From Dongia deserti (GTDB taxonomy: Bacteria > Pseudomonadota > Alphaproteobacteria > Dongiales > Dongiaceae), in NCBI RefSeq assembly GCF_003574735.1, contig NZ_QORW01000007.1, positions 62,001-126,000 on the forward strand: DNA of 64,000 bases. Direction: 5' to 3'. The notes below the pieces were generated by a model. It ran no database searches. It was not told the DNA's origin and saw nothing but the letters and a program-made list of their open reading frames with translations. The position numbers and the translations under genes were made by a program. Shown here piece by piece: positions 1-64,000 of the stretch. Numbering within the stretch: position 1 is the stretch's first letter; each line of letters starts with the position of its first letter.

Positions 1-651
1 CGCGCCCTCCAATTCCTTAGAGCGATAGGCGCACGGACCGGCTCCCGTCACCGCGACACGTATGCCGCCGCTCGTCCTGGCAACGAACACGCCGACGATA
101 GCGTAGCGCGAGGCTGGGTTCGCGAACTTGGAATAGCCTGCTTTCTCCGGCTTCGGAAAATGGATGGCGGTGATGATCTCGCCATCCTGCAACGCCGTCT
201 CGAACATGCCCTTGAAGAAGTCGTCGGCCTTGATCTCCCGCTTGTTGGTGCGGACTGTTGCGCCCAAGCCGAGCACGGCGGCCGGGTAGTCCGCAGCCGG
301 ATCGCTGTTGGCGACCGAGCCGCCCATGGTGCCGCGATTGCGCACCAGCGGATCGCCGATCCCGCTGGCCAGTACAGCTAGGGCGGGGATCGTTTTCCGC
401 ACGTCCGTCGAACGCTCGACGTCTGCATGCGTGGTCATGGCGCCGATGGTGATGCCGCCGCTCTCGACTTTTATGCCCTTGAGTTCGGCAATGCCGCCCA
501 GGTCGATAAGGTCGCTCGGCTGCGCCAGCCGCTGCTTCAAGGTCGGGATCAGGGTCATCCCGCCCGCGACGATCTTCGCTTCGTTTTTGCCCGCGAGCAG
601 CCCGGCGGCGTCCGCCGCGGAGGCCGGCCGGTGATATCCGAAATCATGCAT
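1..651 (-). CDS. coxM: Molybdenum hydroxylase FAD subunit (CoxM-like), 3' end outside window
   Basis: FAD-binding subunit of a CO dehydrogenase/xanthine dehydrogenase-type enzyme; it passes electrons from the 2Fe-2S subunit to the acceptor. From the ATG at 651 there are 217 open codons running off the window edge, so the C-terminal 50-70 residues expected for the family are not visible. The start MHDFGYHRPAS is typical. FAD loops are visible as AGGMTLIPT near residue 33 and RNRGTMGGSVANSD near residue 107. It is the last gene of coxS-coxL-coxM and starts 14 bp after the coxL stop. The substrate of form II enzymes is not settled. Confidence 0.93.
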   Translation of the reverse strand, partial: MHDFGYHRPASAADAAGLLAGKNEAKIVAGGMTLIPTLKQRLAQPSDLIDLGGIAELKGIKVESGGITIGAMTTHADVERSTDVRKTIPALAVLASGIGDPLVRNRGTMGGSVANSDPAADYPAAVLGLGATVRTNKREIKADDFFKGMFETALQDGEIITAIHFPKPEKAGYSKFANPASRYAIVGVFVARTSGGIRVAVTGAGPCAYRSKELEGA

Positions 652-665
652 GATCCGTCCTCCCC

Positions 666-3041
666 TTATTCCGCCGCCACCTTGGCGGATGCGCTGTGGA
701 TCGCCTGCCAGACCTTGAGCGGTGTTGCCGGCATCGAGATGTCCTCAACGCCGAGCGGCGAGAGGGCATCAAGCACCGCATTGATGACCGCCGGCGGTGA
801 GCCGATGGCGCCTACTTCGCCGACGCCTTTGGCGCCGAGCGGATTGTGCGTGCACATCGTGGATTGCGTCGCCACCTTGAAATTCGGCAAATCGTCCGCG
901 CGCGGCATGCAGTAGTCCATCAGCGAGCCCGTCAGGAGCTGGCCCGATTCCTCGTCATAGACGCAGTTCTCGAGCAGCGCTTGGCCTATGCCTTGTGCGA
1001 CGCCGCCATGGACCTGGCCCTCGACGATCATCGGGTTGATGACGCGGCCGATGTCATCGACCGCGGTGAAGTTCACGATCTGGGTGACGCCGGTGTCGGG
1101 ATCGACCTCCACCTCGCAGATGTGACAGCCGCCCGGATAGGTGAAGTTGAGCGGATCATAGAACGCCGTCTCTTCGAGGCCCGGCTCCAGCTCGGTAATC
1201 GGATAGTTGTGCGGTACATACGCAGTGAGGGCAACGGTGCCCCACGGCACGTTCTTGTCGGTGCCGGCCACGGTGAAGGTGCCGTTCTTGAACTCGACAT
1301 CCGCAACCGATGCTTCCATCAGGTGCGCCGCGATCCGCTTGGCCTTGGCGACGATCTTGTCCATTGCCTTGACCAGGGCGGAGCCGCCGACCGCCAGCGA
1401 GCGTGAGCCATAGGTGCCCATGCCGAAGGGGATCTTATTGGTGTCGCCATGCGACACTTCGACATTCTCGATGGGGATGCCGAGGGTGTCGGAGACAAGC
1501 TGAGAGAAGGTGGTCTCGTGGCCCTGTCCGTGGCTGTGCGTACCAGTGAACACGGTGACGGAGCCCGTCGGATGCACGCGGATCGAGCCGCACTCGTAGA
1601 GGCCGGCACGGGCGCCGAGGCTGCCCACTACCGCCGACGGCGCGATGCCGCAAGCCTCGATGTAGGTGGAGATGCCGATGCCGCGCAGCTTGCCGCGCTT
1701 TTTCGCGTCCGCCCTGCGGCTCTCGAAGCCCGCCCAGTCGGAGGCCTTCAGCGCCGCCTCCAGCGTGGCGAAATAGTCGCCGCTGTCGTACTGCAGGGCG
1801 ACCGGCGTCTGGTAGGGGAACGCGTCTCGCGGAATGAAGTTCTTCCGGCGGATTTCCACCCGGTCCATCTTCATCTCGCGCGCCGCTTTGTCGACCAGCC
1901 GCTCGAGCAGATAGGTCGCTTCGGGACGGCCGGCACCGCGATAGGCGTCGACCACGACGGTGTTTGTGAACACCGCTTTCACTTCGGCATAGATTGCCGG
2001 TGTGGTGTAAACGCCTGCCAACAGCGTGGCATAGAGATAGGTCGGCACACAGGGCGCAAAGGTCGAAAGGTATGCGCCCATGTTCGCGACGGTGCTGACC
2101 CTCAGCCCCAGGAACTTGCCGTCCTTGTCCATCGCCAGCTCGGCATGGGAGACGTGGTCGCGGCCTTGCGCATCGGTCAGGAAGGATTCGCCGCGCTCGG
2201 CCGTCCATTTGACCGGGCGACGCAGCTTGCCCGCGGCCCACGTCACCAAGGCCTCTTCCGCATAGTGGAAGATCTTGGACCCGAAGCCTCCGCCGACATC
2301 CGGCGCGACGACGCGCAGCTTGTGCTCCGGGATCTGCAGCACGAACGCGCCCATCAGCAGACGGATCACGTGCGGGTTCTGGCTGGTGGTGTAGAGGGTG
2401 TATTCGCCCGTGGCGCGATCGTAATCGCCAACCGCCGCGCGCGGCTCCATCGCGTTCGGCACCAGGCGCTGGTTGACGAGGTCGATCTTGGTCACGTGAT
2501 GCGCCTTGGCGAAAGCCGCGTCGGTCGCTGCCTTGTCGCCGAGGTGCCAGTCGAAGCAGGTGTTGTTCTTGGCGTCGGCCCACACCTGCGGCTTGCCGGG
2601 CTTGTCGGCATCGGCGGTCGAGATGATTGCCGGCAGCTCCTTGTAGGTGACGTCGATCTGCTCGGCGGCGTCCTTCGCCTGGGCATAGGTTTCCGCGATC
2701 ACCAGCGCGACCTGGTCACCAACATGGCGCACCCGGTCCTTGCACAGCGGCAGGTGCGGCGGCTCGATCATCGGCGAGCCGTCCTTGCTGTGGATCTGCC
2801 AGCCGGCGGGCAGCCCTCCCTTGTCATAGTCCGCGCCGGTGAAAATCGCGATGACACCCGGCGCCGACTCAGCAGCCGACGTGTCGATTTTCGCGATCTC
2901 CGCATGCGCATGCGGCGAGCGCAGAATGTAGGCATAGACCTGACCATGACGATTGATGTCGTCGGTGTAGCTCCCCTGGCCGGTCAAAAAACGGTAGTCT
3001 TCCTTGCGCTTGACGGACGCGCCGATCCCTGTGGCTGTCAT
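666..3041 (-). CDS. coxL: Molybdopterin-binding large subunit, form II CoxL-like
   Basis: Catalytic subunit of an aerobic CO dehydrogenase-family molybdenum hydroxylase, 791 aa, full length. It contains the Mo-cofactor loops GGGFGSK (near residue 250) and [13 protein letters not shown] near the C-terminus, whose Glu is the usual catalytic base. The active-site loop reads AYRGAGR at residues 366-372. This is the form II signature; true CO dehydrogenases (form I) carry AYxCSFR, with the Cys that binds copper. The protein is therefore a CODH homologue whose substrate may not be CO. The ATG at 3041 lies 4 bp after the coxS stop, so the genes are co-transcribed. Confidence 0.95.
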
Positions 3042-3045
3042 GGCA

Positions 3046-3513
3046 TCACCCCTTCATCGCAGCGGCGCCGGCCTTAACGGCCTTGACGATGTTGTGGTAG
3101 CCCGTGCAACGGCAGATGTTGCCTTCAAGGCCGTGACGGATCTCTTCCTCGCTCGGGGCTGGGTTGTTCTTCACGAGGTCGATGGCGGTCATCACCATGC
3201 CCGGCGTGCAGAAGCCGCACTGCAGGCCGTGATTGTCGCGGAAGGCTTCCTGCATCGGGTGCAGCTTTTCGCCGTTCGCCAACCCTTCGATCGTCATCAC
3301 GGAGGCCCCGTTCGCCTGTACCGCCAACATGGTGCAGGACTTCACGGCACGCCCATCGATGTGCACGACGCAGGCCCCGCACTGGCTGGTATCGCAGCCG
3401 ATGTGGGTGCCAGTCAGGCCAAGTTTTTCACGCAAGAACTGAACGAGCAGAGTGCGGCCCTCGACTTGTGCCGAAGCGCGCTTGCCATTCACCGTCATTT
3501 CCACGGTCGGCAT
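3046..3513 (-). CDS. coxS: Molybdenum hydroxylase 2Fe-2S subunit (CoxS-like)
   Basis: Small iron-sulfur subunit of 155 aa that relays electrons from the Mo centre to FAD. The N-terminal plant-ferredoxin-type cluster is bound by C40, C45, C48 and C60 (CDTSQCGAC...C). The C-terminal helical domain binds the second cluster with C99, C102, C134 and C136 (CGFC and CRCTGYH). All eight ligands are present and the length is normal for the family. First gene of the S-L-M unit; a candidate sigma70 promoter lies at 3596-3626 and a short hairpin in the leader. The upstream gene on the same strand encodes the accessory protein CoxG. Confidence 0.96.
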
Positions 3514-3560
3514 CGATTCCTCCCAGAATTCAAGCGACGGCGGGCGCCGTCGCTGGCGTT

Positions 3561-3578
3561 GGCCGGTTAGGACCGGCC
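3561..3578 (-). other. Hairpin in coxS leader
   Basis: GGCCGGT and ACCGGCC arms (7 bp, perfect) around a 4-nt loop, between coxG and coxS. No T-run follows on either strand, so it is not a standard intrinsic terminator. It would sit in the 5' leader of the coxS transcript. Confidence 0.35.
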
Positions 3579-3595
3579 TTCACTCCCAGCACAAC

Positions 3596-3626
3596 ATTCT
3601 AACGACCGCGCTCGAGCATGTGTCAA
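3596..3626 (-). promoter_or_regulatory. Candidate sigma70 promoter of coxSLM
   Basis: On the minus strand TTGACA (3626-3621) is followed after a 19-nt spacer by TAGAAT (3601-3596). The spacer is longer than ideal. It would give a leader of roughly 75 nt before coxS. The -35 is embedded in GCTTGACACATG, nearly repeated in front of coxG. Confidence 0.4.
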
Positions 3627-3699
3627 GCGCAGGCCAAGATGTGAACGTGTTTTGCGTCCGATAGCGTAGAAAGATGTCTCTCCGCAGCGGTCGCGAGCG

Positions 3700-4314
3700 T
3701 CATCGCAATGCAACGAAACCTAGGATGATGGCGATGATGACGACCAGCCCGACGATCCAAACGACAGGGGAGAGGCCACGGCTTGGGGCTTCTACGGGCT
3801 GCGCGACCGGTGGCGATGGCGGCGCTGGTTCTGCCGCAGCCGGTGCCACCTCAGCCGCCGCGGGGGCAATGGCTGCTGCCTGGACGGCGAAAGCAGCGAA
3901 GAACTCGTCCGCCAGCTTGCGCGCGGTTCCCTCCACCAGGCGCGATCCGATCTGCGCCAGCTTGCCGCCGATCTGTGCGTCTGCGGCGTAGTACAGGACG
4001 GTGGCCGCTCCCCCATCGACTGTTTCCAGCCGCACCTTGGCGCCGCCTTTGGCGAAGCCTGCCGCCCCGCCTTGGCCCTCGCCGGTGATGGTATAGCCAG
4101 CTGGCGGGTCGAGGTCGCTCAGCCTCACCTTGCCGTTGAATCCGGCCTTCACCGGCCCAATCTTGGCGATCACGCGCGCAACGAATTCGCTGTCCGAGGT
4201 CTTGTTCAGCTCCTCGCAGCCGGGAATGCACGCCCTCAGGATGTCCGGATTGTTGAGCGCTGCCCACACGGTCTCGCGCGGGGCAGGAATGCGGTACTCG
4301 CCGGTCAAATCCAT
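3700..4314 (-). CDS. coxG: CoxG-like SRPBCC protein with C-terminal membrane anchor
   Basis: CO dehydrogenase subunit G family, 204 aa. Residues 1-145 form the lipid/ligand-binding START-like fold, starting MDLTGEYRIPAPRETVWAAL. An Ala/Pro-rich linker follows (about 148-180) and a single transmembrane helix lies near the end (WIVGLVVIIAIILGFVAL). In studied systems CoxG recruits the CODH to the membrane, so the tail fits that role. The start at 4314 is chosen because a GGGAGAG ribosome site precedes it; a longer ORF begins at 4377 but its extra residues look unlike the family. Same strand as coxS, 186 bp upstream. Confidence 0.88.
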   Translation of the reverse strand: MDLTGEYRIPAPRETVWAALNNPDILRACIPGCEELNKTSDSEFVARVIAKIGPVKAGFNGKVRLSDLDPPAGYTITGEGQGGAAGFAKGGAKVRLETVDGGAATVLYYAADAQIGGKLAQIGSRLVEGTARKLADEFFAAFAVQAAAIAPAAAEVAPAAAEPAPPSPPVAQPVEAPSRGLSPVVWIVGLVVIIAIILGFVALR

Positions 4315-4357
4315 CGTGCTCTCCCAGAGTCCAGGGCAGGATGCCATCGAAGCGAAT

Positions 4358-4374
4358 CTTGACATGTTGTCAAG
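4358..4374. promoter_or_regulatory. Inverted repeat between coxG and the DUF192 gene
   Basis: CTTGAC-N5-GTCAAG with perfect 6-bp arms. Each strand reads TTGACA, so the repeat can overlap a -35 element in either direction. It lies 44 bp upstream of the coxG start and 21 bp upstream of the DUF192 start. The core GCTTGACAACATG is shared, with one base less, by the coxS promoter. Confidence 0.4.
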
Positions 4375-4394
4375 CAACGTCGGAGTTTGGCGAC

Positions 4395-4841
4395 ATGATC
4401 CAAAGGCTAGTATTCATCTGCGCGCTGCTGCTGGCGGCGCTCCCAGGATTCGCGGCGGAACTGCCGCGCGACGTGGTGCTGCTCGAGGTCGGAGCCAGCC
4501 AATATCGCTTCGAGGTCGAAGTGGCCGACGATCCCAGCGAGCGTGCGGAGGGGCTGATGTACCGCACCAGCCTCGCCGATAATGCCGGCATGCTGTTTCT
4601 CTATCCCAAACCCCAGCCGGTGGAATTCTGGATGAAGAATACGCCGCTCTCGCTGGACATCGTCTTCGTGCGCGAGGACGGCACGATCGCACGCATCGCC
4701 GAGAGCACGCAGCCGATGTCCGAAGAGCTGATTTCCTCCGGAGAGCCGGTGCGGGCCGTGCTGGAGGTCAAGGCCGGCACCATGCGCCAGCTCGGCGTCA
4801 CCGTCGGCGCCCGCCTGCGGAATGCGAGTTATTTTCCATGA
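4395..4841 (+). CDS. Secreted DUF192 family protein
   Basis: 148 aa. An N-terminal signal peptide (MIQRLVFICALLLAALPGFA) is followed by the compact DUF192 fold. Family hallmarks are visible: the GLMYRTSL turn, the F-W-M-K-N-T-x-x-x-L-D-I strand, and the GxPVRAVLEVKAG segment at the end. The family is common in envelopes of bacteria and archaea, with no agreed function. I start it at 4395 because the signal peptide begins there and CGGAG precedes it; an ORF start at 4341 adds residues with no leader character. It converges on the haloacid dehalogenase gene, 5 bp away. Confidence 0.88.
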   Translation: MIQRLVFICALLLAALPGFAAELPRDVVLLEVGASQYRFEVEVADDPSERAEGLMYRTSLADNAGMLFLYPKPQPVEFWMKNTPLSLDIVFVREDGTIARIAESTQPMSEELISSGEPVRAVLEVKAGTMRQLGVTVGARLRNASYFP

Positions 4842-4846
4842 GCGAG

Positions 4847-5569
4847 CTACGCTCCGAGCCGATCCGCCAGCTCTGCGAAATCCTTCACCACGAAATCCCA
4901 GTCCTGTTCAGGCGCAAGGTCCTTGGTCTGACCCGGCCCGTGTTCCGTTGGGCGCGGAACGAACGCCGTGCGTAGGCCGCAGCCGCGGGCGGCAGCAAGG
5001 TCGCTGTTGTGGGCAGCGACCATGCACACTTCGTCCGGGCGCATGGCCAGGCTGTCGAGGGTGCGCAGATAGGCTTCGGGCGCCGGCTTATAGGCCCGCG
5101 CCAGCTCCGCGCCCAGGATCGCATCCCAAGGCAGACCGGCGCGCTTCGCCATGTCGAGCATCAGGATAACGTTACCGTTGGAGAGCGGCGCAATGATGTA
5201 GCGCGCTTTCAGCCGCGTCAGGCCCGGCACTACGTCGGGCCAGGGATCCAGGCGGTGCCAGGCGAGGTTCAGCTGGTCCAGCTCCGCTGCCGGAACGCCC
5301 GCGGGCTGGATACCGAAATCCGGCAAGATTGCTTGCAGGTTCTCCCGGTGCAGGACGTCCAGACGCACGAAAAGACGTCGGCCGCTGCGCACCTCCTCCA
5401 TCGCCGGTTCATAGCGTTTGCGCCAGGTATCGGCAAAGGCGGCTGAATCCGTGTTGCTTGCACCGTACTGCAGCAGAAACGGCGCGGCTGCGCGTGCCAC
5501 GCCGCTGCGCCAGTCGACTACCGTGCCGAACACATCGAAGACCAGGGCGCGGACGCGTTCCACTGTCAT
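4847..5569 (-). CDS. Type II haloacid dehalogenase (HAD superfamily)
   Basis: 240 aa, normal length for (S)-2-haloacid dehalogenases. These hydrolyse 2-haloalkanoates through an aspartyl ester. HAD motif I is FDVFGTVVDW with nucleophile D12. Motif II is the Ser/Asn of PLSNGN, motif III the Lys of YKPAPEAY, and motif IV the Asp in AHNSDL. The match to the L-2-haloacid dehalogenase class is good, but many genomic members have other phosphatase or dehalogenase roles. The ribosome site is weak. The next gene upstream on this strand is the small hypothetical gene that ends at 5591. Confidence 0.9.
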   Translation of the reverse strand: MTVERVRALVFDVFGTVVDWRSGVARAAAPFLLQYGASNTDSAAFADTWRKRYEPAMEEVRSGRRLFVRLDVLHRENLQAILPDFGIQPAGVPAAELDQLNLAWHRLDPWPDVVPGLTRLKARYIIAPLSNGNVILMLDMAKRAGLPWDAILGAELARAYKPAPEAYLRTLDSLAMRPDEVCMVAAHNSDLAAARGCGLRTAFVPRPTEHGPGQTKDLAPEQDWDFVVKDFAELADRLGA

Positions 5570-5590
5570 CGCGCTCGAGATGGACGCGAT

Positions 5591-5821
5591 CTATTCCTCG
5601 TCCGGCGCCGGAACGTATTGCGCGCCGGATTCGAGCGAGCTTTGCGCCACGGTCTTGCGGCGGGTTGGATCATTCACCGCCACGATATGGGCATAGGGCG
5701 TGCCGTCGATGCCTTCGAACAAAGTGACGACTTCCCAAACCATATAGGGCAGGCCCGCCGTATAATATCTCGAGCCCACCGAGACCGTGGAATGCTTCTC
5801 TCTCCTAAAGAGCTTGAACAT
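5591..5821 (-). CDS. Small hypothetical protein
   Basis: 76 aa, starting MFKLFRREKHSTVSVGSRYY. It is a mixed beta-rich sequence with no signal peptide or membrane helix and no motif I recognise. The central part (VWEVVTLFEGIDGTPYAHIV) looks like paired strands, as in small SH3-like proteins. The reading frame is open, codon use matches neighbours, and the gene fills the gap between the dehalogenase and the ligase on the same strand, so I take it as real. Function unknown. Confidence 0.7.
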   Translation of the reverse strand: MFKLFRREKHSTVSVGSRYYTAGLPYMVWEVVTLFEGIDGTPYAHIVAVNDPTRRKTVAQSSLESGAQYVPAPDEE

Positions 5822-5915
5822 CGCTTACCAAATGCCCCGTATCATCCAAGGCAACCTAGCACGACAGCTGTCCTGTCTCAACAGAACCTCAGTATAGCGA
5901 ACGAAGTAATTCAGT

Positions 5916-7298
5916 CTAAGAATTCCTCAAATACCAATCGTAATCGAGTTCCGTCACCCGCGAGAAAAATCGATTCTGTTCCGCGCGCTTGACCGCAATG
6001 AACACCCGGTGAAAGTCGGGCCCGAAGTAATCTTTCATCCGCTCCGACGCCTCAAAGAGGTCGAGCGCCTTGAACCAGTTGTCCGGTAGCTTGACGCCCA
6101 TCTCGGCCGCCTGGGCGTAGCCGTTGCCGACGATCGGCGCGCCCGGGTCGAGCCGATGCTTGACCCCGTGATGTATCGCCGCCAGCAAGGCGGCGACCGC
6201 GAGGTAGGGATTGGCGTCGGCGCCGCACACGCGGTGCTCGATATGCCGGGTCGGTGCCGGACCGGCCGGCACCCGGAAGCTGACGGTCCGGTTGTTGATG
6301 CCCCAGGTCGGCGCCACCGGCGCATAGGAGTTGGCACGGAAGCGGCGGTAGGAGTTGGCGTTCGGCGCAAACACCGCCATGGAGTCCTCGAGCAGCGCCT
6401 GCATCCCGCCCACTGAGAATTTCAGCAGCTCAGTGCCCTCCGGCGCTTCGCTGGCGAAGGCGTTCTTGCCATTGCGATCCGCCAGGCTGACGTGCAGGTG
6501 CATGCCGCTGCCGGCCACGTCGGAGAAGGGCTTTGCCATGAACGTCGCCTCGACGCCATGCTGGACAGCGACGCCCTTGATCGCGCGCTTGTACATGATC
6601 GCATCGTCGGCGGCGCGCAGCGCGTCCGGCCGGTGGCGTAGCGTCATTTCGAGCTGGCCGGGCGCATATTCCGAGATCGCGGATTCGACTGGGATGCCCT
6701 GCACGTCGCAGGCCGCATAGAGATCGCGGAAGAACGGGTCGAAATCGTCCAGCTCGCGCAGTCCATAGACCTGGATATCCCACGGCCGGTTGCCCGTAAC
6801 GGGCGATGCCGGCACCCTGAGCTCGCCGTTCGGTCCGCGCTCGTGATCGACCAGGAAGAACTCGAGCTCGCAGGCGACGACTGGCGTCAGGTCGAACTCC
6901 TTGAACCGGTCGATCACGCGTCTGAGGACATGGCGCGGATCGTACACACATGGGGTGCCGTCGAGCTCATAGACGCTGAGGAGCACCTGCGCGAAGGTGG
7001 AGCCGAGCCACGGCGCGCGCACCAGGGTTCCCGGGACCGGCCTGCCCAGGTAGTCGGCGTCACCATTGGCCCAGACCAAGCCGCTCTCATCCACGTCCTC
7101 GCCGGTGATGTCGAGGGCGAGCATGGTACCGGGCAGGTACCGCGCATGCTGATAGATCGCCAGCAGCTCGTGGCGGCGCAGGTTCTTGCCACGCCCCACG
7201 CCGCTCTGGTTGGTAAAGACGATCTGGATGGTGTCGATGTCCGGGTTCTTGGCCAGGAATTCCTCGGCCTCGGCGACATCGGCAACAAGCACACTCAT
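5916..7298 (-). CDS. Glutamine synthetase-family ligase (gamma-glutamylamine synthetase-like)
   Basis: 460 aa, close to PuuA/GlnA-III type enzymes, which join glutamate to an amine rather than to ammonia. It has the N-terminal beta-grasp with GVGRGKNLRR in place of the classical GlnA loop, then the catalytic domain with the metal-binding CELEFFLVD stretch, the GSGMHLHVSL loop, and FRVPAG...RHIEHR near residue 350. The gene follows the class III aminotransferase by 21 bp on the same strand. A ligase/aminotransferase pair fits amine catabolism through gamma-glutamyl intermediates, but the substrate cannot be read from sequence. Confidence 0.92.
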   Translation of the reverse strand: MSVLVADVAEAEEFLAKNPDIDTIQIVFTNQSGVGRGKNLRRHELLAIYQHARYLPGTMLALDITGEDVDESGLVWANGDADYLGRPVPGTLVRAPWLGSTFAQVLLSVYELDGTPCVYDPRHVLRRVIDRFKEFDLTPVVACELEFFLVDHERGPNGELRVPASPVTGNRPWDIQVYGLRELDDFDPFFRDLYAACDVQGIPVESAISEYAPGQLEMTLRHRPDALRAADDAIMYKRAIKGVAVQHGVEATFMAKPFSDVAGSGMHLHVSLADRNGKNAFASEAPEGTELLKFSVGGMQALLEDSMAVFAPNANSYRRFRANSYAPVAPTWGINNRTVSFRVPAGPAPTRHIEHRVCGADANPYLAVAALLAAIHHGVKHRLDPGAPIVGNGYAQAAEMGVKLPDNWFKALDLFEASERMKDYFGPDFHRVFIAVKRAEQNRFFSRVTELDYDWYLRNS

Positions 7299-7319
7299 GA
7301 TTTCTCCCTCGAAGAGTTT

Positions 7320-8684
7320 CTACGTGACCAGCTCGGCTAGGCAACCGTCGATGGTCGCGACCAGCCGGTCGACCTGATCCGCGGTCGTGGCCGGGCTCAC
7401 CAATGTCATGTTGTGGAACGGCGCGATGATGAAGCCGCGATTGAGCAGATAGAGATGAATCGCCAGCTCCACGCGCGGATGCATGGCGGCCTGCGCTTCC
7501 GTGCCATTCTTCGGCTGCTCCGGCGCACAGACGAATTCGGCGCGTGCGCCGACATTCGAGACGTGCCAGGGCAGATTGCGTGCCTTGATCTTGGCCTCGG
7601 CCCCGCGTGCGAGCCGCTGCGACATCGGCAGCATGTGCTCGTACGCGGCGGGCGTAACCACCTGCTCCAGATTGGCACGCATCGCATGCAGTGCCATGGC
7701 GTTGGCGCTGAGCGTCGTGCCCATGCCGGAATAGCCGGATGGATTCTCCGCTTCCGCCTTACGCATGCGCGCCTCGACCTCCGCCGTGAAGCCGAAGACG
7801 GAGCAGGAGATGCCGCCGGCGATCGGTTTTCCGACCGTCAGGAAATCCGGCTCCAGGCTATGCGTACGCGTATAGCCGCCGTAACCCGTCGAGATCGTAT
7901 GCGTCTCGTCGATCACCAGCAGCACGCCGTGTTTGCGCGTGACGGCGCGCAACGCATCAAGGAATCCTGGCTGCGGCAGTACCATGCCGATGTTGGTCAG
8001 CGCAGGTTCGGTCAGCACGCAGGCGACGTCGCCCGGCGCCAAGGCTGCTTCCAAGGCGGGTATGTCATTGAACTCCACCACCTTGGTCAATTGCGTCAAG
8101 TCGTAAACCTGCCCGAGTAATCCCGGCCGATGGATCGGCTTGCCGTCCTTCAAACGCACGAAGGTATCGTCGGCCGCGCCGTGATAGCAGCCGTGGAATA
8201 CCAGGATCTTTGGACGCTTGGTGATCGCGCGGCACCAGCGGATGACGAAGCGGTTCGCGTCCGTCGCCGTTGTCGCCGCTTGCCAGAACGGCAGGCCGAA
8301 CATCTTCGCCAACAGTTCGCCGACGATCGCCACGTCTTCGGTGGGCAGCATGTAGGTGAGGCCGCGCGCCGCCTGTTCCGCGATCGCGCGCGCGATCGGC
8401 TCCGGCGAATGGCCGAACATCGAGCCGGTGTCGCCGAAGCAGAAGTCGTCATAGGAATGGCCGTCTACGTCCTCCAGGCGCGCCCCCTTGGCGCTAGCGA
8501 CATGGATGGGAAAGGGCGTGCCCCAGTCCAGCATCCAGTGCATCGGGACACCGTGCGCCCAATGCGCCTTGGCGCGCTCTGCGAGCTCGCGGGACTTCGG
8601 GTGACGCTGGACGAAAAGATCCTTCTCGCGCTGCAACATGGCGTCGACGTTCGCGGGGGCAACGCCGGCTTCCAGCTTTTGCAT
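7320..8684 (-). CDS. Class III PLP-dependent aminotransferase
   Basis: 454 aa when started at the ATG at 8684 (MQKLEAGVAP), preceded by AGGAG at 11 nt. A longer ORF to 8948 would run through the duplicated promoter region and is rejected. It resembles glutamate-1-semialdehyde aminomutase-like transaminases: the GxMFGHSP turn at 88-94, D259 in VIDETHT that contacts the pyridine nitrogen, and K286 in TVGKPIAGG as the PLP Schiff-base lysine. It lies 21 bp upstream of the ligase gene and is probably co-transcribed with it. Its first ~10 codons and upstream region recur at 12.1 kb as a decayed copy. Confidence 0.92.
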   Translation of the reverse strand: MQKLEAGVAPANVDAMLQREKDLFVQRHPKSRELAERAKAHWAHGVPMHWMLDWGTPFPIHVASAKGARLEDVDGHSYDDFCFGDTGSMFGHSPEPIARAIAEQAARGLTYMLPTEDVAIVGELLAKMFGLPFWQAATTATDANRFVIRWCRAITKRPKILVFHGCYHGAADDTFVRLKDGKPIHRPGLLGQVYDLTQLTKVVEFNDIPALEAALAPGDVACVLTEPALTNIGMVLPQPGFLDALRAVTRKHGVLLVIDETHTISTGYGGYTRTHSLEPDFLTVGKPIAGGISCSVFGFTAEVEARMRKAEAENPSGYSGMGTTLSANAMALHAMRANLEQVVTPAAYEHMLPMSQRLARGAEAKIKARNLPWHVSNVGARAEFVCAPEQPKNGTEAQAAMHPRVELAIHLYLLNRGFIIAPFHNMTLVSPATTADQVDRLVATIDGCLAELVT

Positions 8685-8802
8685 TTTGAGGGCTACTCCT
8701 GGTGATGCGCCGCGAGAGTGATACTCGGGCATCCAGGGAGATCGCAAGGGGGAGCCGATGAGCAGGGCTAAGGGACGCCTGGCATCGGTGACCGGCGCAT
8801 TC
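8661..8802. repeat. Duplicated divergent promoter unit, copy 1
   Basis: About 140 bp that align with 12133-12271 at roughly three matches in four bases by eye, with a few short indels. It spans the first codons of the live aminotransferase (minus strand), the whole intergenic space, and the first 15 codons of an SDR gene on the plus strand that is dead here. Copy 2 carries the live SDR and a dead aminotransferase start. Confidence 0.8.
8758..8802 (+). pseudogene. 5' remnant of an SDR gene
   Basis: From the ATG at 8758 the frame reads MSRAKGRLASVTGAF. The live SDR at 12227 starts MSGVKRRVALVTGAG, and the upstream bases match as well. Similarity ends after the VTGA nucleotide-binding strand, where the 3' end of the ATP-grasp gene begins (stop at 8812). 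It is a truncated relic of an ancestral divergent aminotransferase/SDR pair. Confidence 0.7.
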
Positions 8803-8811
8803 CGTGCAAGT

Positions 8812-10632
8812 TTAGTCGTAGTCCAGCGGTCCCCGAAGCGTACCGCTTGCTGACCGATGCTCCAGCTCGACCAAGCGGGAGAACAGCAGCGGGCCGAGCG
8901 AGCTGTCGCCAATCGCGCATTGATGCGCGCGCTGGAGGAAGTCCACATCGGGATAGGAATTACCCTCTAACAGCAACGCACCGTTCGTCCCGACCGCAAT
9001 GTCCCACCCGACCAGCAATCGATCCGCGCAAGCGGAATGGGCCGCCAGCGCGATAGATTGGACTTCGTTCCAGCAGGGCACGACACGGCCGAGCACTCTC
9101 GCGCGCGTGATGGGATGATCCTCGGACCACTCCAGCCACATGTCGGCCTTGTCCCCCGTCATCATGCCAAGAGCGCCGGTTTCCAGATCGATCGCCGCTC
9201 CGAACTCGATATCTGTCGGCCAGTTAGTCTCCAGCTTGCAAAGGTTGCTCAGCACCGCGTGCGTGATAACTGGCTTTCCCGCGTCATCAAGGCAGGTGAT
9301 GACCCGAATGCGCATCAGAGCTTGATCGGCCAGATCCGCCAGACCTGCGTGGTTCTTGATCAGCGGCTGTACCAGGATGGGCTCTCGCTTGGATAGTCGC
9401 GCAATGAACTCCGCGAGACCTTCATGGTCCAATGTCGCACCGCTTTCAGTCGTGAATTTTCCTCCGGAGTAGCGAATGACCTCGGTTCCCCTTGAGCCCT
9501 TCAGCTGCCGCGGCTTGATGAACAGGTCCTGCTCCAAGCCCGCCGGATGTTCGCATCGGTTTTGCAGCTGGCCATCCTCGGCGATAATGAGGATGGGAAT
9601 CGTCGGGATGCCATTCTCCTCGCAGATGCGGTACATCCCGAGCTTATCGCCGAGCATGATGCGCCGCTTGGTCTTCGGCACTTGCCAAGTCAGCACCTTG
9701 TACAGCCCGTTCTTCATTTCGTACCGCGTGAGATAGCCGGACGTGCGGGCACGGTACTCGCTGCGATATAGCTCGAACATGTAATAGACTTGCGCATCGA
9801 GGCCATGGCGGATCGCGACGATGCAGAGCTCGCGGAACTGGCGCCACATGCCGACCCCGAACTTGTCGCGCACGCGCGGCGCGATCAGCGGGAACCACGT
9901 GAGCAAGCGGACCAGAACGAACGCGAGCTTGTGGCCCGGCACTGTATAGTTGCCAATGCGAGGGTGGCGGACCTTCTTGAATAGGCGCGAGGTCGCATAC
10001 AAGTAGCGGGCATAGTCCCCCACGTCCGAAGCGCGACGTTGGACAACGAACAGTTCGCGACGCACCGACGCTACCAACAATACCGTGCCCAGCAGATAGA
10101 GCTGCATCGAGATCAGGGCCAGGAAATCCCCCGCAACAACCCACCCCGCCTGATCCTCAAGCAGGCCGGGCCTTTCGCTCAACAGGGGAGCAGCGGTTCC
10201 TGCAACCTGGACTGCAAAGGCCAGCCAGAGCACGCGTCGCGTGGCGGCCGGCACGAGATCGAATCGAACGATCAACCAGAGTAATGCAAGGATCCCCACC
10301 AACAAGCCGACTCCCGCACCGCCGATGGCGAGATAAGTCGATATGCGTTGGTCGAAAGGCGCGGCAAGCTGGCTGACGCAGACTAGCCCGGAGAGGGCGA
10401 GCGCTGCCTGCCAGGTTCGGCGAGCCGCCAGATTTGGAGTGCCGAGAGCCAGCCTGACGCAGGCCATGAATGCTGTAGCGGCCGCGACAACCCCCGTCAG
10501 CAGATTCAATAGGCTGATGTTGGCAGGCCCCGGTCTGAGGATCGTGTAGAGCGCGATGAGCGTCGTAACACTCAGAAAGATCAAAACCGAGCGTTGAGAG
10601 TCGACGAATTTTGGTGCTCCGGCTCTGCCCAT
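8812..10632 (-). CDS. Membrane protein with sugar-transfer-associated ATP-grasp domain
   Basis: 606 aa from the ATG at 10632, which has GAGG just upstream; a start at 10659 is also open but has no ribosome site. Six hydrophobic helices occupy about residues 15-32, 39-62, 74-92, 100-123, 132-151 and 165-189. A basic linker follows, then an ATP-grasp fold (about 320-590). The ATP-grasp part shows DLFIKPRQLKGSRG as the nucleotide loop and GWDIAVGTNGALLLEGNS as the metal-binding strand typical of the sugar-transfer-associated group. Such proteins are found in polysaccharide or peptide-decoration loci; substrates are unknown. Same strand as the oxygenase upstream and the aminotransferase downstream. 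Confidence 0.85.
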   Translation of the reverse strand: MGRAGAPKFVDSQRSVLIFLSVTTLIALYTILRPGPANISLLNLLTGVVAAATAFMACVRLALGTPNLAARRTWQAALALSGLVCVSQLAAPFDQRISTYLAIGGAGVGLLVGILALLWLIVRFDLVPAATRRVLWLAFAVQVAGTAAPLLSERPGLLEDQAGWVVAGDFLALISMQLYLLGTVLLVASVRRELFVVQRRASDVGDYARYLYATSRLFKKVRHPRIGNYTVPGHKLAFVLVRLLTWFPLIAPRVRDKFGVGMWRQFRELCIVAIRHGLDAQVYYMFELYRSEYRARTSGYLTRYEMKNGLYKVLTWQVPKTKRRIMLGDKLGMYRICEENGIPTIPILIIAEDGQLQNRCEHPAGLEQDLFIKPRQLKGSRGTEVIRYSGGKFTTESGATLDHEGLAEFIARLSKREPILVQPLIKNHAGLADLADQALMRIRVITCLDDAGKPVITHAVLSNLCKLETNWPTDIEFGAAIDLETGALGMMTGDKADMWLEWSEDHPITRARVLGRVVPCWNEVQSIALAAHSACADRLLVGWDIAVGTNGALLLEGNSYPDVDFLQRAHQCAIGDSSLGPLLFSRLVELEHRSASGTLRGPLDYD

Positions 10633-10858
10633 CTTGCCTCGAGACTCCTCTATCCACATTCGCTGCGGCTATTCAAACTGGCCGGGCCTGCTCCGCCCGC
10701 TTCGATAAAATCTCGACTCAATATGAATCTGTGATCGTCGCGCTGCGGGCCGACCACGGCTACCGACCCGGCCACAAACGCGAAGGACCGCATTGGAGGC
10801 CTTTAATCTTGGTCAGGAGCCGGTCGGTCCGACGCCAAGGTCTATTGCATATGCTGTG

Positions 10859-11788
10859 CTAGCGCCTGATCCGTACTGGTTGCGATGCCTCGGAGAGGAC
10901 CGCTTCCTTGTGCTCCATCAGTTCGGGGAATGCCTCGCCAGCGGTGCCGTCGAGCAAGGTCGGCATGCCGAACTGCTTGGGCCCTTCGTTTGCTCGCTCG
11001 ATGATGTCGATACCGGCGTTGCTCTGGTTCTTGATCCAGGGCTCCAGCTTCTGGTCAATCTCCGGATTAACGAACATCAGAAGGGCCGAGCGCGGATCGC
11101 GCCGACGGGTGTTGCGCACCTGGTGATACATCGGCTTGATCTTGTACCCAGTCATAAGCGATAGCAGGCTGCCTGGCATGAACACGATGTCATTGCCGTC
11201 CGATTCGGCGGAGACATAGGTACCATCGACCTCGATCTCCAGGCCTGGCGCGTTCGCCTTCGCCAGGGTCAACAGGTGCGCGTCCTCGTGGGGATCCTGC
11301 AGCAGTTCTGCGCTGTGCTGCGCCGGCTCGTAATAGTTCACTTGCACATACGTGCCGTTGTAAAAGCGCAGCTCCGGGCTGCCAGGCGCCCAAGCATCCG
11401 CCATGGCGCGGAAGATGCCACGCACCATTACCGAGAATTGGTCCGATACCTCGCGCAGCGCGCGGTGCAACTCGAGACCCCCGACCACCTCTTCGACCTC
11501 CGGCCTGCCGCGGTTGCGGTTCCAAGCGGAGAAGGATTCGGTCAGGTCTGGCCGCTCCGGCACCTGGGAGTATTCCGGACCCAGTTCGCGATAGCCCTCG
11601 ACGAAGGACTGCATCGAGTACCGTTGCTTGTCCGCTTCCGAGCGCACGAAGAACTCCTCTCCGAGGCGGTAGATCCGGTCGATGTCGCGAGCTAGCGCAT
11701 CGGACACGGGGATGCGGGCGAAACCCGCTTGTTCGAACTGCTGCAAGAACGGGGCATAGTCGAGATCATCGTAAACCGAGCGGATCAT
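10859..11788 (-). CDS. 2-Oxoglutarate/Fe(II) oxygenase, isopenicillin N synthase-like family
   Basis: 309 aa from the ATG at 11788 (MIRSVYDDLD, AAGGA 8 nt upstream); the ORF to 11875 adds 29 residues without family character. It has a jelly-roll oxygenase core with iron ligands H167 and D169 (PHED) and H222 (MYHQVRN), and the cosubstrate-binding RxS at R233-S235. The N-terminal half has the DIOX_N-like arrangement with EGYRELG. Members oxidise amino acids, peptides or small metabolites; nothing here fixes the substrate. It is followed at 200 bp by the membrane ATP-grasp gene on the same strand. Confidence 0.87.
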   Translation of the reverse strand: MIRSVYDDLDYAPFLQQFEQAGFARIPVSDALARDIDRIYRLGEEFFVRSEADKQRYSMQSFVEGYRELGPEYSQVPERPDLTESFSAWNRNRGRPEVEEVVGGLELHRALREVSDQFSVMVRGIFRAMADAWAPGSPELRFYNGTYVQVNYYEPAQHSAELLQDPHEDAHLLTLAKANAPGLEIEVDGTYVSAESDGNDIVFMPGSLLSLMTGYKIKPMYHQVRNTRRRDPRSALLMFVNPEIDQKLEPWIKNQSNAGIDIIERANEGPKQFGMPTLLDGTAGEAFPELMEHKEAVLSEASQPVRIRR

Positions 11789-12226
11789 CAGGCTGTCCTT
11801 CAAGGGATTTCTCTGGGAATGGGAGATGGAGCGGCGACTGATCCCCAAATACCGGGAAACCAGCAAAAATACCACGGATTAACTCTGACTGATGGCTGAC
11901 GGCGCAAGGGCTTAGCAGAAGAGGCGGGCAAATCAAGGCGCATCACTCGGCCTCGGCGGAAAATCGGAGCAGGAACAGGCGATTGGCCCTCGCGGGCGGC
12001 GGCAATACGGAAATCCATGCAATCGTCGATGCTAAAGGCCTTCTTTCAGTCCTGTTGACCTGTGGCGAGCGCACGAACTTTCGCTCGCCTCGCGCCTGAT
12101 TCGCCGAACAGGAACTCCTCGGCGACGGATGGAACGCCGGCTTCCAGCTCTCGCATTTTGCGGCTACTTCTGGTGATTCGCGCGAGAGCGATACTTGGGC
12201 AAACGAGGCATTCGCGAGGGGGGCCG
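11789..12226. other. Intergenic region with decayed aminotransferase start
   Basis: About 440 bp between the oxygenase and the SDR. The left half (11789-12045) shows no convincing gene. The right half (12046-12226) is copy 2 of the duplicated divergent promoter unit and carries a dead aminotransferase N-terminus. Confidence 0.6.
12046..12156 (-). pseudogene. 5' remnant of a class III aminotransferase gene
   Basis: From the ATG at 12156 the frame gives 36 residues starting MRELEAGVPS and then a stop. The live aminotransferase at 8684 starts MQKLEAGVAP, and the DNA around both starts aligns. Similarity fades after about ten codons. This is the reciprocal of the SDR remnant at 8758. Confidence 0.65.
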
Positions 12227-12271
12227 ATGAGCGGTGTGAAGAGACGCGTGGCGCTGGTAACCGGTGCGGGC
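12133..12271. repeat. Duplicated divergent promoter unit, copy 2
   Basis: Partner of 8661-8802. The shared stretch starts at the aacgccggcttccagct segment (12133), runs across the intergenic space, and ends inside the VTGA codons of the SDR. Here the SDR is intact and the aminotransferase is reduced to its first codons. Confidence 0.8.
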
Positions 12272-13015
12272 AGCGACAGCGGGATCGGCTTTGCCTGCGC
12301 CAAGGTATTGGCCGCTGCCGGCGCGCGCGTGGCGATCACCTCGACCACCAAGCGGATTCATTCCCGCTGGGATGAATTGCCGTGCAAGGAGGGCGACAAA
12401 CTCGCGGTCGTCGCTGACTTAACCAAACCGGCGGATGTGAAACGAGTGCTCGATGAAGCCAAGCGGCAGCTGGGCCCCATCGATATCCTGGTGAACAATG
12501 CCGGAATGGTGCAGACCGGCCGGCGCATGCCACATGGTCGTGCCCACGACATGAGCGATAAAGAGTTCCAGCATCATCTCGATCTCAATCTGAAGACCTG
12601 TTTCGCGATGACGCGCGGCGTGCTCCCGGCGATGATACGCCGGCGCTACGGCCGCATCGTCAATATCGCCTCGGTGACGGGACCGCTGGTGATCAATCCC
12701 GAATCGAGTGGCTATGGCACGGCGAAGGCAGCGATGGTCGGCTACACCCGCGCGGTCGCAATCGAGGTCGCAAGCAAGGGCATCACCTGCAACGCCGTCG
12801 CGCCGGGCTGGATCGCCAGCGGCTCCGCTTCCAAGAAGGAAGTTCTCGCCGGTCGGCAGACGCCGGTCGGCCGCTCCGGCACGCCGGACGAAGTGGCCGC
12901 GCTCGCACTGTTCCTGGCCGGCGAGGAGGCGAGCTACGTCACCGGCCAGATGATGGTGGTGGATGGCGGCAATTCGATCCAGGAATTCAAAGGCAACCGC
13001 GAGGCGTGGTACTGA
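12227..13015 (+). CDS. Short-chain dehydrogenase/reductase
   Basis: 262 aa NAD(P)-dependent oxidoreductase of the classical SDR family. The Rossmann motif is VTGAGSDSGIG (residues 11-21), two residues longer than the common TGxxxGIG. NNAG lies at 90-93, and the catalytic set is S149, Y163 and K167 (YGTAK). The C-terminus has the usual GQMMVVDGG strand. I start at 12227 because the homologous relic at 8758 starts at the same point and GAGGGGGGCCG precedes it; an upstream ORF extension to 12062 is not coding. It stands alone on the plus strand, formerly divergent from an aminotransferase. Substrate unknown. Confidence 0.93.
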   Translation: MSGVKRRVALVTGAGSDSGIGFACAKVLAAAGARVAITSTTKRIHSRWDELPCKEGDKLAVVADLTKPADVKRVLDEAKRQLGPIDILVNNAGMVQTGRRMPHGRAHDMSDKEFQHHLDLNLKTCFAMTRGVLPAMIRRRYGRIVNIASVTGPLVINPESSGYGTAKAAMVGYTRAVAIEVASKGITCNAVAPGWIASGSASKKEVLAGRQTPVGRSGTPDEVAALALFLAGEEASYVTGQMMVVDGGNSIQEFKGNREAWY

Positions 13016-13131
13016 TCAATAGAACGGTCAATATGGTTATTAACCAAGGACTTCCGGTGGTTCTATGCTAGTCTCTACGCGCCGCGACCGCTGATCGGCT
13101 CCTGGGGAAGTGCGGGCGAGGATTGGGTCCG

Positions 13132-13476
13132 ATGAGTGACAAAGAGGGCAAGGATCAAAGACGCCAGCCGCGCTTTGATTTTGGCGGCACGGCGATGCTC
13201 GTGTTCGACGACATCAACAAGCGCCGTACGCTGGCGATCACCAACTATCGCAACATCTCGAAGGGCGGGGCCTGCATCATCACGCCGGACTCGCAGAGCT
13301 TCCAGATCGGCGATCACCTGTTCCTGATGCCGGAGCGTTACCGCAAGAAGCGCGAGGCGGTCGTAGTCGATCTCGGCACCGGCCGGCTGCATCTGCACAT
13401 TCCGGCAAGCGAAGAGTTCACCGACTTCGAGCTGGCCGAAGTGTTGCAGCGCTTCCAGGCTGCCTTGGATAAATGA
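13132..13476 (+). CDS. PilZ domain protein
   Basis: 114 aa single-domain PilZ protein, a likely cyclic-di-GMP receptor. The binding motifs are present: RRQPRF (RxxxR, residues 10-15) and NISKGG ([DN]xSxxG, near residue 43). No transmembrane segment or second domain. A TTG start at 13123 is possible, but the ATG at 13132 gives the natural N-terminus. Its TGA abuts the stop of the second PilZ gene, which converges from the right. Adapters of this kind act on motility, polysaccharide export or the cell cycle; the target is not visible. Confidence 0.88.
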   Translation: MSDKEGKDQRRQPRFDFGGTAMLVFDDINKRRTLAITNYRNISKGGACIITPDSQSFQIGDHLFLMPERYRKKREAVVVDLGTGRLHLHIPASEEFTDFELAEVLQRFQAALDK

Positions 13477-13791
13477 TCAGGCGTTGACTGTCTGACCGTA
13501 GAGTTTGCTGACGACCAGCAGCCCGCGAAAGCTGACGGCGACGTGCGAGGGTGTCAGGCGGACGACCGTCCCGATGGTCGGGCCGCAGTGCGGCAGGTCG
13601 ACGGAAATGCGGTCCCCGACGCCCAATCGACGGTCGGTGCGGAGCAGGGCACCGCTGGCCGAGACGTCCACCAGATGGCACGCGGCCGACATGCCATTGA
13701 TCGACAGATGCGCCGGCAGATCGACGGCGTAGCGCGGAAAGGCGCGCCGATCGGATTTCGAACGCCGGTCGAACGGTCTGGGCGGGTTCAT
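13477..13791 (-). CDS. PilZ domain protein
   Basis: 104 aa PilZ protein with FPRYAVDL behind a basic RRSKSDRR segment (RxxxR type) and DVSASG as the second cyclic-di-GMP contact. It shares the fold but little sequence with the other PilZ protein, so the pair is not a recent duplication. Stop codons of the two genes touch and form TGATCA, with no spacer. A near-consensus CtrA box lies about 50 bp upstream of its start (13843-13857), hinting at cell-cycle or motility control. Confidence 0.88.
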   Translation of the reverse strand: MNPPRPFDRRSKSDRRAFPRYAVDLPAHLSINGMSAACHLVDVSASGALLRTDRRLGVGDRISVDLPHCGPTIGTVVRLTPSHVAVSFRGLLVVSKLYGQTVNA

Positions 13792-13842
13792 GGGGCCGAA
13801 TCCTGAGAGTGTCTTTGTCGGCCTCAGTTTCGGAGGCGCGAA

Positions 13843-13857
13843 TTAATAAACCTTTAC
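13843..13857. promoter_or_regulatory. Near-consensus CtrA box upstream of PilZ gene
   Basis: TTAA-N7-TTAC, seven of eight consensus bases of the alphaproteobacterial CtrA site, 52 bp upstream of the minus-strand PilZ gene and close to the MATE gene's 3' end. ctrA itself is in this window. Confidence 0.35.
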
Positions 13858-13875
13858 GCGAGTACTGACGTAAGC

Positions 13876-15294
13876 CTACCTAGCCTTTTGGCGGGTCAGG
13901 TGCTGAAACCGCCAGGCCAGGGCGGCGGATGCCGCGGCCAGGGCCGCCAGTAGGGACCATGTCAGTGCATTCGGTCCTAGGCCATGGTGATAGCCCCACC
14001 AATAACCAGCCGGCACACCGATGATCCAGAAACTGACGCCATAGATGATGGTCGGGATCAGCGTATCGGCGCAGCCGCGCAACGCGCCCATCAGCACGCC
14101 TTGCACGGCGTCCACCACGACTAGGAAACTCACTACACCGGCCAGGACCGGCACCAACATCGCCAGCACGTCGGGATCATCTGTCAGGATGGCGGCTGCT
14201 TCTTCCGCGAACAGCACGGTCAGCAATCCGGCAATCAGCATGAGCGCGCCCGCAAGCCCGACCGCGATCCAGCCTGCGCGTTGCGCGGCGCGCCAATCGC
14301 CGCTGCCGACCGCGTTGCCGACCCGGACAGCAGCAGCGGTCGCAACGCCGATGGTCAGCATGTAGACGAAGCTGGTGTAGTTGACCGTCGCATGCATGGT
14401 GGCGAGCGAGACCAGACCGAGCCAGCCCGACATGTTGACGATCATATTGAAGCACGCCGTCTCCAGGCCGATGGCAGCAGCCAGCGGAATGCCCAAGCGG
14501 AGCAGGGCAACAAGCCCGCTCCATCCTTCGACATGGCGTAGAGTGATGCCATAGCGGTGCCGATCGATGGTCAGCAGCACCAGCAGGACGCCGCCGATCC
14601 CCAGGCCCCAACGCACGATCGTGGTCGCGAGTGCCACGCCCATTACGCCTGAAGCGGGTAACCCGAACGCGCCGGTGCCGAGGCCATAGGCCAGAATGGC
14701 ATTGAGGATGTTGCCGACCAGCATGAGCAGCATCGGCGGTACCGGCCGGTTGATTCCCTCCAGGAAGTGCGCGCAGGCGATAAAAACCAGCATGCCGGGC
14801 ATGCCCCAGCCGAAGATGCGCAGCACTGCACCGCCGCCCTCCGCCACCTCCGGCGGCTGGCCAAGCAACTCAAGAATAGCCGGCCCATAGGCAAAGAGCA
14901 GCGTGTACATCCCGCCAAGCAGCAGCCCGAGCATGAGACCGAGACGCCAGACTTCGCCGCAGGCTTGTGGTCTGCCCGCGCCCTCAAGCTGCGCCGTCCG
15001 CACGATGATACCGATCAACAGACCGATTGCGGCCGTCTGCAGAACGCCCACGGGAATAATGGCCGCCCCGAGCGCGGCTAGCTGCTGTTGCTTGGCAAAA
15101 GCAAGGTGCCCGACGATCATCGTGTCTACGGTCAGCATTACGACCATGCCGGCGCGCGAGAGCATAACCGGCAACGCCAACCGTACGGTACGGTTGAGAT
15201 GGTGGGGCAGACTATTCCCGTTCCCGTTGTCGGCCGGGGCGAGTGGCACTTGGGTCGCCGATTGTTCGCCCGGCGGGAAGGATTTGCGTTTCAT
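13876..15294 (-). CDS. MATE family multidrug/cation antiporter
   Basis: 472 aa, within the family range of 440-480. Twelve hydrophobic segments are spread over the length in two repeats typical of MATE transporters. The first begins RTVRLALPVMLSRAGMVVML and the second repeat lies around GIPLAAAIGLETACFNMIV. It exports drugs or metabolites in exchange for Na+ or H+; the substrate is not predictable. I start at the ATG at 15294 (MKRKSFPPG); the ORF itself extends to 16203, but that part is antisense to the methyltransferase gene. Divergent from the methyltransferase across a 117-bp gap containing a TTAACC element. Confidence 0.92.
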   Translation of the reverse strand: MKRKSFPPGEQSATQVPLAPADNGNGNSLPHHLNRTVRLALPVMLSRAGMVVMLTVDTMIVGHLAFAKQQQLAALGAAIIPVGVLQTAAIGLLIGIIVRTAQLEGAGRPQACGEVWRLGLMLGLLLGGMYTLLFAYGPAILELLGQPPEVAEGGGAVLRIFGWGMPGMLVFIACAHFLEGINRPVPPMLLMLVGNILNAILAYGLGTGAFGLPASGVMGVALATTIVRWGLGIGGVLLVLLTIDRHRYGITLRHVEGWSGLVALLRLGIPLAAAIGLETACFNMIVNMSGWLGLVSLATMHATVNYTSFVYMLTIGVATAAAVRVGNAVGSGDWRAAQRAGWIAVGLAGALMLIAGLLTVLFAEEAAAILTDDPDVLAMLVPVLAGVVSFLVVVDAVQGVLMGALRGCADTLIPTIIYGVSFWIIGVPAGYWWGYHHGLGPNALTWSLLAALAAASAALAWRFQHLTRQKAR

Positions 15295-15411
15295 TTGGAC
15301 TGAGGTGGTGATATCAGGCGTTTGAGTGCTTATTAACCACTCTATTTTCAGTATATTGCTGAAGTCTTGGCAAGCCTGACTGCGCGGGCGGGGACCAAAG
15401 GACGAACGCGA

Positions 15412-16377
15412 GTGCTGAAGGCGATGGGGTTGCTGAAGAGGAAACCGCCGAACAGAGCGCCAAAAGCGCCATTTAAGCAGCGCTTTCTCGCCTGGTGGGA
15501 AGGCGTCGAGTTGCCGCCCGTGGAGGCGGCACCGCCGCGCGCCCACGAGCCGGAATCCGAACCGCCGCCACCCCCGATCAGGCTCGAGCCGTGGGAAAAC
15601 GCCAGTATCCGCGTGCGCCACGCAATCTGGGGCGAGGGGTTTCGGGGACCGGGGGGCGTCCCCTTCGCGCTGGAACTGGTGAAGCCCTTCGCGATCAACA
15701 ATTCCATGTCGGTGCTGGATTTCGGTTGTGGCGCGGGTGGATCTGCGCGCGCCATTGCCAAGGAATTCGACGTCTGGATCACCGGCATCGAACGCGAGCG
15801 CGACCAGGTGGAACTGGGCAAGCTGCTCTCCACCAAGGCGGGACTCGAGCGGCGGGCCGAGATCATTGCCTATGATCCGGAGAACTTTGTGGCCCGCTCC
15901 GGTGGATTCGACTGCATCCTGTCGGTCGACACCATGTTCCGCTTCGAAGCACGGGAGGTCATCCTGGCACGGCTGGAGAACTGCCTGAAGACGCGCGGTC
16001 AGCTGACGGTCTGCGACTATGTGCGGGCCGGCGATGCCGTCCCCGACGATCCGTTGCTCATCGCCGCGCTCGGCGCGCAGACGCCCCCGCTCTGGACCAA
16101 GTCCGAATACGAGAAGCGCTTCACCGACCTGAAATTCGACCTCAGGGTCAGCGAGGACATCACCGACAAGTTCCGGCTGATGGCGCTGATTGCGCTGGAT
16201 CAAGTGACCAAGGTGCCCGAGGGTAAGGCCGTCATCCGCACCTTTCCCGACGCCTTCATGGCGGAGGTGAGCGACTGGGAGCGCAAGCTCAGCGCGATCG
16301 AGACCGGCGTGCTCAAAATCTTCCGGTTCTACGGAATCAAGATGGGAACCGCGACCTTGATGTCGAACTGGTCATGA
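15412..16377 (+). CDS. SAM-dependent class I methyltransferase
   Basis: 321 aa when started at the GTG at 15412, which has AAAGGA nine bases upstream; ATG 15424 and TTG 15367 are alternatives. An N-terminal basic and proline-rich stretch (about 1-60) has no recognised domain. The Rossmann-like methyltransferase follows with motif I VLDFGCGAGG at 101-110 and the acidic post-I residue in GIERERDQ. The methyl acceptor is unknown. It resembles small-molecule or lipid methyltransferases more than rRNA ones. The 3' neighbour is rpmJ, whose own promoter starts 40 bp after this stop. Confidence 0.85.
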   Translation: MLKAMGLLKRKPPNRAPKAPFKQRFLAWWEGVELPPVEAAPPRAHEPESEPPPPPIRLEPWENASIRVRHAIWGEGFRGPGGVPFALELVKPFAINNSMSVLDFGCGAGGSARAIAKEFDVWITGIERERDQVELGKLLSTKAGLERRAEIIAYDPENFVARSGGFDCILSVDTMFRFEAREVILARLENCLKTRGQLTVCDYVRAGDAVPDDPLLIAALGAQTPPLWTKSEYEKRFTDLKFDLRVSEDITDKFRLMALIALDQVTKVPEGKAVIRTFPDAFMAEVSDWERKLSAIETGVLKIFRFYGIKMGTATLMSNWS

Positions 16378-16417
16378 AATGTCGCCTTTTCAGTGATTTA
16401 AGCGAATACGGGGCGGG

Positions 16418-16446
16418 TTGACAGGATTCGCCGCGGTCTCTATGTT
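16418..16446 (+). promoter_or_regulatory. Sigma70 promoter of rpmJ
   Basis: TTGACA (16418-16423), a 17-nt spacer, then TATGTT (16441-16446). Strong -35, ideal spacing and a fair -10. It would start transcription about 35 nt before the rpmJ ATG. Confidence 0.7.
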
Positions 16447-16486
16447 CCGCGCCCGACCCTAAAGACCGGATTTCGAGGACCGACCC

Positions 16487-16612
16487 ATGAAGATCATCAA
16501 TTCGCTGAAGTCGGCGAAGGTGCGCCACAAGGACTGCCGCATCGTGCGCCGCAAGGGCCGGGTCTATGTGATTAACAAGACCAACCCGCGCTACAAGGCG
16601 CGCCAGGGCTAA
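16487..16612 (+). CDS. rpmJ: 50S ribosomal protein L36
   Basis: 41 aa, [12 protein letters not shown] at the start and YKARQG at the end. It is the alphaproteobacterial form of L36, about four residues longer than the classical 37-38 aa protein. Only one cysteine (C17) remains, so this is a zinc-free version; zinc-binding L36 has a Cys/Cys/Cys/His set. It is transcribed alone, with its own sigma70 promoter upstream and a strong intrinsic terminator downstream. That single-gene arrangement, outside the spc operon, is usual in this class. Confidence 0.97.
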
Positions 16613-16641
16613 CAGCCCAGTCGCAAGCCGCCAGTTTCGAA

Positions 16642-16676
16642 CCGCGCCGATCGCAAGATCGGCGCGGTTTCGTTTT
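16642..16676 (+). terminator. Intrinsic terminator of rpmJ
   Basis: An 11-bp perfect stem (CCGCGCCGATC / GATCGGCGCGG) closes a GCAA tetraloop and is followed by TTTCGTTTT. It lies 30 bp after the rpmJ stop. Textbook rho-independent terminator. Confidence 0.92.
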
Positions 16677-16724
16677 GGGCGCCACTCTTCCTATATTACT
16701 GCTGAGAGAGACGCCGAGGCGATC

Positions 16725-18215
16725 ATGTTGACCATGCCGGCATTGGATGAGGAAGCCATCTCAGCCCGCGAGCAGGTCGCGGCGGATCTGGCGCGGCTGG
16801 TCGCGCCGGCTTCGGTAATCGCCGCGCCGGCGGCGCTCAAAGCCTATGAGAGCGACGGACTGACCGCCTATCGCCAGCCGCCTTTGGTCGCGGCCCTGCC
16901 GGGCAACACCGCGGAGGTTGCTGCCGTGCTGCGCTACTGCCATGAGCGCAAGCTGAAGGTGGTGCCGCGCGGGTCCGGCACGTCCTTGTCCGGCGGCGCG
17001 CTGCCTTTGGCGGACGGCGTGCTGCTGGGCCTGGGCAAGCTCAACCGCATTTTGGAGATCGACTACGACAATCGCTGCGCTATCGTGCAGCCAGGCGTTC
17101 CCAATCTCGCGATCTCCCACGCGGTCGCCGAACGCGGCTTCTATTACGCACCCGATCCCTCCAGCCAGATCGCCTGCTCCATCGGGGGCAACGTGGCGGA
17201 GAATTCCGGTGGCGTGCACTGCCTGAAATACGGCCTCACCACCAACAATCTGCTGGGGCTCGAAGTCGTGCTGATGGATGGCGACGTGATGCGCGTCGGC
17301 GGACGGCATTTCGATGCAGCGGGCTATGACCTGATGGGCATCCTGACCGGATCGGAAGGCCTGCTCGGCGTCGTCACGGAAGTGACCGTGCGATTGCTGC
17401 GCCGGCCGCCGACGGCGCGCGCTTTACTCGCAGGGTTTGCGAGCAATGAAGCGGCAGGCGAGGCGGTCGCGGCGATCATTGCCGCCGGCATCATTCCGGC
17501 CGGCATGGAGATGATGGACCGCCCGGCGGTCGCGGCGGTGGAGGATTTCGTACATGCCGGTTATCCGCTGGAAGCGGAGGGGCTGCTGATCGTCGAGCTG
17601 GACGGAACGGTGGCCGAAGTCGACGAGCTGATGGGTCACGTGCAGGCGATCGCGCAGCAGAAGGGCGCGACCTCGCTGCGTGTCAGCCAATCGGAGCAGG
17701 AGCGGCTGACATTCTGGGCCGGGCGCAAGGCGGCCTTTCCCGCGGTCGGCCGGATCTCGCCGGACTATTACTGCATGGACGGCACGATCCCGCGCAGCAA
17801 GTTGCCGCTGGTGCTGAACCGCATGGCGGAGATGTCGCAGCGCTTTGGCCTCCGGGTCGCCAACGTGTTCCACGCCGGCGATGGCAACCTGCACCCGCTC
17901 ATTCTCTATGACGCCAACAAGGCCGGTGACTTGGAGCGTGCCGAGCAGTTCGGCGCGGAGATCCTGAAATTGTGCGTCGAGGTCGGCGGCGTATTGACGG
18001 GCGAGCATGGCGTCGGGGTGGAGAAGCGCGACCTGATGCCGACCATGTTCAGCGAGGTCGATCTCGCGCAGCAGATGCGCCTCAAATGCGCGTTCGATCC
18101 GGAACAGCTGCTCAATCCCGGCAAGGTGTTTCCGACCCTGCACCGCTGCGCCGAGCTGGGCGCCATGCACGTGAGCGGCGGAAAGCTGCCGTTCCCAGAC
18201 CTGCCGAGGTTCTGA
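16725..18215 (+). CDS. glcD: Glycolate oxidase subunit GlcD, FAD-linked
   Basis: 496 aa. Catalytic FAD subunit of glycolate oxidase/dehydrogenase, which oxidises glycolate to glyoxylate. The PCMH-type FAD-binding domain covers about 40-220, with VPRGSGTSLSGGALP as the pyrophosphate loop. The FAD-oxidase C-terminal domain covers about 230-470 and ends with GEHGVGVEKR and LNPGKVFP. ATG 16725 has GAGG five bases upstream; ATG 16734 in the same frame is possible. First of glcDEF, four bases before glcE. Confidence 0.95.
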   Translation: MLTMPALDEEAISAREQVAADLARLVAPASVIAAPAALKAYESDGLTAYRQPPLVAALPGNTAEVAAVLRYCHERKLKVVPRGSGTSLSGGALPLADGVLLGLGKLNRILEIDYDNRCAIVQPGVPNLAISHAVAERGFYYAPDPSSQIACSIGGNVAENSGGVHCLKYGLTTNNLLGLEVVLMDGDVMRVGGRHFDAAGYDLMGILTGSEGLLGVVTEVTVRLLRRPPTARALLAGFASNEAAGEAVAAIIAAGIIPAGMEMMDRPAVAAVEDFVHAGYPLEAEGLLIVELDGTVAEVDELMGHVQAIAQQKGATSLRVSQSEQERLTFWAGRKAAFPAVGRISPDYYCMDGTIPRSKLPLVLNRMAEMSQRFGLRVANVFHAGDGNLHPLILYDANKAGDLERAEQFGAEILKLCVEVGGVLTGEHGVGVEKRDLMPTMFSEVDLAQQMRLKCAFDPEQLLNPGKVFPTLHRCAELGAMHVSGGKLPFPDLPRF

Positions 18216-18219
18216 GTTC

Positions 18220-19419
18220 GTGCAGCGCATCCAACCTGAGAGCATCAGCGAGATCGTTGAAACCGTGCGCTCCTGTGCTGAGGCGCGCCGGCCGCTCGCG
18301 ATCGAAGGGTCGGGCAGCAAGAGCGGGCTGGGGCGTCCGGTTGATGCCGAAGCAATGCTGTCGCTGCGGGGTTTGAGCGGGATCCGGGTCTATCAACCGG
18401 ACGAGCTGGTGCTGACCGCGTGGAGCGGTACGCCGATGCGCGAGATCTGGGACGCACTGGCGGAGAAGCGTCAGCACTTGGCCTTCGAGCCAGCGGCAAG
18501 CACGCTCTACGGCAGCGGCAACGACGCCGGCACGATCGGCGGCGTGCTGGCGGGCAACCTGTCCGGGCCACGCCGACCGAGCGCAGGCGCGGCGCGCGAT
18601 CACTTTCTCGGCTTCAGCGCGGTGAACGGCCTGGGCGAGGAGTTCAAGGCGGGCGGGAAGGTGGTGAAGAACGTCACCGGCTATGATCTCCCGAAGCTGT
18701 TGGCGGGATCGATGGGCACGCTGGCCGTGATGCTGGAGGTGACGGTGAAAGTGCTGCCGGCGCCGGAGAAGCAGCGTACGGTGATGATGCCTGTCTCCGA
18801 CGTCGTGGCGGGTCATCGCTGCCTCATCACCCAACTGCAGGAGGCGTTCGAGATCGACGGCGCAGCGTTCCTGCCGGCTTCGGTTGCGGCGCGCTCCAGC
18901 GTCGACCTGGTGCGCGCACGGGGTAGCGCGCTCGCGCTGATGCGCCTCACGGGATCGCCGGTGTCGGTCGCCGATCGCTGTGCCGCCTTGCGTGCTGCGG
19001 TTGGGTCTCCGACCGAGGAACTGCACAGCGCGCGCTCGCAAGCGCTCTGGAGCGAGATCAACGAAGTCGCGGCGCTGCTGCCGGCGGAGCTGACTGCTCT
19101 GTGGCGTTTGTCGGTGCCGCCGGCCTCGGGTGCGAAGATTGCCGCTGAACTGGGCGAGGGCGGGGACTGGCTAATGGATTGGGGCGGTGGCCGCCTGTGG
19201 ATCGCACGCCGCAACGCCACCGTTGAGGACACGGCCCTGGTGCGGAAGGTGGTCGAGGCGCTCGGCGGCCACGCCACGCTCGTGCGCGGGCCTGAGCACC
19301 TGCGCAAGGCGATCGATGTATTTCCGATGGAGGCGCCGCCTTCTTTGCTGCAGCGGATGAAGGCGGCCTTCGATCCGCACGGGATATTGAATCCCGGCCG
19401 TTTGTATCGGGACTGGTAG
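18220..19419 (+). CDS. glcE: Glycolate oxidase subunit GlcE
   Basis: 399 aa FAD-binding partner of GlcD; both are needed for glycolate oxidation. It starts at GTG 18220, four bases after glcD. The FAD half (about 1-170) has the IEGSGSKSGLG loop and GTIGGVLAGNLSG; the rest is a shortened C-terminal domain ending LNPGRLY. Shorter than GlcD, as in other species. The glcF ATG follows two bases after the stop. Confidence 0.94.
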   Translation: MQRIQPESISEIVETVRSCAEARRPLAIEGSGSKSGLGRPVDAEAMLSLRGLSGIRVYQPDELVLTAWSGTPMREIWDALAEKRQHLAFEPAASTLYGSGNDAGTIGGVLAGNLSGPRRPSAGAARDHFLGFSAVNGLGEEFKAGGKVVKNVTGYDLPKLLAGSMGTLAVMLEVTVKVLPAPEKQRTVMMPVSDVVAGHRCLITQLQEAFEIDGAAFLPASVAARSSVDLVRARGSALALMRLTGSPVSVADRCAALRAAVGSPTEELHSARSQALWSEINEVAALLPAELTALWRLSVPPASGAKIAAELGEGGDWLMDWGGGRLWIARRNATVEDTALVRKVVEALGGHATLVRGPEHLRKAIDVFPMEAPPSLLQRMKAAFDPHGILNPGRLYRDW

Positions 19420-19421
19420 GC

Positions 19422-20723
19422 ATGCAGACGAGTTTCTCACTGGCGCAGCTCGCCAACCCCAACATCGCAGAAGCCGATAAGATCCTGCGCGCCTGCGTGC
19501 ATTGCGGATTCTGCACCGCGACTTGCCCGACCTATGTGCTATTGGGCGATGAATTGGATTCGCCGCGGGGGCGCATCTACCTGATCAAGGACATGCTGGA
19601 GCAGGATCGCGCCGCCGGCGAGGTCGAGGTGAAGCACATCGACCGCTGCCTGTCGTGCCTGTCCTGTATGACGACCTGTCCGTCCGGCGTGCATTACATG
19701 CACCTGGTTGACCAGGCGCGGGTCCATATCGAGAACACCTACGCCCGGCCGACGTCGGACTACTGGCTGCGCCGATTGCTGGCGACGATCCTGCCAAGCC
19801 CGTTCCTGTTCCGCCTGGCCTTGACGGGCGGGCGCCTGGCGCGGTCCGTCGGTGCGCATCGCTGGCTGCCGCAGCGCTTGCGCGCGATGGTGGGGTTGGC
19901 AAAGGACTGGCCGGCAACGCCGCGCCCGACGGATCACCCCGGCATTTTCCCGGCGCAAGGAGAGAGGCGCGGCCGTGTCGCCATCCTGGCGGGCTGCGCG
20001 CAGCCTGTGCTCCGGCCGGAGATCAACGAGGCGGCGATCCGTCTGCTGAACCGCCTCGGCATCGAAGTCGTGGTGGCGGAGGGGGTAGGGTGCTGCGGCG
20101 CGCTCACCCATCACATGGGACTGGAAGAGGCGGCGCACGAAACCGCCAAGGAGACGATCGCCGCCTGGCATCGCGAGATCGCGGGCAAGGGGCTTGATGC
20201 GATCGTCATCACGACCTCCGGCTGCGGCACGGTCATCAAGGATTACGGCTATCTCTTCCGCAACGATCCGGAGTGGCGGGACCGCGCGCGGGCCGTCTCT
20301 GAACGGGCTCTCGACATCAGCGAGTATCTGGCGGGACTTGGGCCGCTGCCGCGGACGGAGAATGCGAAGCCGCGCCTGGCCTATCACGCCGCCTGTTCGC
20401 TCCAGCACGGCCAGACGGTGACCGCCGCGCCGAAAGAACTGCTGCGGCAGGCGGGATTCGAGGTCGCCGATGTGCCCGAGGGGCATCTGTGCTGCGGCTC
20501 GGCAGGCACCTACAACATGCTGCAGCCGGAGCTATCCGCCATGCTCCGCGATCGGAAGGCCGCCAACATCAACGGCCTCGCGCCGCAAGCGATTGCGACC
20601 GGCAATATCGGCTGCATGCAGCAGCTTGAGGACGCCGTGCAGGTGCCGATCGTGCACACGGTCGAACTGTTGGATTGGGCGACAGGGGGGCCGGTGCCGG
20701 AGAAGCTGCGCGGCCGGCTCTAG
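19422..20723 (+). CDS. glcF: Glycolate oxidase iron-sulfur subunit GlcF
   Basis: 433 aa electron-transfer subunit. Two 4Fe-4S clusters are bound by C25, C28, C31, C35 and by C76, C79, C82, C86 (CVHCGFCTATCP and CLSCLSCMTTCP). Two cysteine-rich CCG domains follow (GVGCCGALTHH near 225 and HLCCGSAGTYN near 360). It links GlcD/GlcE to the quinone pool at the membrane. Last gene of glcDEF. Its stop overlaps the stop of the convergent M14 peptidase gene by sharing CTAG. Confidence 0.95.
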   Translation: MQTSFSLAQLANPNIAEADKILRACVHCGFCTATCPTYVLLGDELDSPRGRIYLIKDMLEQDRAAGEVEVKHIDRCLSCLSCMTTCPSGVHYMHLVDQARVHIENTYARPTSDYWLRRLLATILPSPFLFRLALTGGRLARSVGAHRWLPQRLRAMVGLAKDWPATPRPTDHPGIFPAQGERRGRVAILAGCAQPVLRPEINEAAIRLLNRLGIEVVVAEGVGCCGALTHHMGLEEAAHETAKETIAAWHREIAGKGLDAIVITTSGCGTVIKDYGYLFRNDPEWRDRARAVSERALDISEYLAGLGPLPRTENAKPRLAYHAACSLQHGQTVTAAPKELLRQAGFEVADVPEGHLCCGSAGTYNMLQPELSAMLRDRKAANINGLAPQAIATGNIGCMQQLEDAVQVPIVHTVELLDWATGGPVPEKLRGRL

Positions 20724-21802
20724 CTTTCGCCAAGGCAGCGCAGCATGCGCTTCATGACATAGTGGCCGCGTTCGAGCACCATGTCTTTCCAGTCGTCCTT
20801 CTCCTGGTAGAAGGCGGCGCGGATCTGGGCCTTGATGTCACGGCCTTTCGGCGAGTTGACGTCGCCATAAAGATAGAGCCAGTTGTCGGCGCGCACAGCA
20901 TTCATCATGTCCCTTTTTTCTGGAATCGTGCCGTATTCCAGCGTGATGCCGGCGATCTGCGCGTGGGGCAGGCTCTGGTTCACAGCGAACTGCGTGTCGC
21001 CTACCACGTAATAGGATGACGATGTGCCGTCGTCGAAGTAGGTCGCTTCGCTACCCCACCATTGTTGCATGATCATGTGGCCGGGATCGCGCGCGGCGTG
21101 ATTCGACATGATCTCCCCGAACCCATAGGGCCCGATACCGGTGTGCAGATCGATGAACGCCGCGTGCTTCACCGTGGCTGCGAAGGGCGCCAGGATCGCG
21201 CGCAGCGTGCGGTTTGACCAGGTCGGCTGCAGGCCGCCAAAGAACACGCCTTGCGGGTCGACGTACTGACCGGAGGCGATCGCGGTCTCTAAAGCGTCCA
21301 TGCCGTGAACCAGCGCATAGGTGTGCAGCGCGGCCAGGTTCCGTTGCTCGCTTTCCTCCGTCCACTCTTTGGGACAGATGAAGTCGCGCAGCTCCATGTA
21401 GCCGGGGTTCTCCGGCTTGGCGCAGGCGTGGTCCACGAAATTGCGGTTGAGATCCACATTGTCTTCGGTCACGCGGCGGACATGGGAGAAGCCATAGGGA
21501 TTGATCGCGTGGACCATCAGGATCGCGGTGTCAGCCGGCAGACGCTCGGCAGCCGCGACCCAGCCGACCTGGATGCCGGAGCCGCAGAAACCTTCCGCGC
21601 CGTGGGTGCCGGAGAGCACGATCATCAGCCGGCGCGCCTCCTCGGGGCCGATCAGGGCGACGTCGGTGGTCAACCCTTCGCCCTCTGCTCCTTTGGCGGG
21701 GTTTCGATGGCTCTGCAGTTTCAGCCCGCGCGCGGCTGCGGCCTGGCGGAAGGCTTCGCGCGCGGTGGCATAGGTGTGACGGAAATACTGGCTGGCATTC
21801 AT
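20720..21802 (-). CDS. DUF2817 / M14-family zinc carboxypeptidase-like protein
   Basis: 360 aa with a zinc carboxypeptidase-like fold. Probable zinc ligands are H67 and E70 (GTHGAEG), then a histidine in FIDLHTGIG; DNVDLNRNF matches the substrate-binding Asn-Arg of M14 enzymes. No signal peptide, so it is probably cytoplasmic. DUF2817 members are annotated only as peptidases or deacylases. The start at 21802 is well placed. The gene converges on glcF with overlapping stops and is divergent from the TPR gene at 21879. Confidence 0.88.
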   Translation of the reverse strand: MNASQYFRHTYATAREAFRQAAAARGLKLQSHRNPAKGAEGEGLTTDVALIGPEEARRLMIVLSGTHGAEGFCGSGIQVGWVAAAERLPADTAILMVHAINPYGFSHVRRVTEDNVDLNRNFVDHACAKPENPGYMELRDFICPKEWTEESEQRNLAALHTYALVHGMDALETAIASGQYVDPQGVFFGGLQPTWSNRTLRAILAPFAATVKHAAFIDLHTGIGPYGFGEIMSNHAARDPGHMIMQQWWGSEATYFDDGTSSSYYVVGDTQFAVNQSLPHAQIAGITLEYGTIPEKRDMMNAVRADNWLYLYGDVNSPKGRDIKAQIRAAFYQEKDDWKDMVLERGHYVMKRMLRCLGES

Positions 21803-21878
21803 GGTTCGCGGCCGTTCAGTGCGATTCGATGTGCATTATGCATAGCTGAGGCCGGCCGCCGAGTGCTATCCTTTCGAT

Positions 21879-22430
21879 ATGCGATATGCACTTGCGATCC
21901 TCATTGCCATCTTCGGCCTTGGGCTCGCGGATGCGCAGTCGGACCAGACCGACCCGCGTCTCAAGGGTTTGTTCGAACAATTGCGGACGGCGCAGTCGCC
22001 CGAGGCGGCAGCGGCCATCGAGAGCCAGATCTGGGTGATCTGGTCCAAGACGGGCGATGCCGAACTGGACCAGGTGCTACAGATCGGCAGCCGCGCCATG
22101 GCGATCGGCGATACCCGCACTGCGCTCAAGATCTTCGATACCATCGTCCGCAAGGCGCCCAACTTCGCCGAGGGCTGGAACAAGCGCGCGACCGTCCATT
22201 ACATGATCGGCGACTACGAAGCATCGCTGGCCGACATCGACCGGACGCTCGAGCTGGAACCACATCATTTCGGCGCGCTCGCCGGCCTTGGCCTTATCAA
22301 CGTCGAGCTCGAGCGCGACGAGGCCGCTCTCGATGCATTCGAGCGGGTCCTGAAGGTTACCCCGCAAAGCGAAAGCGCCAAGCAGAACATCGAGTTCGTC
22401 AAGCAACGCATCAAGGACAAGTCGATCTGA
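21879..22430 (+). CDS. Periplasmic TPR protein
   Basis: 183 aa. A signal peptide (MRYALAILIAIFGLGLADA) is followed by a helical region and three tetratricopeptide repeats, roughly residues 70-165 (ALKIFDTIVRKAPNFAEGWN, ASLADIDRTLELEPHHFGAL, AALDAFERVLKVTPQSESAK). Such proteins act as protein-protein docking scaffolds in the envelope. No enzymatic domain. It is a single gene, divergent from the M14 peptidase gene and followed by the long palindromic repeat at 22461. Confidence 0.9.
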   Translation: MRYALAILIAIFGLGLADAQSDQTDPRLKGLFEQLRTAQSPEAAAAIESQIWVIWSKTGDAELDQVLQIGSRAMAIGDTRTALKIFDTIVRKAPNFAEGWNKRATVHYMIGDYEASLADIDRTLELEPHHFGALAGLGLINVELERDEAALDAFERVLKVTPQSESAKQNIEFVKQRIKDKSI

Positions 22431-22460
22431 TTTCGGCGGCACGATCGAAAAAACATCCAA

Positions 22461-22660
22461 TCCCCTTTGCGGGGCAGGGCAATCGCACATGAAGAACGCG
22501 CCGCAATCCCCTCGCCCAAGCTGGGGGAGGTTAGGGAGGGGGAAGCCGCGTTTGGGTGCGAGACAATCGTCGCTCGCTTCCCCCACCCCGACCCTCCCCA
22601 GTTTGGGGGAGGGGGAACGATACTGTTGGCCAAATGCCATAGCCCTCCCGCAAAGGGGAA
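22461..22660. repeat. Long imperfect palindromic intergenic repeat, copy A
   Basis: About 200 bp that can fold on itself. Outer arms tcccctttgcgggg... (22461) and ...cccgcaaaggggaa (to 22660) are inverted copies, and the inner arms around 22507-22545 and 22575-22617 (rich in CCCTCCCC/GGGGAGGG) pair as well. The central loop is about 30 nt. Copy B lies at 49717 and a core-only copy at 27288. No coding content is convincing. It fills the 390-bp gap before the acyltransferase fusion gene. Confidence 0.75.
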
Positions 22661-22820
22661 GAGGTGCTTTATCAAACAACCGACTTTGGCCGACGGCCGG
22701 TAAGCGCGTCGGCCAATAAGTAACGAACCGTTAAGCGAGTGAGCTTCACTCTCGCGACTCATCTTGACAATGGGTGTGCCGGACCTTGGACTGGCCGTCC
22801 GGCCGCTTCGGGGGAAAAAG

Positions 22821-25800
22821 ATGTACGACCGCAGCTATTGGCGTCTGATTCGCGATCCGGGCTTCGCGTGGCTGCTGGCTGCGCAATTCCTGGGCGCGCT
22901 CAACGACAACATCTATCGCTGGGCCATCACCTTCTTCGCCCTGGATCTGGCGCGCCAGCCTGGCGGCGGATGGGATGCCGACGTGCTGGTCGCCGTCATC
23001 ACCGCCACCTTGATGGTGCCGTTCCTGATCTTCTCCAACTATGCTGGACAACTGGCCGATCGTTTCTCCAAGCGCTCCGTCCTGATCGCGACCAAGAGCC
23101 TGGAGATCGTCGCGATGTTCGCCGCGCTCGGCGCCTTCTTCATCGGTGACATCACGGCCATGATCGTCGCGCTGTTCCTCATGGGCGCGCAGTCGGCGCT
23201 CTACAGCCCGGCGAAGTATGGCAGCCTGCCGGAACTGCTGCCGGACCGGGATCTGTCGCGTGGCAATGCGCTCATCGAGATGAGTACGTTCCTGGCCATC
23301 ATCCTGGGCGGCGTGCTGGGCGGTACCATCTACGAAGCATTCCGCGACAATCTGCCGATGATCGGCGTGATCGCCGTCGGCATCGCGATCGTCGGCACGC
23401 TCTGCTCCTTCGGCGTCGGACGCACGCCGCCGGGCCGCAGCACCAAGCGGTTTACCTGGAATCCGCTGGGGGACGTCTCGATCGGGCTGCGCGAGCTCCA
23501 TGCCAATCGCCGGCTTTGGCTGACGGTGCTGGGCCTCAGCTACTTCTGGTTCGTCGGCGCGCTGGTGCAGCAGCTCATTCCTCTGTTCGGCGACCAGGTC
23601 CTGAAGACCGCGCCGACCGAGACGCAATTGCTGGGCGCCGTCATCGCCATCGGCATTGCGATCGGCAGCCTGGCGGCCGGTCGCCTGTCCGGCCACAAGG
23701 TCGAGCTCGGGCTGGTGCCGATCGGGGCTGTCGGCATGGGTATCGGCGCCTTCGTGCTGGCGGGCGTCGACCAGAGCTACACGGCGGCGGCGATCTGCCT
23801 CGCCGTTCTCGGTTTCTTCGGCGGCATGTATAGCGTGCCCTTGAACGCCATGCTGCAGCAGAAGGCGGATGAGGGCAAGCGCGGCCGCTTCATCGCCGCC
23901 AACAACGTGATGAACACCTTCGGCATCATGCTGGCGTCCGGGTTCCTGGCAGTGAGCGGCGGACTGTTTGACCTGTCGCCCAGCGTGAACATTGCGCTCG
24001 CCGGGGTGACGGCGCTCCTCGTCATTGCCTATCTGTTGATCCTGCTGCCGGATTTCCTGATCCGCTTCTGCCTCTGGATGCTGACCCACAGCATCTATCG
24101 CATTCGCATCGTTGGGCCGGAGAACGTGCCGCTGAACGGCCCTGCACTGTTGGTGGCCAATCACCTGTCTTTCATCGATGGACTGCTGATCGGCGCGTGC
24201 GTGCAGCGCTTTGTGCGCTTCATGGTCTATGCGCCGTTCTTCGAAATTCCGCTGCTAGGCAAGCTGTTCACCCTCATGCGCGCGATTCCGACCGGAGGCG
24301 GCGGTGCGCGCGGCGCCGTCGGCGCGATCCGGCGCGCGCGCGAGGAACTGGCGGCCGGTCACGTCGTCTGCATCTTCGCCGAGGGGGCGATCAGCCGCAC
24401 CGGCAACATGCTGCCCTTCAAGCGCGGCTTCGAGAAGATCACGGAGGGGCTCGACGTGCCCGTGATCCCCGTCCATCTCGATCAGGTGTGGGGCAGCATA
24501 TTCAGCTTCAAGGACGGCCGCTTCTTCTGGAAATGGCCGAGCCGGCTGCTCTATCCGGTCACCATCACCTTCGGTCGGAAGCTGCCGGCGACGGCGCGCG
24601 CATGGGACGTGCGGCAGAAGCTGCTGGAGATGGGCGGCGATGCGTTCCGGCACCGGCGCAAGAAGGTGGACCTCGTACATCGGCGCTTCGTGGCGCAGGC
24701 CAAGCGCTCGTGGCGGCGCTTCGCGATGACCGATTCCCTTGGTCAGACCGTGACCTTCGGCAAGGCCTTGACCGGTGCGTTCCTGCTGGCGCGCAAGCTC
24801 GACCAGGTGCTGCCCGATAATCGCCATGTCGGCGTGCTGCTGCCGGCTTCCGTCGGCGGTGCCCTGGTCAACATGGCTCTGCTGCTCGGCGGCAAGGTGC
24901 CGGTCAACCTCAACTTCACCATCGGGCCCGAAGCGATGCAGGCCGCAATCGACAAGGCTGGCATCGAACACATCATCGCGGCGCGGCCGTTCCTGGCGAA
25001 GGCCAAGCTGGACGAGCGCCCTGGAATGGTCTTTGTCGAAGACATCATGAAGAGCATCGGCAAGTTCGAGCGCGTGTTCTACTACGTCGCGCTACGCCTG
25101 CTACCGGTGGCGTGGATAGAGCGGATGGCGGGCGGCGGGAAGAGCACGCCCGACGACCTCTGCACCATCATGTTCTCCTCCGGCTCGACCGGGACGCCCA
25201 AGGGCGTGATGCTGTCCCATCACAACATCATGTCGAACCTGGAGGCGATCGCGCAGATCCTGTGGATCCAGCCGGACGACCGCATGATGGGCGTGCTGCC
25301 CTTCTTCCATTCCTTTGGATTCACGGGAACCCTATGCGTGCCGCTGGTCTGCGGCATCGGGGCCGTCTATCACCCCAATCCGCTGGATGCCAAGACCATC
25401 GGGAAGCTGGCGCGGGAAAACAAGGCGACCATTCTCATTTCCACGCCCACCTTCTGCCAGGCCTACTATCGCACCTGTGGGCCGGAGGATTTCGAGTCGC
25501 TGCGCCACGTGGTGGTCGGCGCGGAGCGGCTGCGTCCGGATTTCGCCGTGCAGTTCAAGGAGAAGTTCGGCCTCGAGATGCTGGAAGGCTACGGCTGCAC
25601 GGAGATGGGGCCGGTCGTCTCAGTCAATGTGCCGAACGTCGTGCATGGCAAGGAGAAGCAGGTCGGCCACAAGCCCGGTACCGTTGGGCATCCTCTGCCG
25701 GGCGTTACGGCAAAAGTGGTGGATCCCGAGAATGGCCATGACCTAGCGGAAGGGCAGGAGGGATTGCTGCTGCTCAAGGGACCGGGGCGTATGGTCGGCT

Positions 25801-26228
25801 ATCTCGCCGACGACAATGCGACCGCGGCGGCCTTGCGCGACGGCTGGTATGTGACGGGCGATATCGCGGTCCTCGACGAGGACGGCTTCATCCGCATCAC
25901 CGACCGGCTATCGCGCTTCTCCAAGATCGGCGGGGAGATGGTGCCGCATCTCAAGGTCGAAGAGGCCATGCTGCGTACTCCGGGCGTGGAGGCGGCCTGC
26001 GTCACTGCCGTTCCCGACGCACAGCGCGGCGAGCGGCTGGTCGGCTTCTACGTCGCGAACGAGGCGATGGCGCCGCAGCTGATCTGGCAGGCGCTCGGCG
26101 AGTCCGACCTGCCGAAGATCTGGATCCCGAAGGCCACGGACCTACGCCGCATCGAAGCCCTGCCGGTGCTCGGTACCGGCAAGATCGATCTCAGGGCGGT
26201 GAAAACGCTAGCGGCCGCGGCTGAATAG
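22821..26228 (+). CDS. Three-module fusion: LplT-like MFS transporter, PlsC acyltransferase, acyl-ACP synthetase
   Basis: 1135 aa. Residues 1-415 are an MFS transporter of about twelve helices resembling the lysophospholipid flippase LplT. Residues 425-630 are a PlsC-type acyltransferase with NHLSFIDG (HX4D) and FAEGAISRTG. Residues 645-1135 are an AMP-forming acyl-ACP/CoA synthetase with FSSGSTGTPKGVM and the YVTGDI and KIGGEMV loops. The combination brings in lysophospholipid, activates a fatty acid and re-acylates. In E. coli the jobs are done by LplT and Aas. Start ATG 22821 has GGGGGA five bases upstream; ATG 22764 is less likely. It overlaps the convergent AbrB gene by 21 bp. Confidence 0.93.
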   Translation: MYDRSYWRLIRDPGFAWLLAAQFLGALNDNIYRWAITFFALDLARQPGGGWDADVLVAVITATLMVPFLIFSNYAGQLADRFSKRSVLIATKSLEIVAMFAALGAFFIGDITAMIVALFLMGAQSALYSPAKYGSLPELLPDRDLSRGNALIEMSTFLAIILGGVLGGTIYEAFRDNLPMIGVIAVGIAIVGTLCSFGVGRTPPGRSTKRFTWNPLGDVSIGLRELHANRRLWLTVLGLSYFWFVGALVQQLIPLFGDQVLKTAPTETQLLGAVIAIGIAIGSLAAGRLSGHKVELGLVPIGAVGMGIGAFVLAGVDQSYTAAAICLAVLGFFGGMYSVPLNAMLQQKADEGKRGRFIAANNVMNTFGIMLASGFLAVSGGLFDLSPSVNIALAGVTALLVIAYLLILLPDFLIRFCLWMLTHSIYRIRIVGPENVPLNGPALLVANHLSFIDGLLIGACVQRFVRFMVYAPFFEIPLLGKLFTLMRAIPTGGGGARGAVGAIRRAREELAAGHVVCIFAEGAISRTGNMLPFKRGFEKITEGLDVPVIPVHLDQVWGSIFSFKDGRFFWKWPSRLLYPVTITFGRKLPATARAWDVRQKLLEMGGDAFRHRRKKVDLVHRRFVAQAKRSWRRFAMTDSLGQTVTFGKALTGAFLLARKLDQVLPDNRHVGVLLPASVGGALVNMALLLGGKVPVNLNFTIGPEAMQAAIDKAGIEHIIAARPFLAKAKLDERPGMVFVEDIMKSIGKFERVFYYVALRLLPVAWIERMAGGGKSTPDDLCTIMFSSGSTGTPKGVMLSHHNIMSNLEAIAQILWIQPDDRMMGVLPFFHSFGFTGTLCVPLVCGIGAVYHPNPLDAKTIGKLARENKATILISTPTFCQAYYRTCGPEDFESLRHVVVGAERLRPDFAVQFKEKFGLEMLEGYGCTEMGPVVSVNVPNVVHGKEKQVGHKPGTVGHPLPGVTAKVVDPENGHDLAEGQEGLLLLKGPGRMVGYLADDNATAAALRDGWYVTGDIAVLDEDGFIRITDRLSRFSKIGGEMVPHLKVEEAMLRTPGVEAACVTAVPDAQRGERLVGFYVANEAMAPQLIWQALGESDLPKIWIPKATDLRRIEALPVLGTGKIDLRAVKTLAAAAE

Positions 26229-27251
26229 CCGGAACACGAGCGGCGCCGCCAGCACGATGATGAAGATGCGCACGATGTGATGGCTGGAGACGTAGGCTGC
26301 ATCGACGTCGAGCGACAGGGCGATGAGGCTCATCTCCGCCAGGCCGCCAGGCGCGAACGCCAGCAGGGCGGCGGAGAAGGGGATGCCGAGCGTCGTCTCC
26401 ACCGCCTCCCCGAATAGTGCAGCAAGGATCAGCAGGATGGCCGTCGCGAAGATCGCCAGCAGGAGCGCTTGGCCGACCACGCGCGGCGCGACGCCATCGA
26501 ACCGCGAGCCGACCATCGCGCCGACCACGATCTGCGCGGCGGCGATCAACCACACCGGGGGACGCGAGTGGGTCATGCCGGTCGCGTGCACAATGGCGCT
26601 TAGCAGCATCGGCCCGACCAACGCATAGGCCGGGATGCGCAAAGCCCTTGCGATGCCGAAGCCGACGACGCCGCAGCCGCCGAGCAGCAGCCAGTCGACC
26701 CAATTCATTGGGTTGCTGCTGGCGGCAGCACCGGTGCCCGTGGGCGTATAGCCGCCGAACCAGCGATAGCCGAAGGAGAGCACGAAGATCGCAATCAGGA
26801 TGCGCGTGGCATGGCTCATCGAGATGCGCCGCTCATCGCCGCCGAGCGCGCCACCCGCCAGGATCATCTCGTTGAGGCCGCCCGGCGCGGCCGCGAAATA
26901 GGCCGTGGTTGTGTCGTATTTCGCCAGCCTGCCATAGAACAGCCATATGCCGGCAGTCGCCACCACGACGTAGAGACCAAGCCAGGCGAAGCTGCCGAGC
27001 CAGATCGCAAAGCCCTGGACTACCTCCGGCGTGAAAGCGCTCCCCAGCATAATGCCCAGGATCGCGACGAAGACCAGGCGCAGGCGCGGCATCAACGCAA
27101 TCCGAACGCCTGAAATCGCCGCGACGGTGGTCGCCGCCATGGCTCCCAGCATCCAGGGCAGCGGCAGGTTCAAGACATAGAACAGCGTTCCACCCGGGAT
27201 GCCGATCGCCAAGGTCATCAACTTGGCGCGAGTCAGGGATGGGGCGTGCAT
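26208..27251 (-). CDS. AbrB family putative transporter
   Basis: 347 aa, almost wholly hydrophobic, eight to ten membrane helices in two similar halves. The repeated signature is visible as FAAAPGGLNEMILAGG near residue 123 and AFAPGGLAEMSLIAL near 310. The family was first named for AbrB/ammonia-monooxygenase-like regulators but is membrane embedded; the substrate is not established. Its 3' end overlaps the acyltransferase fusion gene for 21 bp on the opposite strand. The upstream 120 bp hold a core-only copy of the palindromic repeat. Confidence 0.87.
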   Translation of the reverse strand: MHAPSLTRAKLMTLAIGIPGGTLFYVLNLPLPWMLGAMAATTVAAISGVRIALMPRLRLVFVAILGIMLGSAFTPEVVQGFAIWLGSFAWLGLYVVVATAGIWLFYGRLAKYDTTTAYFAAAPGGLNEMILAGGALGGDERRISMSHATRILIAIFVLSFGYRWFGGYTPTGTGAAASSNPMNWVDWLLLGGCGVVGFGIARALRIPAYALVGPMLLSAIVHATGMTHSRPPVWLIAAAQIVVGAMVGSRFDGVAPRVVGQALLLAIFATAILLILAALFGEAVETTLGIPFSAALLAFAPGGLAEMSLIALSLDVDAAYVSSHHIVRIFIIVLAAPLVFRLFSRGR

Positions 27252-27287
27252 GGCAGATCAAAGGACGTCGAAGGCTCAAACCTAAAT

Positions 27288-27312
27288 TCCCTCCCCCAAC
27301 TTGGGGGAGGGA
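27288..27312. repeat. Core palindromic repeat, copy C
   Basis: TCCCTCCCCCAA, one C, then TTGGGGGAGGGA: perfect 12-bp arms. It matches the inner arms of the larger copies at 22461 and 49717. It lies between argE and the AbrB gene. Confidence 0.7.
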
Positions 27313-27372
27313 GAAAAGGTGATGCGTCCGGTCTTGCGCTAGAGAGCGGAAGGCGTTTGCGCCGCATCCCGC

Positions 27373-28533
27373 TCACGCCTTCAGCCGCGCAAGAAGGCGG
27401 TCCATGAAGGCTTCGCATTGGGCGAGCTGGGAGAGGGCGACGAATTCGTTCGGCTTGTGTGCCTGATCGATGCTGCCGGGTCCGCACACGATCGCGGGAA
27501 TGCCGGCCTCCTGGATCAGGCCGGCCTCCGTGCCGAACGCGACCTTGACGGTTGCGTTGGCCTGGGCGAGCGCCTTGGCCAGCACGACGATCTCGGTATC
27601 GTCCGGCGTATCGAGGCCGGGAAACGCCGAGATCTCCTCCCACGAGAATCCGGAATCGACCGTAACGGCCTTCATCTCGGGCAGCAGCTTGGATTCCGCG
27701 AACCTGCGGACCTCCTCGTAGAGGGTTTCCGGATCAACGCCGGGCAGATAGCGGAACTCGAAATCAAAGCGGCAATCCTTGGGCACGATATTGAGCGCGG
27801 TGCCGCCATGGACGATCCCCGTATGCACGGTCGTCCAGGGTACGTCGTACTCGTGATCGAACGGCCCCTCCGCTGCGAAGCGCCGCGCCATCGACTTGAG
27901 ATAAGCGATGACCTCCGCTGCATATTCGATGGCGTTGACGCCTTTGGGCGCCAGGGAGGAATGGCATTCATGGCCGTGCACGTGACAGCGCACGCTCTTC
28001 TTGCCCTTGTGCGCGGTGGTGACGCGCATTTCGGTCGGCTCGCCGATGATGCAGCCCTTGGGCCTGACCGGCATGTGCTTCAGCTTTTCCAATGCGCCGC
28101 GCACACCGAGACAGCCGACCTCTTCATCATAGGACAACAGCAGGTGAACCGGCGTCCTGAGATTGCCGCGCGCGAATTGCTCGATCCAGGTCAACGCGAC
28201 CGCGACGAAGCCCTTCATGTCGCAGGTCCCGCGGCCATGCAGCAGGCCGTCTTTCTCGGTCAGGATCCAGGGATCGGTCGACCAATCCTGTCCGTCGATC
28301 GGTACCACGTCGGTGTGGCCGGAGAGACAGATGCCCGGCAGGTCGGTAGGACCGATGGTGGCGTAGAGGTTGGCTTTCTTGCCGGTCGCGTCCGGGACCA
28401 ATTCGCTGGCGATGCCGAAATGGTCCAAATGATCGCGCACGAAGTCGATCAATTCGAGATTGGAGTTCCGGCTGGTTGTGTCGATGGAGACCAGACGGCG
28501 CAGCATTTCCGTGCTGCGCGGATATTCAGCCAC
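27373..28533 (-). CDS. argE: Acetylornithine deacetylase (M20 family)
   Basis: 386 aa, normal length for ArgE, which releases ornithine from N-acetylornithine in arginine synthesis. M20 zinc-peptidase motifs are LSGHTDVVP (first zinc His), GRGTCDMKGF (bridging Asp) and SYDEEVGCLG (catalytic Glu pair). The central dimerisation insert is present. Related M20 enzymes act on other N-acyl amino acids, so the substrate is a family inference. Divergent from the N-formylglutamate amidohydrolase gene, with 77 bp between starts. Confidence 0.9.
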   Translation of the reverse strand: MAEYPRSTEMLRRLVSIDTTSRNSNLELIDFVRDHLDHFGIASELVPDATGKKANLYATIGPTDLPGICLSGHTDVVPIDGQDWSTDPWILTEKDGLLHGRGTCDMKGFVAVALTWIEQFARGNLRTPVHLLLSYDEEVGCLGVRGALEKLKHMPVRPKGCIIGEPTEMRVTTAHKGKKSVRCHVHGHECHSSLAPKGVNAIEYAAEVIAYLKSMARRFAAEGPFDHEYDVPWTTVHTGIVHGGTALNIVPKDCRFDFEFRYLPGVDPETLYEEVRRFAESKLLPEMKAVTVDSGFSWEEISAFPGLDTPDDTEIVVLAKALAQANATVKVAFGTEAGLIQEAGIPAIVCGPGSIDQAHKPNEFVALSQLAQCEAFMDRLLARLKA

Positions 28534-28610
28534 GATCCGCTTCCTGTTGACGTGAAAGGCAATAAAGCAAGAATAGCGCCTGACTCCACAATAACAAGCC
28601 GAACCAAGTC

Positions 28611-29492
28611 ATGCTGCCGTTGGCCGATACCGATCGCGCAACCCTGGGGCGTCATGTGCCGGGGGTCTTGTTGAGCCGGGGACCGCTGGGCCTGGCGTTG
28701 CCGCTGGTCTTCGATTCACCCCACAGCGGGCGCGACTATCCGAAGGATTTCGGCCATGCCGTTCCGGTTGAGCTGCTCCGCCGCGCCGAGGACGCCTTTG
28801 TCGACGAGCTGATCGAAAGCGGGCCGAGCCATGGGGCGACCGTGCTCACCGCTTTGTTCCCGCGCGCCTACATCGATCCCAACCGGCACGAGCATGAAAT
28901 CGACTTGACCATGCTGGGCGAGCCCTGGCCGCATCCCATCATCGCCAGCGAGAAATCGGAAATGGGGCTTGGCTTGGTCCGGCGCATGATCAAGGGCAAT
29001 GTCGACATCTATGATCGGCCCTTGATGGTGGCAGAGATCCTGGCGCGCATCGAAGGGTTCCATAGGCCCTACGTCCTGGAACTTGCGAGGCTGCTGGACA
29101 GCGCGCACGAGGCTCATGGTGCAGCCTGGCACGTGAACTGCCATTCCATGCGTTCGGCCGGGCGCAAGCGCGGGAAGAGCATTCCGCGCGCCGACATCGT
29201 GCTGGGCGACCGCGACGGCACCAGCTGCGATGCCGACTTCACCGCGTTCGTGGCCGAGGTGGCGTGCGATCTCGGCTATCGCGTCGCGCTGAACGATCCC
29301 TTCAAGGGCGCGGAGCTGGTCGCACGGTTCGGCCGGCCGCACGAAGAGCGCCACTCGCTGCAGATCGAGATCAACCGAGCCCTCTACATGGACGAGGACC
29401 GCATCGAGAAGCGCGCGGACTTCGCCGCGTTCAAGCAGGACATGGACCGTTTGATCGGCGCCATCGCGGATTATGTGCGGGATAGAGAATAA
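28611..29492 (+). CDS. N-formylglutamate amidohydrolase family protein
   Basis: 293 aa of the HutG-like N-formylglutamate amidohydrolase family, a zinc hydrolase that frees glutamate and formate at the end of one histidine-degradation route. FDSPHSGRDYP holds the first metal His, AYIDPNRHEHEID matches the family signature, and NCHSMRS carries another ligand. No other hut gene is nearby, so the role may be a different amide hydrolysis. Two small genes follow on the same strand within 30 bp of each other, so a short operon with the monooxygenase and VOC genes is likely. Confidence 0.88.
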   Translation: MLPLADTDRATLGRHVPGVLLSRGPLGLALPLVFDSPHSGRDYPKDFGHAVPVELLRRAEDAFVDELIESGPSHGATVLTALFPRAYIDPNRHEHEIDLTMLGEPWPHPIIASEKSEMGLGLVRRMIKGNVDIYDRPLMVAEILARIEGFHRPYVLELARLLDSAHEAHGAAWHVNCHSMRSAGRKRGKSIPRADIVLGDRDGTSCDADFTAFVAEVACDLGYRVALNDPFKGAELVARFGRPHEERHSLQIEINRALYMDEDRIEKRADFAAFKQDMDRLIGAIADYVRDRE

Positions 29493-29519
29493 GCTTTCAC
29501 CATTGCCAGGAAACTTTGC

Positions 29520-29819
29520 ATGATTCACGTCCTCGCCATCATCACCGCCAAGCCCGGTCAACGCGGTACCCTGTTGCAGGCCTTCAAATCGATCGTGCCC
29601 ACCGTGCATGCGGAGATCGGCTGCATCGAATATGGCCCAGTCGTCGACGTGGACGGCGCCGATCCGGCCTTTGGTCCCGATACATTCGTTGTGGTGGAAA
29701 AGTGGGAGAGCCTAGCGGCACTCAAGGCCCATGCGGTCGCCCCGCACATGAAGGCTTACGGCGAGAGAACCAAGAACCTGGTGGCCAAGCGGGCAGTGCA
29801 TGTTCTCACCGACGCTTGA
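29520..29819 (+). CDS. Antibiotic biosynthesis monooxygenase (ABM) domain protein
   Basis: 99 aa, one ferredoxin-like ABM domain with the start MIHVLAIITAKPGQRGTLL and the VVEKWESLAALKAHAVAPHM motif near residue 60. Homologues such as YgiN act as quinol monooxygenases, others degrade haem or aromatic polyketides. The residues that fix the substrate are not evident. 27 bp after the N-formylglutamate amidohydrolase gene and 12 bp before the VOC gene, same strand. Confidence 0.9.
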   Translation: MIHVLAIITAKPGQRGTLLQAFKSIVPTVHAEIGCIEYGPVVDVDGADPAFGPDTFVVVEKWESLAALKAHAVAPHMKAYGERTKNLVAKRAVHVLTDA

Positions 29820-29831
29820 ACGGAGAGAAGG

Positions 29832-30278
29832 ATGCCAAAGGCAAAACCGACCCTTGGCCAGTTGAATCTCGTCAGCGGCGACCCGGCAGCGTCGATCGCG
29901 TTCTATCGTCGGCTGGGCGTGGAAATCGCCGATGCCGCGGTCTGGCGGACGGCCACCGGCACGCATCACGTCAACGCGCGCAGCGGCGAGGTCGATTTCG
30001 AACTCGACAGCACGGCCTTTGCGCAGATCTGGAACGAAGGCTGGCGCGGCCGCGGCGATCTCAAAGGGCGCATCGTCCTTGGATTTCGCATGGTGTCACG
30101 CGAAGCGGTCGATGAGGTCTACGCCGATCTCACTACCGCCGGCTATGCCGGGCTCCAGGCGCCCTACGACGCATTCTGGGGCGCGCGATATGCCGTCGTC
30201 GAAGACCCAGATGGCATCGCGGTCGGCCTGATGAGTCCGATCTCGCCGGATTTCAAGTCGCTGCCGCCCGAGATCTGA
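29832..30278 (+). CDS. VOC superfamily (glyoxalase/dioxygenase-fold) protein
   Basis: 148 aa, two babbab modules of the vicinal oxygen chelate fold. SGDPAASIAFYRRLGVEI marks the first module and FWGARYAVVEDPDGIAVGL the second; the second has the usual DPDG turn and an aromatic-Gly-Ala-Arg approach. Members include glyoxalase I, extradiol dioxygenases and resistance proteins. The two histidines usually seen as metal ligands are not both obvious, so function cannot be assigned. Third gene of a likely three-gene unit. Its 3' end is 13 bp from the convergent enoyl-CoA hydratase gene. Confidence 0.87.
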   Translation: MPKAKPTLGQLNLVSGDPAASIAFYRRLGVEIADAAVWRTATGTHHVNARSGEVDFELDSTAFAQIWNEGWRGRGDLKGRIVLGFRMVSREAVDEVYADLTTAGYAGLQAPYDAFWGARYAVVEDPDGIAVGLMSPISPDFKSLPPEI

Positions 30279-30291
30279 GCCCTCTTCCACG

Positions 30292-31083
30292 TTATCGACC
30301 GGAATAGATCGGCGGCCGCCGTTCCTTCCAGGCCCCGAGGCCTTCACCGAGATCACAGGTGGGCACCATCCGTGCGAATTGCTCGCTTTCGACCTGCAGA
30401 CCCTCACCAATGCTCATGTTGAGGCCGCGCGTGACTGCGGTGATGATACTGCCGATCGCCAGCGGTGAGTGCCGTATGATGCGCTCTGCTAGCCTGCGTG
30501 CCGCGGGGATCAGCGTTTCGGGTGGGACGACCATATTGACCAATCCCATGTCCAGCGCCTGCGCCGGTGAAAACGGATCTCCGGTCAGCAGTAGCTCCAG
30601 GGCGCGCTTGCGCCCGGCCAGACGCGGCAGGCGCTGGGTGCCGCCAAACGTCGGCGGCATTCCGAGATTGATCTCCGGCTTGGCGAACAGAGCCCGGTCG
30701 CTGGCAACCGCCAAGTGGACCGCCTCGGTGATCTCGCAGCCGCCGCCGAACGCGATGCCGTTGACCGCGGCGATCACCGGTTTCCTGAAAGCTTCCAGCC
30801 GTGAAGTCATCGCTTGTCCGCGCCGGACAAAATCGCGCACTGCCGCGTCAGCTCCTTTGTCGACGCTGACCGCGAATTCGTGGATGTCGCCGCCGGCGGA
30901 GAAGGCCCGCTCGCCGGCGCCGGTCAGAATGACCGCCCGCACATCGGACAAGAGTTCGATGCGGTCGAGATGCGCCAGCAGTTGGTCGATCGTCTCGTAG
31001 TTCAGCGCATTTAGCTTGTGTGGCCTATTAAGGGTCAGCAGTGCGATATCGTCCTCGATTGCGAGAAGCACGGTGTCGGACAT
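30292..31083 (-). CDS. Enoyl-CoA hydratase/isomerase family protein
   Basis: 263 aa crotonase-fold protein. The oxyanion-hole residues lie in FSAGGDIHEF and GIAFGGGCEI. The catalytic Glu region is LFAKPEINLGMPPTFGGTQRL; a Glu is seen at the first position. It hydrates or isomerises enoyl-CoA in fatty- or aromatic-acid breakdown. I start at ATG 31083, which has AAGGAG eight bases upstream; the ORF to 31179 would cross the operator and the TetR start. It is divergent from a TetR gene, which probably controls it. Confidence 0.92.
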   Translation of the reverse strand: MSDTVLLAIEDDIALLTLNRPHKLNALNYETIDQLLAHLDRIELLSDVRAVILTGAGERAFSAGGDIHEFAVSVDKGADAAVRDFVRRGQAMTSRLEAFRKPVIAAVNGIAFGGGCEITEAVHLAVASDRALFAKPEINLGMPPTFGGTQRLPRLAGRKRALELLLTGDPFSPAQALDMGLVNMVVPPETLIPAARRLAERIIRHSPLAIGSIITAVTRGLNMSIGEGLQVESEQFARMVPTCDLGEGLGAWKERRPPIYSGR

Positions 31084-31140
31084 CAGCTCGTCTCCTTCGG
31101 CAAGTACGTTGCGGCAGAGGCTAGAGGGCATGGCCGATTG

Positions 31141-31164
31141 TGTATATTCACTAGACGGTATACA
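31141..31164. promoter_or_regulatory. Candidate TetR operator
   Basis: TGTATA-N12-TATACA, perfect 6-bp arms, in the 89 bp between the divergent enoyl-CoA hydratase and TetR genes. The right arm is 9 bp before the TetR start and the left arm 58 bp before the hydratase start. Position suits autorepression and control of both. Confidence 0.5.
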
Positions 31165-31172
31165 TTGGAGCG

Positions 31173-31757
31173 ATGCCACGTACCTCTGAACCCACTCGCG
31201 AGCGCATCCTGTCGGCCGCCGCCAAGTTATTCTACGCCGAGGGCATCCGGAGCGTCAGCGTTGATGCTGTGGCCGCGAAGGCTGGGGTCACCAAGCGCAC
31301 GCTCTATTATCACTTCAAAAGCAAGGACGATCTTATGGCGGCCTATCTCGAAGGGCGCGATCAGCCGAACCTCGCATTGTTCCAGCGCTGGTTCGCCGAG
31401 ACGACGGGTGGCGTCGCCGACAAGGTGCGGGGCGTGTTCCGCAATCTCGCAGTGTCGGCGCGCCATCCGAAATGGAAGGGGTGCGGGTTCCTGCGCACCT
31501 CGGTGGAGCTAGCGACCATGCCAGGTCATCCGGCCATGAAGGCTGGGGTGGCGCACAAGAAGAGGGTGGAGGACTGGCTGCGCGCCACGCTCGAGGCGGA
31601 GAGGATCGGAAATGCGGCGACGCTCGCCCGTCAGATCATTCTCCTGATGGACGGCTCCTTTGCGGTCGTCCTGTTGCACCGCGATCCGTCCTACATGGAG
31701 ACGGCCGGAGACGCCGCGGCTGCCTTGATCCGGGCAACAGCGGCCCGGCGCGTCTAG
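31173..31757 (+). CDS. TetR family transcriptional regulator
   Basis: 194 aa. The N-terminal DNA-binding domain has the helix-turn-helix at about 28-47 ([18 protein letters not shown]), followed by KSKDDL, the usual TetR linker. The C-terminal helical ligand domain is diverse, so the inducer is unknown; an acyl-CoA is a fair guess given the divergent enoyl-CoA hydratase. The stop overlaps the nadK stop by four bases on the opposite strand (31754-31757). Confidence 0.92.
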
Positions 31758-32521
31758 GCCTGGAACTGCTCGCGCAGGATGCGTTCTTCGAGGTGATGCT
31801 CTGGATCGAAGAGCAGGGTCAGGCTGATGCCGCTGTCTTCGGTCACCGTCACGTCGCGCACGTCGCGGATCTCGCGGAAGTCGGCGGTGGCGCTGACCGG
31901 CCTCTTGTCACGTTCGCTGATCACGAAGCGCACTTCCGCGCGGTGCGGCAGAATCGCGCCGCGCCAGCGTCGCGGCCGGAACGCGCTGATCGGCGTCAGA
32001 GCGAGAACACCGGCGCCCAGCGGCAGGATTGGCCCATGGGCCGAGAGGTTATAGGCGGTGCTGCCGGCGGGCGTTGCCATGATGATGCCGTCGCAGATCA
32101 GTTCCGGCAGCCGTTCGATGCCGTCAATGTAGATCCCGAGCTTCGCCGCTTGCGCGGTCTGGCGCAGCAGCGAGACCTCGTTGAACGCGAGCGCGCGCTC
32201 CTCGCGGCCGTTGCGGTCCCTGGCGCGCATCAGCAGCGGATGGATGATGCTGCGCTTGGCATGGCTGAGGCGGCGGGGCAGATCGTCGATGTCGAACCGG
32301 TTCATCAGGAACCCGACCGTACCGCAATGCATGCCGAAGATCGGCTTCGGGTCGTTGATCACGCGGTGCATGACCCTGAGTATGGTGCCGTCGCCACCCA
32401 GCACGACCAGGATGTCCGCGCTCTGCCAGTCCACGACGCCGTAGCGCTGGGTCAAGGCAGCTTCGGCCTCCTTGGCCTCGACGCTATCGCCTGCGATGAA
32501 AGCGAGCTTGGGCGTGGACAA
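31754..32521 (-). CDS. nadK: NAD kinase
   Basis: 255 aa from a TTG at 32521. It phosphorylates NAD to NADP. The family motifs are [15 protein letters not shown] (GGDG catalytic/nucleotide loop), the GTVGFLMN turn, FNEVSLLR (the NE/D motif) and [21 protein letters not shown], the sugar-binding strand. The ORF is open to ATGs at 32566 and 32605, but those add residues unlike the family; AGGGGA nine bases before the TTG supports the shorter form and gives the usual length. The start would be about 80 bp from the divergent secreted-protein gene. Confidence 0.9.
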
Positions 32522-32603
32522 AGGGCGGACTCCCCTAATGCGAGGGCCGGAGTATACTGACGCCATCCGCGCGCGGGAAGCGCGGCGTGATTGGGGGATG
32601 AAC

Positions 32604-33170
32604 ATGGGTTTGAGCCTGCGCAGCCTTGTCTTGGTCGGTGCCGTTTTGGCCGGCTTTCTTTTCGTCGCGCTGAGCGCTCAGGCTCAGGACAGCAAAAGTG
32701 GGACCGCAACGGCGCAGCCCGCCGCGATGATGCCTGAGAACCAGGTCGAAGCGGACGAAGGCGACCATCACGAAGGCTATTACTATCCGAAACCCGGCAG
32801 CTTCGAGCACTATCCCGCGCGGGTCTACACGCTGCCGGATAGCGATCGCGTGCGCCGGCAGGCCTTCGTCATCGGCCTCACCAAGCAGCTGGTCGGCGGG
32901 CACTACGCCCCGAGCTACGCGATCTTCGCCAAGGGCAATGGTTCGGGCAAGCTGATCATCGTCGCGCTCGCGGATGGGCAGCTGAACACGATCTATCGCG
33001 CCCGCGCGCTGCTTGCGACCTTCACATCGGTCGCACGCTCGACCCCGTTCTTTCAGCAGAACACCCAGCCGGATGAATCCACGTTCCTTGATCTGCTGAA
33101 GCTGCTCGGTTTCAAGCAGGTCACCGTCAGCGACGGCCGCGCCTTCGCGCATCAGATTATTATCGATTGA
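32604..33170 (+). CDS. Secreted hypothetical protein
   Basis: 188 aa. A clear signal peptide ([20 protein letters not shown] to about residue 27, then SAQAQ) leads an acidic, His/Tyr-rich stretch ([17 protein letters not shown]) and a globular domain of about 100 residues ending [10 protein letters not shown] do not recognise the family. The start at ATG 32604 has GGGGGA five bases upstream; ATG 32598 is too close to that site. Between nadK and moaA; nothing links its function to either. Confidence 0.8.
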
Positions 33171-33244
33171 GGCGCCGCGGATACTCGCACTCTCTACTCC
33201 CTCATGGTCGGACCAAGCGCGACCATGACGAATACGGAGAGTTA

Positions 33245-34237
33245 CTATCCGCCCGTGACGCTCATGTGGCGTTGCACGGCGGGGCCCTTGTGGCGGCGGT
33301 CGATGATGAAATCGTGGCCCTTGGGCTTGCGGCTGATGGCTTCGTCGATGGCTTCCATCAGCAGCGCGTCGTCGTCGCTGGCGCGCAAGGGCGCGCGGAG
33401 GTCCGCGGAATCATCCTGGCCCAGGCACATGTAGAGCATGCCGGTGCAGGTCAGGCGCACGCGGTTGCAGCTTTCACAGAAATTGTGGGTGAGGGGCGTG
33501 ATGAAACCGACGCGCTGTCCCGTCTCCGCGATCCGCACGTAGCGGGCGGGGCCGCCGGTGCGGTAGTCGATCTCATCCAGCGTGTAGCGCGTCTTCAGCT
33601 TCGCACGCAGCAGCGAGATCGGCAGATACTGGTCGAGCCGGTTCTCGCCGCCGATGTCGCCCATCGGCATCACTTCGATGAAGGTGATGTCGTACCCTTC
33701 GCGCGCGCACCAGTCGATCAGGTCGAAGGCCTCGTCGTCGTTCACGCCCTTGAGCGCGACGGTGTTGATCTTGACCCGGATGCCGGCTTCGTTCGCGGCC
33801 TTGATGCTGTCGAGCACGGGGCCGAGCTTGCCCCAGCGCGTGATGGCGGTGAACTTGTGCGGATCAAGCGTATCGATCGAGACGTTGACGCGCTTCACGC
33901 CGCATGCGGCGAGTTCCGCGGCATATTTGCCGAGCTGGCTGCCATTGGTGGTGAGGGTCAGCTCATCGAGCGCACCGCTCTCGAGGTGCCGCGACAGGCG
34001 CCGGATCAGCCACATCACGTTCTTGCGCACCAGCGGCTCGCCGCCGGTCAGGCGCAGCTTGCGCACGCCCTTCTGGACGAACGCGCTGCAGAGGCGATCC
34101 ATCTCCTCGAGCGTCAGCAGCTCGGCCTTGGGCAGGAAGGTCATGTCCTCCGCCATGCAGTAAACACAGCGGAAGTCGCAGCGGTCCGTCACCGACACGC
34201 GCAGATAGGAAATGTGCCGCCCGAATGGATCGATCAT
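33245..34237 (-). CDS. moaA: GTP 3',8-cyclase MoaA
   Basis: 330 aa radical-SAM enzyme of the first step of molybdenum cofactor synthesis (GTP to 3',8-cyclo-GTP). The SAM cluster is bound by C20, C24 and C27 (CDFRCVYC). The C-terminal substrate cluster is bound by C254, C257 and C271 (CESCNRVRL...MC). LTGGEPLVR is the SAM-binding GGEP motif and the protein ends in the functional Gly-Gly. Divergent from mobA. It supplies cofactor for enzymes such as the CoxL-type hydroxylase at the left of the window. Confidence 0.96.
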
Positions 34238-34367
34238 GCCATCACCGTCATATCCCAGTGAATATAGCGATCCCCTGCGCGGATTTCCTCCTCAAAAAAC
34301 GTAGGGATTCGATGCATTTGCGTCGGAACGGCGCTTAAGCGACAGTTCTGGCAGGATAGGAGGAACA

Positions 34368-35003
34368 ATGCCGGACAGCAAAATCGGCCCGATTGTCGGC
34401 GTCATCCTGGCGGGCGGGCGTGCCGAGCGCATGGGCGGCGGCGACAAATGCCTGCTGGAGGTGGCCGGTAAGCCCATCCTCGCACGCGTTACTGAGCGTG
34501 TGCGGCCGCAGGTGGATGCGCTGGTACTGAACGCGAATGGCGATCCGGTGCGGTTTGGGCCGTACGGGCTGCCCATGGCGCCGGACAGTGTTCCGGACTT
34601 CGCCGGGCCGCTCGCCGGCGTGTTGGCGGGACTTGAATGGGCCGAGGCCCATCACCCGCACGCGCGGCATATCGTGACGGTGCCCGCGGATGGGCCGTTC
34701 GTGCCGCGCGATCTGGTGAAGCGGCTCGCCGAGACTCTCGTGGCTGACGATGCCGAGCTGGTCACGGCCGCGAGCGGCGTGCAGACCTATCCGGTCGTCG
34801 GCCTCTGGCCCGTGAGACTGCGGCAGGCGCTGCGCGATGCACTGGTGAGGGAGGATCTGCACAAGGTCGATGCCTGGACCAGGCGCTTCCGACGTGCCAT
34901 CGCTGCCTTCCCCGCCAACCCCATCGATCCGTTCTTCAACGCCAACACGCCCGAGCAGCTGGCGGAGGCAGACCGCTTGGCGGCGCTCTATCCCGACATC
35001 TGA
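34368..35003 (+). CDS. mobA: Molybdenum cofactor guanylyltransferase
   Basis: 211 aa nucleotidyltransferase that adds GMP to molybdopterin to form MGD, used by DMSO-reductase-family enzymes. The signature LAGGRAERMGGGDK lies at 14-27, with K27 contacting GTP, and PADGPFVP holds the metal-binding Asp. Strong ribosome site (AGGAGG six bases upstream). The related CTP enzyme MocA, which serves CODH-type hydroxylases, has a similar start; the size and motif favour MobA, but I cannot exclude mixed use. Confidence 0.9.
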   Translation: MPDSKIGPIVGVILAGGRAERMGGGDKCLLEVAGKPILARVTERVRPQVDALVLNANGDPVRFGPYGLPMAPDSVPDFAGPLAGVLAGLEWAEAHHPHARHIVTVPADGPFVPRDLVKRLAETLVADDAELVTAASGVQTYPVVGLWPVRLRQALRDALVREDLHKVDAWTRRFRRAIAAFPANPIDPFFNANTPEQLAEADRLAALYPDI

Positions 35004-35044
35004 GCAATCGCTTTCCGCCAGGACTTCATGTAAGACCCATTCAC

Positions 35045-35686
35045 ATGGGATGGTCGAAAGATGGATCCGAGGGCCGTAAGGGCTACCACCACGGCAATCT
35101 GCGCGAGGCGCTGATCCGGGCGGCGCTCAATCTTATCGGCGAGAAGGGGCCGGCCGGCTTCACCTTTGCCGACGCGGCGCGGGCGGCCGGCGTGAGTTCC
35201 GCGGCCCCCTATCGCCACTTCCGGGATCGCGACGCGCTGATGGCGGACATCGCCAAGCGCGGTTTCGAGCTGTTCCGCGATTCCTTGCAGAAGGCCTGGA
35301 ACGACGGCAAGCCCAACCCCTATGTCGCGTTCGAAGCGGTGGGGCGGGCCTATCTTGCTTTTGCGCGCAGCGAGCCGGCGCACTACTCGGCGATGTTCGA
35401 AGCCGGCATTGCCATGGATTCGACGCCCGGGCTGCAACAGGCGGCGGACGACGCGTTCGCCGTCTTGCGCAGCGCGGCCGAGGCGCTCAGCGCCCACATG
35501 CCCAAGGAGAGCCGGCCGCCGGCCCTCATGATGAGCCTCCACATCTGGGCATTGGCGCACGGAATCGCGTCGCTCTTCGCGCGCGGCGATCCCGGGCGCC
35601 GCAAGCTGCCGATGCTGCCGGAGGACCTGCTTGAGGCGGCCATCCTGGTCTATCTGCGCGGGCTCGGGCTCACCGGCGGGAAGTAG
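35045..35686 (+). CDS. TetR family transcriptional regulator
   Basis: 213 aa. N-terminal basic arm (GRKGYHHGNLREALIRAAL) and helix-turn-helix around 38-57 (DAARAAGVSSAAPYRHF), followed by a C-terminal TetR_C domain of the WHG-like type with a long helix pair. The ligand is unknown. It lies 41 bp after mobA on the same strand, so it may share its transcript. The perfect inverted repeat at 35764, just downstream and in front of the DUF2852 gene, is a candidate site for it. Confidence 0.9.
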   Translation: MGWSKDGSEGRKGYHHGNLREALIRAALNLIGEKGPAGFTFADAARAAGVSSAAPYRHFRDRDALMADIAKRGFELFRDSLQKAWNDGKPNPYVAFEAVGRAYLAFARSEPAHYSAMFEAGIAMDSTPGLQQAADDAFAVLRSAAEALSAHMPKESRPPALMMSLHIWALAHGIASLFARGDPGRRKLPMLPEDLLEAAILVYLRGLGLTGGK

Positions 35687-35763
35687 GCTGGGCGGACAAA
35701 GCGGATCACAATTTTCGATTTTCGGGCCGCACCGCTTGACAGAAAGCCTTGCTGGTGCCATTT

Positions 35764-35782
35764 ATGTTAATGTAATTAACAT
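35764..35782. promoter_or_regulatory. Perfect inverted repeat upstream of DUF2852 gene
   Basis: ATGTTAAT-gta-ATTAACAT, 8-bp perfect arms, 32 bp upstream of the DUF2852 start and 78 bp after the TetR stop. AT-rich dyad in an otherwise GC-rich region. Confidence 0.45.
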
Positions 35783-35813
35783 TCACATCCACGTGGTGTA
35801 AGAGGATATCCTG

Positions 35814-36218
35814 ATGGGCTTTGCTGCTCGGATGGACGAGATGGGCAAGCCGGCTTGGATTGCCCTGCTGGTCCTGACCTTCATCATCGCTTGGCCGATC
35901 GGCCTGGCATTGTTGGCTTACTTGATATGGAGCGGACGCATGGGCTGCGGTGGTCACGGCCGTTGGTACGGCCGACAGGAACGGATGGAGCGTTGGCGCG
36001 AAAACTGGCGGCGGAGCCCCTGGAGCGGGTCGAGCGGCAATGCGGCCTTCGATGAGTATCGCGCCGAAACGCTCAAGCGGCTGGAAGAGGAAGAGAAGGA
36101 GTTTCGCGGCTTCCTCGACCGCCTGCGCAAAGCCAAGGACAAGGCCGAGTTCGACCAGTTCATGGCCGAGCGCAAGAACCGTCCCCAAGGTCCGACCGAA
36201 GGCGAGCAGCCCGCGTAA
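35814..36218 (+). CDS. DUF2852 membrane protein
   Basis: 134 aa. One or two N-terminal helices (WIALLVLTFIIAWPIGLALL and the following LAYLIWSG), then a Gly/Arg/Trp-rich stretch and a C-terminal charged coiled coil (about 75-125, AETLKRLEEEEKEFRGFLDR). Typical of the DUF2852 family found in alphaproteobacteria, function unknown. AGAGGATATCCTG precedes the ATG. Confidence 0.88.
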   Translation: MGFAARMDEMGKPAWIALLVLTFIIAWPIGLALLAYLIWSGRMGCGGHGRWYGRQERMERWRENWRRSPWSGSSGNAAFDEYRAETLKRLEEEEKEFRGFLDRLRKAKDKAEFDQFMAERKNRPQGPTEGEQPA

Positions 36219-36327
36219 CCGAAGCCTCGTTTTTCACTTCTCTCGAGGAAACTGCCGCTCGGCTTACCAGCCGGGCGGTGCCCCTCATATACGGTCTCTC
36301 CGCGACAGCTGGGTGGGCGTACGCCGA

Positions 36328-38085
36328 TTACCCGGCATCGATCTGGAAGCCGATCTTCCGCAGCCCGTCGCGCAGATGCTCATTGGCAGCATCAGATAGA
36401 TAGGGCCGCCAGTTGGTCCGGCCCGCGATAAATCCGGGGTGAAGGGCACTGCACCGGTCCAGGGCGGCACGCGCATCAGCCGCCCGGCCGAGGTGTCCGA
36501 GGGCAATAGCGAGGACGAACTGGGCGTGAGGATAGCTCGGCTGCCGCTCGATCGCGGCCCGGGCGCACGCCACCGCCTCCTCGTAGCGGCGGGCATTTAC
36601 GTAGGCGCGGGCCAGAAAGCAGAGATGGGAGTGCCTGTCGGGATCCTGCGGGTTGAGCTTTTGCGCCTGCTCCATCGCCGGCAGGCCTTCGGGGTCACCG
36701 GCGAGGTCCGCCTTGTTGCCCCACGCGTGAAGGACCTGGGCGTCGCTCGGATTGAGTTCGAGCGCGCGCCGCGCCTCGTCGAGCGAGAGCGCGTGCTCGT
36801 TGCGCCAGAGGTATGCTGTGGCAAGTGCCGCATGTGCGTTGGACGAAGCTGGATCCAACGCGACCGCGCGGTGAGAAGCCGAGGCTGACTTCTCGATAGC
36901 AGCATTTCGGTCGGCGGCGCACTCCAGCAGCAGATCGCGATGATAGCTGACAGCGAGGCCGGCATATGCGTCGGCATATTCGGAATCAAGCGCGATAGCC
37001 CGTTCGAACATATCTCTCGCCTGAGCGTTGCCTTCGCGCGTGAAGGACTGCAGGAAGGATAGTCCGCGGAGATAGAGGTCCCACGCGTCAAGATCAGCAG
37101 GGCGCTTGTGACAGGCGCGCTTGATCTCCAGTCGTTCCAGCTCCGGCACGATCGTGGCGGCGATACGATGTGCCAGCTGATCCTGAAGCGCGAAAATGTC
37201 ATCCGGAACGCAGTCGTACCGGGCGGCCCAAACGTGGTGGCCTGACCGGCCATCGATCATCTGCGCCGTGACACGAATCTGGCCGCTGGACCGGCGAACG
37301 CTTCCCTCGACGATATATCGCGCGCCCAGTTCACGGGCAATGCGCGTCACGTCGATCGCCTTGCCCTTGTATGTGAAGGTCGAACTGCGGGCGATCACGG
37401 GAAATGACCGCCAGAATGCGAGTGAAGTGATAAGTTCTTCGGTGATGCCGTCGCTGAAATATTCCTGTTCGGGGTCGCCGCTCAGATTCACAAACGGCAT
37501 GACGGCGATGGAAGGCTTGCCGATCGTCGGATGGCGAGCCGCGACATTCGCGCCACCAACATCCGCCACGCGGTAGAGGCGCACGGGCTCGACGAGATTC
37601 CTGAGGTTGGCAGCGCCGAGATCGTCGAACGCCACGTTAATCTTGCCTCTGACATAGTCGTGTACGGTGGCGGAGAGAAGAATTGCGCCCGGCTGCGCGA
37701 GCCCTTGCAGCCGGGCGGCGACATTGACGGTGTCGCCATATAGATCGCTGCCCTCGATCATAATGTCGCCCAAGCTGATGCCGATGCGGAGCACGATCCG
37801 ACGATCCTCGGGAAGTGCGTCATTGGCAACGGTCATAGCGCGCTGCAGCGCAATTGCGCATTCCACCGCGTGTACCGCGCTGCCGAACTCGACCAGCACA
37901 CCATCCCCCATGAGCTTGAAGATGCGGCCGTGATGTTCGGCCACGAGAGGCTCAAGGATCTGATTTCGCCGTGCCTTGAGAGCGGCGAGCGTGCCGCGCT
38001 CGTCCTGTTCCATGAGCCGGCAATAGCCGACAACATCGGCCGCAAGAATGGCGGCCAAGCGGCGTGGGATGTGCTGCTCGATCAT
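36328..38085 (-). CDS. Class III adenylate cyclase with TolB-like and TPR regions
   Basis: 585 aa. N-terminal class III nucleotide cyclase domain (about 5-175) with metal Asp D17 (AADVVGY) and D61 (LMGDGV), K57 as the base-recognition lysine, and N121/R125 in DTVNVAARLQ, so the catalytic set is complete. A TolB-like beta region (about 190-330, IAVMPFVNLSGDPEQEYFS) and several tetratricopeptide repeats (345-560) follow. Makes cAMP by family, perhaps gated by the C-terminal parts. No membrane helix. Such multi-domain cyclases are often found in numbers in rhizobia and their relatives. Confidence 0.92.
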   Translation of the reverse strand: MIEQHIPRRLAAILAADVVGYCRLMEQDERGTLAALKARRNQILEPLVAEHHGRIFKLMGDGVLVEFGSAVHAVECAIALQRAMTVANDALPEDRRIVLRIGISLGDIMIEGSDLYGDTVNVAARLQGLAQPGAILLSATVHDYVRGKINVAFDDLGAANLRNLVEPVRLYRVADVGGANVAARHPTIGKPSIAVMPFVNLSGDPEQEYFSDGITEELITSLAFWRSFPVIARSSTFTYKGKAIDVTRIARELGARYIVEGSVRRSSGQIRVTAQMIDGRSGHHVWAARYDCVPDDIFALQDQLAHRIAATIVPELERLEIKRACHKRPADLDAWDLYLRGLSFLQSFTREGNAQARDMFERAIALDSEYADAYAGLAVSYHRDLLLECAADRNAAIEKSASASHRAVALDPASSNAHAALATAYLWRNEHALSLDEARRALELNPSDAQVLHAWGNKADLAGDPEGLPAMEQAQKLNPQDPDRHSHLCFLARAYVNARRYEEAVACARAAIERQPSYPHAQFVLAIALGHLGRAADARAALDRCSALHPGFIAGRTNWRPYLSDAANEHLRDGLRKIGFQIDAG

Positions 38086-38416
38086 GCGGTCGAGTTCCCG
38101 ACCCGTACCCCGCAGAATACTATCGGCGGTCCAACCGCGCGTCTATCCGACACCACCTATTCAACCATTGCACCATACGCATGCGAACCGAGGCGATGGC
38201 AGGCCACGTTTCTATAGGCCTGTCTCGTGGAATTAAATCATATCGACGCCGCCCGGGTGGGGGGAGCCCGGGCGGCCTCGTCTTAGGGGAGGGAGGGTAC
38301 GCGTGAGAGCGGGCCTTGGGGATCAGGGACAGGAGAGCCCGTTTCACGCATCAGAAGATGCGCCTTCCCGCGCCAGAACAAAAATGCCGATGGGCTATTG
38401 TGGCGATGCCCGTGCG
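38086..38416. other. Intergenic region with a long hairpin
   Basis: 330 bp between the cyclase start and the creatininase stop, both on the minus strand. No gene seen. It holds the hairpin at 38248-38276 and presumably the cyclase promoter. Confidence 0.5.
38248..38276. terminator. Hairpin, possible terminator
   Basis: GCCGCCCGGG and CCCGGGCGGC, 10-bp perfect stem with a 9-nt loop. No T-run on either side, so it would be a weak intrinsic terminator or an RNA-stabilising structure. Confidence 0.4.
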
Positions 38417-39184
38417 TTATCGCGTGGGCTGAAGGTCGGGGAAGAGTGCGACAAGGCCAGCGACCAGATCCTCGATCATCGCTTCCAGAATGAATTGGCC
38501 TTTCGCTGTGCTCGCCAACGTCGGATCGCCGAAAGCGCCGGTTTCACTGTAATCGGCGGCACTCGGGTCCGTGCTCTGCATCGTCGTCGGCGTTGTAAAA
38601 ACGCCTGCCGGCGGCCCCTTGCCGTAGTCGGCGCGCGCCTGATCCATGCGCACCAGTTCGGGCGCGATCGCGAGCATCACCGACGTCTCGCGCTCATCGG
38701 CATGGCTGCCGACCTTCTGCTGAAGCAAATGGTCCGCCTTGCGGCCGAGGCGGCGGATGTCGGCAACTCCGATCGCGATGCCACGACGCTCGAGAATGCC
38801 GCGCGTCGCCAGCCCGACCGGCCCTTCGGTCGAGACTCCGGTATTCATGATTGCGATGCGTCGTGCACCCTGATCGATCAATCCCTCGAGCAACTCCGTC
38901 AGCAGCCGCACGAAGGTGTCGGCTGTTACATGCTGGCTGCCGGGATAGGCGCGGAAGACCGGGTAGTAGCCGAACGGCACGATGGGGGCGATCAGAACGG
39001 GCAACCGTCCCGCGATGCCTTCTATCAGGGCGCGGGCCAGCAGCCAATCGGCCTTCATCGGCAGATGGCGCCCATGCTCCTTGGACGCCGCGCCGATCGG
39101 GAGGACGACCGGCACATCCGCCTTGAAGGCTTCAGCGACCTCCGGCCAAGTCAGGTCCTCGATGAACCGTCCCGTCGCCGCCAT
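38417..39184 (-). CDS. Creatininase family protein
   Basis: 255 aa. Creatinine amidohydrolase fold, a metal-dependent hydrolase related to formamide hydrolases. Metal ligands are visible as E36, H40 and D46 (KEHGRHLPMKAD), and a later region, QKVGSHADERETSVML, holds His and Glu residues near 162-166. The family acts on cyclic amides and is not proof of creatinine use. ATG 39184 has GGAGGG ten bases upstream; ATG 39193 sits one base after that site and is less likely. 17 bp after the DUF3553 gene. Confidence 0.87.
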   Translation of the reverse strand: MAATGRFIEDLTWPEVAEAFKADVPVVLPIGAASKEHGRHLPMKADWLLARALIEGIAGRLPVLIAPIVPFGYYPVFRAYPGSQHVTADTFVRLLTELLEGLIDQGARRIAIMNTGVSTEGPVGLATRGILERRGIAIGVADIRRLGRKADHLLQQKVGSHADERETSVMLAIAPELVRMDQARADYGKGPPAGVFTTPTTMQSTDPSAADYSETGAFGDPTLASTAKGQFILEAMIEDLVAGLVALFPDLQPTR

Positions 39185-39201
39185 GGGAACCATTCCCTCC
39201 G

Positions 39202-39405
39202 CTACCTGTTGCCGGTTTCTGAACCTGGAGTATCCACCACAATTAACGGGGCGGCGGCGAGGTTCAGCACCAGCTTGCCGCGGTGCTCAAAATTGACTGT
39301 GACCTTGTCGCCGATAGCAGACTGCACCTGGCCCAGCCCCCAATCCGGATTGGCTGGAGAGCGGACGAAGGTTCCAGGCGCCAGCCGGTCAACGGATTCA
39401 TTCAT
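39202..39405 (-). CDS. DUF3553 domain protein
   Basis: 67 aa, DUF3553, a small SH3-like domain with GTFVRSPANPDWGLGQVQS and VTVNFEHRGK, the same fold used at the end of some UvrD-type helicases. Complete protein, no other domain. Its job when free-standing is unknown. Upstream of creatininase, same strand. Confidence 0.85.
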   Translation of the reverse strand: MNESVDRLAPGTFVRSPANPDWGLGQVQSAIGDKVTVNFEHRGKLVLNLAAAPLIVVDTPGSETGNR

Positions 39406-39557
39406 GTCACGTTCATTTCCCTGTGTCCCGGCGGACCCAGCCTTGCCCCAAAACCGCCAATGTGTAACGAAGCATATACGCTTTCCCGCCAGGATCGGGA
39501 CTAGATACTCAAAGGCCGGCCGTCTTATTACGGCCTAACGAAAACAAGGGCTTTGGC

Positions 39558-40196
39558 ATGGATATCCACCTGCGTGCACTGGAACTGGCCTGCTCCAAGC
39601 TTTGTCATGACGTGATCAGCCCGATCGGGGCCGTCAATAACGGTCTAGAACTGCTGGAGGAGGAGGAAGACGCGGCGCTAAGGGAGGAGGCGGCCGCCCT
39701 GGCACAGCGCAGCGCCAAGCGGGCCAGCGTGCTCCTGCAGGTCTATCGCAGCGCCCTGGGGAACGCCGGCAACCAGCAGACCTTCGGGCCGCGCGAAGCC
39801 GTCGCGCTGGCTAAGGAATTCCTGCAGAACGGAAAAGCCCAATTGTCCACGGGCGAGCTGCCGGAGTCGAACTCTGTTCCCGCAGGCTATGGCAAGCTCA
39901 CCCTCAATCTCATCATCCTGGGTGCCGAGAGCCTGCCGCGCGGCGGCACGATCAACCTGCAAGTTCGTTCGCCCCAGTTGGGGAACGGGACGATCGAGCT
40001 GGACTGCATGGGCCAGCAGATCGCTTGGTCGGAAGAGTTCGGGCGCGCGATCAATCGCAATCTTCAGCCGGAAGACCTGACGGCTCACAATATCCTTCCG
40101 TATGTATCGGCGGCCTTCGCACAACGCCTGGGTATGACCCTCGCGATCACTCAGTCGGCGCCAGGAATCCTAGGGATTCTCGCTACTTCCCGGTAG
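39558..40196 (+). CDS. chpT: Histidine phosphotransferase ChpT
   Basis: 212 aa. ChpT passes phosphate from the hybrid kinase CckA to CtrA and CpdR in the alphaproteobacterial cell cycle. It has a DHp-like N-terminus with the phospho-accepting H17 (LCHDVISPIGAVNNGLELL) and a degenerate ATPase-like C-terminal domain that does not bind ATP. Length is normal. Located directly before the chemotaxis cluster and about 7.4 kb from ctrA; the two are functionally linked. Confidence 0.94.
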   Translation: MDIHLRALELACSKLCHDVISPIGAVNNGLELLEEEEDAALREEAAALAQRSAKRASVLLQVYRSALGNAGNQQTFGPREAVALAKEFLQNGKAQLSTGELPESNSVPAGYGKLTLNLIILGAESLPRGGTINLQVRSPQLGNGTIELDCMGQQIAWSEEFGRAINRNLQPEDLTAHNILPYVSAAFAQRLGMTLAITQSAPGILGILATSR

Positions 40197-40329
40197 TCGG
40201 GTCCGCCATCCGGCATAGGCCGGGTTCACCTTAAATTAATCGTTTTCGGTAACGCTGCAGGCAGTGTCGCGCGCCTGTCTGCTCACGTGTGGGCGAGCGA
40301 AACAACCAACCAGCTCAAGAGCCTGCACT

Positions 40330-43300
40330 ATGGATGATCTGCTGAGTGAGTTCCTGACGGAAACCTCTGAGAACCTCGCCGTTCTGGATGTCGAGCTGGT
40401 GAAGCTCGAGCAGAACCCGAACGACATGGAACTGCTCGGCAACATCTTTCGGCTGGTTCACACGGTGAAGGGCACCTGCGGTTTCCTCGGCCTGCCGCGG
40501 CTCGAATCGGTGGCGCACGCGGGCGAGAACATCCTGGGCAAGCTGCGCGACGGCGAACTGGTGGCGAGCCCGGAAGCAATCACCGCCGTGCTCGAGTGCC
40601 TCGATCGCATCCGGTCCATCATGGGTGATCTGGAAGCGAACGGCAGCGAGCCCGAGGGCGACGACTCCGCGCTGATCCAGCGCCTCAATCTCATTGCCGA
40701 AGGCGGCGCGGCGCCGGTGGCGTCGGCAGCACCGTCGGCTCCCAAATCGCAACCGAAGGCAGAAACCGTGGCAACGAAGTCAGGCAAGACACCGTCGATC
40801 TACGACCAGATCGGCGGCATGGGCACGATCGATGCGGTGGTGGAGGTCTTGTTCTCCCGCGTCATGGGCGACCTGCGCCTCAAGCACTTCTTCGAAGGCG
40901 TCAACATGGACCGGCTGCAGGGCCGCATGCGCGAGTATCTCGCAATGGTCTGCGGCGGCCCCAACGCGTTCGGCAAGGTCGACCTCAAGTGCCCGCACGC
41001 CGCCGCCGTCGGCAAGGGCATGGACGATTCGCACTTCGACGCGTTCGCCGGCCACATGCAGGCCGCGCTGAATGCGCTTGAAGTGCCCGCGCATCTGGCA
41101 GCGATGATCATGGCAATCGTCTATGCCAGCCGCGATGAAATCATGGGCCGGGCCGAAGCCGGCTCCAGTCCGACCAATGCCGCCGCGCACGCCGCTGCCG
41201 AGCCGTCTGCGGTCGAAGCCGCGGCCGCACCGGAAGCCGAGCCAGCGCCCGCTCCGAGCAAGGCTGCTGCCGCTGCCGTGATGGCGGCTGCCGCGCCGGC
41301 GAAAAGCGAAGTCTCCGAAGCGAAGGACAGCGCGGTCGCCAACCAGAGCATCCGCGTCAACGTCGAGCTGCTCGAGAACCTGATGACGATGGTGAGCGAG
41401 CTGGTGCTCACCCGCAACCAGGTGCTGCAGATCCTACGCAAGCAAAAGGACAGCGAATTCGCCGGCCCGCTGCAGCGTCTCAACCACGTTACGTCGGAGC
41501 TGCAGGAAGGCGTCATGAAGACGCGCATGCAGCCGATCGGCAATGCGTGGTCGAAGCTGCCGCGCCTGGTGCGCGATCTCAGCCACGAACTGAAGAAGAA
41601 GATCGAGCTGGTCATGATCGGCCAGGATACCGAGCTCGATCGCCAGGTCCTCGAGATGATCAAGGACCCGCTGACCCACATGGTGCGCAACTCGGCCGAC
41701 CACGGGCTGGAGGGTCCGGAAGACCGGCGCCGCGCGGGCAAGCCAGAAACTGGCAAGGTCACGCTCAACGCCTATCACGAGGGCGGCCATATCATCATCG
41801 AGATCAGCGACGACGGCCGCGGTCTCGCGATCGACAGGATCAAGGCGAAGATCCTGCAGAACGGCCTGGCCAGCGAGTCCGAGCTGGAGCAGATGAGCGA
41901 GCAGCAGATCCAGCAATATGTGTTCAAGGCCGGATTCTCGACCGCCGCGAAGGTGACCAGCGTCTCTGGCCGCGGCGTCGGCATGGACGTGGTCAAGACC
42001 AATATCGAGAAGATCGGCGGCACCGTCGAGATGCGCTCGACGGCTGGCAGGGGCACGACCTTCATCATCAAGATCCCGCTCACCCTGGCGATCGTTTCGG
42101 CCCTCATCGTCGAGTGTGCGGGCGAGCGCTTCGCGATCCCGCAGATCAGCGTGGTCGAGCTGGTTCGCGCCACCACCAACGGCGAGCTGAAGGTCGAGCG
42201 TATCAAGGACACGCCGGTGCTGCGCCTGCGTAACCGCCTGCTGCCGCTGGTGTCGCTGCGCAAGCTGCTGCGGCTCGATACCAATGAAGTGAAGTCGGAG
42301 GACGATACGTTCATCGTCGTGACCCAGGTCGGCACCTATAGCTTCGGCATCATGGTCGACCGGGTGTTCGATACCGAGGAAATCGTCGTGAAGCCGGTCG
42401 CGCCGATCCTGCGCGACATCGAGATGTTCTCCGGCAACACAATCCTGGGCGACGGCAGCGTCATTATGATCCTAGATCCAAACGGCATCGCGTCGCACTC
42501 CGGCCAGACCGGCGTTGCCGAGAACAGCGGTGCCGATACGATGGCGACCAAGTCCCGCGGCCACAGCGACGAAAAAGTTCCACTGCTCCTGTTCCGCGCC
42601 GGCGGCGGCGCGCCGAAGGCGGTTCCGCTGGCCCTGGTGGCACGCCTCGAGGAGATCGAGCGCAAGTCGATCGAGACCTCCAACGGGCGCTGGGTCGTGC
42701 AGTATCGCGGCCAGCTGATGCCACTGATCCACATGGATCCGAGCCAGGAGATGGCGGCCGAAGGCCAGCGCCAGCCGGTGCTGGTGTTCCAGGACGATGA
42801 GCACTCGATGGGCCTGATGGTCGATCAGATCGTCGACATCGTCGAAGCGCGGCTCAATGTCGAGCTCGGCGCCGAACTGCCCGGCCGCATCGGCAGCGCA
42901 GTGGTGGCCGGCCAGGCGACCGAGATCATCGACACCGGCTACTATCTGCGTCAGGCCTACGCCGACTGGTTCGGCTCGCACGACCGCGACCAAACCGGCA
43001 AGTTGCACAAGCGCCTGCTGCTGGTGGACGACAGCGCCTTCTTCCGCAACCTGCTGGCCCCGCAGCTTTCCGCCGCCGGCTTCGAGGTGACGGCAGTCGA
43101 CAGCCCGGATCGCGCCCTGATGCTGTGCGAAGCGGGCGAAGAGTTCGACATCATCGTCAGCGACATCGAGATGCCCGGCATGTCCGGCTTCGAGTTCTGC
43201 GAGATGGTGAAGCGCAGCGGCCGGTGGCACAACGTCCCGATCGTCGCTCTGTCCTCTCATGCCTCGCCGCACAACCTCGAGAAGGGCCGCTCGGTCGGGT

Positions 43301-43386
43301 TCGACGATTACGTCGCCAAGTATGACCGCGACGGCCTGGTCCACACGCTCAATTCCACCCTGTCCGAGATGAGGGGCGCAGCATGA
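40330..43386 (+). CDS. cheA: Hybrid chemotaxis kinase CheA with an internal truncated haemoglobin domain
   Basis: 1018 aa from ATG 40330 (MDDLLSEFLT); the ORF to 40264 is not family-like. Order: Hpt P1 (about 1-105, phospho-His H44 in LVHTVKGTCGF); linker; group I truncated haemoglobin (156-277, SIYDQIGG start, FF of CD1 at 187-188, proximal H223 in KCPHAAAVG); Ala/Pro linker (279-335); P3 dimerisation (341-400); HATPase (N-box near N454, DDGRG, GRGVGMDVV); CheW-like P5 (588-720); second CheW-like domain (750-880); receiver (895-1015, D945 and K997). The globin stands where the CheY/CheB-docking P2 would be. Overlaps cheW by ATGA. Confidence 0.96.
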   Translation: MDDLLSEFLTETSENLAVLDVELVKLEQNPNDMELLGNIFRLVHTVKGTCGFLGLPRLESVAHAGENILGKLRDGELVASPEAITAVLECLDRIRSIMGDLEANGSEPEGDDSALIQRLNLIAEGGAAPVASAAPSAPKSQPKAETVATKSGKTPSIYDQIGGMGTIDAVVEVLFSRVMGDLRLKHFFEGVNMDRLQGRMREYLAMVCGGPNAFGKVDLKCPHAAAVGKGMDDSHFDAFAGHMQAALNALEVPAHLAAMIMAIVYASRDEIMGRAEAGSSPTNAAAHAAAEPSAVEAAAAPEAEPAPAPSKAAAAAVMAAAAPAKSEVSEAKDSAVANQSIRVNVELLENLMTMVSELVLTRNQVLQILRKQKDSEFAGPLQRLNHVTSELQEGVMKTRMQPIGNAWSKLPRLVRDLSHELKKKIELVMIGQDTELDRQVLEMIKDPLTHMVRNSADHGLEGPEDRRRAGKPETGKVTLNAYHEGGHIIIEISDDGRGLAIDRIKAKILQNGLASESELEQMSEQQIQQYVFKAGFSTAAKVTSVSGRGVGMDVVKTNIEKIGGTVEMRSTAGRGTTFIIKIPLTLAIVSALIVECAGERFAIPQISVVELVRATTNGELKVERIKDTPVLRLRNRLLPLVSLRKLLRLDTNEVKSEDDTFIVVTQVGTYSFGIMVDRVFDTEEIVVKPVAPILRDIEMFSGNTILGDGSVIMILDPNGIASHSGQTGVAENSGADTMATKSRGHSDEKVPLLLFRAGGGAPKAVPLALVARLEEIERKSIETSNGRWVVQYRGQLMPLIHMDPSQEMAAEGQRQPVLVFQDDEHSMGLMVDQIVDIVEARLNVELGAELPGRIGSAVVAGQATEIIDTGYYLRQAYADWFGSHDRDQTGKLHKRLLLVDDSAFFRNLLAPQLSAAGFEVTAVDSPDRALMLCEAGEEFDIIVSDIEMPGMSGFEFCEMVKRSGRWHNVPIVALSSHASPHNLEKGRSVGFDDYVAKYDRDGLVHTLNSTLSEMRGAA

Positions 43387-43874
43387 GTTCAACCACCACC
43401 TTGACCGAGGGCGCCACGACCATCGGGTCCGAGGACCATCGCGACTACGTGACGATGTCGATCGGGTCGCAGATGTTCGGCATCCCGGTGCTCAACGTTC
43501 AGGACGTGCTGGGCTCGCAGCAGATCACGCGCGTGCCGCTGGCGCCGCCGGAGGTCGCAGGCTCACTCAACCTGCGCGGTCGGATCGTGACCGCCATTGA
43601 CGTGCGGCTGCGCCTCGGCATGCCAAAGAAGGAAGACGGCAAGCCGCCGATGTCGGTGGTGGTCGAATACGAAGGCGAGCTTTACAGCCTGCTGGTCGAT
43701 TCGGTGGGCGAGGTGCTCAGTCTCAACATGAAGGATTATCAGCGCAATCCGCCGACCTTGAACGCGCGCCTGCGCGAGTTCTCGGACGGCATTTACCGCC
43801 TCAACGGCGCATTGCTGGTCGTGTTGTCGGTCGGCTCGCTGCTGAATTTCGGTGGCCACAAGGACGTTGCATAG
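43383..43874 (+). CDS. cheW: Chemotaxis adapter CheW
   Basis: 163 aa coupling protein between CheA and receptors. One CheW domain with MSIGSQMFGIPVLNVQDVLG and GSLNLRGRIVTAIDVRLRLG. It starts inside the cheA stop codon (ATGA), so translation is coupled. No receptor gene is present in the cluster, so it must join receptors encoded elsewhere or contribute only to the CheA complex. Confidence 0.94.
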   Translation: MSSTTTLTEGATTIGSEDHRDYVTMSIGSQMFGIPVLNVQDVLGSQQITRVPLAPPEVAGSLNLRGRIVTAIDVRLRLGMPKKEDGKPPMSVVVEYEGELYSLLVDSVGEVLSLNMKDYQRNPPTLNARLREFSDGIYRLNGALLVVLSVGSLLNFGGHKDVA

Positions 43875-43904
43875 CACGGCCGGGGATATGTACGGAGCAG
43901 AACG

Positions 43905-44270
43905 ATGAAGAGCTGTCTTGTCGTCGACGATTCGAAGGTCGTTCGAATGGTCGCGCGTAAGATCCTCGAAGGTCTCAACTTCGAGATCGAGGAAGCCGAA
44001 GATGGTCGCAAGGCCATGGATGTGTGCCTCAGGCGCATGCCGGACGCCATCCTGCTCGACTGGAATATGCCGGTGATGAGCGGCATCGACTTCCTGCGCG
44101 AGCTGCGCAAGGCGGAAGGCGGGCAGACTCCGATCGTGGTGTTCTGCACGACCGAGAATGACATCGCCCACATCCAGGAAGCGATCGGCGCGGGCGCCAA
44201 CGAATACATCATGAAGCCGTTCGATAGCGAAATCATCGAATCCAAGTTCACCCAGGTCGGCCTGATCTGA
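43905..44270 (+). CDS. cheY: Single-domain response regulator CheY
   Basis: 121 aa receiver with D8, D9, phospho-acceptor D52 (LLDWNMPVMSG), T in the FCTTEN loop and the conserved Lys in MKPFDSE. Output of the CheA kinase; when phosphorylated it binds the flagellar switch. Begins 30 bp after cheW; AGCAGAACG is a modest ribosome site. Confidence 0.94.
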   Translation: MKSCLVVDDSKVVRMVARKILEGLNFEIEEAEDGRKAMDVCLRRMPDAILLDWNMPVMSGIDFLRELRKAEGGQTPIVVFCTTENDIAHIQEAIGAGANEYIMKPFDSEIIESKFTQVGLI

Positions 44271-44320
44271 CCGAGTGCGGCTGGGACAGGGCACGAAGTG
44301 CGTATTGCCGGGAGACAGGC

Positions 44321-45460
44321 GTGAGGGAGATTGGCGTACCAAGGACTGCGACGACCGGACCGGCGCCCATTCGCGTTTTGGTCGTGGATGACTCCCATGT
44401 CATTCGCGGTCTGGTGTCGCGGTCGCTCGACAGCGATCCCGGGATCAAGGTTGTCGCCACTGCCGCGAACGGCAAGATGGCAATCGACGAAGTCACCCGC
44501 AACGACATCGAAGTCGTGGTACTCGACATCGAGATGCCGGTGATGGACGGTATGACGGCGCTGCCGCAACTGCTGGCGGCGCGGCCAGGCATGCAGGTCA
44601 TCATGGCCTCCACCCTGACGCTCAAGGGTGCCTCCATCAGCATGAAGGCGCTGTCCAAGGGCGCCGCAGACTACGTGCCGAAGCCGAGCTCGACCGGCGA
44701 AATACATTCTGCCGAGGATTTCAAGCGCGAGCTCATCTCCAAGGTGAAGAGCTGGGGCGCGGTGGCGCGCCGGCGGCGCGGCTCTGCAGCTCGCCAAGGC
44801 ACGGACGCACCGAGCGCGCCGGCGGCGCGGCGTTTCCCGGTGGGTCCGATCAAGCTGCGCGAGGTGCCGACCTTGTTCCGGCCGGACTGCATCGCGATCG
44901 GCTCTTCGACCGGCGGGCCGCAGGCCTTGTTCAAGGTCTTCCAGATGATGGGCAAGGTGACGAACCTGCCGGTTTTCGTGACGCAGCACATGCCGGCCAC
45001 CTTCACCACGATTCTGGCCGAGCATCTTGGCCAGGCAAGCGGCATGCCTGCCGCTGAGGCGAAGGACAGCGAGCCGGTGATGCCCGGCCGCATCTATGTC
45101 GCACCCGGCGATTTCCACATGACGGTTCACGCCGAAGGCGGCCGCAAGGTGCTGCGGCTCGACAAGAACCCGCCGGAGAACTTCTGCCGGCCGGCGGTGG
45201 ATCCGATGCTGCGTTCGCTCGCGAAGGCGTACAACGGCAAAGTGCTGGCGGTGATCCTGACCGGCATGGGCCAAGACGGATTGAAAGGCGGCCAGGAACT
45301 CGCGGCGGCCGGCGGCGTCATCGCCGCTCAGGATGAAGCGACCAGTGTGGTGTGGGGCATGCCGGGTTCCGTCGCTAGCAGCGGCCTGTGCAGCGCCGTG
45401 CTGCCGCTTTCCGATATCGGGCCTTATGTCCGCAAGGCCATTTCGAGGATGGCTGCATGA
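44321..45460 (+). CDS. cheB: Protein-glutamate methylesterase CheB
   Basis: 379 aa, N-terminal receiver (D69 in VVLDIEMPVMDG) and C-terminal esterase that removes methyl groups from receptors. Catalytic triad: S196 (GSSTGGPQ), H223 (TQHMPA) and the Asp in GMGQDG. It starts with GTG at 44321, GGGAG upstream. The presence of CheB and CheR implies methylated receptors somewhere in the genome. Stop overlaps cheR start by ATGA. Confidence 0.94.
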   Translation: MREIGVPRTATTGPAPIRVLVVDDSHVIRGLVSRSLDSDPGIKVVATAANGKMAIDEVTRNDIEVVVLDIEMPVMDGMTALPQLLAARPGMQVIMASTLTLKGASISMKALSKGAADYVPKPSSTGEIHSAEDFKRELISKVKSWGAVARRRRGSAARQGTDAPSAPAARRFPVGPIKLREVPTLFRPDCIAIGSSTGGPQALFKVFQMMGKVTNLPVFVTQHMPATFTTILAEHLGQASGMPAAEAKDSEPVMPGRIYVAPGDFHMTVHAEGGRKVLRLDKNPPENFCRPAVDPMLRSLAKAYNGKVLAVILTGMGQDGLKGGQELAAAGGVIAAQDEATSVVWGMPGSVASSGLCSAVLPLSDIGPYVRKAISRMAA

Positions 45461-46338
45461 CCGTGACCGATTTTGAATTCATCTGCCAGATCCTCCGGGA
45501 ACGCTCCGGGCTGGTCCTTACAAACGACAAGGCTTACCTGCTCGAAAGCCGGCTGCTGCCGGTCGCGCGCAAGTGGAAGCTGCCGACGTTCGACGATCTG
45601 GTGCGCGTCATCCGGACCAAGATGGACGAGGCGGTGATCCGTGACGTGGTCGAGGCGATGACCACGAACGAGTCCTTCTTCTTCCGCGACACCAAGCCGT
45701 TCGATCAGTTCAAGCAGCTGGTGCTGCCGGCTCTCATGAAGAGTCGCGCCGCCAGCCGCACCATCCGGATCTGGAGCGCCGCCTGCTCGAGCGGTCAGGA
45801 GCCCTATTCGCTGGCCATGATCCTCTCGGAAATGGCAGCGCAGATGAACGGCTGGAAGATCGAGATCGTCGGCACCGACCTGTCGACTGAGATCCTGGCG
45901 CGCGCCAAGGAAGGCCTGTACTCGCAGTTCGAGGTGCAACGCGGCCTGCCCATCACCATGCTGGTGAAGTATTTCGCCCAGATCGGCGACCGCTGGCAGA
46001 TCAATGCCAAGCTGCGCAGCATGGTACAGTATCGCGAGTTCAACCTGCTGCACGATCCGATGCAGCTCGGCCGGTTCGACGTGGTGTTCTGCCGCAACGT
46101 GCTCATCTATTTCGACCAGCCGACCAAGACGCGCGTGCTCAACAGTGTCGCCAAGGTCATGCCGGAGGACGGGTTCCTCTTCCTCGGCGGCGCGGAGACC
46201 GTGCTCGGCATCACCGACAAGTTCCAGATGGTGCCGGGCCAGCGCGGCGTCTATGGCGTTGCCTCCGCCGCCGCCAGCGGCGCGCGCCAGCCGATGCCGA
46301 GCTTCCCGATCGCAGCCGCCGCCGGCGCGCCTCGGTAA
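45457..46338 (+). CDS. cheR: Chemotaxis methyltransferase CheR
   Basis: 293 aa. N-terminal helical domain (FEFICQILRERSGLVL), then a SAM methyltransferase domain with IWSAACSSGQEPYSLAM and VGTDLSTEILARAK, and the FDVVFCRNVLIYF strand. Methylates receptor glutamates. I start at ATG 45457, within the cheB stop; the ORF to 45388 is only an extension. It ends the five-gene unit and is followed by the hairpin at 46360. Confidence 0.95.
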   Translation: MTVTDFEFICQILRERSGLVLTNDKAYLLESRLLPVARKWKLPTFDDLVRVIRTKMDEAVIRDVVEAMTTNESFFFRDTKPFDQFKQLVLPALMKSRAASRTIRIWSAACSSGQEPYSLAMILSEMAAQMNGWKIEIVGTDLSTEILARAKEGLYSQFEVQRGLPITMLVKYFAQIGDRWQINAKLRSMVQYREFNLLHDPMQLGRFDVVFCRNVLIYFDQPTKTRVLNSVAKVMPEDGFLFLGGAETVLGITDKFQMVPGQRGVYGVASAAASGARQPMPSFPIAAAAGAPR

Positions 46339-46741
46339 GACCTCTCGACATCGCAAACAAAATCGCCGGGCGAAAGCCCGGCGATTTGCATTTTGATCCT
46401 TTGCTCTCTGGTTTTGATCGGAGCAAGGCGAAAGCAGCCTCCCCGGCGGGATCGATGTGCCAGAAGAAGGTATGGTTCTGTCTCGTCCCGTCAGCCAATT
46501 GCTCGGTGAAGAAATCGTAGATCAGCGGAAACTTTCCGCCGGCAGGAAGGTCCATGAAAGTGGGGGCGATAGCCTGACTGCGCCGTGAGACGATTGTTCC
46601 AGCCGCCTTCGCCGCCGGACCATCGATTGGAGGTCGACCGGGCATCGACCGGATGCAGAGGCCGGTTCCGTCGGCCCCGGCCGCCCCAGCATCCAGATTG
46701 AGAACGAGGACAATCAGCAGGTATCGAAGCGATGCTCTCAT
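46211..46741 (-). CDS. Possible secreted hypothetical protein, doubtful
   Basis: The ORF begins with a plausible signal peptide (MRASLRYLLIVLVLNLDAGA) and about 90 residues of ordinary composition, then reads through the hairpin at 46360 and into the antisense strand of cheR, giving an arginine-rich tail. The last 60 residues are therefore not natural. Either the true 3' end was lost by a frameshift near 46390, or the ORF is chance. I keep it for the signal peptide, at low confidence. Not recognised. Confidence 0.3.
   Translation of the reverse strand: MRASLRYLLIVLVLNLDAGAAGADGTGLCIRSMPGRPPIDGPAAKAAGTIVSRRSQAIAPTFMDLPAGGKFPLIYDFFTEQLADGTRQNHTFFWHIDPAGEAAFALLRSKPESKGSKCKSPGFRPAILFAMSRGLTEARRRRLRSGSSASAGARRWRRRRQRHRRRAGPAPSGTCR
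46360..46387 (+). terminator. Hairpin after cheR
   Basis: 12-bp stem AAATCGCCGGGC / GCCCGGCGATTT closed by GAAA, then TGCATTTTG. It lies 22 bp after the cheR stop and is likely its terminator. The inner 24 nt are repeated at 46840. Confidence 0.7.
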
Positions 46742-46839
46742 GCGGACTACATCAGTCTGCGAAATAGGTGGAAGTATGGCTATCGAGCGAAATCATCTGT
46801 ACGGAGCGGCAGTTCGCCATGAATAGGCCATAAAATGGC

Positions 46840-46863
46840 ATCGCCGGGCGAAAGCCCGGCGAT
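46840..46863 (-). terminator. Hairpin after ctrA, copy of the cheR one
   Basis: Inner stem ATCGCCGGGC / GCCCGGCGAT with GAAA loop, 24 nt identical to the hairpin at 46362-46385. It lies 23 bp after the ctrA stop on the minus strand; a T-rich CCATTTTA follows there. Confidence 0.65.
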
Positions 46864-46885
46864 TTGTCTTGATCGGTTGGACGAG

Positions 46886-47611
46886 CTAAGCGCTGGCGCC
46901 TTCGACCTTCTTGGCGCCGTTGCCGGTTCGGGCCTCTTCGGGATCCCGCAGCACGTAGCCGCGGCCCCAGACCGTCTCGATGTAGTTCTCGCCGCCGGTA
47001 GCATTGCTGAGCTTCTTGCGAAGCTTGCAGACGAACACATCGATGATCTTCAGCTCCGGCTCGTCCATCCCACCATAGAGGTGGTTGAGGAACATCTCCT
47101 TGGTCAGGGTCGTGCCCTTGCGCAGGGAGAGGAGCTCGAGGATTCCGTATTCCTTTCCGGTCAGATGCAGCGGCTGGTTCTCCACCTCGACGGTGCGCGT
47201 GTCGAGGTTAACCGTCAGCTTGCCGGTCTTGATCACCGATTCCGAATGGCCCTTGGAGCGACGCACGATCGCCTGGATGCGCGCCAGCAGCTCGCGCCGG
47301 TCGAAGGGCTTCGTCAGGTAATCGTCGGCGCCGAAGCCGAGACCTTTGATCTTATTGTCCAGCTCCGATAGACCGGACAAGATCAGGATTGGCGTATTGA
47401 CACGCGAGGAGCGCAGGCGGCGCAACACCTCGTACCCGTCGATATCCGGCAGCATCAAATCCAGGATGATGATGTCGTAATCGTAAAGCTTGCCGATCTC
47501 GAGCCCGTCTTCGCCGAGGTCGGTCGTGTCAACAATGTAGCCCTCAGACTTGAGGATCAGTTCGATGCTCTGAGCGGTGTTGGCATCGTCTTCAACTAGC
47601 AACACTCGCAT
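46886..47611 (-). CDS. ctrA: Cell-cycle transcriptional regulator CtrA
   Basis: 241 aa OmpR-type response regulator, master regulator of the alphaproteobacterial cell cycle and motility. Receiver MRVLLVEDD with phospho-acceptor D51 (LDLMLPD) and DNA-binding winged helix with [17 protein letters not shown] and [14 protein letters not shown] 47611 gives the standard N-terminus; the ORF to 47692 is an extension. The C-terminus ends KVEGASA. Divergent from fliI across a 295-bp region with several TTAA elements. Phosphate comes from CckA through ChpT, encoded at 39.6 kb. Confidence 0.97.
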
Positions 47612-47906
47612 GGCCCCAAACTCCCAGCGATAGCTCACGACGACATTAATACAGATAAATGTTAACCATTTATCCCCAGGAAAGTAAAGCAATGATCGCA
47701 GAAAGCCGCAGATTTCCGTGGGTGGCGCACCAATTATCCACAGCCCGCCAGTTCGGTCTACATCTCATTTTCGGTAGTTAACTCATTGATAACTCTCCGG
47801 GAATTTGTAGCACGCCTGAGCTTAACTTTAACCGCTGGTTAATCACGTTTGGCTAGAGTCGCAGGCGAGGGTCACACTTACTGGGGCAACTTGGGCAATT
47901 TGGGGC
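47612..47906. other. ctrA/fliI divergent regulatory region
   Basis: 295 bp, clearly AT-richer than the genes around it, with TTAA half-sites near 47645, 47661, 47778 and 47822 besides the full box. No gene. Likely holds the ctrA promoters and the fliI promoter. Confidence 0.7.
47828..47842. promoter_or_regulatory. CtrA box upstream of fliI
   Basis: TTAA-CCGCTGG-TTAA, a perfect match to the CtrA consensus TTAA-N7-TTAA. It lies 64 bp before the fliI start and 216 bp before the ctrA start, suiting both activation of fliI-fliJ and autoregulation. Confidence 0.7.
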
Positions 47907-49298
47907 ATGGCGCACGCGCTCCCAATCGAAGACATCCTGCACGACATTGAGCGAATCCCCGACCGACGCGTCTACGGCCGCGTCGCGGCGATCCTTGGCA
48001 TGCTGGTGGAGATCGCCGGCATCGATGGATCGCTCGCCATCGGGGCGCGCTGCGACCTGCTTGACCGGGCCAATCGCCGGATCGGTTGCGAGGTGGTCGG
48101 TTTCCGGAACGGCCGTGCCCTGGCTCTGGCCTTCGGCGCGCTGGAAGGCGTCGGGCTGGGCAGCAAGGCCATCGTGGTCGAGAACGATCCGGTGGCGTGG
48201 CCGAGTCGCGCCTGGCTCGGCCGGGTGATCAACGCGCTGGGCGAGCCGATCGACGGCAAGGGGCCGCTGCCTGCCGGTAAGATCCCGATGCGGATCCGCA
48301 ATGTCCCACCGCCAGCGCATGCTCGTGGCCGGGTCGGCGAGAAGATCGATCTCGGCGTCCGCTCGATCAACACGTTCGCGACGTGCTGCCGCGGGCAGCG
48401 CATGGGCATCTTCGCCGCCTCGGGCGTCGGCAAGTCGGTGCTGCTGTCGATGATGGCGCGCTATGCCTCGCTCGACGTCAACGTCATCGGCCTGATCGGT
48501 GAGCGCGGCCGCGAGGTGCAGGAGTTCATCGAGGACGAGCTTGGTCCGGAGGGCCTGGCGCGCAGTGTCATCGTGGTGGCGACGTCGGATGAATCGCCCT
48601 TGATGCGCCGCCAGGCGGCGCAGATGAGCTTGACGGTCGCCGAATATTTCCGCGACCAGGGTGACCACGTGCTGTGCATGATGGACAGCGTCACGCGCTT
48701 CGCGATGGCGATGCGGGAGATCGGCCTGTCGGTCGGCGAGCCGCCGGCGAGCAAGGGCTATACGCCTTCCACCTTCGCGGAGCTGCCGCGCCTCCTGGAG
48801 CGCGCTGGACCGGGCCTTTCCGGATCCGGCAGCATCACGGGGCTCTTCACGGTCTTGGTCGAGGGTGACGATCACAACGAGCCGGTCGCCGATGCGGTGC
48901 GCGGCATCCTCGACGGCCACATCGTGCTGGAACGCAGCATAGCGGAGCGCGGCCGCTATCCAGCGGTCAATGTGCTGCGATCGCTCTCGCGCACCATGCC
49001 GAACTGCAACACCGACGCGGAGACGGAGATCGTGCGGCGCGCGCGCCAGCATCTGTCGGTCTACGAGGATATGGCGGAGCTGATCCGCCTCGGCGCCTAC
49101 CGCAAGGGCACCGACCCGCAGGTGGACGAGGCGATCCGGCTATTCGAGCCGCTCGAGATATTCCTCGGCCAGAGGCGGTCCGACCGGACCGACCTTCAGA
49201 CCGGCTACAACCTGCTCGCCGACATTGTCGGCCTGCCGCATCCTGATGCCGAGCCACCGGCCAAGATTGGCAAGATCGGGCCCAAGGTGATCTCGTGA
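47907..49298 (+). CDS. fliI: Flagellar type III export ATPase FliI
   Basis: 463 aa ATPase of the flagellar export apparatus. Walker A ASGVGKS (171-177), the [12 protein letters not shown] loop and Walker [14 protein letters not shown] lie in order; the N-terminal beta-barrel (about 20-95) and C-terminal helical domain are complete. AGEGARD-type arginine finger region is in the usual place. Starts at 47907 under the CtrA box and overlaps fliJ by GTGA. Confidence 0.96.
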
Positions 49299-49708
49299 GC
49301 GGGCTCGACCAGCTGATACGGCTGCAGCGCTGGACGCTGGACGAGAAGCGGCGCCAGGCCAGCGATCTCGAGCTGCTGATCGAGCGGCTGGTGCAGGACA
49401 TCAACAAGCTCGACGACCAGGTCGAGCGCGAAATCGAAGCCTCGCGCGCCAATATCGAGCTGCAGCGTCAGCTGCCCGGCTATCGGCAGATGATGAAGGG
49501 CCGCCGCGAACGGCTCGACAAATCGCTGCACGACCTGCGCGGCGAGCTGGAGAAGCTGCGCGAGCAGATCACCGAGGCCTTCTCCGAGCTCAAGAAGACC
49601 GAGCAGACCGTGAAGAACCGCGAGCAGCGCCAGCGCCTCGCCGAACGCCGCAAGGAGCAGGCCGCCAACGACGAGGTCGGCCTACAGCTGCACCGGCGGA
49701 AGGGGTGA
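49295..49708 (+). CDS. fliJ: Flagellar export protein FliJ
   Basis: 137 aa, almost entirely a coiled coil ([20 protein letters not shown] through [19 protein letters not shown]), typical of FliJ, the stalk subunit that couples FliI to the FlhA gate. It starts at GTG 49295, inside the fliI stop. Ends before the palindromic repeat copy B. Confidence 0.92.
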
Positions 49709-49716
49709 CGGCGGCC

Positions 49717-49875
49717 CTTCTCCGGGCGCCAAGGGCTATCGCATATGAAGAACGCGCGCTGCGATCTCCTCCTCCAAATTGGGGAGGTTAGGGAAGGGGA
49801 AGCCGCGTTTCGGTGGGGACAGTTATCGCTCTCTTCCCCACCCTGACCCTCCCCCAGTGTGGGGGAGGGGAATGA
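49717..49875. repeat. Palindromic intergenic repeat, copy B
   Basis: About 160 bp sharing the gaagaacgcgc, GGGGAGGTTAGGG, GGGGAAGCCGCGTTT and CCCCACCCtGACCCTCCCC blocks, in order, with copy A at 22461. The inner arms pair; the outer right arm seen in copy A is missing here. It lies between fliJ and the ABC transporter operon, which converge on it. Confidence 0.75.
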
Positions 49876-49922
49876 TGCTCGGTTGCCTAAGTGCGATGAC
49901 CGCGCCTTCGCGCCCGCATCTC

Positions 49923-50747
49923 TCAGACGGTTCCGCCCAGCTCCTCGTCGAGCTGCTGGAGCTCCTTGTCGCCGGCCATCATGATCTGCAGCCGGTCCAG
50001 CGTGATCTCCGACTTCTTGAACGTGCCGAGCGTCTTGCCGCGGTTGAGGATCGTGAAGCGGTCGCCGACGGCGTAGGCGTGGCGGACGTTGTGCGTGATG
50101 AAGATGATCCCCAGCCCCTTCTGCCGCAGTTGGCGGACATATTTCAGGACCATCGAGGTCTGGGCGACGCCGAGCGCTGAGGTCGGCTCGTCGAGGATCA
50201 ACACCTTGGCGCCGAAATGGACCGCGCGCGCGATGGCGACGCACTGGCGCTCGCCACCGGACAGCGTGCCGACGTGCTGCTGCGGATCACGCACGTTGAT
50301 GCCGATCTGGCGCATCTCCTCGCGTGCGATCTGGTCGGCATGCTCCATGTCGATGAAGGAGAACGGGCCGACGCGCCACTTCACCGGCTCGCGTCCCAGG
50401 AAGAAGTTGCGGGTGATCGAGAGCAACGGGATCATCGCCAGATCCTGGTAGACCGTCGCAATGCCGCGATCGAGCGCGTCGCGCGGGCTGCCGAAGGAAA
50501 CCTGCTCGCCTTCGACCATGAAATCGCCATTGGTGGGACGGAATACCCCCGAGAGTGTCTTGATCAGTGTCGATTTGCCGGCGCCATTGTCGCCGAGCAG
50601 GCAGTGCACCTCGCCCGCATGGAGGGTAAGCGAAACACCGGCCAGCGCGATCACCGGCCCGAAATGCTTCACGAGGTTGTGGACCTCGATCAGCGCCCGT
50701 CCCGGCTGCGGGGTGGGCGCAATGGGGCGTATATCGGTGGCTGTCAT
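49923..50747 (-). CDS. Sugar ABC transporter ATP-binding protein
   Basis: 274 aa, one ATPase domain, of the FrcA type. Walker [11 protein letters not shown]-loop in VYQDLAM, signature LSGGE, Walker B VLILDEPT and H of FITHN are all present. Single-domain ATPases of this kind serve fructose or ribose import; most sugar importers have double ATPases. Third gene after the binding protein and the permease. Confidence 0.93.
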
Positions 50748-50754
50748 CTCTCTG

Positions 50755-51888
50755 TCATCGCTCTGCCGTCACCCTGCGCCGGATCATGTTGTTGAACAGC
50801 ACGGCCACCAGCAGCATCGTGCCGAGGAAGACGCGGAACCAGTCGTTGGGCACGCCGGTGTAGAGGATGCCCTGCTGCACGACGCCGAAGATCAGCGCGC
50901 CGAACATGGCGCCAATGATCGAGCCGTAGCCGCCGGTCAGGAGGCAGCCGCCGATCACCGCGGCGATGATTGCCTCGAACTCCTTGAGCAGGCCGCGGTC
51001 GGAGGCGGCCGAGCCGAACTCGAACACCTGGCAGGCGGCGTAGACCGTCGCGCAGAACGCGGTGAACATGAAAAGCGAGATCTTCACCCGGTTCACCGGC
51101 ACGCCGACATTGCGCGCCGCATTGGCATCGCCGCCGGCGCCGAAGATCCAATTGCCCACCCTGGTCTTGGTCAGGATGATGTGCGCAGCGATCGCCAGCG
51201 CCAGCGCCCAGACGATCACCATCGGTATGCCGTTGACGATCGGCTCGCCGTTCGGCAGGCGATCAATCAGGTTGTTGCCGGCGAGCCAGACGAAGAACGA
51301 ATTGCCGACCGTCCCGGCAAAGAGCCAGGTGACGAAGCTGTCGCCCGCGGCTTCCTTGACGCCGGAGACGATCGTGCGGTTGGAGAACAGAACAGACAAC
51401 GCGATGGTCAAGCCGCGTAGGATATAGAGCGAAGCCAAGGTGACAATGAAGGACGGCAGGCCAGTGCGAACCGTGATCAGGCCGTTGAGGAAGCCGATGC
51501 CGAGCGCGCCCGCGAAGGCGAAGAGTACGCTAAGCTCGACGGGCCAGCCGAAATAGACGGTGGGCAGGGCCATCATCATCCCGGCAAAACCGATCATCGA
51601 ACCGACCGAGAGGTCGAACTCGCCGCCAATCATCAAGAGCGCCGCGCCAATCGCCACGATCATGAGCTGGGCACTGACCGTCGCCCAGCTCATCATGCCA
51701 TCGGCGGCGAACATGCCGGTATTGCCGGCCGTTGCACCGAAGAAGGCGAAGACGAGCACGACGCCGGCAAACGCACCGAGCGCCGGCCGGGCCATCAGGC
51801 GTTGGATCGGCGACTGGTGCGCCAGACGCTCGTCGCCGATGGTGGCGGCGGGTTTGCGATCTGGAGTGGCTGTGGACTGCTCTGCCAT
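50755..51888 (-). CDS. Sugar ABC transporter permease
   Basis: 377 aa, eight to ten helices, of the ribose/fructose-type permease family (BPD_transp_2), with [17 protein letters not shown] near residue 110 and SGVKEAAGD. The cytoplasmic loop [18 protein letters not shown] is the ATPase-docking (EAA-like) segment. It lies between the binding-protein and ATPase genes. Confidence 0.92.
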
Positions 51889-51988
51889 ATGCGCTCGTGT
51901 CCTGCGAGATGTGGCATGGCGGGCGCAAGGCGCCCACGCGGATGTGGAGAGATGCCGGCGGGCTCGCGCCCGCCGGCGACCGCTGCGC

Positions 51989-52945
51989 CTAGCGATACTC
52001 GCCGGCGAGCTTCTCGACCAACTCGATGTTGGCCTTGGTGACGAAGCCGGGACCGGTGTTGATGTTGTTGGCCGGCATCACGCCATAGCGCGCATGTTGC
52101 GTGAGCAGCACCACAGGCAGGTAGCCCTGGAGATAGGGCTGCTGATCAATGGCGGCGTCCATGATGCCGTCCTTGATCGCCTGCGAGATGTCGCTGTCGA
52201 GGTCGAAGGTGATGAAGCTCTTGTACTTCTGGGCGGACGAGGTGTCGCGCAGCAGCTTGATCACCGGATCGGCCGAATTCGGGCCGAGCGTTAGAATGCC
52301 GTCGGTATCGGGATTGGCGGTCAGATAGGCCTTCACACGGTTATAGACCTCGGTCGGGTCCTGGCCGGAATCGAGCATCTGGCTGCCGAGCTTGACGCCC
52401 AGCGCGTCAGCATAACCCTGGCAGCGCTCAACCGAGGCCGTGTTGGTGATGTAGTGGTTGACGCACACGAACTTCGTCACTCCGGCTTCTTTCGCGCGTT
52501 CGCCGGCACCCTTGCCCGCGTCGTATTCCGGCTGGCCGATATGCATCAGCGCGCCGATCTTCTTCGACTCTTCGGCCGTGCCGGAATTGACGGTCAGGAC
52601 GGGAATGCCCTTGGCGAGGGCGGCCTTGAGCGGACCTTCCAGGACGCCGTAGTCAGCGATCGTGCTGATGATGCCGGTCGGGTTGGACGCGGTCGCCTGC
52701 TCGATGATGCGCGCCATGTCGGCGATGTCGCCGGTCGAGGGGTTGCGATACTCGACCTTCACGCCGAGATCCTTCTCGGCGTTCTTCAGCGCGTTCTTGA
52801 TCGTGTTCCACCACGAATCCGAATCCGGCGCATGGCTGACGAAGACGAAGCGCTCGCCTTCGGCGCTGGCGGTGGTGGCGAAGCCAACCAGGGGCAGCGT
52901 CAACGCTGCCGCGAGTAGGGCTCTTCGAATGATTCCGGTCTTCAC
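51989..52945 (-). CDS. Periplasmic sugar-binding protein of ABC transporter
   Basis: 318 aa from GTG 52945, which has AGGAGG eight bases upstream; the ORF to 53476 is a read-through. A signal peptide (MKTGIIRRALLAAALTLPLV) is followed by a periplasmic-binding fold of the ribose-binding type, with FVFVSHAPDSDSWWN and the linker FVCVNHYITNTASVERCQGY. The specific sugar is not clear; fructose is a reasonable guess because the ATPase resembles FrcA. First gene of the operon. Confidence 0.93.
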   Translation of the reverse strand: MKTGIIRRALLAAALTLPLVGFATTASAEGERFVFVSHAPDSDSWWNTIKNALKNAEKDLGVKVEYRNPSTGDIADMARIIEQATASNPTGIISTIADYGVLEGPLKAALAKGIPVLTVNSGTAEESKKIGALMHIGQPEYDAGKGAGERAKEAGVTKFVCVNHYITNTASVERCQGYADALGVKLGSQMLDSGQDPTEVYNRVKAYLTANPDTDGILTLGPNSADPVIKLLRDTSSAQKYKSFITFDLDSDISQAIKDGIMDAAIDQQPYLQGYLPVVLLTQHARYGVMPANNINTGPGFVTKANIELVEKLAGEYR

Positions 52946-53196
52946 GTGCTTATCCTCCTGTCGCATGTGAGCCGCCATCACGGCGATGGCCGACGCGTTG
53001 GAAGCGCACCTTCTCCCGGCGCCGCTGGGCGGGCCAGGAGCCATCCGTCGCCTGGAGTCCGGGTTCTTGACCGCGCGCGGGCTGCAAGCCGGTCGCAGCC
53101 TCCGCAATAGGAACGAGCCATTTCGCCGATTTCGGCGGGCGGCCCACCCTTCCTCCCAACGGGCGCGGAATGTTTGCGCCTCTGTTTTCATTTTCT

Positions 53197-53212
53197 TGGA
53201 ATATATATTCCA
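53197..53212. promoter_or_regulatory. Perfect palindrome at the ABC operon promoter
   Basis: TGGAATATATATTCCA, a 16-bp perfect palindrome 252 bp upstream of the binding-protein start. On the minus strand TTGACT (53233-53228) lies upstream so that the -10 would fall within the palindrome. A repressor there would block the ABC operon. No regulator gene is adjacent. Confidence 0.55.
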
Positions 53213-53282
53213 CGGAGCCGGTGCGGGAGTCAATACGCCTGCGGCACCAGGCGTGCCTGTTCCGCGCGGCGCAGCCGGCCCC

Positions 53283-53432
53283 TCAGCGGACGCGGTATTT
53301 GCTGGCGTAATGCGTGCGAAGGATCTTTCGCACCTGCTGTGCGACGCGCGTGTTGGCGCCGACCAGCCGATCGCTGCGGGAGCCTTGAGGCTTCGGTCCT
53401 TCGGTGCTTTGTTTCCGTGGCTTACGTGCCAT
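53283..53432 (-). CDS. Possible small basic protein
   Basis: 49 aa, from an ATG at 53432: MARKPRKQSTEGPKPQGSRS and a basic helical end TRVAQQVRKILRTHYASKY. Composition suggests a small nucleic-acid binder, but there is no ribosome site and no recognised family. Kept at low confidence because the region is otherwise empty. Confidence 0.25.
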   Translation of the reverse strand: MARKPRKQSTEGPKPQGSRSDRLVGANTRVAQQVRKILRTHYASKYRVR

Positions 53433-53628
53433 GGCGCAGAGCTGGGATGGAGCTGGCGCCCATTCAAGAACGCCATTACACACGAAACAAAGGTGAATTC
53501 GTGCGCAGGTCAGGCCAGTGGTGCCGCACCTAGTAACGAATACCCGTTCCGGTCTTTGACCGCCTTGACCGCCCTTTGAACTTGCCGTTAGACGGGGCCA
53601 TGGGACCATCACAGTATGCGAGGTCTCC

Positions 53629-54312
53629 ATGGTACATGCAGAAGAAGGAACGCGGGTAGCAGGAGTTTGGCTTGCGATCGCCTCTCCGCTATTGGCAGCT
53701 GCGCTGGTCGGCCATGGGCCGATCCATCCTGACATGAGTCAGCAGATGGGCGTCATCGCCGATGGGCCCGTCCGATGGGCGATCGTCCATTGGGCTTCCG
53801 CGGCATCGCTATCGCTGTTCGCGCTGACAGGTCTCATCGTGCTGGTGGCCAAGTCGCGACTGACCGAGGCGTGGTGGACGATGTCTGCCTGGGGCGTGCT
53901 TACTATTGGCGCGCTCTGGACTATGACGACCGCCGTTGCCGAGGCCACCGTAGTCGCTACCGCCGCCGCTGCCGGGGACACGCCAACTTTCGAGGCCTGG
54001 TGGGCATTTTCCGAGGGAAAGGCCACTGGTTTTATGTTCCTGGCGTTAGCCGTTGCCGTCATCGCCGGCAACGAGGCGCAGACCGCTCGCCGAGCCACAC
54101 CGGCCTGGGCGTCGTACGTTGCAGTCGTCGCCGGGATTGGAGCCTTCCTCGGCTGGCCCCTGGGCATGTGGTTCGGCATCACCGTGGGCAGCTTCATCTG
54201 GGTCGCGGCATCGCTGGTTATGTCGCTGTGGACACTCTGGTTCGGCTTGCGTTTGGCGCTGACTGCGGTCTCACAACGGAGCGAAGTTGAACCTGCGGCA
54301 GGAGTGCAGTGA
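53629..54312 (+). CDS. Hypothetical membrane protein
   Basis: 227 aa with six predicted membrane helices (about 10-30, 50-73, 82-104, 129-145, 158-176 and 180-210). An Asp/His-containing loop (GHGPIHPDM) lies after the first helix. I do not recognise the family. ATG 53629 with GAGG six bases upstream. Stands alone. Confidence 0.8.
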   Translation: MVHAEEGTRVAGVWLAIASPLLAAALVGHGPIHPDMSQQMGVIADGPVRWAIVHWASAASLSLFALTGLIVLVAKSRLTEAWWTMSAWGVLTIGALWTMTTAVAEATVVATAAAAGDTPTFEAWWAFSEGKATGFMFLALAVAVIAGNEAQTARRATPAWASYVAVVAGIGAFLGWPLGMWFGITVGSFIWVAASLVMSLWTLWFGLRLALTAVSQRSEVEPAAGVQ

Positions 54313-54394
54313 GCGCCCCGCTCGCTGCCCAGGCGGGGAGGCGGCTAGAAAATCGTCGACGACCAGCAGGACCTCGTCTTGCGTGTAGTGGGGT

Positions 54395-55123
54395 TCAAGA
54401 AAGGAACCCGACGGGGCTGCCGATTGACAGGCCGAGGCCGCGGTCCGCCCGGCCCTGGTTGACGGCGATCTCCGCCAGGCCGTTGGAGTTTTCGTACCAG
54501 AATGCGCCGCCGGGCGGCAAGTCGCCGAAGGTCCGCGCGGGCTGCAGCACGCGGCCGGCGACGGCCAAGCGTGTGCCGGGAGCCAGGTGCGCGGCCCTGA
54601 TGCCTGTCATGGCGTTGCCGTAGTGATCAATGTAGATGATCTCGCCGAGATCATCGGGCCAGTCCGGCCGGCGCTCCGCGCCTTCCGTGCGTGGCCGCCC
54701 GGGCGGCGGCTCGCCCCGCGCCAGCATGCCCGCGACCGGTGCGAACAAGTCGCGCCCGTGAAAGCTGGCGGAGAGCCGTTCGGGTTTCCAGTCGATGTCC
54801 CAACTCTGCTTGTCCCCAGCACGACGCTGCACCAACTCGAAGAGGCCATTGCCGGGGCCGACATACCAACGACCATCGGCTTCGACGATGATGGGTGGTC
54901 GCGGCCCACCCACGCCGGGGTCGACGACACAGACAAAGACGGAGCCCGCCTGGAACCAATCGTCATAGGCCGCCAGCAGGTAGGCTGAGGCCTTGGGATT
55001 GCCGGCTGGCGCATCGGCGAACAGGTCGATAATGGGTATGCCCGGTGCGCTCTGGTGGAGCACCGCCTTCATCTGCCCGGTGTAAGGGCCGTGCAGGCCA
55101 AAATCCGTGAACAGCACGATCAT
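54395..55123 (-). CDS. SAM hydroxide adenosyltransferase family protein
   Basis: 242 aa of the DUF62/SAM-hydrolase family, related to fluorinases, which cleave SAM to adenosine and methionine. MIVLFTDFGLHGPYTGQMK is the SAM-binding start; CVVDPGVGGPRPP and YVGPGNGLF are conserved. The His/Arg/Asp set of hydrolases is partly visible. ATG 55123 chosen to give the normal N-terminus; ORF to 55216 adds 31 residues. Single gene. Confidence 0.9.
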   Translation of the reverse strand: MIVLFTDFGLHGPYTGQMKAVLHQSAPGIPIIDLFADAPAGNPKASAYLLAAYDDWFQAGSVFVCVVDPGVGGPRPPIIVEADGRWYVGPGNGLFELVQRRAGDKQSWDIDWKPERLSASFHGRDLFAPVAGMLARGEPPPGRPRTEGAERRPDWPDDLGEIIYIDHYGNAMTGIRAAHLAPGTRLAVAGRVLQPARTFGDLPPGGAFWYENSNGLAEIAVNQGRADRGLGLSIGSPVGFLS

Positions 55124-55339
55124 GCGGGCCAGCATGCCCCAGCGCGCGGCCGCCCTGCAACGATCGCGCATTTCGAGGACCGGCCCATTCGGCAAGCCCC
55201 GGGAGCATTGCGTCATGCCGCCGTGTTTATTTCACAGGTGCGTGACCATCGCCGGTCGCGTGCTGACATAGCGAGATCACAGTCACTAGATAGGGATAGC
55301 CGGCTGCGATCGAATCTGTGATCCGAAAGGTTCTTTGCC

Positions 55340-55834
55340 ATGATCACCAGGCGATGGCTTTTGGCGGGAGGCGCGATGGCTGCGGTCACTGCGGCAGCGG
55401 CGCAGCGTTGGTGGATTCGTGCGCCCCAGGCCAACCAGGTTTTCGAAATTGTCCACAGCGATGACGAGTGGCGCAGGCTGCTGACACCGGAGCAATATGC
55501 AGTACTGCGGGAGGGCGCAACGGAGCCGCCTTTCAGCAGCCCGCTTCTGCACGAAGAGCGGCGTGGCGCTTTCGCCTGCGCCGGCTGCGGCCTGGATCTT
55601 TTTTCATCGACGACAAAGTTCGACAGCGGCACCGGCTGGCCGAGCTTCTGGGCGCCGCTCGACAATGCAGTCAACGAGACCGAGGATACCAGCTTCTTCA
55701 TGGTCCGGACGGAGGTCCAGTGCCACCGCTGTGGCGGCCATCTTGGCCATGTGTTCAACGATGGTCCGCAACCGACGGGTCTGCGCTATTGCATGAACGG
55801 CGTTGCGTTGGTCTTCAAGCCTGCCACGGCCTGA
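55340..55834 (+). CDS. msrB: Exported methionine-R-sulfoxide reductase MsrB
   Basis: 164 aa. It begins with a twin-arginine-like leader (MITRRWLLAGGAMAAVTAAA), so it acts outside the cytoplasm. Zinc ligands C80, C83, C128 and C131 (CAGC and CHRC) are present; the catalytic Cys is C151 in RYCMNG. A second resolving Cys is not obvious. Repairs oxidised Met-R-SO in proteins. 15 bp before msrA. Confidence 0.94.
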   Translation: MITRRWLLAGGAMAAVTAAAAQRWWIRAPQANQVFEIVHSDDEWRRLLTPEQYAVLREGATEPPFSSPLLHEERRGAFACAGCGLDLFSSTTKFDSGTGWPSFWAPLDNAVNETEDTSFFMVRTEVQCHRCGGHLGHVFNDGPQPTGLRYCMNGVALVFKPATA

Positions 55835-55849
55835 ACGGGGAGACGGACA

Positions 55850-56584
55850 ATGTCACAATTGAATTGGCGAATATTTCTGCGTATCAGGTCGTTGACTGGC
55901 ATCGCGGCTGTCGTCGGGTTTTTCGCACTGGCGTCGTGGGCGGAACCGTCCGTGGCCGGGAATGCCCGCGTGATACCCGCGCCGGCAGTCGACGAGCAGC
56001 CGACACAGTCGACCGCGGAGACTGCGGTGCTGGCCGGCGGATGCTTCTGGGGCGTGCAGGGCGTCTTCCAACACGTCGCCGGCGTGACTCGCGCTGTTTC
56101 CGGTTACGCCGGCGGCCAAGCGGACACCGCCCAGTACGAGATGGTGAGCACCGGCGCGACCAGCCACGCCGAATCCGTGCAGATCACCTTCGATCCGAGC
56201 AGGATCAGCTATGGCGAGATCCTGCAGATCTATTTCTCGGTCGCCCATGACCCGACCCAGCTCAACTATCAGGGACCGGACACCGGCACCCAATATCGCT
56301 CAGCGATCTTTCCGATGAATGATCAGCAGGCGCGGGTGGCCAAGGCCTATATCGACCAGCTCAATCGGGCGCATATCTTCGGCGATGCGATCGTCACCAC
56401 GATCGAGCAGGGCCGCACCTTCTATCCGGCCGAGGGCTATCACCAGGACTTCCTCACCCGGAACCCAACCCATCCCTACATTGTCCTCAATGATTTGCCG
56501 AAGGTCGAGAACCTGAAGCGCGTCTTCCCCGACGTGTATCGCGCCGATCCGGTCCTGGTGATGGCTGCTCAGCCCAGCAATTGA
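55850..56584 (+). CDS. msrA: Exported methionine-S-sulfoxide reductase MsrA
   Basis: 244 aa. N-terminal leader or anchor helix (LTGIAAVVGFFALASWAEP) and an MsrA catalytic domain with GGCFWGVQGVF (catalytic C65) and GYHQDFLTRNP. It reduces Met-S-SO, the other epimer from MsrB. Together the two form an envelope repair pair on one transcript. Confidence 0.95.
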   Translation: MSQLNWRIFLRIRSLTGIAAVVGFFALASWAEPSVAGNARVIPAPAVDEQPTQSTAETAVLAGGCFWGVQGVFQHVAGVTRAVSGYAGGQADTAQYEMVSTGATSHAESVQITFDPSRISYGEILQIYFSVAHDPTQLNYQGPDTGTQYRSAIFPMNDQQARVAKAYIDQLNRAHIFGDAIVTTIEQGRTFYPAEGYHQDFLTRNPTHPYIVLNDLPKVENLKRVFPDVYRADPVLVMAAQPSN

Positions 56585-56588
56585 CAAT

Positions 56589-58433
56589 CTATGCTGACAC
56601 CCGGGTCGCCGATTTCTCGATTTCTTCCAGCGGCGAGACTGGGAACTCCTTCACCTTCTGGAAGACGAGGTCGCCGCGGTAGTCGCCGAGCGTCAGGGCT
56701 TCGTGGAACAGCTCGGTGATGTCCTGCTTGAATTTCTGCGGCAGGACGATGTGGCTGCGCACCATCAGGTCGAACTGCTTCTCGCGCACCAGCCCGTCGA
56801 ACTGGAACGGGCCCATCTTCGACATGTCGACTTCGACGATGAAGCGCGTGCCGGACTTCTCGTCTTTCGCATCTTTCTGGTCCTTGCGGCGATCGCGGCG
56901 GTAGAACAGGTTGATCTGCCGGATCGTGCCGTCATCCAGGATCGGGATGAAACAGCAACGCCAGTCGATGCCCGGGCGCTCCTGCGCCAGAGTCGAGACC
57001 TGCGCGAGTTCCTGGCGGATCTTGCGCGCGCTTTCATCGCGTGTGGTGCTGCCGGAGCGCGCAGCGACCAGGGCGCCCAGCAGCGCGTCCGCATCGTTGG
57101 CGCGGATCGCCTGCATGGCCGCGACCAGTCCCGCTGCCAGTCTCGGCCCCGCTTGAGGCAGGCGGGCAAGCGCGGCCAGTGTATCGGCGTTGGTCACGCC
57201 CTGGCGCATCAGCGCGATGGCCTCCGCCAAGCTCGGCCAACCGCGCGCGATCGACAACAGCAGTTGCGGCAAGGACAGCGAGCCGGAGGGCAGCGCGGCT
57301 GCCGGCGCCGGCAGGATAGGCTCGATCGCCACCTTCAATTCGGCACCGACAGGCAGAGACACGTGACCCTGCAGGATGATGGCGCCTAAGGGTGAATGGA
57401 GAACGGCATTGCCCGAAGGCGTATAGCCGATGATCCGACCCGCCATCACGTGCTGCGCGCCAGAAGCGGGCGCCGACATTGCAAGCGCCTGTCCGGGTGC
57501 CGAGGCCATTGCAATCAACCGCAACCGCACCTCGGATCCAGTGGTCAGCGGGATCGGCAGCTTTGCACCTTGTGCCAGATTTTGGGCGAGGCCTTGCGGA
57601 TTGCTTGGCGAGCTTGAGAGCAATGTACCCCTGACGTGGCTTGCCAGAGGTGGCGCGGCGCCGCCCGGCGGTGGCGGCGATGAAAAGAACAAGGCCTCAA
57701 TCTTCGCCCGCACGTCCGTTTGCAGCGCGCTGACCAGTGCTCCGGGCAGAGTGCTGGCCTGCTGGACCTGCGCCGGAACAGGAGGCGCTCCCGGCTGATG
57801 GGACGCTGGCGTGGTTGGACCCGGCGCCGCACCCGCGGTAGCCGGCAGCGGGGTGCCAGAGGAAGCGGGCAGGGGAAGCCTCGTCCCCAGTTGCGCTGAC
57901 GCCAACTGTGGCTGCGCGCTTGGCGGTCCAGGCAACAGCGAGCGGATGAGCTGGGCGAGCGTATCAGGTGCCGTTTGCACGATTGTGCCATGCAGCACGC
58001 TCCCGGCGATCGCGACAGGAGCCGGCGCCGGCGTGGTGCTGGTCGATGGCGGCGGCGCCTGAGTCTGGCCGGTACCGGGGCTGGCTGGTGGCGGCACGGC
58101 GCCGGTCCGTCCTCCCTGGCTGGTCGTGCCGCTCGTGGGTTGACTGTCTACCGCCAGGACCAGAACCTGCAGGCGATCGCCGGTAGCGCGCAATTCAAGC
58201 GTCACCTGGCTGCCGGTTGGAATGTTGGCAGGCGTGGAGAGCTTGACCGTGCCCTTGTCGGTCACGACCACCAGTAGGCCGTCGGGGTCGCGACCTTGCA
58301 CAAGTCCCTTGACGATCGTGCCGTTGTCGAGCTGCGCCAGCTGGCGCGGCGGATCGGGAACGATCGCGGTGACGCTGGGCGCTTGTCCAGCGCTCGGCAG
58401 CCGCGGCGGCAGATTGATCGAGAACTCGCTCAT
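56589..58433 (-). CDS. FliK-like flagellar hook-length-control protein
   Basis: 614 aa. An N-terminal beta segment (about 40-100) is followed by a long Pro/Thr/Ala/Gln-rich low-complexity stretch (about 100-290), then a helical part and a C-terminal conserved domain (about 480-610, RFIVEVDMSKMGPFQFDGLV). Length, low-complexity middle, conserved end and its place last in the flagellar operon suggest a FliK-type molecular ruler; I do not see a certain family match. 13 bp after flhG. Confidence 0.65.
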   Translation of the reverse strand: MSEFSINLPPRLPSAGQAPSVTAIVPDPPRQLAQLDNGTIVKGLVQGRDPDGLLVVVTDKGTVKLSTPANIPTGSQVTLELRATGDRLQVLVLAVDSQPTSGTTSQGGRTGAVPPPASPGTGQTQAPPPSTSTTPAPAPVAIAGSVLHGTIVQTAPDTLAQLIRSLLPGPPSAQPQLASAQLGTRLPLPASSGTPLPATAGAAPGPTTPASHQPGAPPVPAQVQQASTLPGALVSALQTDVRAKIEALFFSSPPPPGGAAPPLASHVRGTLLSSSPSNPQGLAQNLAQGAKLPIPLTTGSEVRLRLIAMASAPGQALAMSAPASGAQHVMAGRIIGYTPSGNAVLHSPLGAIILQGHVSLPVGAELKVAIEPILPAPAAALPSGSLSLPQLLLSIARGWPSLAEAIALMRQGVTNADTLAALARLPQAGPRLAAGLVAAMQAIRANDADALLGALVAARSGSTTRDESARKIRQELAQVSTLAQERPGIDWRCCFIPILDDGTIRQINLFYRRDRRKDQKDAKDEKSGTRFIVEVDMSKMGPFQFDGLVREKQFDLMVRSHIVLPQKFKQDITELFHEALTLGDYRGDLVFQKVKEFPVSPLEEIEKSATRVSA

Positions 58434-58446
58434 CGCCGCCCGCTCA

Positions 58447-59241
58447 TCATGATGCTTGCGCCAATTGCTGCGCGATGGCTTCCACGTCGCGTGCGGCCTC
58501 GCTGCTGGGGTGACGCGTCAACAGCGGGGCCTGCGCGCGGATCGCCTCGCGCACCTTCGGGTCGCGCCGCACGACCCCAAGCAATGGTGGCGTCATCTTC
58601 AGGAAGGTGTCGCAGGCCTTGGCCAGCGTCTTGTAGGTGCGCTCGCCCTCCGCCTTGCTGGCGGCGGCGTTCACCACGACTGACACCTTGGTCTTGGCGC
58701 CATCCTGCATCAGCAGCTTGATCAGCGCATAGGCGTCGGTAAGGGATGTCGGCTCATCGTTGGTGACCACGATCGTGCGCTGAGCTGCCCCAGCGAGATA
58801 GCGCACCGGCCGCTCGACGCCGGCGCCGAGATCGATCAGCACGCGGTCGTAGCGGCCGCTGAGATCGGCGATGCCGCGGCCGAAGCTGGTGAGCCGCGCG
58901 GGCGACAAGGTCGCCAGACTCGCCACGCCGGAACGGCCGGCGACGATGTCGAGGCCTGTTGGCTCGTGGCGCTGCGCAGCCTGGGCCAGTGGCACGTTGT
59001 TGTCGAGCACGTCCGCCAGATCCAGCTCGGGCGCAAGGCCGAGCTGGATGTCGACATTGGCGAGTCCGAGATCGCCGTCAATCAATACTGTGCGGCGACT
59101 AAGATTGGCGAGGGCATGCGCCAGCGTGATGGAGAGCCAGGTCTTTCCGACGCCGCCCTTGCCGGACGCCACGGCGATGGCATTGGCGATCGGAGCGGTC
59201 GCGGCCGTCGGAGCGGTGCGGCGGGTTTCCTGGATCATCAT
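58447..59241 (-). CDS. flhG: MinD-like ATPase FlhG
   Basis: 264 aa ParA/MinD-type ATPase that sets flagellar number by acting on FlhF. Deviant Walker A KGGVGKT, switch I DGDLGLANVD and switch II DLGAGVE are in place. It overlaps flhF by four bases and probably is translated with it. Confidence 0.93.
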   Translation of the reverse strand: MMIQETRRTAPTAATAPIANAIAVASGKGGVGKTWLSITLAHALANLSRRTVLIDGDLGLANVDIQLGLAPELDLADVLDNNVPLAQAAQRHEPTGLDIVAGRSGVASLATLSPARLTSFGRGIADLSGRYDRVLIDLGAGVERPVRYLAGAAQRTIVVTNDEPTSLTDAYALIKLLMQDGAKTKVSVVVNAAASKAEGERTYKTLAKACDTFLKMTPPLLGVVRRDPKVREAIRAQAPLLTRHPSSEAARDVEAIAQQLAQAS

Positions 59242-60215
59242 GCGGTACCGGAAAGCGATTTGTTATCGGAGGCGCCTGTGGTGCGCGTTTCGGCGCGACT
59301 CGCAGGCAGAATTAGACGGCAGAGCTGGTCCGCGCGCAATGCGGCAAGGCCCGACGCGATCTCGGGCGAGGTGCCGAGTCCCGCGAACGCAAGGCGTCCA
59401 GCCTCCGCCGCCGCCAGGATCCCGCCATAGCGCCGCGCCACATCCACCTTGGTGGCGACAAGGCGCGTGGCGCCCGCTTCAGCATAGGCGGCCGCGAGCT
59501 CCGCACTTTCGATCACATCGCCCCCCGCTGCCATGACCAACACGATCTCCGCGCCGGCCGCTTCGGCCCACTCGCGCAGCTGCGCCAGATCACCAGCCTT
59601 CAACGGATTGGTGCCGAGCGTGTCAATGAGGGTGAGGTCGCTGGTCTCGGTCTTCGCGACGGCGCGGCGCAACGTGGCCGCGTCCTTGGCGCGATAGGCA
59701 GGGATCTCCAGCGCCCTAGCATAGGTGGCGAGCTGCTCGATCGCGCCGGCCTTGGCCAGGTCGCAGGTGATTGCGGTCGCGGCCCAGCCATTGACCTTGG
59801 CGCGCGCTGCCAGCTTGGCGAGGGTCGCCGACTTGCCGGCGCCGGGAAGGCCGGCCAGCAGGATCGGCCTGCCAGGCTTGTGATCGGTGAGGGGCCGGAA
59901 GTCGAACCGCGCCCGCAGAGCCGCAGTCAGCACCTGCTGCGGGCTGCCGCCTTCCAACTCGCCGGCGGTCGCGAGCAGCCGATCGGCGAGTGCTCTCGGC
60001 ACGCTGTGATAGTGCAAGGCGGTCTCGATGTCGTCTCCCGCGGCAGGCGCGGTGGCGGTTGCCGCGACCGAGCGAGCTGACTCGATCGCGGCGGTCAGCT
60101 TGACCTGCTTGCCGACCTGCTCGGTCGACAAGATCACGGCATCCTCTCCCAGAGCCGCGCGCACCTGGCGCATGGCCTCGCTGATGGATGGGGCTGTGAA
60201 GGTCCGAAGGCGCAT
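59238..60215 (-). CDS. flhF: SRP-type GTPase FlhF
   Basis: 325 aa. N-terminal basic B-domain (MRLRTFTAPSISEAM), N-domain and GTPase G-domain with GLPGAGKSATLAKL (G1), DTLGT (G3; usually DTAGR) and TKVD (G4). It places the flagellum at the pole. 9 bp after flhA. Confidence 0.93.
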   Translation of the reverse strand: MRLRTFTAPSISEAMRQVRAALGEDAVILSTEQVGKQVKLTAAIESARSVAATATAPAAGDDIETALHYHSVPRALADRLLATAGELEGGSPQQVLTAALRARFDFRPLTDHKPGRPILLAGLPGAGKSATLAKLAARAKVNGWAATAITCDLAKAGAIEQLATYARALEIPAYRAKDAATLRRAVAKTETSDLTLIDTLGTNPLKAGDLAQLREWAEAAGAEIVLVMAAGGDVIESAELAAAYAEAGATRLVATKVDVARRYGGILAAAEAGRLAFAGLGTSPEIASGLAALRADQLCRLILPASRAETRTTGASDNKSLSGTA

Positions 60216-60224
60216 GGATCAGCC

Positions 60225-62345
60225 CTAGATCTGTCCCAGCGTGCGGATGCGCGCGCGGGCGTGGATCTCGTTCTGCGACATCACTGTGGTAATGGGGCGG
60301 AACCGCTCGATGATCGAGCGCACATAGGGCCGGATTGCTGGGCTGGTCAGCAACACCGGGCTCTCGCCCATAATCGTGTAGCGTTCGAACGCCTGCCGGA
60401 CCAGCTGAATGAACTGCTGCAAGGTGGTCGGCGCCATCACCAGCTGTTTCTCTTCGCCGTCGCCGTGCAGCGCGTCGCTAAAGGCCTGCTCCCATTCCGG
60501 CGACAGTGTGAGGATCGGGATGACGCCGGTCTGGTCGGTGGAAGCATCGCTGATCTGGCGGGCAAGGCGCGCACGCACATGCTCGGTGATCGAGGTGACG
60601 TTGCGCGAGTAGCCGCACGCCTCCGCGATGCCTTCCAGCACGTTCGGCAGATCGCGGATCGACACGCGCTCGCCGAGCAGGGCCTGCAGCACGCGCTGCA
60701 CGCCGCTGACGGAGATCTGGCCGGGGATGAGATCGGCGACCAGCTTCTGATGCTCCTTGGGCAGTTCGTCGAGTAGCTTCTGCGTCTCGGCGTGCGAGAG
60801 CAGCTCGGACATGTTGTCTTTGATGAGCTCCGTGAGGTGCGTGGTGATGACCGTCGAGGGATCGACCACCGTATACCCGCGGAACAACGCCTCCTCGCGC
60901 AGGGTCGGGTCGACCCACATCGCCGGCAGGCCGAAGGTCGGCTCGACCGTCTCTTCGCCGGCGAGGTTGATCTTGTCGCCGCGCGGATCCATGACCAGCA
61001 GCATGTTGGGCCGCAGATCGCCGCGCCCGGCCTCGATCTCCTTCACGCGCACGACGTAGGAATTGGCGTTGATCTGAAGGTTGTCCTGGATGCGGACGGC
61101 CGGCAGGATGAAGCCCATCTCGCTAGCCAACTGCCGGCGCAGGGCCTTGATCTGGTCGGTCAGGCGATGGCCTTGCTCGGCGTTGATGAGGCCGAGCAGG
61201 CCGTAGCCCAGCTCGATCCGCACGGCGTCGATCGAAAGCGCGGTGGAGATCGGCTCCTCCATGACCGGCGCGGCGGCGGCCTGTTGAGCCTGCTCCGCAA
61301 CGGCTTCCACCGTGACCCGGCGCTGCCGCCGGGCGATCAGGAATGCGCCGCCGCCGGCGAGCCCAGCCAACAGCAGGAAGGGCAGGGCGGGAATCCCGGG
61401 CAGCACAGCCATCGTCGCCATCAGGAACGAGGCCATGCCAAGTGCGGCGGGATAGCTCGACAACTGAGAGAACAGCGCCTTGTCGGTCGACCCGTCGACA
61501 CCCGCCTTGGTGACGAGCATACCTGCGGCGGTCGAGACGATCAGGGCAGGGACCTGGGTGACGAGGCCGTCGCCGACGGTCAGCAGCGTGTAGGACTTTG
61601 CGGCATCGCCCATCGAGAGGTCCTGCTGCGCCACGCCGATGATGATGCCGCCGACGATGTTGATGAGCGTGATGATGAGGCCGGCGATCGCGTCGCCGCG
61701 CACGAACTTGGCGGCGCCGTCCATCGAGCCGAAGAAGTTGCTTTCGTCCTCCAGCGCCTTGCGGCGGGCGCGGGCGTCCTTCTCGTCGATCAGGCCGGCG
61801 GAGAGGTCGGCGTCGATCGCCATCTGCTTGCCGGGCATGGCGTCCAGGCTGAAGCGAGCCGATACTTCGGCGATACGGCCCGAACCCTTGGTGATGACGA
61901 CGAAGTTGACCAACACCAGGATCGCGAACACGATCAAGCCGATGACGTAGTTGCCAGCCATGATGAAGCCGCCGAAGGCTTCGATCACGTGGCCGGCCGC
62001 GTCGCTGCCTTCGTGCCCGTAGGTCAGGATCAGGCGTGTCGAGGCGAGATTGAGCGACAGCCTGGTCATCGTGACGATGAGCAGAACGGTCGGGAAGGTG
62101 CTGAAGTCGAGCGGCTTCTGGATGAACAGCACCACCATCAGGATGAGGACCGATGCGGTGATCGAGAAGGCGAGGCAGATGTCCAGCATCCAAGCCGGCA
62201 TCGGCAGGATGAGGACCGCGAGAATGAAGATGAGTCCGCCGGCGAGCATGATCTCGCCGCGCCGCAGCGTCCTGGCGAGCTGGCCAAGCCAGGCCGGCGC
62301 GCCCGTCCCGCCAGCGTTGGCCCCGCTATTGCCGGTATCCGCCAT
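60225..62345 (-). CDS. flhA: Flagellar biosynthesis protein FlhA
   Basis: 706 aa, standard size. N-terminal membrane domain with about eight helices (35-330) including the FHIPEP region ARFSLDAMPGKQMAIDADL and GDAIAGLIIT, then the cytoplasmic domain (350-706) that forms the export ring and docks chaperone-substrate complexes. 32 bp after flbD. Confidence 0.97.
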   Translation of the reverse strand: MADTGNSGANAGGTGAPAWLGQLARTLRRGEIMLAGGLIFILAVLILPMPAWMLDICLAFSITASVLILMVVLFIQKPLDFSTFPTVLLIVTMTRLSLNLASTRLILTYGHEGSDAAGHVIEAFGGFIMAGNYVIGLIVFAILVLVNFVVITKGSGRIAEVSARFSLDAMPGKQMAIDADLSAGLIDEKDARARRKALEDESNFFGSMDGAAKFVRGDAIAGLIITLINIVGGIIIGVAQQDLSMGDAAKSYTLLTVGDGLVTQVPALIVSTAAGMLVTKAGVDGSTDKALFSQLSSYPAALGMASFLMATMAVLPGIPALPFLLLAGLAGGGAFLIARRQRRVTVEAVAEQAQQAAAAPVMEEPISTALSIDAVRIELGYGLLGLINAEQGHRLTDQIKALRRQLASEMGFILPAVRIQDNLQINANSYVVRVKEIEAGRGDLRPNMLLVMDPRGDKINLAGEETVEPTFGLPAMWVDPTLREEALFRGYTVVDPSTVITTHLTELIKDNMSELLSHAETQKLLDELPKEHQKLVADLIPGQISVSGVQRVLQALLGERVSIRDLPNVLEGIAEACGYSRNVTSITEHVRARLARQISDASTDQTGVIPILTLSPEWEQAFSDALHGDGEEKQLVMAPTTLQQFIQLVRQAFERYTIMGESPVLLTSPAIRPYVRSIIERFRPITTVMSQNEIHARARIRTLGQI

Positions 62346-62377
62346 CTGATCCGATCCTTACTGGGTACAACGTGCGA

Positions 62378-63769
62378 TCAGGCGGCCGAGAAGTGATCGC
62401 TCTCGCTGTGCGCTGAGCCGGGGACCGGCACTCCTTCTTCGCTGTACTGTTTCAGCTTGTTGCGCAGGGTACGGATCGAGATGCCGAGGATGTTGGCGGC
62501 ATGGGTCCGGTTACCCAGGCAGTGCTGCAGCGTGTCGATGATGAGGTCGCGCTCGACGGCGGCGACGGTGCGGCCGACCAGGGCGCTGGTAACGCCGCTC
62601 GCCGTCTTTGCCGCTGTGGGCGCTGCCGTCAGTCCGGTTTGCTGCTGCAAGGCCGAAACCGGGATGCCGCGCCCGCCGGTCAGCAGGATGGCGTCCGGGG
62701 CGATCACCGAATCCTGCGCCAGCAGGACGGCGCGATGCATGGTGTTCTCCAGCTCGCGTACGTTGCCGCGCCACTCGTGAGCACGCAGCATGTCCATCAC
62801 GTCGGGTGCGATGCCGGTGATCCTGACGCCGTTGGCATCGGCGTACTTCTTCGCGAAGTGCTCGGCCAGCACCTGGATATCCAACGGACGGTGGCGCAGC
62901 GCCGGGAGCTCGAGCGACATCACGTTGAGACGGAAGAACAGGTCGTCGCGGAAGTTGCCCTTCCGCACTTCCTCCTGCAGGTCGCGATTCGACGTGGCGA
63001 GCAGGCGGATGTCGACCTTCACCGGCTGCGTGCCGCCGACCCGGTCGACGACGCGCTCCTGGATCGCGCGCAGCAGCTTGGCTTGCAGCCGCGGATGCAT
63101 CTCGCTGATCTCGTCCAGCAGCAGGGTTCCGCCACTGGCTTCCTCGAACTTGCCGATGCGGCGCGCGATGGCGCCGGTGAAGGAGCCCTTCTCATGGCCG
63201 AACAATTCGGATTCCAGCAGATTCTCCGGAATGGCCGCGCAGTTCACCGAGATGAATGGCTTGCTGGCGCGCCTGGAGTGGGCGTGGATGTATCGCGCCA
63301 CCACTTCCTTGCCCGTGCCGGATTCGCCGGTGATGAGGATGCTAGCGTCGGACGGGGCGACCTGGTCCGCAAGCTTCAGCACCGCCTTCATCGCCGGATC
63401 CTTGAAGATCAGCGCGGAGCTTTCCTCCGCGACCGCGGCAAGCACGGCGGCGATCAGCTCCGCGTCCGGCGGCAGGGGCACATACTCCTTGGCGCCGGCC
63501 TTGATCGCCTTCACGGCCGTTTCGGCGCTGGTGCCGATGCCGCAGGCCACCACGGGGATGTTGATCCGCTCCGTGCGCAAGCTGTCGATCATGCGCTGAA
63601 TGTCGAGCACGACGTCGAACATGATGAGATCCGCGCCCTGGCCGTTGCGCAAGGCATGCATGGCCTGATCGACATCGTCGACGTGAGCCACCTTGGCTCC
63701 GCGGCTAAGGGCGATCTTGCCGGCCGCGGTGATGTGGCCATCAAGGGATCCAACGATGAGTAGACGCAT
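62378..63769 (-). CDS. flbD: Sigma54-dependent flagellar regulator FlbD
   Basis: 463 aa NtrC-type activator. The receiver domain (about 1-115) is degenerate: only D10 of the acidic pair remains, though D52 is present (MFDVVLD). AAA+ domain with Walker A GESGTGKE (148-155), sigma54 loop GSFTGA (195-200) and Walker B GGTLLLDE (213-220). Fis-type helix-turn-helix near 430. In Caulobacter FlbD times late flagellar genes. Heads the flhA-flhF-flhG unit. Confidence 0.92.
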   Translation of the reverse strand: MRLLIVGSLDGHITAAGKIALSRGAKVAHVDDVDQAMHALRNGQGADLIMFDVVLDIQRMIDSLRTERINIPVVACGIGTSAETAVKAIKAGAKEYVPLPPDAELIAAVLAAVAEESSALIFKDPAMKAVLKLADQVAPSDASILITGESGTGKEVVARYIHAHSRRASKPFISVNCAAIPENLLESELFGHEKGSFTGAIARRIGKFEEASGGTLLLDEISEMHPRLQAKLLRAIQERVVDRVGGTQPVKVDIRLLATSNRDLQEEVRKGNFRDDLFFRLNVMSLELPALRHRPLDIQVLAEHFAKKYADANGVRITGIAPDVMDMLRAHEWRGNVRELENTMHRAVLLAQDSVIAPDAILLTGGRGIPVSALQQQTGLTAAPTAAKTASGVTSALVGRTVAAVERDLIIDTLQHCLGNRTHAANILGISIRTLRNKLKQYSEEGVPVPGSAHSESDHFSAA

Positions 63770-63811
63770 GGTTTGCTCCTGGTGCTCTTGCGGCAGCGGC
63801 CGCGCTCAATG

Positions 63812-64000
63812 TCAATCGAAGTAGCGAATCTGCTGCCCGGCGGGCAGAACGGTGTTGAGTAGCATCTCGAGGCGGCGCGGGTTCTCCTGCCGGCCCATCG
63901 AGGCGACGCCCATGGTGTAGACCTGGCTGACCAGCTGCTCGACCGTCGCGTTGCGCTCCAGCTTGCTCGCGAGCGGCAGGAACACGACATTGGCCATCAG
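63812..64000 (-). CDS. 3' end of a gene cut by the window edge, or small protein
   Basis: From the edge the frame reads 61 residues after an ATG at 63997 and ends IRYFD. The frame is open to the edge, so it may be the C-terminus of a longer gene. No family recognised. Upstream of flbD with a 42-bp gap, on the same strand, so probably a flagellar operon member. Confidence 0.5.
   Translation of the reverse strand: MMANVVFLPLASKLERNATVEQLVSQVYTMGVASMGRQENPRRLEMLLNTVLPAGQQIRYFD

Follow-up and report, generated by a model that had tools for sequence, protein, structure and literature searches.

The only CheA histidine kinase encoded in the genome of Dongia deserti contains a group 1 truncated haemoglobin (trHb) domain, which occupies residues 156–277 between the Hpt domain (P1) and the dimerisation domain (P3), at the P2 position. 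The domain was examined in a window of 64,000 nucleotides, the whole stretch of DNA that was analysed, and in related genomes. Its fold and position are retained across the family Dongiaceae, its haem ligand was lost repeatedly on the trees made, and its sequence is under purifying selection. As a globin kept in CheA across one family and found in further families of the class, it is a candidate for direct input into the kinase. Ligand-bearing and ligand-less forms occur in closely related CheA proteins encoded in one type of gene cluster, so that the conversion of a haem sensor into a haem-free regulator could be tested in matched proteins.

The globin domain of CheA

The cheA gene is located at positions 40330–43386 on the forward strand of the window, starts with ATG and encodes a protein of 1018 amino acids (P0001). 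A profile search of the genome gave a single match to H-kinase_dim, and hence one CheA, together with 18 matches above cut-off to the MCP signalling domain. The protein was identified as a CheA from the order of its Pfam domains, which is Hpt, Bac_globin, H-kinase_dim, HATPase_c, CheW and Response_reg, all coordinates below being on the forward strand unless stated. The Hpt domain spans residues 3–96 (40336–40617; PF01627, E 2.2e-16) and is followed by a variable linker between Pfam domains, residues 97–155 (40618–40794), of which residues 113–154 are fast-changing. The trHb domain (40795–41160; PF01152) leads into an Ala/Pro-rich linker of residues 278–337 (41161–41340), residues 271–331 again being fast-changing. 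These are followed by P3 (residues 338–398, 41341–41523; PF02895, E 1.5e-15), the ATPase domain P4 (residues 446–585, 41665–42084; PF02518, HATPase_c, E 4.5e-18), the CheW-like domain P5 (PF01584, matched in two stretches of which residues 591–723, 42100–42498, are the best) and a C-terminal receiver (residues 897–1005, 43018–43344; PF00072, Response_reg, E 3.9e-19 for the whole protein). The Pfam order agrees with an earlier note on this DNA, which placed a globin at the P2 site with flexible linkers on both sides. No match to a P2 or CheY-binding family was obtained for this CheA in Pfam at E ≤ 0.01.

The gene lies in a cluster ordered chpT-cheA-cheW-cheY-cheB-cheR. A ChpT-type histidine phosphotransferase, a conserved neighbour, is encoded upstream of cheA (39558–40196; PF10090, E 5.9e-18), and cheW, cheY, cheB and cheR were assigned using Pfam at 43383–46338, in an order shared by the Dongiaceae loci. 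A response regulator with Response_reg and Trans_reg_C domains is encoded on the opposite strand (46886–47692, reverse); the name CtrA-type was given by eye and also rests on the like position of the gene in the annotated Azospirillum cluster. Flagellar genes, among them fliI, lie downstream of the che cluster and were assigned by eye from their reading frames. Elsewhere in the window, a molybdenum hydroxylase-like large subunit with an AYRGAGR motif, a small subunit and a CoxG-like gene were recognised by eye (666–4377, reverse); the large subunit is one that we take to be of the form II CO dehydrogenase-like type.

Residues 156–267 matched the Pfam family Bac_globin with a score of 54.4 bits (E 1.8e-14, cut-off 21), and when PF01152 was searched against the whole genome the CheA domain was the sole match (59.1 bits, E 2.2e-15). 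The closest sequence relatives in the PDB are group 1 trHbs, headed by HbN of Mycobacterium tuberculosis (1idr) at E 1.8e-19. An AlphaFold2 model of the domain, built from 12 sequences, had a pLDDT of 85 and a pTM of 0.78, and superposed on HbN with Z scores of 16.7–17.0, the match to 5ab8 having a Z score of 17.0 and an rmsd of 2.0 over 117 aligned residues, giving a 2-on-2 globin fold. The best structural matches included 2gl3, a variant of HbN in which Tyr B10 is replaced by Phe and Gln E11 by Val; HbN variants with such distal changes reportedly carry haem. The Protoglobin family gave no match for this CheA at E ≤ 0.01, and one CheA relative (L102) passed the cut-off of that family, scoring 27.8 bits where 25 are required. 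The earlier note had described a complete group I trHb in the same place; its coordinates (40795–41160) are exact, and the profile match, the group assignment and the predicted fold, with a Z score of about 17 against HbN, all upheld its description. The word complete holds for the fold and fails for the distal pocket, which differs from that of HbN at F175 and M200.

The haem pocket was compared with HbN by alignment, using the conventional names of helix positions. The domain is related in sequence to HbN and shares its fold, CD1 Phe (F188, 40891–40893), E7 Leu (L196) and F8 His, so that both pocket residues named in the earlier note, CD1 Phe and the proximal His, are confirmed. The candidate proximal ligand is H223 (40996–40998), which lies on the predicted helix F of the AlphaFold2 model, is preceded directly by a proline, and is retained in all four genomes of the genus of the window. 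Unlike HbN, the domain is part of a kinase, and the distal Tyr B10/Gln E11 pair is absent from the alignment: B10 is F175 (40852–40854), where HbN and 20 of the 22 free or otherwise fused relatives examined have Tyr, and E11 is M200 (Gln in HbN), within the segment from Q197 (E8) to R201 (E12) at 40918–40932. This pair is typical of HbN-like members without strictly defining them.

Distribution of globin-bearing CheA proteins

The Hpt-globin-kinase architecture that the earlier note had read from a single gene recurs in other genomes. NCBI taxonomy assigns Dongia to the Dongiaceae, and a globin match was found in 16 of the 17 genomes of this family, in 15 of them within one CheA frame; the named relatives contributed 12 loci, including that of Dongia mobilis CGMCC 1.7660. 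G004 is the only one of the 17 without a globin match. The cheA of one Dongia genome among the 16 (locus L029 of G015) is split over three open frames, either by a real break or by an assembly error. Among 385 genomes sampled evenly from the alphaproteobacterial class, at least 72 matched the globin profile when no more than 11 first-look candidates were scored per genome, and 135 contained a CheA of this type at E ≤ 1e-90. Twenty loci outside the Dongiaceae were fetched: the 19 matched loci with frames of at least 440 aa, and one more whose frame has 350 aa. A 402-aa frame in G391 was not among them. BLAST of the CheA parts identified 15 of these 20, from 14 genomes, as Hpt-globin-CheA, and with five Dongiaceae of the sample the architecture is present in at least 19 of the 385 genomes. 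Pfam agreed for all six proteins scanned (L098, L100, L102, L105, L111 and L114), the globin of L111 being barely over threshold (21.1 bits, cut-off 21). Reading of the linkers gave two further CheA proteins with a degenerate globin (L162 and L174). The recurrence of the fusion across many separate genomes rules out chance or mis-assembly.

Several candidates were set aside. Of the long frames encoding something other than CheA, that of L109 belongs to a receptor (MCP), that of L117 to a globin-PAS protein and that of L115 to a free globin. In L101 and L216 a free globin is probably extended by a spurious frame upstream, L101 having no other Pfam domain, and L112 did not match a globin at 1e-5.

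The search was extended to a phylum sample of 398 genomes, using E ≤ 1e-8 and scoring at most 10 candidates per genome. Two more CheA-globin fusions were obtained within the class (L217 and L219), both without F8 His. No CheA-globin was found outside the class among the two long non-class frames examined (616 and 913 aa), in which BLAST detected none of the CheA parts; all other listed non-class globin matches fell in frames no longer than 316 aa. Many of the small genomes outside the class under family code f188 have two adjacent free trHb genes that score well on the globin profile.

Of the 96 CheA-core rows, in which long frames and Dongiaceae are overrepresented, 63 had no detected globin, which indicates that this type of kinase has no need of it. 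The linkers were surveyed in 102 CheA rows, chosen for long frames, with Dongiaceae included and six duplicates. Those of at least 170 aa hold a globin in all but three rows (L142, L175 and L178), while those of 155 aa or less contained no globin at E below 1e-4. The three exceptions have linkers of 188–273 aa in which no globin was detected and another domain may sit. The like-placed CheA of Azospirillum lipoferum has a 132-aa linker without a globin.

The presence of the globin requires 7 changes on a tree of the CheA cores, the least number forced by starred (well-supported) branches being 1; this tree came from a quick search and has 7 long end branches and two flagged long-branch joins. 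A tree of 59 globin rows, with poor deep support and an unsettled bootstrap, gave 5 changes, the least forced again being 1. A single capture of the globin by CheA and several captures both fit the two trees.

Haem ligand and selection

Pocket residues were compared between 36 CheA-borne domains at the P2 position (16 from Dongiaceae and 20 others) and 22 relatives that are free-standing or fused in other ways, the latter being those fetched as loci and hence a subset of the free matches in the class sample. L076 was dropped as a duplicate piece, as were identical copies of a domain and any match shorter than 85 residues or with E above 1e-4. Of the 36 CheA-borne domains, 17 have F8 His (7/16 in Dongiaceae, 10/20 elsewhere), compared with all 22 relatives; Fisher's test gives p = 1e-5 for this difference, which is not a true probability as the rows are related. 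The same trend was observed for CD1 Phe (27/36 versus 22/22), B10 Tyr (11/36 versus 20/22) and E11 Gln (8/36 versus 19/22). Two other positions behave in the opposite manner, Gln at E8 being found in 28/36 CheA-borne domains and none of the 22 relatives, and Arg at E12 in 25/36 versus 4/22. Both are kept with and without F8 His.

On a CheA-core tree of the 33 globin-bearing rows, the state of F8 His requires 7 changes, at least 4 of which are forced by starred branches. This tree alone fits loss or gain of the histidine, and loss is the direction that we infer. The domains of the Dongia genus with code g6 have a deletion of seven alignment columns around helix F, the histidine being absent from all seven rows, and in genus code g4 the F8 position is Lys. 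The model of the Dongia mobilis domain has no helix F, retains the rest of the globin fold and still matches HbN. The full HbN-like pocket (B10 Tyr, CD1 Phe, E7 Leu, E11 Gln and F8 His) is found in CheA at five loci, L098, L099, L102, L110 and L116. L110 and L111 belong to one genome (G241, listed with 10% contamination) that has two CheA proteins, one with a full-pocket globin and one with a degenerate globin lacking the histidine.

Selection was assessed in ten chosen species pairs by a simple Nei-Gojobori count, in which some dS values are near or above 1. The dN/dS of the globin was 0.03–0.25 in the 10 pairs, including those without the histidine (0.03–0.18 within Dongia and 0.24 in g4). 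The globin dN was lower than that of the C-terminal linker in 10/10 pairs and of the N-terminal linker in 9/10, and higher than that of Hpt, P3 and P4 in 10/10. These low ratios in pairs with and without the histidine show that the globin is under purifying selection even where the ligand is missing, more loosely than the kinase core. The explanation by which a former sensor is drifting out of CheA and is kept only because the linker tolerates it is very improbable: the repeated ligand loss, the long branches and the very degenerate copies in L162 and L174 would suit it, but dN/dS is 0.25 or less in 10/10 pairs, dN is low relative to the linkers, and the domain is retained in 16 of 17 Dongiaceae genomes.

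Possible roles of the domain

Repeated loss of the ligand from a fold that remains under selection suggests that the conserved job of the domain is probably protein contact. In the reading that we prefer, and consider evenly poised between right and wrong, the domain is a globin-derived accessory of CheA with a conserved role in contact, for which haem is optional and from which the ligand was lost repeatedly. An alphaproteobacterial CheA would have acquired a group 1 trHb in the linker between P1 and P3, presumably as a haem-binding domain, since the free relatives and some CheA lineages look so; the haem ligand would later have been lost several times while selection held the fold. The result would be an accessory module for input or docking, placed next to the Hpt domain that is phosphorylated. 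It probably acts at present by positioning Hpt relative to the kinase, or by docking CheY, CheB or the receiver, and may affect kinase activity. E8 Gln, E12 Arg and a Leu-Glu-Val motif may indicate its contact face, although the E8/E12 signature could come from shared ancestry instead of contact as the rows are related. In the present species haem may bind and modulate the contact, as the proximal His and CD1 Phe remain; lacking the distal Tyr/Gln pair, the domain would hold O2 weakly.

Retention of the histidine in all four genomes of the genus argues against a pure contact role, and it is one of the observations consistent with a working haem sensor in this species. Here H223 would ligate haem, and O2, NO, CO or redox state would alter the domain and with it the access of Hpt to the kinase, so that CheA would take in a signal with no receptor involved. 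We regard this as possible, if somewhat doubtful. F8 His, CD1 Phe and the predicted helix F are kept, 2gl3 with its similar distal change is among the best structural matches, five other loci have HbN-like pockets in CheA, and the domain is the sole Bac_globin match of the genome. Against this, the distal Tyr and Gln are absent, a proline precedes H223, and other Dongiaceae genera have lost the ligand or helix F yet kept the domain. The gas-sensor reading of the earlier note thus stands as far as CD1 Phe and F8 His are concerned, and is weakened by the distal pocket and by the lack of the histidine in 19 of the 36 CheA-borne domains. As the genome has 18 MCP matches above cut-off for this one CheA, the kinase does not replace receptors in general. 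Judged from pocket residues, gas sensing is possible in this species and more plausible in the full-pocket relatives, a direct gas-sensing kinase being likeliest at the five loci with the whole HbN pocket. A broader reading, which we hold only tentatively and think unlikely, is that of an alphaproteobacterial class of globin-coupled CheA proteins, in which full-pocket lineages would sense gas and bypass receptors, others would be haem-free regulators, and two would have a second, haem-competent globin in P5.

It is improbable that the domain simply substitutes for P2, docking CheY or CheB as P2 of E. coli does and unrelated to gas. It resembles P2 in its position between Hpt and the dimerisation domain and in its flexible linkers, it has CheA-specific residues, and this CheA has no P2 or CheY-binding match in Pfam; its modelled fold, a globin, differs from that of P2. 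According to a survey of CheA domains, P2 is missing from over half of CheA proteins (PMC10782961). However, 60 of the 63 globin-less CheA rows have linkers of only 64–155 aa, in a comparison of lengths that did not include a scan for P2, which argues that a large domain is not generally needed here.

Globins with and without haem are known from other signalling proteins. The globin of RsbR stressosome sensors carries haem in Vibrio but not in Bacillus (PMC4976288), and ethanol is bound by the globin domain of HemAT independently of its haem (PMC7542364); these are precedents for both halves of the preferred mechanism, haem-linked and haem-free. RsbR resembles the CheA globins as one signalling family with haem-binding and non-haem members, but here the globin is a trHb in CheA, and both kinds are met in different genera of a single family, the Dongiaceae. 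HemAT and other globin-coupled chemoreceptors likewise tie a globin module to chemotaxis signalling. The HemAT-type sensors are described with an N-terminal 3/3 globin in the receptor (PMC13401364, PMC1457004), and Corallococcus Cc_4972 as a Bac_globin fusion to an MCP, also in the receptor (PMC6194562). Unlike HemAT, the present trHb is internal to CheA, and is neither N-terminal nor in a receptor. The earlier note knew of no globin inside the kinase, and among the matches listed in our literature searches, which covered titles and abstract openings, no preprints and few subscription papers, none reported such a fusion. The words globin, hemoglobin and heme do not occur in the main text of the CheA domain survey (PMC10782961), which describes CheA as without a sensor domain and dependent on receptors.

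Globins were also observed elsewhere in the chemotaxis proteins of the class. Locus L109 (4464–7328) encodes a 955-aa receptor with an N-terminal trHb of the same type, a PAS domain and an MCP signalling domain, and L117, a globin-PAS protein resembling it, is cut by a contig end. Two CheA proteins have a second globin inside the CheW-like P5 domain, at residues 707–830 of L100 and 655–776 of L105. The two proteins have different family codes, and their P5 globins are inserted in the same loop, between RLLPLxSL and FIVVxQVG; the globin tree does not group them. Both P5 globins carry the HbN pocket residues, and the copies at the P2 position of the same proteins are less HbN-like. P5 couples CheA to CheW and the receptors, which makes a globin in this domain a plausible site of direct control.
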